Shown here in pieces: positions 1-25,424 of a stretch of DNA of 25,424 nucleotides. This stretch comes from Thermoplasmatales archaeon SW_10_69_26 (GTDB taxonomy: Archaea > Thermoplasmatota > SW-10-69-26). The DNA lies in contig PXUB01000005.1 in NCBI GenBank assembly GCA_003009755.1, positions 1-25,424 on the forward strand, in the 5' to 3' direction. Positions within the stretch are counted from its first letter, which is position 1; every line of letters starts with the position of its first letter. The notes beneath the pieces were generated by a model. That model had not been told where the DNA came from, made no database searches, and saw only the letters and a list, made by a program, of their open reading frames with translations. A program made the translations under genes and the position numbers.

Positions 1-22
1 CGCGGATCCGGTCGACCAGCGG

Positions 23-2533
23 TCAGGGCGCCTGGATGGCGGTCCCGCTGGCGCCGACCGCGTAGCTCAGGGTCAGGCCCGCCAGGTTCTCCTCGGTCTC
101 CGTCGTCTCGCGGTGCCAGTCGCCATCCTCGTAGTGGAACACGAGGCCGCCGGGACCGACCGCATAGCCCTCACCCGCGCCGATCTCGATCGCGGCCAGG
201 TCGGCATCGCCGAGGTCGGTGGGCGTCCACTCGGCCCCGTCGAAGTGGAAGACTTGACCGTTGCCGCCGGCGACCCAGACGTCGTCGCTGCCGTCGCTGT
301 CGACGCCGTAGAAGTTCACGTTGGCGTCCGGGATCCCGATGGCTTCCCAGGTCTCGCCGTCGTCGGTGGCGAACACCTTGCCGTTCGTGTCGACCGCGTG
401 GCAGGCCTTCGGCCCGTGGCAGTCGATCGCCTGGATCGAGGACCCGCTGCCCGGCGTCACGTACTCCCAGGTGCCCGAGGCGCCGTCCTCGAAGCTGTAG
501 AAGATCTGCCCCGAGTCGGTGGCGGCGTAGACGTTGGCCTCGTCGGCCGCGCCAGTCACGGCGACGTCGTTGAAGTTGTCACCGGTGTCGTCGGGCCCGC
601 TGTGGTCGTCGAGCACGCCCGCTTCGACGTCGTACTCGCCGACCTCGCCGGAGGCGCCGACGAACCACAGGCGCTCGCCGTCGTCGCTCACGTCGGACCC
701 GTACAGGTCGTTGCCGTTCCCGGAGGCGCCGCCGGCGACGATCGTCTGCCAGACGACCTCGCCGTCCTGGACGGTCCGCTCGGCGACGATGCCGCCGGTC
801 CCCACAGCGTAGGCTCCGGCGGTGGTCTGCTCGACGTCCCTCAGGTTCTCGTCGGTCTCGACCGTCTCAGCCTGCCAGGTCCCGTCCTCCTCGCTGTCGC
901 AGACGTCGGGGCCGTGGCTGAGGTTGAACTCGCCGGACCAGTCGGTCGACACGCTCGTCGTGGCTTCGTCGACGGTGTCGTCGAGGTGCGAACCCGGTGT
1001 CGTTTCGTAGTGGCCGACGGTCCCCGACTCCTTGACAAGGTCGAGGTCGCTGCTCGTCCCGTCGCTCCACTTGACGTGGATCGTCTCGGGGGCGGCCGTC
1101 TCCTTCAGGTCGGTGATGACGAAGTGCCACTCCTCCTCGTTGCAGTCGTGGTCGGAGAGGGCGCCCGCGTGGACCGGTTGGACGTCGCAGGGGACGGCGT
1201 CGACGTCGGTGGAGAGCTCGGATGCGTTGTTCGCCGAGTAGAACGTCGTGTCGCTCGTGCTCGCGTCGGCGATCCCGCGGAGGAAGACGTCGCAGGCGGT
1301 TTCGCGGATCTCGCCGCCCTGGATCGTGGCCCCGGGGCTTTCGAAGAGATGGATCCCGCGGGCCTGCGAACCGACGAAGCTGGACGCGGCGACGCGGAGG
1401 TCGGGGGTCCCGGTGGCGTTCAGGAGGTCCTGGCGGGCGTCGCGGACCTCCGCGTTCTGTACCTCGACATCCGTGGACGTGATCATCCACAGGCCGGCGT
1501 CGGCGCCCGACACGGAGACGCCGTCCACCGTGCCCTCGTCGACGTTCTCGAAGACGAGACCGTGCTCGGTGCTGTTCCGTACCGTCGAACCATCGACGGT
1601 GATATCGTCGGTGTCGAGCGCGTGGAAGCCTCGCTGGGAGCCCTCGAGGAGCCCGTTCGTCACGGTGACGGTGTCGCTCCCCTTGACGGTGATCGCATTC
1701 GTCGAGGCGTCCTGGACCTCGGGGGAGACGATGTCGGCGTTCGAGGCCCCTTCGACGACCACCCCGTTCGTGGTCGCCTGCTCGACGAGCGGCGTGGAGA
1801 CCTCCGAGTCGTCGCTGGAGAGCAGCCATATGCCGATGTCGGGGGATCGGACGGTTGCGTTTTGGAGCGTGACTCGCTGGCTGGCCTCGATCACGATGCC
1901 GTGCTCGTCGGGCGTATCCACGGTGACGTCGGACAGGTCCAGGCCTGCTCCGGCGTAGACGTGGACGCCGCGGGTACCCCCGTCGATGGTGACGTTCCGG
2001 ACCGTGGAGGCATCAGTGTCTGCCAGGCGGATCCCGTTCGCGCCGGCCGAGCCGATCTCGGCCTCGTCGATCGTGACGTCCGTGGAGAACAGGGCGTGGA
2101 CACCGTTGTTCGTCGCCCCGGTCACCGCGATGCCGGTGAGGGTGACGTTCGTGGTGTCGTCCAGCAGTAGACCATTCTTGCCGCCATCGACGCGGAGGTC
2201 CTCGATCCGGATGTCGTTCTCGGCGACGTTGAATCCGTTGCCAGAAGGCGGTCGGATCACGGTCGCGTTGGAGCCAGAGGACGCCTGACCGACGATCGCC
2301 AGGCCCGGCACGTCCACCGTGACGGATTCGTTGAACGTGCCCGCCTCGACGACGATCCTGTCCCCCGGGCTCGCGTCGTCGACCGCAGCCTGGATCGTAT
2401 CGAAGGACTCGGGATCGCCAGGATCGACCTGCAGTGTGTCGGCGGTGGCCGTCGACAGCACGAACGGAATCAAAGGGGCGGCTAGGAGGAGCCCTGCGAT
2501 CACGAGCCCAATCGCACCACGTCGGTGGCCCAA
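23..2533 (-). CDS. Large secreted beta-helix plus beta-propeller protein
   Basis: An 836-residue protein from a TTG start. A purine-rich GAGGGAG lies just upstream of the TTG on the coding strand. Residues 1-31 form a signal sequence: RR at 4-5, a hydrophobic stretch, and a small-residue A-T-A cleavage-like site. Residues about 45-440 are right-handed parallel beta-helix (NosD/pectate-lyase-like PbH1) repeats, with recurring 'G/V-x-V-x-N/D-A' rungs and 'NGV/HGL' turns. Residues about 455-555 are a Cys-containing acidic linker domain. From about 555 to the C terminus there is a beta-propeller with repeats of the type 'YAVGxGG', 'VWVAGGNGQVFHF', 'VFATDDGETWEAI' (Ycf48/BNR-like). There is no C-terminal membrane anchor or sorting motif, so it is probably released or held at the surface. 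The role is unknown: beta-helices often bind or cleave polysaccharide, but no catalytic residues can be assigned. It is divergent from the bactofilin-like gene. Confidence 0.85.
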   Translation of the reverse strand: MGHRRGAIGLVIAGLLLAAPLIPFVLSTATADTLQVDPGDPESFDTIQAAVDDASPGDRIVVEAGTFNESVTVDVPGLAIVGQASSGSNATVIRPPSGNGFNVAENDIRIEDLRVDGGKNGLLLDDTTNVTLTGIAVTGATNNGVHALFSTDVTIDEAEIGSAGANGIRLADTDASTVRNVTIDGGTRGVHVYAGAGLDLSDVTVDTPDEHGIVIEASQRVTLQNATVRSPDIGIWLLSSDDSEVSTPLVEQATTNGVVVEGASNADIVSPEVQDASTNAITVKGSDTVTVTNGLLEGSQRGFHALDTDDITVDGSTVRNSTEHGLVFENVDEGTVDGVSVSGADAGLWMITSTDVEVQNAEVRDARQDLLNATGTPDLRVAASSFVGSQARGIHLFESPGATIQGGEIRETACDVFLRGIADASTSDTTFYSANNASELSTDVDAVPCDVQPVHAGALSDHDCNEEEWHFVITDLKETAAPETIHVKWSDGTSSDLDLVKESGTVGHYETTPGSHLDDTVDEATTSVSTDWSGEFNLSHGPDVCDSEEDGTWQAETVETDENLRDVEQTTAGAYAVGTGGIVAERTVQDGEVVWQTIVAGGASGNGNDLYGSDVSDDGERLWFVGASGEVGEYDVEAGVLDDHSGPDDTGDNFNDVAVTGAADEANVYAATDSGQIFYSFEDGASGTWEYVTPGSGSSIQAIDCHGPKACHAVDTNGKVFATDDGETWEAIGIPDANVNFYGVDSDGSDDVWVAGGNGQVFHFDGAEWTPTDLGDADLAAIEIGAGEGYAVGPGGLVFHYEDGDWHRETTETEENLAGLTLSYAVGASGTAIQAP

Positions 2534-2641
2534 GTCTCTCCCTCAGAATCGCTGAAAGCATTCCCCCGCATAGTCTTTTGCCCGCACCCGGCCGTGGATT
2601 GCGCCGGTTCCGCGACTGGTTCGACCGCGCGTGGGAGGAGA

Positions 2642-2650
2642 ACATTCTTA
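2642..2650 (+). promoter_or_regulatory. TATA-like box for bactofilin-like gene
   Basis: The sequence acattctta is centred about 28 bp before the ATG at 2674. This is the usual spacing from TATA box to transcription start in archaea, and it implies a leaderless mRNA. It also supports starting the gene here rather than at 2434, where the upstream residues do not look coding. Confidence 0.5.
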
Positions 2651-2673
2651 CGAGCGCTGTTCATCCAGTCGCA

Positions 2674-3345
2674 ATGATGAGTTCCTCCTGGTCTGCTGGG
2701 GGGTCTCCCCCGGATCCTTCCGAGGATTCCGACGTCGACCCGACCGGAAGCCCGACACCGCCCGACGACTTGCCCTGGGCTCAAGCAACGGCCCCAGGCA
2801 CGGGGCCGACAGACGAGGGTAATGGGAAGCAAGGCCCGTCAGCGTCCTCCGCGGACAGACCGGCGGTTTCTCGAGGGGAGCGCGACACCGACCCTGTCGA
2901 CGAGACCCCAGCGACGGGCGAAGACGAGGACGCGTCCGACGAGACGGCCTCTCCATCGTCTCGCCCGGCAGGGAAGACCACCGCGGAGACCTCCGAGGGA
3001 CGAGCCGTTCGAAGCGATCGCGCCGAGACCCCCGGGCAACCGCGGGAGACCGAGGGATCCAGTCCGGACGCGAACCCCGAGAAATTGGAGACGTCCCAGG
3101 AGGCGCTCGTCCGCGACGGGGCGAATATCCATGCCGACCTGCACGTCGACGGCGACCTCGTCACCGGGAAGAAGGTCCACGTTCGCGGCCAGATCCAGGT
3201 CAGAGGTTCCCTATACATCGGCGACGGGAGCGTCGTCGAGGGGGGACTGAAGGGTCATGGTCCCGTCGTCATGGGTCGAGCAGCCGAGATCGGGGAGACG
3301 GACCTCGACGACGGCCTCGCGGTTCTCCCTGCCGGACAGGATTAG
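2674..3345 (+). CDS. Bactofilin-like (polymer-forming) protein with long disordered N terminus
   Basis: About 223 residues. I start at the tandem ATGATG (2674/2677) because of the TATA-like box 28 bp upstream. Residues 1-140 are Pro/Ser/Asp/Glu-rich, low-complexity and presumably disordered. Residues about 145-215 form short beta-rungs with the cadence 'GANIHADLHVDGDLVTG', 'KVHVRGQIQVRGSLYIGDG', typical of the right-handed beta-helix of bactofilins (polymer-forming cytoskeletal proteins). The rung count is small for the family, so this is a compact version. The next gene encodes a second, shorter protein of the same fold, suggesting the two co-assemble. No membrane segment is visible. The stop is TAG, which shows that UAG serves as a normal stop here. 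A scaffold role is inferred from the fold only. Confidence 0.75.
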   Translation: MMSSSWSAGGSPPDPSEDSDVDPTGSPTPPDDLPWAQATAPGTGPTDEGNGKQGPSASSADRPAVSRGERDTDPVDETPATGEDEDASDETASPSSRPAGKTTAETSEGRAVRSDRAETPGQPRETEGSSPDANPEKLETSQEALVRDGANIHADLHVDGDLVTGKKVHVRGQIQVRGSLYIGDGSVVEGGLKGHGPVVMGRAAEIGETDLDDGLAVLPAGQD

Positions 3346-3422
3346 GCCCGGAGGGCACGGCCCGGGCATCGCCTCCAGGCCCGGTTGAGTTCTCTTTCAA
3401 GAAGGTCGGGAAGCCGAAGGCT

Positions 3423-3428
3423 CATATC
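3423..3428 (+). promoter_or_regulatory. TATA-like box for second bactofilin-like gene
   Basis: The sequence catatc is centred about 28 bp before the ATG at 3454, fitting a leaderless transcript. The second gene therefore probably has its own promoter despite lying only about 108 bp after the first. Confidence 0.5.
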
Positions 3429-3453
3429 TCCCCCCTCTCAGAGACAGGGAGTC

Positions 3454-3729
3454 ATGAGCGACAAGGATCCGCCCGCCCGCCAACGCGGCATCGAGGATCG
3501 CGAGGGCGATATCGAGGTTCCATCGGGGGCGTTCACCAACCTCGAACTGCGGGCGACTGGGGACATCAGGATCGGCGAGGGTTCCCACGTGGCCGGCAGG
3601 ACCCAGGGCAGACGGGTGGAGGTCGGCCAGAGGGCGACGGTCGATGGCGAGATCCGGGCGGAGGAGTCGCTCGTGGTCGGCGAGGGAGCCGTCGTGACCG
3701 GTCAAATCCAGGTAGGGGCGGACGGCTGA
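3454..3729 (+). CDS. Short bactofilin-like protein
   Basis: 91 residues from the ATG at 3454. A purine-rich 'cagggagtc' precedes the ATG and a TATA-like box lies at -28. After a charged 20-residue head, almost the whole protein consists of beta-helix rungs: 'LELRATGDIRIGEGSHVAG', 'RRVEVGQRATVDGEIRAEE', 'LVVGEGAVVTGQIQVG'. This is the bactofilin core with essentially no extra domains. It lies about 108 bp downstream of the longer bactofilin-like gene on the same strand. Known bactofilins polymerise into filaments or patches that position cell-envelope enzymes; in an archaeon the role is inferred. No membrane-targeting segment is visible. Confidence 0.75.
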   Translation: MSDKDPPARQRGIEDREGDIEVPSGAFTNLELRATGDIRIGEGSHVAGRTQGRRVEVGQRATVDGEIRAEESLVVGEGAVVTGQIQVGADG

Positions 3730-3883
3730 GTTGGCGAGTCGCTGGGTACAGTGGGTGCGCGCGGGCGGCCTGGCAACCGCTCGTCGGGGTAGCGTTGGCG
3801 GAACCAGCCCCAGCGGGCCGGCCAGGCGGGGGACCGGGTCGAGCTGGGAGCCGGCAAGCTCGCCGTGGAGGGCCTTGCCACGG

Positions 3884-4537
3884 TCAGGCGTCAACTCGCT
3901 CGCGGCGGCCCGCGAGGACCTCGGCGCCGGCGTACGCGGCGGCGACGCCGGTGGTCACGAGCTGACCGAGCAGGACGCCGAACCCGATCGTGTCACGGAC
4001 GACCCGCTCCGGGTCGAACCGGGGGCCCTCGCCCGCGCCGAGCGCCGCGAGCAGCGGCCCGAGGACGATCCCGGCGCCGACCAGCGTCGAGGCGAGCAGG
4101 AACCCGGCCCGGGGGATCCTCGCGTCCACCGCTCCCGGGGCCGTGTCGTGCGCCCAGGCCGCGGCTGGGACGGCGACGAGCATGCCGAGGAACGCGAGCA
4201 GCCCCCCGCCCAGGGCCGCCAGGCCCTCCCTGGTGGCGAAGATCCACGCTGCTGCCAGCGCGGCGAGGAACGTGCCGAGCGGCAGCGCGAGCAGGGCCCG
4301 CGCGCCGGGCCCCCACCGGAACAGGGCCGCCGTGCCCAGGCTGGCGAGCGCCACGCCCGCCGGCAGGACGAAGGACAGCTGGCCCGGGGCCAGGGCCTCG
4401 AGGACGTCGAGCCCGGTGGGCTCGGTGAGGAACTCGGCGGCCCCGGCGATCGAGGGGAGGCCGATCGCCAGGCCCAGCGCGACCGCGAGCGCGGCAGCGG
4501 CCCGGTGCCACCAGCGCGGGGTCGACTCCAGGTCCAT
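3884..4537 (-). CDS. Six-TM hypothetical membrane protein
   Basis: 217 residues from ATG (complement of 4535-4537). About six hydrophobic segments are visible, near residues 13-34, 53-73, 80-99, 105-129, 144-167 and 184-207. They are rich in Ala, Leu and Gly and separated by short loops. A conspicuous loop between TM5 and TM6 carries the charged sequence 'GEGPRFDPERVVRDTIGFG'. There is no signal peptide separate from TM1 and no metal-binding or catalytic motif I recognise. It is convergent with the short bactofilin-like gene, with about 150 bp between them. Overlapping long frames on the + strand here are GC-rich shadows: only this frame gives a coherent hydrophobic pattern. The function is not recognised. 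Confidence 0.7.
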   Translation of the reverse strand: MDLESTPRWWHRAAAALAVALGLAIGLPSIAGAAEFLTEPTGLDVLEALAPGQLSFVLPAGVALASLGTAALFRWGPGARALLALPLGTFLAALAAAWIFATREGLAALGGGLLAFLGMLVAVPAAAWAHDTAPGAVDARIPRAGFLLASTLVGAGIVLGPLLAALGAGEGPRFDPERVVRDTIGFGVLLGQLVTTGVAAAYAGAEVLAGRRERVDA

Positions 4538-4704
4538 CGTCGGTCGCCCCTAGGCGGCCGCGCCGGAAAGACCACGCGGTTCCGTTCGGGCGCACCCGGA
4601 CGGATTCCCGTCTGCCGCCGACACGGGCGTTCGGCGGCGGCCCAACGGAGACCGAGCCGGCATACCCCGCGACCCGGCACGAGCGGGGTGAGGTTCGATC
4701 CCCC

Positions 4705-4791
4705 GTGCTCGACGACGAGCCCGTGTACGTGCCCGAGGTCCTGCTGACGAGCGTGCTCGCCGTGATGGCGCTGGCCGTGCTGGCGACCTGA
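4705..4791 (+). CDS. Possible 28-residue single-TM small protein
   Basis: A GTG-initiated frame encodes an acidic head (MLDDEPVYVPEV) followed by a clean hydrophobic segment (LLTSVLAVMALAVLAT) and TGA. GGGGTGAGG at 4685-4693 resembles a ribosome-binding site about 11 nt before the GTG. Small membrane proteins of this shape exist in archaea, but at this length and GC content a chance frame is possible. No family is recognised. Confidence 0.3.
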   Translation: MLDDEPVYVPEVLLTSVLAVMALAVLAT

Positions 4792-5100
4792 CCGCCACGA
4801 GCCGAACCCTCAAGGGCCGGCGACTCCGTAGCGGCGGCGATGGCTTCGGGAAGCCGGGGCCGGCGGGCAGCGGGAGCCGTGGCGCTGGCGAGCGTGCCGG
4901 CCTGCTCGTCCTCGCGGGGGCGGCCGGCGGCGTGCCGGACGACCTGGATCTGTACCAGTTCCGGTTCCAGCATCGCGCCTGCCGGGAGAGGGGGTTGGAG
5001 CCGGGGTTGGCGGGGCTCGCGTTGGCGGCCCGAGGGACGAGGCGTCAGTGACAGGGCGGTGCGTTGGCGGAGGTGCATCGAAATCCCGCGTTCAGCACCA
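4792..5100. other. Gene-poor GC-rich intergenic stretch
   Basis: I find no convincing gene here. One + frame (about 4932-5048) reads 'VPDDLDLYQFRFQHRAC' and ends in TGA. It looks protein-like and could be the tail of a decayed gene, but no start or family supports it. Confidence 0.4.
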
Positions 5101-5262
5101 ACCGCAGAGCCGTGAGGCTCCGCGCCATCGGCTGACGGTCACGGCGTTCGTTCGCCGAACGACACGGTTGCGGTCGGTACGCCTATCACGGAGCCACAGA
5201 GGCGGGGAGACGGACTGGAGCAAGCGGACTGTGTCGTTGGCCTACGGTAGCGGCGTTCGTCT
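5101..5262. repeat. Degenerate copies of the array spacer
   Basis: The segment starting accgcagagc at 5101 and running through cgcgccatcggctgacgg (to about 5150) matches, with substitutions, the end of unit 2 and its following spacer at 5456-5505. The segment cctacggtagcggcgttcgt (5241-5260) matches the same spacer again. These look like older, eroded copies of the array, without the intact 53-bp palindromic element. Confidence 0.55.
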
Positions 5263-5351
5263 GGGGGCGACGCGTCTATCTCGGCCCCCCTTTTTGATGA
5301 AAATTTCCGCGGATACCGCGTGATGGGGATACCGTAGAGTCGGAACTTTTC
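5263..5351. repeat. Array unit 1: hairpin-T5 plus 53-bp inverted-repeat element
   Basis: GGGGGC (5263-5268) can pair with GCCCCC in GCCCCCC (5284-5290), followed by TTTTT (5291-5295), a terminator-like hairpin on the + strand. Next is a 53-bp element (5299-5351) bounded by GAAAATTTCCG and its reverse complement with one mismatch (CGGAACTTTTC). Inside is CGCGG-ATA-CCGCG, a mini-hairpin, and a second GATACC. Confidence 0.8.
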
Positions 5352-5385
5352 CGCGTCATCGGTCCTGCGGTAGCGGAGTTCGTCC

Positions 5386-5476
5386 GGGGGGCTACTGCAG
5401 ATACCGCTGCCCCCCTTTTTGACGAAAATTTCCGCGGATACCGCGTGACGCGGCTACCGCAGAGTCGGAAATTTTC
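5386..5476. repeat. Array unit 2: hairpin-T5 plus 53-bp inverted-repeat element
   Basis: GGGGGGC (5386-5392) pairs with GCCCCCC (5409-5415), followed by TTTTT (5416-5420). The 53-bp element is 5424-5476, bounded by perfect 11-bp inverted repeats GAAAATTTCCG and CGGAAATTTTC. It contains CGCGG-ATA-CCGCG and GCGG-CTA-CCGC mini-hairpins. It starts 125 bp after the element of unit 1. Confidence 0.85.
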
Positions 5477-5509
5477 TGCGCCATCGGCTCACGGTAGCGG
5501 AATTCGTCT

Positions 5510-5600
5510 GGGGGGCTACTGCAGATACCGCTGCCCCCCGTTTTGATGAAAATTTCCTGGTCTACGGCGTGACGCGGCTATCGTAGAGTCGGAAATTTTC
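5510..5600. repeat. Array unit 3: hairpin-T4 plus 53-bp inverted-repeat element
   Basis: GGGGGGC (5510-5516) pairs with GCCCCCC (5533-5539), followed by G and TTTT. The 53-bp element is 5548-5600; its left repeat is GAAAATTTCCT and its right repeat CGGAAATTTTC. The interior is more diverged (tggtctacggcgtgacg). It starts 124 bp after the previous element. Confidence 0.8.
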
Positions 5601-5690
5601 GGGGGCTACGACGGAGCTGAGGCCCCCCTTTTTGATGAAAATTTCCGGGGATACCGCGTGATGGAGATACCGTAGAGTCGGAAATTTTCA
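5601..5690. repeat. Array unit 4: hairpin-T5 plus 53-bp inverted-repeat element, ending in a stop codon
   Basis: GGGGGC (5601-5606) pairs with the C-run at 5623-5628, followed by TTTTT (5629-5633). The 53-bp element is 5637-5689 with perfect 11-bp inverted repeats. The spacer before it is only 36 bp, against 71-72 bp elsewhere. Its last two bases belong to the TGA stop (complement of 5688-5690) of the IscA-like gene, so the array abuts the gene exactly. Confidence 0.85.
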
Positions 5691-6047
5691 CCGGCAGCCG
5701 CAGCCGCTGCCGCAGTCGCCGTCCATCTCGTTGGGGTTCTCGATGGCGAAGCCCTGACCGAGCATCGTCTGCTGGAAGTCGACGGTGGCGCCTTCGACGA
5801 ACGGGAGGGCGTCCTCGTCGACGTAGACGTCGATGTCGTTGCTAGAGACGACGGTCTCGCGGTCCTGGGCGCCGTCGCGAGCGAACGAGAGACCGTAGCG
5901 GAGCCCGCAGTCGGCGGGTTGGACGAGAAGGCGCAGACCCAGGATGTCGCCCTCGGTGCTCACCATCTCCTCGCGGAGGCGGTCGGCCGCCGCGTCGGTG
6001 ATCTCGATCGGGCGAGGCTCGGTCTCGGTCTGCGCGGCCTCGGGCAT
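5688..6047 (-). CDS. IscA/ErpA-like (HesB family) iron-sulfur carrier
   Basis: 119 residues from ATG (complement of 6045-6047). A TATA-like ttcaag is centred 28 bp upstream. A-type Fe-S carriers hold a cluster through one Cys after the first strands and a C-terminal Cys-x-Cys. Here Cys47 sits in 'LVQPADCGLRYGL', the expected first position, and Cys112, Cys116 and Cys118 lie in the tail 'DCGSGCGCR'. The 'ITDAAADRLREEM' start and 'FVEGATVDFQQTMLGQGFAIENPN' block also fit. The tail has one more Cys than the usual arrangement and ends immediately after. Likely role: cytosolic delivery of Fe-S clusters to client enzymes. No other Fe-S assembly gene is adjacent. The stop codon is formed by the end of the repeat array. 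Confidence 0.8.
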   Translation of the reverse strand: MPEAAQTETEPRPIEITDAAADRLREEMVSTEGDILGLRLLVQPADCGLRYGLSFARDGAQDRETVVSSNDIDVYVDEDALPFVEGATVDFQQTMLGQGFAIENPNEMDGDCGSGCGCR

Positions 6048-6072
6048 GGCTCCGGGATGAGGGCTGGGGTAT

Positions 6073-6078
6073 CTTGAA
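6073..6078 (-). promoter_or_regulatory. TATA-like box for IscA-like gene
   Basis: On the minus strand ttcaag is centred about 28 bp before the ATG at 6047. The same hexamer at the same distance precedes purE, which supports it as a promoter element in this genome. Confidence 0.45.
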
Positions 6079-6111
6079 CCTTCGGTGCACCGGCCCTCGG
6101 TAGCGGCCTCC

Positions 6112-6651
6112 TCAGCACGCGACGTTGCGGGCGACGTCCTTGGCTTCGTTGTAGGTGGCGGAGCCGGCGAGCTCAGAGCCTTGCGTCAGGCCGTATCCCA
6201 CGCTGATGACGAAGGGGTCGCACTCCTCGGGCGTGATGAGCACGGCCTTGCCCTGCGCGCCGCTCTTCTCGAAGTCGTAGACGTCGGCATCGGTCTCGGT
6301 GCCACCGAGCTGCGGCAGCGAGACCTGGGTCGTCCCCGTCTTCTCGAGCGTGATGCCGCGCTTCTCCTCGATCTTCTCGATCGCGTTCGGGATGAACCGG
6401 CGCTCGTCGAGGATCGGGATATCGTTGGTCGTGGCGACCGTGACGCCTGTTGCGTCTTGGCCGCTGGGACCGCGGTACTCCTTGGTTGCGATCTCGGCCA
6501 GGCCCATCGCGACGGGCTGGGTGTCGCTGTTCGTCTGCGACCAGCCCTTCTGGTTGAGAGTCTGTTCGGAGATCTCGGCCGGATCGACGCCGCCGAGGCA
6601 TCCTGCCATCATGGCCAGCGCCAGCAGGCCCACCCATAGTGCAGCTCGCAT
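6112..6651 (-). CDS. Hypothetical lipoprotein
   Basis: 179 residues. The N terminus 'MRAALWVGLLALAMMAGCLGG' is a short signal peptide with a lipobox (M-A-G-C), so Cys18 is the predicted lipidated residue and the protein is anchored outside the cell. The rest is soluble and acidic, with 'GPSGQDATGVTVATTNDIP' and 'KAVLITPEECDPFVISVGYG' blocks and a C-terminal Cys. I do not recognise a family with certainty; it resembles in layout the small DUF lipoproteins common in haloarchaea. Its start is 107 bp from the divergent flavoenzyme start, so the two share a promoter region. It lies 64 bp upstream of the IscA-like gene on the same strand, which has its own TATA-like box. Confidence 0.75.
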   Translation of the reverse strand: MRAALWVGLLALAMMAGCLGGVDPAEISEQTLNQKGWSQTNSDTQPVAMGLAEIATKEYRGPSGQDATGVTVATTNDIPILDERRFIPNAIEKIEEKRGITLEKTGTTQVSLPQLGGTETDADVYDFEKSGAQGKAVLITPEECDPFVISVGYGLTQGSELAGSATYNEAKDVARNVAC

Positions 6652-6758
6652 CGCCGAGGGCAGGCCACGGGTGGGCCTTCACCTTTGCGGGAGGTCCCCT
6701 CGAACGTCCAGCCATCGCAACGCCCAACGCTGAAACCCTCCCTGCCAATTGCTGGCGT

Positions 6759-7901
6759 GTGAGCTTGGACGTCGTCGTGGTCGGGGCCGGCGCGATGGGA
6801 GCAGCCACCGCCTGGCAGGCGGCCAAGCTGGGCGCCGACGTGACGCTGCTCGATCGCGGCCAGGTGTGCGGGGGCACCAGCGCCCACGGCGTCGGGCTCG
6901 TCACCCGGCTGCTGTGGGAGCCGCCGGACATCGGGCTCGTGGCCCACAGCCTGGACCGGTTCCGCGAGCTCGACGAGACGGCGGGGGCGAGCTTCGACTA
7001 CCACGACACGGGCTCGCTGTTGATCGTCGGTCCCGAGCACGAGGACGAGGTGCAGAAGGTGTTCCGCACCTGGCGGGCGCAGGCGATCGACGTGCGGCCG
7101 GTCTCGCCCGGCGACGTGGCCGAGATCCCCGGTTGCGCGGACCTGGAGCTGGCCAAGGCCGAGCACGCCTTCTTCACGGAGGCCGACGGCTGGTGCGTGA
7201 CGATGGACGCCGTGCGCGCCATGGTCGACGAGGCCCGATCCCACGGCGCCAACGTCCGGCCGAACACGCCGGTCGATCGTGTCCGCGACGGCCTCGTCCG
7301 CCTCGCAGACGGGGACGAGCTCGAGGCGGAGGCCGTCGTGGTGGCGGCGGGCGTGCGCTCCCGGCAGCTGATCGAGGACGGCTGGCGGCCGCCGATCGAC
7401 GCGTTCCGCGCGCAGGCCGCCGTGCTCGGCCACGAGGGCAACCGCTCGGGCCCGATCGTGCACGATACACCCAACCGCACCTACTGGCGGCCGGAGGGCT
7501 CCGGCCAGGTGATGATCGGCGACGGCACCGATCTCTCCAGCCACGAGCCAGGCCTCGAGCCCAGCGTCGACGAGGCCTTCGCCCACCGAGTCGCCGAGCG
7601 GTTGCGGGACCGGTGGCCGGCCGCCGACCCGATCCACGAGGTCCGCAGCTGGGCGGATCTCGAGGCCGCCACCCCCGACGCGCGGCCGCTGGTCGGTCGG
7701 GTCCCCGACCGTGAGCGGGTGTATCTTTGCACGGGCGGCAACGGGTTCGGCTTCATGCGTTCCCCGGCGCTGGGCGAGGGTTTGGCCCAACGCATCGTCC
7801 AGAAGGGCTCGCCGGTCCCGCTCCACGGGTGCGAGCCCTCACGCTTCGAGGAGGGCTATGGAACCGGTTTCCCGATGCAAGAGGGGTTCGCCCTCGACTG
7901 A
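6759..7901 (+). CDS. FAD-dependent oxidoreductase, DAO family
   Basis: 380 residues from the GTG at 6759. I chose this start because the Rossmann beta-strand begins directly after it and upstream codons do not look coding. GAGAMG (residues 9-14) is the FAD-binding GxGxxG, followed by 'GADVTLLDRG' with the ribose-binding acidic residue. The mid-protein 'EAVVVAAGVRS' is the second dinucleotide motif. The C-terminal 'PDARPLVGRVPDRERVYLCTGGNGFGFM' is the substrate/FAD lid region seen in D-amino-acid, sarcosine and glycine oxidases and dehydrogenases (DadA/SoxB/ThiO-like). The predicted reaction is oxidation of an amino or imino acid using FAD; the substrate cannot be read from sequence. Length fits the family. 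It is transcribed divergently from the lipoprotein gene. Confidence 0.85.
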   Translation: MSLDVVVVGAGAMGAATAWQAAKLGADVTLLDRGQVCGGTSAHGVGLVTRLLWEPPDIGLVAHSLDRFRELDETAGASFDYHDTGSLLIVGPEHEDEVQKVFRTWRAQAIDVRPVSPGDVAEIPGCADLELAKAEHAFFTEADGWCVTMDAVRAMVDEARSHGANVRPNTPVDRVRDGLVRLADGDELEAEAVVVAAGVRSRQLIEDGWRPPIDAFRAQAAVLGHEGNRSGPIVHDTPNRTYWRPEGSGQVMIGDGTDLSSHEPGLEPSVDEAFAHRVAERLRDRWPAADPIHEVRSWADLEAATPDARPLVGRVPDRERVYLCTGGNGFGFMRSPALGEGLAQRIVQKGSPVPLHGCEPSRFEEGYGTGFPMQEGFALD

Positions 7902-8036
7902 TCGCGAACTTGTGGCGCGTGTCGGGGTCGCCGTTCTCGTCCACCGTCATCGGCGGGACCGTCGTCACGGGATGCGACGGCTTGACCGTGGACTCGGTGC
8001 GTCCGGCTAGACTGATCCGGATTCACTTTGCGTGAG
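7902..8036. other. Intergenic, possible gene relic on the minus strand
   Basis: On the minus strand a frame of about 35 codons (roughly 8026 down to 7925) reads 'TVKPSHPVTTVPPMTVDENG' and then 'DPDTRHKFAI', with almost all third positions G or C. It is closed upstream by TGA, has no recognisable start, and runs on into non-coding sequence opposite the flavoenzyme gene. It may be the remains of a gene. Confidence 0.25.
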
Positions 8037-8280
8037 CGCTCGCGCCGGCGTGAGCGGTCGAGGTTGAGGACCGCGAGGAAGGAAACCTGGCAGGTTTTCG
8101 ACGGAGTGGGACGACGAGATCGGGCGCCTCACGCCGGGCGCCTCCACGCGAGGCCGCCTCAGCTGCCCGATGATGGGGGTTCCCCGTGTCCACCCTCGCA
8201 GGCTGCGTCGCGAATCCCTGGATGCGCCCTACGGGCACGCCTTCGGTCCCGCTCCTTACCTTTGGCCATCTTAGGCCGAG
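8037..8280 (+). ncRNA. Stem-loop-rich block, candidate structured RNA
   Basis: Successive perfect or near-perfect stems lie in about 240 nt without a convincing gene. CGCTCGCG/CGTGAGCG pairs at 8037-8056. GCGGTC (8054-8059) pairs with GACCGC (8069-8074). GGAAACCT (8081-8088) pairs with AGGTTTTC (8092-8099), loop GGC. ATCGGGC (8119-8125) pairs with GCCCGAT (8165-8171) and encloses GCCTC-cacgc-GAGGC (8140-8154). GGGG-gtt-CCCC lies at 8175-8185 and GCCC-tac-GGGC at 8226-8236. I find no RNase P, SRP or tRNA signature, and strand is a guess. It could also be a set of palindromic repeats, or chance folding of GC-rich DNA. Confidence 0.35.
8269..8274 (+). promoter_or_regulatory. TATA-like box before the ArlJ-like fragment
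   Basis: The sequence atctta is centred about 28 bp before the ATG at 8299 and resembles attctta ahead of the gene at 2674. If functional, the truncated ArlJ-like frame is still transcribed, or the promoter was captured. Confidence 0.3.
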
Positions 8281-8298
8281 CGAGAGCTTAACCCAAGC

Positions 8299-9078
8299 AT
8301 GTCCGGCAGTCTAGGTAGCCGGGCACGGCCAGCGGCGTCACGGTCAACGCCAGCTCGATCTCGCCGGGACGACAACTACCCGGGGTTCCTCCGCTCGCTG
8401 GGCTCCTCGACGGCGGCCCGCGGCGGCGACGAGCGCAAGGTGCTCAACCACCTGCGCCAGCACGACTTCGGGCCGTTGTCGACGAACATCCGCGACCTGT
8501 TCGCGCGCTTGCAGCTGCGCGTCGACGACGACCAGGCGTGGCGCTACTTCACGAGCGAGGCCGGCTCCCGCCTGATCGAGCGGTTCACGCAGATGTGCGA
8601 CGAGGCCGTCGAGGAGGGCGGCGAACCCGACGAGATCGGCCGCATCATCTCCGAGAACACGGTCGAGATCGTCGGTTTCCGCAAGCTGCGCTACCAGGCG
8701 GCCGGCACGTTCCGCGGGGTCGTGTTCGGCGTCGCCGTCGGCACCGCCTTCTCCTTGTTCGTCGGGCTCGGCGTCGTCCACATGCTCGTCAGCCTCTTCG
8801 GCAGCATCACCGACGAGCTCGGCGCCGGCGACACGCCCGTCAGCGTGCCGACGTTCCTGCACGTCTCCGGGCTCAACATCGGCTTGCTGCGCATGCTGGC
8901 GTTGACGATGCTGTTCATCAACGCGACCCTGTCCAGCATCCTCTTGCGCATCGTCGACGGCGGCACGCACGTCCGCCACCTGCAGGACTTCCCGATGCTG
9001 TTGTAGGCCTCGAACCTGACGGCGTTGGGCTCGTGGAAGCTGATCAACTCGTTCGGCGACGCCGGCGTCATCGAGTAG
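8299..9078 (+). pseudogene. C-terminal half of ArlJ/FlaJ-like membrane protein with in-frame amber codon
   Basis: The frame from ATG 8299 reaches TAG at 9004-9006 (235 residues) and continues in the same frame as plausible protein ('ASNLTALGSWKLI') to TAG at 9076-9078. The first 20 or so residues look random. From 'DDNYPGFLRSLGSS' onward the sequence follows ArlJ/FlaJ, the polytopic platform protein of archaella and type IV pili: 'HDFGPLSTNIRDLFARL', 'EIVGFRKLRYQAAGTFRGVVFG', two hydrophobic segments, and near the end 'LLRIVDGGTHVRHL'. A normal ArlJ has two T2SF-type halves and more than 500 residues; the N-terminal half is missing here. The amber codon falls where a Trp codon would fit (TGG to TAG). 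No other archaellum gene is nearby. I infer a decaying copy, although a TATA-like box lies 28 bp upstream. Confidence 0.7.
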
Positions 9079-9130
9079 CTCTGGCGCCGGCGCTGCGAGA
9101 CCACGAGAGCTCGACGCGATGGATACCGGC

Positions 9131-9775
9131 TCACCCGCGCTCGTCCTCGAACGCGGGCGTGCCCAGCTCGTGCAGCTCGCGCGAGACGTGGGCGACCTCG
9201 GTCTGCAGCTCGTTGTGGTAGGCTTGCAGCCGCTCGTCGAGCTCGGGATGCTTGCGGGCCAGGATCTGCACAGCGGTCAAGGCCGCGTTGAACGACTTGC
9301 CGGCGTCGACGGCCGTGATCGGTGCACCCTGGGGCATACCGATGACGGAGGCGACGGACTTCTCCTGCACGGGGACGCCGACGACGGGCAACGGGTAGGC
9401 GATCGAGGCGGTCATGTTCGGCAGGTCGGCGGACTTGCCGCCGGCGCCGGCGATGACGACCTCCAGGCCTCGGTCGGCGGCCGTCTCGGCGTAGGTGTAC
9501 ATCAGCTCGGGGGTGCGGTGGGCGCTGACGACGTAGGTCTCGAACGTGAACCGGGCCTCGGGCGGGTCCTCGAGGTCGGTGGTCTCGGCGAACCCGAGCT
9601 CGGTCAACGCGTCGTAGGCGCCCGGGCGGCCCTCCTCGGAGCCCATCATGACGTCGAGATCGCTGTCCGAGCCCATGATGATGCCGACGTCGGGCGTGGC
9701 CTCATCCGATCGGTCGCGCTGGGCTTCGGCTTCCAGCTCGTCGACGAGCTCCTGCAGCGCCTGGGAGCGGGTCAT
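9131..9775 (-). CDS. purE: N5-carboxyaminoimidazole ribonucleotide mutase
   Basis: 214 residues from ATG (complement of 9773-9775), with a TATA-like box centred 28 bp upstream. PurE converts N5-CAIR to CAIR in de novo purine synthesis. GSDSD (residues 35-39) is the nucleotide-binding signature and SAHRTPE (84-90) contains the catalytic His. 'IAGAGGKSADLPNMTA' and 'YPLPVVGVPVQEKS' complete the active site, and the pattern is the class I (mutase) one. It is longer than bacterial PurE (about 160 residues). The extra sequence is an acidic N-terminal helix of about 29 residues, an acidic insertion after GSDSD, and a C-terminal helix with 'HNELQTEVAHVSRELHELG'. I recall this same layout from haloarchaeal PurE. 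No purK or other pur gene is adjacent within the window. Confidence 0.93.
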   Translation of the reverse strand: MTRSQALQELVDELEAEAQRDRSDEATPDVGIIMGSDSDLDVMMGSEEGRPGAYDALTELGFAETTDLEDPPEARFTFETYVVSAHRTPELMYTYAETAADRGLEVVIAGAGGKSADLPNMTASIAYPLPVVGVPVQEKSVASVIGMPQGAPITAVDAGKSFNAALTAVQILARKHPELDERLQAYHNELQTEVAHVSRELHELGTPAFEDERG

Positions 9776-9799
9776 CGCCGAGGCAAGGCTGGGGGAGCA

Positions 9800-9806
9800 C
9801 TTGAAT
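9800..9806 (-). promoter_or_regulatory. TATA-like box for purE
   Basis: On the minus strand attcaag is centred about 28 bp before the purE ATG at 9775, implying a leaderless transcript and supporting this start. Confidence 0.5.
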
Positions 9807-9829
9807 CGGTCGCGCCGGGGACGCAGGCC

Positions 9830-10202
9830 GGCGGGCGTCGACCTCGTGGTACACGGCCGGACGTGATCGGGGGACCCTCTCGTTGCTTCGGCAACCCCAG
9901 TCTGGCAGGCCAGGCGAGAGACCTGGGAAGCGACCGAGGCCCAGCCCGTAGGGTCCCCCTCGACGCTGTGGGGGTGGCGGGGGGCGGCCAGCCGGAGGAC
10001 GAGCCCGATCCCGGTGGCGAGCAGACCGACGGTGCCGACCAGCCACAGGTCCTCCTTGGGCCGGTGATGTCGAGGAAGCCGTCCATCCCCACCAGCGGCC
10101 ACACCCCGGACACGAGGAAGGAGGCCCCCTCGATCGTCGCGATCGCCCGCCACCCGCTGGGGCGCGTCCGGGCTCGGTCTTCGCGGCCGCCATCTGGGGC
10201 AT
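9830..10202 (-). pseudogene. Frameshifted relic of a small multi-TM protein
   Basis: No single frame is coherent, but stitching frames gives a recognisable protein. It begins at ATG (complement of 10200-10202) with 'MPQMAAAKTEPGRAPAG'. A second frame reads 'WRAIATIEGASFLVSGVWPL' and 'VGMDGFLDITGP'. A third reads 'KEDLWLVGTVGLLATGIGL'. A fourth ends 'AVYHEVDAR'. The pattern 'GxWPLVxMxxFxxxTGPKxDxWLVxTVGxL' is one I recall from a family of roughly 130-residue hypothetical membrane proteins in bacteria. Each frame change goes in the same direction, consistent with three single-base deletions: about 10145-10160, at the CCC run near 10057-10062, and between about 9850 and 9950. Three lesions in one gene favour true decay, but systematic sequencing error cannot be excluded. 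Confidence 0.55.
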
Positions 10203-10252
10203 GCTGGGGATGGGCCGGCGAGCGGGGTCGACCGCGGGCAGCGCCCGGCCGC

Positions 10253-10822
10253 TTACGTGCTCTTCGCGTGGTGCTCGCGCTCGGTGTGCGGCGTCGTCAC
10301 CGGCTTCTCGAGCTCGGGCGGATCCTGCTCGTCGGCCTTCTTCGGGTTCCGGATCTTCTTCACCATCCGCTTGGCTCCCGTCGGCACGTGGGTCTCCTCC
10401 AGCGACTCGTGGGCGTAGTGGCGGAACACCTCGCGGTTGAGGTTGTCCGCGATCACGGCGATGTCGTCGACGCTGACGAGGCCCACGAGCTCGTCGTCGG
10501 TGTTCACGACCGGCATACGGTTGGCCAGGTGGGCGCCCCGCATCGAGTTCAGCACCGAGAACACGTCCGCGTCCATCTCGACCCGCGCGGGGTTGTCGGT
10601 CATGACGTCTTCGACCGGCGTGCTCCGGTCGACGCCCCCAGCGCCCAAGCCGAGTGCGATCTGTCGGTCCGTGATGATCCCGTCCAGCTTGCCCCCGCGG
10701 AGCGCCACGACGGTCCCGACGGAGTGCTCTTCCATCAGGCCGGCGGCGTCACCGATCGTGTCCTCGGCATCGCACGTCACCGGCTCCGCGGTCATGAAGT
10801 CCCGCACGTTCATCGAGATCAT
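10253..10822 (-). CDS. CBS-pair domain protein
   Basis: 189 residues from ATG at 10822 (MISMNVRDFM); the ATG at 10813 (MNVRDFM) is equally possible. Two CBS domains are present. The first runs from about residue 6 ('VRDFMTAEPVTCDAEDTIG ... LDGIITDRQIA'). The second runs from about residue 70 ('VEDVMTDNPARVEMDADVF ... LVGLVSVDDIAVIADNL'). CBS pairs bind adenosyl nucleotides and act as energy or ligand sensors, usually fused to or acting on a partner protein. After the second domain there is a charged, Lys/Glu-rich tail of about 50 residues containing 'KRMVKKIRNPKK', which could contact nucleic acid. No catalytic domain is attached. It lies downstream of ligA on the same strand (71 bp gap), so it may belong to the polX-ligA transcript. 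Confidence 0.85.
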   Translation of the reverse strand: MISMNVRDFMTAEPVTCDAEDTIGDAAGLMEEHSVGTVVALRGGKLDGIITDRQIALGLGAGGVDRSTPVEDVMTDNPARVEMDADVFSVLNSMRGAHLANRMPVVNTDDELVGLVSVDDIAVIADNLNREVFRHYAHESLEETHVPTGAKRMVKKIRNPKKADEQDPPELEKPVTTPHTEREHHAKST

Positions 10823-10893
10823 CGAGGGGCCACCGGCGGCGGATACGGCCAGCCGGGGGAAGGGGGTTGGCCCGGATACTCGCAGCCGAGCGA

Positions 10894-13029
<2,136 letters not shown>

Positions 13030-14718
13030 TCAGCCGCGCAGGTGGTCGACGACCTCCTCCGGATCGCGCGTGTTGAGCACGTCCTCGGGCTCCAGCCACG
13101 CCTTGCGGGCCTGCGCGAGACCCAAGTGCATCCGTCCAAGCTGGCCGGGGCTGTGGGCGTCGGTGGAGACCACCCAGTCGAAGGCCTCCCGGTGCCGGTG
13201 CACCTGCCGCCAGGGCAGGTCCAGGCGGTCGGGTTGGGCGTTGATCTCGACGGCGACCCCCTGCTCGGCGCAGACCTCGGCCAGGCGGTCGAGATCGAGC
13301 TCGTTCGGCTCGCGCCAGCCGATGCGACGGTTCGTGGGGTGGGCGAGCACGTCCACCGGGTGCTCGCCGATCGCCTTCGCGATGCGCTCGGTGGCGTCCC
13401 CGGCGCGCGTGTGCAGCGAGGCGACGACCAGATCCAGCTCCCGGCAGGCCTGGTCGCTGATGTCAAGCCCGCCCTTGGTGGTGATGTTGGCCTCGATGCC
13501 GACCAGCACGCGCACGCCGGTGGCCTCCTCGGCCCGCTCGGCCTCGGCCCGGATCTCGGTGATGTCGTCCTCCTCGGGGCCGCCGGCCACTCGCAGGTCG
13601 GGCCCGTGGTCGGTCAACAGGATGAACGCGTGCCCCAGCTCGGCGGCGGCCTCGGCCATCTCGCGGATCGAGCCGGCGCCGTCGCTCCACTCCGTGTGCA
13701 TCTGCATGTCGCCGGTGATGTCGTCCTCGGTGACGAGGTCGGGCAGCTCGCTGGCCTCGGCGGCCAGCACCTCGCCCCCGTCCTCCCGCAGCTCGGGTGG
13801 GATCTCCGCCAGGTCCAGCGCCTCGTACACCTCGGCCTCGGTGCCGCCGGCCAACCGTTCCTCGTCCGCGAAGAGCCCGTACTCGTTCAGCTTCCAGCCG
13901 CGGTCCTGGGCACGCCGGCGCAGCCGGATGTTGTGGCTCTTCGAGCCGGTGAAGTAGACCAGCGCCGAGCCCCACGAGTCGGCGTCGACGACCCGCAGAT
14001 CGACCTGGAGGCCGGCGCCCAGCACGATCGAGGACCTCGTGTCGCCGCGGGAGAACACGCGGTCGACGTCGTCGAGCCCGGTGAAGGCGTCCATCGCCGC
14101 CTCGGGGTCCCCCGCGCGGGCCAACAGGTCCACGTCACCTACCGTGGGCGCCCGTCGACGCACCGACCCCACCGGCTCGATCGCCTCGAACGCGTCCCGC
14201 TGGGACAGCTCGTCCACCAGGCCGGTTACCAGCGGCAACGCCTTGCCCAGCAGCTCGCGCTCGTCGCCTTCGCGTGCCAGCCCGATGTGGTCGAGGATGC
14301 GCTGTTGGGTGGCCTCGCCGAACCCCTCGACGCGGGCCACCCGGCCCTCCACGGCGGCCGCCTCCAACTGGTCGAGATCCTGCACGCCCAACGCCTCGTA
14401 CAGGCGCTTGACGGTTTTCGGGCCCACGCCTTCGACGCGGGTCAACGCGAGCGCGTCCACCGGGTAGCGGTCCCTCAGCTCGCGGTGACGCTCGATCTCG
14501 CCCTCGTCCAGGTAGGCGCGGACGTCCGCGGCGATCGTGTCGCCGATCCCGTCGATCGCCTCCAGCTCGCCGCGCTCGCGGACGTCCTCCACCGGCTCGG
14601 ACAGCTCCTCGAGCCGGCGCGCGGCCTGCCGGTAGGCCCGGGGCTTCCACTCGACGTCCTGCATCTCCAACAGGACGGCGATCTCGTCGAGGACGCGGGC
14701 GATCTCGGCGTTATTCAT
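13030..14718 (-). CDS. polX: Family X DNA polymerase with PHP domain
   Basis: 562 residues from ATG (complement of 14716-14718), with a TATA-like box about 29 bp upstream. N-terminal helix-hairpin-helix motifs 'IDGIGDTIAADVRAYL' and 'VEGVGPKTVKRLYEALG' bind DNA. The polymerase palm carries 'GSVRRRAPTVGDVDLL' (two catalytic Asp, about residue 190) and 'LQVDLRVVD' (third Asp, about 236). The dNTP-binding 'YFTGSKSHNIRLR' follows. The C-terminal PHP domain starts at 'DMQMHTEWSDG' (about 334) and shows metal ligands in 'LTDHGPD', 'GIEANI', 'ASLHTR', 'LAHPTNRR' and 'STDAHSPGQ'. This is the bacterial/archaeal PolX layout, with gap-filling polymerase plus 3'-5' exonuclease or phosphodiesterase activity. 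Placed directly upstream of ligA, it suggests a gap-fill-and-seal repair pair. Confidence 0.95.
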   Translation of the reverse strand: MNNAEIARVLDEIAVLLEMQDVEWKPRAYRQAARRLEELSEPVEDVRERGELEAIDGIGDTIAADVRAYLDEGEIERHRELRDRYPVDALALTRVEGVGPKTVKRLYEALGVQDLDQLEAAAVEGRVARVEGFGEATQQRILDHIGLAREGDERELLGKALPLVTGLVDELSQRDAFEAIEPVGSVRRRAPTVGDVDLLARAGDPEAAMDAFTGLDDVDRVFSRGDTRSSIVLGAGLQVDLRVVDADSWGSALVYFTGSKSHNIRLRRRAQDRGWKLNEYGLFADEERLAGGTEAEVYEALDLAEIPPELREDGGEVLAAEASELPDLVTEDDITGDMQMHTEWSDGAGSIREMAEAAAELGHAFILLTDHGPDLRVAGGPEEDDITEIRAEAERAEEATGVRVLVGIEANITTKGGLDISDQACRELDLVVASLHTRAGDATERIAKAIGEHPVDVLAHPTNRRIGWREPNELDLDRLAEVCAEQGVAVEINAQPDRLDLPWRQVHRHREAFDWVVSTDAHSPGQLGRMHLGLAQARKAWLEPEDVLNTRDPEEVVDHLRG

Positions 14719-14744
14719 GGCTCGCGTTTCCCCCAGAGGAGGGG

Positions 14745-14750
14745 TATGAA
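14745..14750 (-). promoter_or_regulatory. TATA-like box for polX
   Basis: On the minus strand ttcata is centred about 29 bp before the polX ATG at 14718, in keeping with a leaderless transcript and with this start rather than an upstream GTG or TTG. Confidence 0.5.
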
Positions 14751-14803
14751 GGGGAGAGTGGGGGCGAGATGTGGGGGCTGGGAGAGACCCACCGAACCGG
14801 GCA

Positions 14804-14840
14804 GAGGGGAAAGTGCCGGTGATCCCCACCCGATCCCCTC
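14804..14840. promoter_or_regulatory. Inverted repeat in the polX/TA-pair intergenic region
   Basis: GAGGGGA (14804-14810) and TCCCCTC (14834-14840) are perfect inverted repeats between two divergent promoters. A regulator such as the HTH protein encoded at 15229 might bind here. This is inference from position only. Confidence 0.25.
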
Positions 14841-14863
14841 TTCCCCGAGGGAGCCCGCAGTAA

Positions 14864-14871
14864 CTTATATA
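14864..14871 (+). promoter_or_regulatory. Strong TATA box for the toxin-antitoxin-like pair
   Basis: Cttatata is the clearest TATA box in the window, centred about 27 bp before the TTG at 14895. Transcription would then begin almost at the start codon. Confidence 0.6.
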
Positions 14872-14876
14872 GCGAA

Positions 14877-14884
14877 GGAGGTGA
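14877..14884 (+). promoter_or_regulatory. Perfect Shine-Dalgarno-like GGAGGTGA
   Basis: GGAGGTGA matches the full anti-SD sequence and lies 10 nt before the TTG start at 14895. If transcription starts about 26 bp after the TATA box, this sequence would not be in the mRNA, so either the real start site lies upstream or the match is fortuitous. Confidence 0.45.
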
Positions 14885-14894
14885 CACGTGACTT

Positions 14895-15236
14895 TTGACG
14901 TCAAGGGTCAAGGACTGGACCGCGACGCTCGACTCGCGTAACGTCCTGGACGTCACGATGGAGATCGACGATGGACACGTCGTGGCCTTCTCGGTCAACT
15001 ACCGCGCCCGCATCCGCGAGGAGTGGGTGGAGGTCGTGCGGTACGACACCGCCCACGGTCACCTGCACGTCCACGAGAACTGGAAGGCCGGCGAGGACGC
15101 GATCACCTCGCTGGAGGACGAGGACGACCCGGATCCACCCTACAACGATGCCCTCACGTACGCCGAGGAGGACCTCAAGGCCAACTGGCAGGAGTACCGC
15201 GAGAAGATGGAGAACGAGGTGATCGAGAGTGACTGA
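14895..15236 (+). CDS. Small acidic protein, toxin-antitoxin-like partner (TumE/DUF7718-like)
   Basis: 113 residues from TTG. An in-frame TGA at 14889-14891 excludes any earlier start, and a strong SD-like sequence and TATA box precede it. The pattern 'VVAFSVNYRARIREEWVEVV', 'YDTAHGHLHVHENW' and 'DALTYAEEDLKANWQEY' matches, from memory, small proteins of haloarchaea (DUF7718/TumE-like) that are regularly encoded with an HVO_A0114-type winged-helix protein. That is exactly what follows here with an 8-nt overlap. In annotated TumE/TumA-type modules the small protein is the putative toxin and the HTH protein the antitoxin. Activity is not established for this family and no catalytic residues can be named. 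It could instead be a non-toxic partner of the regulator. Confidence 0.6.
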   Translation: MTSRVKDWTATLDSRNVLDVTMEIDDGHVVAFSVNYRARIREEWVEVVRYDTAHGHLHVHENWKAGEDAITSLEDEDDPDPPYNDALTYAEEDLKANWQEYREKMENEVIESD

Positions 15237-15570
15237 CGAAGACGTCGAGGACAACCTCGAGCAAGCATTCGATCTCGCCCACGAGGTAATCGAGGACCCG
15301 GACGGATACCCCGACGAGTTCGTCGCGTTCCACCTCGGCGACGAAACGCTGTTGCGGATCCTGACCCGAGAACGACTCCGGCTGCTCCGGATGGTGCGCG
15401 ACGAGGGGCCCTTCGAGAGCATCGCGGAGCTCGCTCGAACCCTCGACCGGGATCCGAGCCGCGTCGGCCGTGACCTGTCGTGGCTCGCCGAGACGGGACT
15501 GGTCCGTCTCGAAAAACGCGGGCGTTCGAAAACCGTCGAGGGAACCGACCGCAAGATCCTCCTGGCCTGA
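15229..15570 (+). CDS. HVO_A0114-type winged-helix DNA-binding protein
   Basis: 113 residues from GTG at 15229, overlapping the previous gene by 8 nt (GTGACTGA). This translational coupling is typical of toxin-antitoxin and regulator pairs. The N-terminal half is acidic ('LEQAFDLAHEVIEDPDGYPD'), with 'LRILTRERLRLLRMVRDEG' as a first helix pair. A winged helix-turn-helix follows at about residues 62-105: 'ESIAELARTLDRDPSRVGRDL', read as two fragments around the turn, with wing 'GLVRLEKRGRSKTVEGT'. This is the layout of the haloarchaeal HVO_A0114 family, probably an autorepressor/antitoxin acting on the upstream promoter. The role is inferred from family and neighbour. Confidence 0.75.
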   Translation: MTDEDVEDNLEQAFDLAHEVIEDPDGYPDEFVAFHLGDETLLRILTRERLRLLRMVRDEGPFESIAELARTLDRDPSRVGRDLSWLAETGLVRLEKRGRSKTVEGTDRKILLA

Positions 15571-15623
15571 CCGAGACGGCACGGATCGCCAGCCCATCGC
15601 ACATCTCCCTCCACCCCGCAAGC

Positions 15624-15630
15624 GGTTTGC
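15624..15630 (+). promoter_or_regulatory. TATA-like box for CinA-domain gene
   Basis: The sequence ggtttgc is centred about 26 bp before the ATG at 15653, a weak match but correctly spaced for a leaderless transcript. Confidence 0.3.
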
Positions 15631-15652
15631 CTCCCCACCCGCTTGTCCCTCC

Positions 15653-16144
15653 ATGGAACCCAGCGCGCCCCGGGTGGCCACGCGCGTCGTCGAGACGCTC
15701 TCCGACGAGGGCTCCACGCTGGCCCTCGCCGAGTCCTGCACCGGCGGGCTGGCCGCCTCGATGGTCACCGACGTGCCCGGCGCCAGCGCGATCTTCGACC
15801 GCGGCTTCGTCACGTACTCGAACCAGGCCAAGGTCGAGGAGCTCGGCGTCAAGGTCGACGTGATCGAGGATGACGGCGCGGTCGCGGCGGCCGTCGCCGA
15901 GGCGATGGCCGAGGGAGCCCGCGGCGCCGCCGATGCCGACTGGGCCGCCGCCACGACCGGCATCCTGGGACCCACCGGCGGCTCCGAGGCCAAGCCCGAG
16001 GGCACCGTGTACGTCGGCGTGGCCGGGCCCGGCGGCACGAGCGTGCAACGCTACGGGTTCGACGGCGAACGCCGCGAGGTCAAAGAGCAGTCCGCACGCC
16101 AGATGCTCGTGGACCTGCTCGAGATGGTGCGAGCCGAGCGGTGA
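15653..16144 (+). CDS. CinA C-terminal-domain protein (NMN amidase-like)
   Basis: 163 residues from ATG at 15653. The family hydrolyses nicotinamide mononucleotide to nicotinic acid mononucleotide in pyridine-nucleotide salvage (PncC). Diagnostic blocks are 'STLALAESCTGGLAASMVTD' with the conserved 'ESCTGG' (catalytic Ser), 'FDRGFVTYSNQAKVEELGV', and 'ATTGILGPTGGSEAKPEGTV' ahead of 'YVGVA'. It is a stand-alone amidase domain without the N-terminal MoCF-like domain of full CinA, and the length is normal for PncC. It is 82 bp downstream of the HTH gene and probably separately transcribed. NAD recycling could serve the NAD+-dependent ligase (LigA releases NMN), but this link is only a suggestion. 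Confidence 0.9.
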   Translation: MEPSAPRVATRVVETLSDEGSTLALAESCTGGLAASMVTDVPGASAIFDRGFVTYSNQAKVEELGVKVDVIEDDGAVAAAVAEAMAEGARGAADADWAAATTGILGPTGGSEAKPEGTVYVGVAGPGGTSVQRYGFDGERREVKEQSARQMLVDLLEMVRAER

Positions 16145-16667
16145 GGCGCCCGGCTCGGAGCCCCGATCCCTACCAGCCCACCCCTGTCCTCTGCAGAGAT
16201 TTGGATCGGTGGAGCTGTATATGGGGTTCCACCGGGTTTGGGGAGTTCTGACTAGCGGAGGGTCCTCATGTTCGTCGCCGGTGCGGGCGGAGGCTTCATT
16301 GCGACGGGTGGGTGTTGGATCCTGAGCAGGGGATCGGCCGGGGTCTTCGCCCGGTGGATGGCGTGGCCGAATTCCCGGTCGACGAATTCCTCCACCCCGA
16401 TCTCGTCGAGAGGCCCCCACACGGTCAGGTACATCGAGTCCTCGGTCCGCGCGTTACCGAGGCGGGGCCGGGATCTCTCGGGGAGGCTTCGTTCTTGATC
16501 TTGGGGTTGATGAAGGCGGCCTCGCCGGCGGAACAGGAGACCGAGGTTGTTCCCGAAACTCCATGAAGATTGTCTATGGGGCAAGCCTCGAGGAGTATCC
16601 GCGATCCGGAAGTTCCTAATAGTCCAGACAACTTACCCTTCCCCCAATCACCATGGAGAGTTAGGAA
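16145..16667. other. Gene-poor stretch with possible relic
   Basis: No intact gene is supported in about 520 bp of comparatively lower GC content. On the minus strand one frame from ATG 16434 to 16252 reads 'MYLTVWGPLDEIGVEEF' and 'GHAIHRAKTPADPLLRI'. The preceding stretch in another frame reads 'AAFINPKIKNEASPRD', so a small decayed gene (about 16252-16550, one frame change) is possible; no family is recognised. At 16206-16231 GGTGGA and TCCACC flank gtatat, an operator-like arrangement around a TATA-like core. Confidence 0.3.
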
Positions 16668-17447
16668 GTGGAAGATGCAGACCTACGGAAGCTGGCCAAG
16701 GATGGCGTCGTGAGGACCAGCGACATCGCCGACGCCCTGGACGTCTCTCGCCAACGGGCTGCCGAGCAAGCCCACCGCCTCGTCCAACAGGGAACGCTCA
16801 AGCGCCTCCAGCGCGGCCTCTACGCAGTCGTACCCCTCGACGTTCAACCCGAGAACTACCGCCCGGACCCGGTGCTCGTCGTTCACCGGGGACTGGACGG
16901 GGACTTCGCGTTCAGCCACCACACCGCAGCCGACCTCCACGGCGCCAGCCAACAGTCCCGCCGCACCGTGCACGTCAGCCGACCCGACGGCAGAGCCCGC
17001 CGCATGGACATCGGGGACGTCCCGATCCACGCCCACCGGATCCCCACAGACGCCTGGCCGGAGGCCACCGAAAAGCTTCGTCGAGGGCGCAGGACGGTTC
17101 GCGTCACGACCCCCGAACGGACCCTGCTCGACCTCGTCGGGCTTCCCCCCAGCGATCAGGACTACCAGGAGATCTGCGGGATCCTGGTTGCCCTCGAGCC
17201 CAAGCTGGACCCAGACGTGCTCCTCGAGCAGGCCCACCGGTGGGCGAACAAGACCACCCGCGCTCGCCTGGCCCACCTGTTGCACCGCGAATGGCCTCGC
17301 GGGGACCCCAGCTGGAGCCACGTCGAGGAACGCCTGGACGAGCTGGCTCAGCTCGAAAGCCCCTACTACTTCGGCACCGCCCCCAGCAACCCAGCCAACA
17401 AGATGGACAACCGCTTCAACGTGATCTACCCGGGAGAAACCGGATGA
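16668..17447 (+). CDS. AbiEi-like type IV antitoxin
   Basis: 259 residues from GTG at 16668. The N-terminal 60 residues form a winged helix: 'VVRTSDIADALDVSRQRAAE', then 'LVQQGTLKRLQRGLYAVV'. The following domain carries the AbiEi hallmarks 'FAFSHHTAADLHG' and 'VRVTTPERTLLDLVGLPP', then a helical C-terminal part. In AbiE systems this protein represses the operon and neutralises AbiEii. It overlaps the next gene by ATGA (17444-17447), the standard coupling for abiEi-abiEii. A TATA-like acttacc lies at 16631-16637, implying a leader of only a few nucleotides. The reading frame is complete with no lesions, unlike its partner. Length and domain order are normal for this family. Confidence 0.85.
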   Translation: MEDADLRKLAKDGVVRTSDIADALDVSRQRAAEQAHRLVQQGTLKRLQRGLYAVVPLDVQPENYRPDPVLVVHRGLDGDFAFSHHTAADLHGASQQSRRTVHVSRPDGRARRMDIGDVPIHAHRIPTDAWPEATEKLRRGRRTVRVTTPERTLLDLVGLPPSDQDYQEICGILVALEPKLDPDVLLEQAHRWANKTTRARLAHLLHREWPRGDPSWSHVEERLDELAQLESPYYFGTAPSNPANKMDNRFNVIYPGETG

Positions 17448-18327
17448 CGAACGTGGACCAGGCCGAGTTGGCACCGGTCCTCGACGAGGGCTTCCGTCCG
17501 GCGACCGCCGAGAAGGTCTACCGGCTGCTTGGCGTCCTCCGCGAGCTCCAAGCCCGGCGAGACACAGCCGACCGGTACACGCTCAAGGGTGGCACCGCAC
17601 TGAACGTCTTCCACCTCGAGGACCTCCCTCGACTGAGCGTCGACATCGACCTCATGGCCACCGGCTTCCCCCAAGCAGAGCCCGGCAGCGACGAGCGCGA
17701 CGAGGCGATGGAGAGCGTGAAGGCCACCCTTTCTCGCTCGGCTACAACGTCTCGCGTCAGCGAGACAGCGACGAGGAAGCCGGCGCCACGTTCCACGCCA
17801 CCTACCGCAACCACCTCGGCGACGACGATCTGCTCAAGGTCGACCTCGACCTGCTCAACCGACGCACCCTGATGGCCCCAACCGAACTCGACGGCCCGGA
17901 GCCGTTCTTCGCCGACGACATCTCGGTCCCGACCATCCATCGCGCCGAGCTGTTCGCCCAGAAGCTCGCGGCCGTCGCCTACCGCGCCCACCCCCGAGAC
18001 CTCTTCGACATGCACTAGATGCTCGACCTCGGCTGGCACGCCCTCGAGCAGGCCCGCGAGGCCTACCTGGCCTACGCGCTGCTCACCGACGGCGAGGCGG
18101 AATGGTACCGCCTGGACTACCCCGTCCAGCTCGAGGTCCCCTACGATCCCAACGACCTCGAGGACCCCGACTACACGACCCTAACCACCCGTGAACGCGA
18201 GCTCCGCCAGAGGTTGGTCGACGGGGACCGTGCGGCCTTCGCCGAGATCCTCAACGTCGCGGACGACGAGAAGCGCCGACAGCTGGCCGACCACCCGGCG
18301 CTTGCTTGGCGGTTGGAGAACCTCTGA
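17444..18327 (+). pseudogene. AbiEii-like nucleotidyltransferase toxin, disrupted
   Basis: The gene begins at ATG 17444 with 'YTLKGGTALNVFHLEDLPRL' and 'SVDIDLMATGF', the Gly-Gly-Thr and Asp-x-Asp motifs of the MNT/AbiEii nucleotidyltransferase fold. At about 17738-17741 one base is missing: after 'VKATLSR' the protein continues in another frame as 'GYNVSRQRDSDEEAGATFHA', 'LLKVDLDLLNRRTL' and 'AELFAQKLAAVAYRAHPRDL'. That frame then meets TAG at 18016-18018 exactly where the sequence goes on as 'MLDLGWHALEQAREAYLAY', and runs to TGA at 18325-18327. So there are two independent lesions, a one-base deletion and an amber codon. Known AbiEii transfers a nucleotide (GTP-dependent) to cellular targets; this copy should be inactive unless the sequence is wrong. 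Confidence 0.8.
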
Positions 18328-18455
18328 GCTGGCCCAGCAGGGCGACGGGAGCTCCCGGCAGCCAGACCCCCATCAAGTGCGTTTCGCCGAACGGTTCGCC
18401 CTGACAACATAACGCTAGAAGAAGGGGGCTTGGATGGAGCTCTGGCACCCTGACC

Positions 18456-18461
18456 TTTTCA
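18456..18461 (+). promoter_or_regulatory. TATA-like box for LVIVD lipoprotein
   Basis: The sequence ttttca, within ccttttca, is centred 27-28 bp before the ATG at 18486 but only about 16 bp before the ATG at 18474. This picks 18486 as the start. The same ccttttca precedes thiD. Confidence 0.5.
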
Positions 18462-18485
18462 TCCCGCGCGTGGATGGGCATCCCG

Positions 18486-19851
18486 ATGCGACGGGTGCTC
18501 CTCGTCGGGCTCGCCGCGTTGATCGCCCTCACCGCCGGCTGCATCGGCGCCCAGGACGGCGACGACCTCGAGGCCCAGCAGGCCGACGTCGAACCGCCGG
18601 TCCCGCTGGCCACCGTCGTCGACCAGACCCACGACCACGACGACGTCGACCAGCACGACACGGAGTGGAACCTCGAGCAGCTAGGCCACCACACCGGGTT
18701 CGCGGACGAGACCGACGCCTCCGACCTGCAGGACAAGTTCGGCTTCCACGGCTTCGCCGTCGACCCGCCCTACGCCTACCTCTGTCGCGGAGGCGAGGAT
18801 CCCGGCATCGTGGTCGTCGACGTCTCCGACCCCGAGAACCCGACGTTCGCCGCCCACCTCTCGCTCCCGCTGTGCAACGACGCGGAGGTCTCCGAGGACG
18901 GCCAGTGGCTGTTCGCGGGCAGCCAGCGCGACACCGTCGACGACGTCGCCCAGTCGAGCGAGGACCTCGCCCTCCGTGGAGAGCTTCTTCGCCCTCCCCT
19001 ACAACGGGCCGCACACGCTCACGACCTACACCGCCGACGACGAGCTGTTCGTCCTCCACCAGACCTACGACCTCTACTCCACGCTGGACCCGACCGGGCA
19101 GGCCCCGGTCCCGGCGCCCGACGGTGCCGCGCCCGTCTCCCACCGCTCGGAGATCACGCGCCTGACGCAAGCCCCGGATGGCACCCACGAGCTCGAGCGC
19201 GTGACCGCGTACTCGGCCACCGGCGAGAGCCTGGCCAACACCGACGACCAGGTCATCATCCACGACGCCGTCCCCGCCGTCAACCCCGTCGACGGCAAGA
19301 CCTACCTCCTGGTCGCCTACTGGGACCTGGGCGTCCACATCCTCGACTTCGAGGATCCCACGAATCCCGAGCTCGTCGGCACCTTCGAGGACTTCTCGCC
19401 GAGCGCGTTCGCCAACGTCCACCAGGTCCGCGCCTTCGAGGATCCGATCGACGGGAAGTGGGTGCTCGTCGCCGAACCCGAGATCGGCACCGCCGACGAG
19501 TCCGGCCAGATCACGTTCATCGACGCCACCGATCCGGCGAACCCGGAGAAGCTGGGCCACTGGACGCTGCCCGGCAACGTCTCGATCACCGAGCCCTACC
19601 TCTTCAGCCCGCACAACTTCGCGCTCGAGGAGGGACGCGTCCATCTCTCGCACTTCCACGCCGGCGTCTGGTCGATCAGCGTGGACGGGCCCGGCAGCCC
19701 CGAGGACCCCACGACCGTGGCCGCCGTCGAACCGACGAACCAGACCGATCTCGGCGGCCCGATGACCTGGGGCGTCGAGCACCACGGCGACCAGCTGTAC
19801 GCCATGGACTCGGCCAACGGCCTGCACGTGCTCGACTACACCGGGCCCTAG
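18486..19851 (+). pseudogene. LVIVD-repeat surface lipoprotein, one frameshift
   Basis: The start is ATG 18486 (TATA-like box at -28), giving 'MRRVLLVGLAALIALTAGC', a lipoprotein signal with lipobox T-A-G-C. The mature N terminus is His/Asp-rich ('DQTHDHDDVDQHDTEW'). LVIVD-type propeller repeats follow: 'GIVVVDVSDPENPTF', 'GVHILDFEDPTNPELVGTF', 'GQITFIDATDPANPEKLG', 'GLHVLDYTG'. After 'VAQSSEDLA' the frame changes near 18965-18977 and continues as 'VESFFALPYNGPHTLTTY' to TAG at 19849-19851, which requires one extra base (or two missing) in the sequence. Both halves are otherwise clean, so a sequencing error is as likely as a recent mutation. No slippery site for programmed frameshifting is visible. 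Function of LVIVD proteins is unknown; they are predicted extracellular beta-propellers. Confidence 0.75.
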
Positions 19852-19857
19852 CCCGGC

Positions 19858-20568
19858 TCACATCGTGGGCCGGTCGATCTTCTGCGCCGTGCCTACCATG
19901 CGCACCGGCTCGCCCTCCGGCCCGGTGACGATCTCGGCCCGGCAGTGCACGCGCCGCACCTCATCGTCGGGCGTCACGATCCGGTGCTCGAACGTGAACG
20001 CGCGCCCGCTTTCGCGGCCCTGCTGGATGAGGTCCTTCACCTCCGCCACGTCGTCGGGGTGCAGGCACTCCAGGTAGCCCTCGAACGTGCCCTCGAAGGT
20101 CTCGGGGTCCCGCCCGAACACCTCGAACAGCCCGTCGGACCACTCGACCTCGTCCTCGCGCAGATCCCACTGCCAGCTGCCGATGCCGGCGATCTCCTGC
20201 GCCTCCTGGAGCACTTGCTTCTGCTTGCGCTGGGTCGCCACGCGCTCGCTGTACGAGGTCACGTCGTTCAGCACGAACAGGGTCGCGTCCTGCTCGGCGA
20301 CCGGGAGGGCCGTCACGTCGAGCACGAGTTCGTCCTCGGTTTCGATCGAGATCTCGTCCTCGGTCTCGGTGCCGGTGTCCAGGGCCGAGCGCCCCAGCTC
20401 CACCAGCGGGGCCAGCGGATCCGGGCCGTCCCCCGGCGAAAGGGCCTCGCCCAACAGCTCCCGAGCGTCGTCGGTGACGCGGATGCGTTCCCCCTGTCGG
20501 CCCAGGACGAGGACCGGCGCCGGGATCGCATCCAGCGAATCCATCGGAACCGCGTCCTCCGCAGCCAT
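19858..20568 (-). CDS. PAS-PAS sensory protein without output domain
   Basis: 236 residues from ATG (complement of 20566-20568), supported by a weak TATA-like tttcgta about 26 bp upstream. An ATG at 20610 would add 14 residues. The first PAS domain (about residues 9-120) starts 'MDSLDAIPAPVLVLGRQGE' and contains the acidic 'TGTETEDEISIETEDEL' strand. A short coiled segment 'SYSERVATQRKQKQVLQEAQ' leads into a second PAS_3-type domain: 'IAGIGSWQWDLREDEVEWSD', 'LECLHPDDVAEVKDLI', 'FEHRIVTPDDEVRRVHCRAE'. The protein stops right after 'VRMVGTAQKI', where a histidine kinase or other output domain would normally follow, so it is a stand-alone sensor or signal adaptor. It lies downstream of a lipoprotein gene on the same strand. 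Confidence 0.8.
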   Translation of the reverse strand: MAAEDAVPMDSLDAIPAPVLVLGRQGERIRVTDDARELLGEALSPGDGPDPLAPLVELGRSALDTGTETEDEISIETEDELVLDVTALPVAEQDATLFVLNDVTSYSERVATQRKQKQVLQEAQEIAGIGSWQWDLREDEVEWSDGLFEVFGRDPETFEGTFEGYLECLHPDDVAEVKDLIQQGRESGRAFTFEHRIVTPDDEVRRVHCRAEIVTGPEGEPVRMVGTAQKIDRPTM

Positions 20569-20654
20569 CACTGGCCGTCCGGTGCAGCGCCCTACGAAAG
20601 GCCTGTCCATGTTCACGATGACACGAACCCCCGAACGGGAGCTCGTCCACCGGC

Positions 20655-21320
20655 TTAGGCATCCCGATCCGAGCCGGTCTCGATCGGGTCCAGCTGGATC
20701 TCCAGGTCGTCGACGAAGTAGGTGACCTCGGTCTCCCAGACCACGCTGATCCCGAGGGCGGCCCACATCGTCCCGTTGTGGTCGGCGGGGATCTGCCACT
20801 CGAACCCGTACGAGCGCCAGCCCTCCTGCTTGTCGAGCTCCTCCCGCAGCCCGCCGCGGGTGGCATCGGGGTCGCCGGTCGTGCTCTCGCCGGGCGCGGG
20901 GAAATCCTCCTCGGCCAGCGGCCGCTGTGGGCCCAGGTACAGGACCAGGTGAGCCAGCGTGTTGGACGACGCCGACCCGCTCCAGGCCTCGGCGGTCACG
21001 TTCACCGCGTAGGCCTGGTCCTCCTCGACCGTCAGCGGGCGGACCAGCCAGATCGTCCCATCGTCTTGGCTGCCGTCGAGCGTGTAGTTCGCGCTGTAAT
21101 CGCCGCTTTGGGCGACGTCTCGGGAGCTCTCGATCGACCAGGAGACGTTCTCGCCCGGTCGGTTGGGGTCCTGGGGGATGTCGACGGCCTTGTCCCAGCT
21201 ATCGATGCCCGTCTCGAAGTCGTCGGTCACCGACCGTTCGCCGCTCGGATCCTGGGTGCACCCGGCGAGCGCGAGGGCGGGGACGAGCACGACGAGGGCG
21301 AGGGCACGGCGAGCCGTCAT
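20655..21320 (-). CDS. Hypothetical lipoprotein with jelly-roll-like domain
   Basis: 221 residues from ATG (complement of 21318-21320). 'MTARRALALVVLVPALALAGC' is a signal peptide with lipobox L-A-G-C, so Cys21 is the predicted lipid anchor. The mature part begins 'DDFETGIDSWDKAVDIP', a start common in carbohydrate-binding-module-like and galactose-binding-like beta-sandwich domains. It continues with beta-rich 'VSWSIESSRDVAQSGDYSAN' and ends 'WETEVTYFVDDLEIQLDP', the usual closing strand of such domains. This indicates a surface-exposed beta-sandwich; ligand unknown. It is divergent from the DUF429-like gene and precedes the PAS protein gene on the same strand. Confidence 0.75.
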   Translation of the reverse strand: MTARRALALVVLVPALALAGCTQDPSGERSVTDDFETGIDSWDKAVDIPQDPNRPGENVSWSIESSRDVAQSGDYSANYTLDGSQDDGTIWLVRPLTVEEDQAYAVNVTAEAWSGSASSNTLAHLVLYLGPQRPLAEEDFPAPGESTTGDPDATRGGLREELDKQEGWRSYGFEWQIPADHNGTMWAALGISVVWETEVTYFVDDLEIQLDPIETGSDRDA

Positions 21321-21496
21321 CGTCGACCAACAGGACCTCCCGCTCTTGGCTGTTCTCCTCCCCGGTTCCCGCCTGGACGACCGGAGGAGGTCTGAGACGG
21401 TCTAACACGGACGAAGGACGCTCTTGGCGCGCGAACCAGTCAGCGAGCCCCATGCCTTTTTCTATAGAGGTGTCCTTTTCGGGCCCCCTGTCTACG

Positions 21497-22351
21497 ATGT
21501 CCGACTCCGACGGCTCGGCCACCTCGTCGCCGCCCTCCGAGCTCCCCACCGAGGTTCACGGGATCGACTTCAGCGGAGGACGCAGCGGCGGGAAGCGAAG
21601 CTGGGTCTCCTCCGGCTTGCTCGAGGAGGGTTCGCTCAAGATCGACGACTGTCGGACGGCATCCGAGCTCGCCGGGTCCGGGACGGGGAGGGACACGTTC
21701 CTCGAAGCCCTGGTCGAGTGGATCAAGGACCAGGGGTTCTGCGGGATCGGGATGGACTTCCCGTTCTCGATTCCCGCCGACCTGGTCGAGGAGGACAGCT
21801 GGGAGGAGTTCGTCCGCTCGTTCCCGAAGAAGTACGCCGGACCGGACGAGTTCCGGATGGCCTGCCAGCGCAAGGCCCCCGGCGAGGAGCGCAAGCGCGA
21901 GACGGACAAGGCCAAGGATACCCCCTTCTCGCCCTACAACCTCCGCATCTACAAGGAGACCTACCACGGCCTGGCGGACCTGCTGGCTCCGCTCGTCGAG
22001 GCCGAGACCGTCTCCGTGCTCCCGATCGAGGAGCCCGATCCCGACAAGGCCTGGGTGTTCGAGGTCAGCCCGCCGGCCACGATGAAGGCCGAAGGTCAAC
22101 GCCAACAGTACAAAGGCACCACCCAGGAGCACCGAGCCGCCCGCACGCGCATCATCAAGCAGATGCAGAACAGCGGCACGCTCACGATCCGCGCCCAAGG
22201 CGTGCTCTCCAGCGTGCTGCGCGACAGCGGCGGCGACGCGCTCGACAGCGTGCTCTCCGCCTACCAGGTCACCCAGGTCCTGCTCGAGCCCGAGCGCATC
22301 ATCCCCGACCAGCTCGACGGTCCCCGCGTCGAGGGCCACGTGTACGTCTGA
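21497..22351 (+). CDS. DUF429-like protein (RNase H-like fold)
   Basis: 284 residues from ATG at 21497. Upstream, ttctata (21460-21466) is a possible TATA box giving a short leader. The start 'VHGIDFSGGRSGGKRSWVS' contains the G-I-D-F-S/A-G motif of DUF429 proteins, and 'GIGMDFPFSIP' supplies the second acidic strand. The acidic residues sit where an RNase H-like metal site would be, but nuclease activity is unproven for this family. The middle is charged ('KAPGEERKRETDKAKDTPFS'), with 'AWVFEVSPPATMKAEGQRQQ' and a C-terminal helix 'GDALDSVLSAYQVTQVLLEP' that resembles the conserved 'hDAlDAhhhA' region of the family. Length is normal. It is not clearly linked to its neighbours. Confidence 0.7.
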   Translation: MSDSDGSATSSPPSELPTEVHGIDFSGGRSGGKRSWVSSGLLEEGSLKIDDCRTASELAGSGTGRDTFLEALVEWIKDQGFCGIGMDFPFSIPADLVEEDSWEEFVRSFPKKYAGPDEFRMACQRKAPGEERKRETDKAKDTPFSPYNLRIYKETYHGLADLLAPLVEAETVSVLPIEEPDPDKAWVFEVSPPATMKAEGQRQQYKGTTQEHRAARTRIIKQMQNSGTLTIRAQGVLSSVLRDSGGDALDSVLSAYQVTQVLLEPERIIPDQLDGPRVEGHVYV

Positions 22352-22427
22352 GGCCCTCCCACGTCACCCTTCGATAGCGGCTCCGGAAAGCTGAACACCG
22401 GCCCGCGCTCCTCTATCCCACGGAGGG

Positions 22428-23846
22428 GTGACTACGCAACGGCTCGCGTCCGTGCTCGGCCTGACCGCGATCTCGATCGTCGCCGCCAGCGCCGGCTTCC
22501 TCGCCGCCTCGCTGCCGACGGCCTCGGCCCCCGAGCAGGCCGCGATCGAGCCCGGCCAAGCCCGCCTCGTCCCCGCTCCCACGACGCTCACCGTCACCGC
22601 GACCGGCGACGACCCCGGCCGCTTGATCGTGTTCGACGACCAGGCCCGCTTCCAACGCAGTCTCACCCTCGACCCCCCGACGGGCACCCAGACGATCGAG
22701 CTCGCCGACGAGGCCGCGATCGTGCTCGTCCCCCGAGCCAGCTCCCCGATCGCCGTCACCACGCCCTCGGCGCCGGACACCACGCTGGACCCGATCCCGA
22801 CCCACGAGACGCCGCGACCCCTCACCGACGAGCGGGCCGGCACCGTCGACCGCGAGCTCACGCTCGCCGTCCCCAACCGCCCGGCCAGCCTCGGACTCGT
22901 CGTCGACGGCGAAGCCGAAGGGCTGCACGTCAGCGTCCGGACCGCCGAGGGCCCGGTCCTTCAGCAGACGAACACCTCCACGCTCGGCGACGCGCCCGGC
23001 CAGTTCCGGTTGGATCCCAACAACCTCGCCAACGGCACCTACCGCGTGTCCGTGCACGCCGACCGCCTCGAGGGCTCGATCCACCTCCTCACCCGTACGC
23101 TGTCCGTCGAGGACCGCCGGGCCGGGCTGTCGGCGCCCGACGACCGCCTGGAGGCCATGGGGGAGCTGATCGCCGAGGTCCACCAAGGCCAAGCCTGGCG
23201 GCTGCCCACCGCCCAGACCGACGAGCTGACGCTCGCGCTCGAACGGGGCGCCCGCGCAGACGTGCGCCTGTACGGCCCCGACCATCGGGTCCACCGCGAG
23301 CTCGAGCTCGGCCAACGGGGCCCCGACTGGCGATGGAGCTCGAACGACAGCCAAGCCCCCACCTACCAGACCGCCACGCTGGCCACGCCCGAGGACGCCT
23401 ACACCGTCTACGCCGACGCGATCGACGCCGACGTCGACCGCGTGCTGTACGTGCTCGCCCCGAACGGGACCCAGCCCCATCCCGGGCACCCGGCCACCGT
23501 CGAGACCCGCAGCGTGGACGTTCCCCACGAGACCGCCGACGGCCAAGCCCCCCGAAAGACGATCGGCTACGCCGGCGGGCTGCTCGACGTCGCCGTCACC
23601 GACGGCGACGGGTCCGCCCTCGACCGACGGGTCACCGTCGAGGGACCCGCCGGCACCGTGCTCGAACGACGCGACCGAGCCAGTGCCGACGGCAGGCACG
23701 TGCTCACGACGCGCGCAGAACACGTCGAGCGCTTCGGGACCGCCCCCCTCGAGATCAGCGTCGACGCCGAGGCCGCCTCCGGCAGCGTGGAGCTGACGAT
23801 CCGCCACTATGCCCCCTGCACGGAGCCCGAGGCAGAGGTGTTCTAG
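22428..23846 (+). CDS. Secreted or membrane-anchored hypothetical protein
   Basis: 472 residues from GTG at 22428, directly preceded by cggagg. Residues about 6-32 ('LASVLGLTAISIVAASAGFL' and on) form one hydrophobic segment, a signal peptide or N-terminal anchor. The rest is a chain of beta-rich segments with Thr-, Asp- and Pro-rich linkers: 'LTVTATGDDPGRLIVFDDQA', 'SLGLVVDGEAEGLHVSVRTA', 'GTYRVSVHADRLEGSIHLL', 'YTVYADAIDADVDRVLYVLA', 'GLLDVAVTDGDGSALDRRV'. These look like several small beta-sandwich modules. There are no catalytic motifs and no C-terminal anchor. It ends in TAG. I do not recognise a family; a cell-envelope structural or adhesion role is only a guess. Confidence 0.7.
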   Translation: MTTQRLASVLGLTAISIVAASAGFLAASLPTASAPEQAAIEPGQARLVPAPTTLTVTATGDDPGRLIVFDDQARFQRSLTLDPPTGTQTIELADEAAIVLVPRASSPIAVTTPSAPDTTLDPIPTHETPRPLTDERAGTVDRELTLAVPNRPASLGLVVDGEAEGLHVSVRTAEGPVLQQTNTSTLGDAPGQFRLDPNNLANGTYRVSVHADRLEGSIHLLTRTLSVEDRRAGLSAPDDRLEAMGELIAEVHQGQAWRLPTAQTDELTLALERGARADVRLYGPDHRVHRELELGQRGPDWRWSSNDSQAPTYQTATLATPEDAYTVYADAIDADVDRVLYVLAPNGTQPHPGHPATVETRSVDVPHETADGQAPRKTIGYAGGLLDVAVTDGDGSALDRRVTVEGPAGTVLERRDRASADGRHVLTTRAEHVERFGTAPLEISVDAEAASGSVELTIRHYAPCTEPEAEVF

Positions 23847-23883
23847 GTCTCGAACCGGCTGGTTGAGAGCTGTTCACGAAGAC

Positions 23884-23890
23884 GTTTACA
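23884..23890 (+). promoter_or_regulatory. TATA-like box for hypothetical gene at 23914
   Basis: The sequence gtttaca is centred 27 bp before the ATG at 23914, a clear leaderless-type promoter in otherwise GC-rich DNA. Confidence 0.55.
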
Positions 23891-23913
23891 ACCCCACCGA
23901 GTGAGCTTGTCCC

Positions 23914-24339
23914 ATGCCCGATGCGCCGACCTCGAAGATGGCCGACGAGCTCCGGTCGAAGGCTCACGAGCACCCGACCTTCGTGACGTTGGTCGACCAG
24001 CTCGACGAGTCCAACGGTGCCCCCGGTCAGGACGCGTCCGAGGGCCTCTACGTCGACACGCGATCCACGCCGGGGATCACCGTCAACGGCGAGTTGCGGG
24101 TCAGCGTGGCGCGCATCCACAGCGTCACCGAGGACGACGTCCGCCTCGTCGGTCAAGTGCAGGCCGTGCGCGTCGTCGACCATCCGCTGACGTCCTGGGA
24201 GCTGCGCTTCTACGTGCACGTCCCCCAGCACTTCCACACCAACGAGCTCGAGGACACCAACGAGTGGTTCCTCCGCGTGCAGGAGATCCACTACAACGAG
24301 GCCGAGGACAACCTCGAGCTCGCCGCCGTCGACGCCTGA
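23914..24339 (+). CDS. Small hypothetical cytosolic protein
   Basis: 141 residues from ATG at 23914, with a well-placed TATA-like box. No signal peptide or membrane segment. The N-terminal 50 residues are charged and probably helical ('KMADELRSKAHEHPTFVTLV'). The C-terminal part is beta-rich: 'GITVNGELRVSVARIHSVTE', 'LRFYVHVPQHFHTNELED', 'FLRVQEIHYNEAEDNLELA'. His residues in 'VHVPQHFHTNE' could bind metal, though nothing proves it. No family recognised. It lies 68 bp after the secreted protein and 108 bp before thiD, each with its own promoter-like sequence. Confidence 0.65.
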   Translation: MPDAPTSKMADELRSKAHEHPTFVTLVDQLDESNGAPGQDASEGLYVDTRSTPGITVNGELRVSVARIHSVTEDDVRLVGQVQAVRVVDHPLTSWELRFYVHVPQHFHTNELEDTNEWFLRVQEIHYNEAEDNLELAAVDA

Positions 24340-24414
24340 TCCCTCCGCCGACACCACCACACCACCCACCCACCGACCGGGCGGCGGCTCCCCGGCGGGG
24401 GCCGCCGCCAAACC

Positions 24415-24420
24415 TTTTCA
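24415..24420 (+). promoter_or_regulatory. TATA-like box for thiD
   Basis: The sequence ttttca, within aaccttttca, is centred about 30 bp before the ATG at 24448. The same ccttttca octamer precedes the LVIVD gene. Confidence 0.45.
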
Positions 24421-24447
24421 CCCTCAGGCCCCCCTGCGGGGCCCACG

Positions 24448-25424
24448 ATGACCACCGCGCTCGCGATCGCTGGCAGCGACTCCGGCGGCGGCGCCGGCAT
24501 CCAAGCCGACCTGAAAGCCATGGCCGCCGTCGGCGTCCACGGCGCCACCGCCATCACGAGCGTCACGAGCCAGAACACGCTCGGCGTCGACCGCGTCGAC
24601 CCGTTGCCCGTCGAGGGCGTGCTCGCGCAGATCGACGCCGTCGCCGGCGACCTCGACGTGCAGGCCGTCAAGACCGGCATGCTGCACACGCCCGCGGTCG
24701 TCGAGGCCGTCGCCGACCGCCTGGCCACCGAGGACGTGCCCGTCGTCGTCGACCCCGTCATGGTCGCCACCAGCGGCGACGCGCTCAGCGAGGGCGATCT
24801 GCCCCGCGCCCTGGCCAAGCTGGCCGCCGAAACAACGCTGCTCACCCCCAACATCGACGAGTGCGAGATGCTGCTCGACCGCGAGGTGAACACCCTGGCC
24901 GACGCGCGCGAGGCCGGGCAGGCCCTCCGCGAGGAGGGATGGGCCAACGTGCTCGTCAAAGGCGGACACCTCGCCACCGAGCAAGCCGTCGACCTGCTCG
25001 TCGGGGCCGACGGCGTGATCGAGCTCGCCTACCCGCGCGTCGACGGCACCCTCCACGGCGCCGGCTGCACCTACTCCAGCCTGATCGCCGGGCTCCTGGC
25101 TCGCGGCCACCAGCTCGAGCCGGCGGTCCAGGAAGCCCGCGCCCGCATGCATCGAGCCATCCAACACCGCTACGAGCCCGGCGAGGGCTCGGCCGTGCTC
25201 GACGCGCTCGAGCACCGCCAACCCGGCCCCGCCGAGGGCCAAGCCCTCTCGCAAGCCGCCTGGCGGATCGGGGCCCAGCTCGACGAGGCCCTCGTCCCGG
25301 AGGTCGGCATCAACCTCGCTCACGCGCCCGCCGACGCGGACGATCCCGCCGACGTGCTCGGCCTCAGCCGTCGCATCACGCCCGCGGCCGGTGGCCCCAG
25401 CCCGCCGGGCCCCGTCACCGAGGG
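24448..25424 (+). CDS. thiD: Hydroxymethylpyrimidine (phosphate) kinase, ThiD with start of ThiN domain (cut by window end)
   Basis: At least 325 residues, still open at the window end. ThiD phosphorylates HMP and then HMP-P to HMP-PP for thiamine synthesis. 'AIAGSDSGGGAGIQADLKA' (substrate and P-loop-like glycines) starts the kinase. 'QAVKTGMLHTPAVVEAVADR' and 'VPVVVDPVMVATSGDAL' are conserved strands, 'LLTPNIDECEMLL' follows, and 'VDGTLHGAGCTYSS' (about 199-211) holds the catalytic anion hole. After about residue 250 the sequence continues as 'QALSQAAWRIGAQLDEALVP' and 'EVGINLAHAPADADD', resembling the ThiN domain of archaeal ThiDN, which couples HMP-PP to the thiazole phosphate in place of ThiE. 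Only the beginning of that domain is visible. Confidence 0.92.
   Translation, partial: MTTALAIAGSDSGGGAGIQADLKAMAAVGVHGATAITSVTSQNTLGVDRVDPLPVEGVLAQIDAVAGDLDVQAVKTGMLHTPAVVEAVADRLATEDVPVVVDPVMVATSGDALSEGDLPRALAKLAAETTLLTPNIDECEMLLDREVNTLADAREAGQALREEGWANVLVKGGHLATEQAVDLLVGADGVIELAYPRVDGTLHGAGCTYSSLIAGLLARGHQLEPAVQEARARMHRAIQHRYEPGEGSAVLDALEHRQPGPAEGQALSQAAWRIGAQLDEALVPEVGINLAHAPADADDPADVLGLSRRITPAAGGPSPPGPVTE

Follow-up and report, generated by a model that had tools for sequence, protein, structure and literature searches.

A dispersed palindromic repeat clustered beside an iscA-like gene, and its probable role as a transcription terminator, in a Thermoplasmatales archaeon

To our knowledge, short interspersed repeats have been little studied in archaea. 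The SPRITE repeats of Streptococcus pneumoniae, known together with BOX and RUP, are present in about 30 copies per genome, and each consists of a terminator-like stem with a T-rich tract after it, located near gene 3' ends (PMC3049150). Target duplication is not established for SPRITE (PMC3049150), and the pneumococcal repeats were found with others inserting into one another (PMC10969869). Another kind is represented by the GTAG- and CGTC-tagged REP superfamilies, which are short extragenic palindromes of 20-40 bp (PMC3733652). As for the signals that such repeats may carry, termination of transcription in archaea depends on U-tracts of at least four residues, bound by aCPSF1, and a hairpin is not strictly needed (PMC8716108).

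Here, a repeat of this general kind was analysed in a stretch of 25,424 nucleotides (hereafter, the window), which corresponds to C5:1-25424 of a draft genome of 2.82 Mb in 49 contigs. At window positions 5225-5689 lies a 465-bp array of four plus-strand units, each composed of a G/C hairpin and a T-tract followed by a 53-bp palindrome. Its GC content is 57.6%, versus 69.6% for the window. The four palindromes described in an earlier note on this DNA were all located, with outer ends 53 bp apart (5299-5351, 5424-5476, 5548-5600, and 5637-5689). Of the 11-bp inverted repeats ascribed to them, only those of copies 2 and 4 are perfect; the right arm of copy 1 reads CGGAACTTTTC and the left arm of copy 3 reads GAAAATTTCCT. 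From base composition, about 1.6e-10 exact palindrome matches are expected per window, and four were found when one mismatch was allowed; these palindromes are not chance.

The repeating unit exceeds the palindrome. It is about 124 bp long in units 1-3, where a GGGGGG...CCCCCC hairpin and a T4-T5 tract precede the palindrome, and its final 89-91 bp, containing hairpin, T-tract, and palindrome, are taken as the core. Unit 1 (5225-5351) has its hairpin at 5263-5290, T5 at 5291-5295, and one mismatch in the right arm of the palindrome. The hairpin and T5 of unit 2 (5352-5476) are at 5386-5415 and 5416-5420, and unit 3 (5477-5600) has a hairpin at 5510-5539 and GTTTT at 5540-5544. Unit 4 (5601-5689) is a bare 89-bp core that directly abuts unit 3, with its hairpin at 5601-5628 and T5 at 5629-5633. 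On the minus strand, an iscA-like gene (Fe-S_biosyn, PF01521; 5688-6047) ends in a TGA stop at 5688-5690, which overlaps the arm of unit 4.

Upstream of the array, a leader-like stretch on the plus strand (5116-5242), overlapping the first bases of unit 1, is 78% identical to C43:27216-27354, so that the array has its leader in common with a two-unit array at C43:27.2-27.35 kb. The motif CACGGAGCCACAGAGGCGGGGAGACGG occurs in this leader at 5190-5216 and also at C43:27.3 kb. Within the array, unit 2 pairs with unit 3 and unit 1 with unit 4, which does not support a single recent tandem duplication as the source of all four units. From this pairing and the common leader, the array grew by more than one duplication, and it may have been moved or copied as a block.

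The unit is widely dispersed. The earlier note had proposed a search of the whole genome, and blastn with the core found 15 places, while a covariance model search recovered about 33 convincing copies on many contigs, including the 25 copies from which the model was built and which match by construction. The unit was matched in none of the 59 related genomes searched; a single one of these, 75% complete, belongs to the same family, so that "lineage-restricted" is the furthest claim the data allow. Exact-pattern searches of genome contigs and viral contigs gave no relatives, and the unit was found in none of the plasmids and phages searched. A looser viral scan gave four matches, two of them at 22.6 bits with the model; the one inspected was counted as chance because it is AT-rich and contains C5T6GATGAAAATTTCC without the palindrome.

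Copies of the unit fall into two sets. Nine loci stand alone, on C5, C15, C20, C22, C43 (three loci), C45, and C48, and the second set, more than one third of all copies, sits inside a companion element. In every copy with a whole hairpin the stem is formed; in one set it reads GGGGGGC/GCCCCCC, in the other GAGGGGG/CCCCCTC. Stem and T4-T5 are present in every complete stand-alone copy. The 53-54-bp inverted repeat of the unit ends in ..GGAAATTTTC. Position 4 of the palindrome arms changes on both sides, being A-T in one set and C-G in the other, and a pair is broken in several copies. The palindrome spans 51 to 54 bp across the family, which weakens the proposal, made from the constant 53 bp of the array, that its exact geometry is under selection. 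Two tandem arrays were also seen beside units. One with a 91-bp period (L025 2825-3200) resembles a degenerate unit array, and one with a 147-bp period (L031 4659-4995) has a CATCGGCCTGCGTTGCG stretch in common with the 5' part of the units.

The companion is an inverted-repeat, MITE-like element running from TAGACTGCCGG to CCGGCAGTCTA, in most cases flanked by TA on either side, and it has roughly 40 copies in the genome, both with and without the unit. A unit-free copy of about 300 bp (TA GACTGATCCGG...CCGGCAGTC TA) is present in the window at 8008-8313, outside the array; this element is the usual carrier of the unit family. By eye, three nested positions were distinguished. At the main one the unit interrupts a small palindrome of the carrier within its loop: the empty element reads GGCCTCGCGTGCAGGCGCC or GGCCTCGCGTGGAGGCGCC, and in filled copies its two halves flank the unit. 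The second position separates AACCC from GGGGTTT in a different small palindrome, and the third is within a CCGGTCTGAGGCGGG stretch. Comparison of the three sites by eye gave, as a possible target-site duplication, no more than a TG, present at two sites. The nested copies fall together on one side of a branch supported at 97/88, and a single insertion with later spread of the carrier fits the ten copies that occupy the main position. This carrier also helps account for the breaks in this assembly, where 22 of the 98 contig ends are within 600 bp of an end of the element. At C9:35.4 kb (L069 about 1880-2100), the TGA stop of a gene ending in ...REFWD runs directly into AACATTTCC, which resembles the arm of nested units, without a full unit after it.

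Since about 33 copies, nesting, and unit-free carriers were found, the unit is regarded as a dispersed, probably mobile, non-autonomous repeat, and the earlier suggestion of a MITE-like family gains support from the same observations. We infer that an enzyme moved it. No match to Y1/RAYT transposases (PF01797) was found in the genome, which is 95% complete, in a search where the controls were detected. An IS6-like transposase gene (C36:10944-11681; L072 1945-2685; NF033587, below cut-off) sits inside a unit. It was rejected as the autonomous parent, as copies at other places have different ends (CTGTCTAGTTAAGCG) and lack a unit. Further IS6-like copies, some of them broken, are on C38, C37, and C41, and the C36 copy is interpreted as an IS insertion accompanied by a local deletion.

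The nearest known counterparts of the unit are the pneumococcal SPRITE, BOX, and RUP repeats and the bacterial REPs. Compared with SPRITE, the unit also has a stem followed by a T-tract, a similar copy number, locations at gene 3' ends, and nesting of repeats, a likeness of kind only. It differs in having a second palindrome of 53-54 bp after the hairpin, a G/C-rich archaeal host, tandem arrays, and some copies that face gene starts. Like REPs, it is a short extragenic palindrome, both dispersed and clustered, but it is about 90-124 bp long and arranged in head-to-tail arrays, whereas REPs are 20-40 bp and form head-to-head dimers. It also has no constant tag tetranucleotide, and the genome has no RAYT gene, a criterion that applies to the GTAG type only. 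CGTC precedes the hairpin in some stand-alone copies only and in none of the nested copies shown. With MITEs the unit shares small size (about 90-124 bp), lack of coding capacity, dispersal, and inverted repeats, and it is nested in a clearer TIR element; however, its inverted repeat bounds only the 3' palindrome and leaves the 5' hairpin outside, so that there are no TIRs at both ends. On the features tested, the unit cannot be filed as a strict MITE or REP. It is a new lineage-restricted short interspersed repeat of a known kind, which would work like SPRITE if it is indeed a terminator. It adds such a family in an archaeal lineage.

The stand-alone copies lie close to genes. At three of the nine loci (C5, C45, and C48), admittedly few, the arm of the last unit abuts the stop codon exactly and provides the GA of TGA; on the gene strand this arm reads GAAAATTTCC, or GAAACCTTCC at C45. 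Compared with solved arginases, the arginase at C48 reaches its natural end intact, and IscA at C5 retains its C-terminal cysteine region; thus, neither protein shows a visible truncation. On C43, a unit starts about 20 nt past the stop codon of the DNA polymerase II large subunit (DP2) gene. At C20, a 40-aa frame, a putative gene, ends in TAA inside the arm, and if this frame is a gene, five of the nine loci adjoin a gene 3' end. The same end of the unit faces a gene start at the other four (C15, C22, and two on C43), as judged from start codons read from the sequence. The DP2 gene (L027 86-4969) contains an intein with a LAGLIDADG domain. The genome is assigned to the Archaea by its archaeal DP2 polymerase and by Orc1/Cdc6.

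The array is rich in potential termination signals. Half of the 24 runs of four or more A/T in the 25.4-kb window are inside it (binomial 3e-15 under uniform placement, a value that takes no account of the units being copies of one another), as are three of the five A5/T5 runs. Each unit has two U-tracts of four or more on the plus strand and one on the minus strand. Because the U4-tract is a known archaeal signal and the array holds these 12 runs, it is probably a bidirectional transcription terminator or 3'-end element beside iscA. A simple terminator scan did not list the hairpin-T5 sites, in all likelihood owing to its loop limit of 8.

Taken as a whole, the locus is best explained, with a probability of roughly 0.6, as a tandem cluster of a lineage-restricted short interspersed palindromic element that spread non-autonomously and acts as a probable bidirectional terminator beside iscA. 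The element would have spread into gene-flanking DNA and into the TA-flanked MITE-like element and multiplied locally by duplication at C5, and its U4-U5 tracts next to hairpins on both strands would then serve termination or 3'-end formation. The four stand-alone loci that face gene starts, the broken arm pairs of several copies, the negative RAYT search, and the distinct ends of the IS6-like copies count against this explanation. Whether selfish palindromes turn into transcription terminators in archaea is a question for which the family is a natural test case. A bolder version, which we regard as rather improbable, is that the element is mobile and targets the 3' ends of genes, at the stop codon or at a terminator palindrome, and that it carries a bidirectional terminator of its own, leaving genes with undamaged ends.

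The most serious competitor of the probable-terminator reading, though still an unlikely one, is a neutral selfish MITE/REP-like repeat with no host function, in which hairpin and T-tract serve the repeat's own movement and the positions beside genes merely reflect tolerated insertion sites. The lineage restriction, the nesting in a mobile-looking element, the tandem multiplication, and the units that adjoin gene starts as well as ends all agree with it. However, tolerance alone predicts neither the exact fit to three stop codons nor the U-tract content.

That the array gives rise to a structured small RNA or to a regulatory RNA element is considerably less probable. On both strands, a 151-nt segment of the array has a better fold than its shuffled versions (z -3.4 and -2.9), and pairing is kept in the hairpins, but there is no Rfam match, even at E 1, and the common fold over all copies by RNAalifold is weak (-5.2 kcal/mol), partly because of poorly aligned hairpin columns. 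For a role at the RNA level, the terminator form is favoured.

That the array is a replication-origin or partition element with units as initiator-binding sites, the iteron candidate of the earlier note, is hardly credible: the G-run near a GGAAA-bearing dyad is superficially similar to ORBs with G-strings (PMC3528665), and C43 carries an orc1/cdc6 gene plus three of the nine stand-alone loci, but the units are scattered over many contigs, many of them inside another repeat, and GC skew shows no clear switch at the array. The two orc1/cdc6 genes are elsewhere, at C43:16437-17543 and C19:100590-101675, and neither has a unit in its upstream region; about 1.3 kb downstream of the former there is a stand-alone unit. 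Upstream of this C43 gene, an AT-richer intergenic region (C43:15957-16383; L118) contains one ORB-like site near 16211 and is a candidate chromosomal origin.
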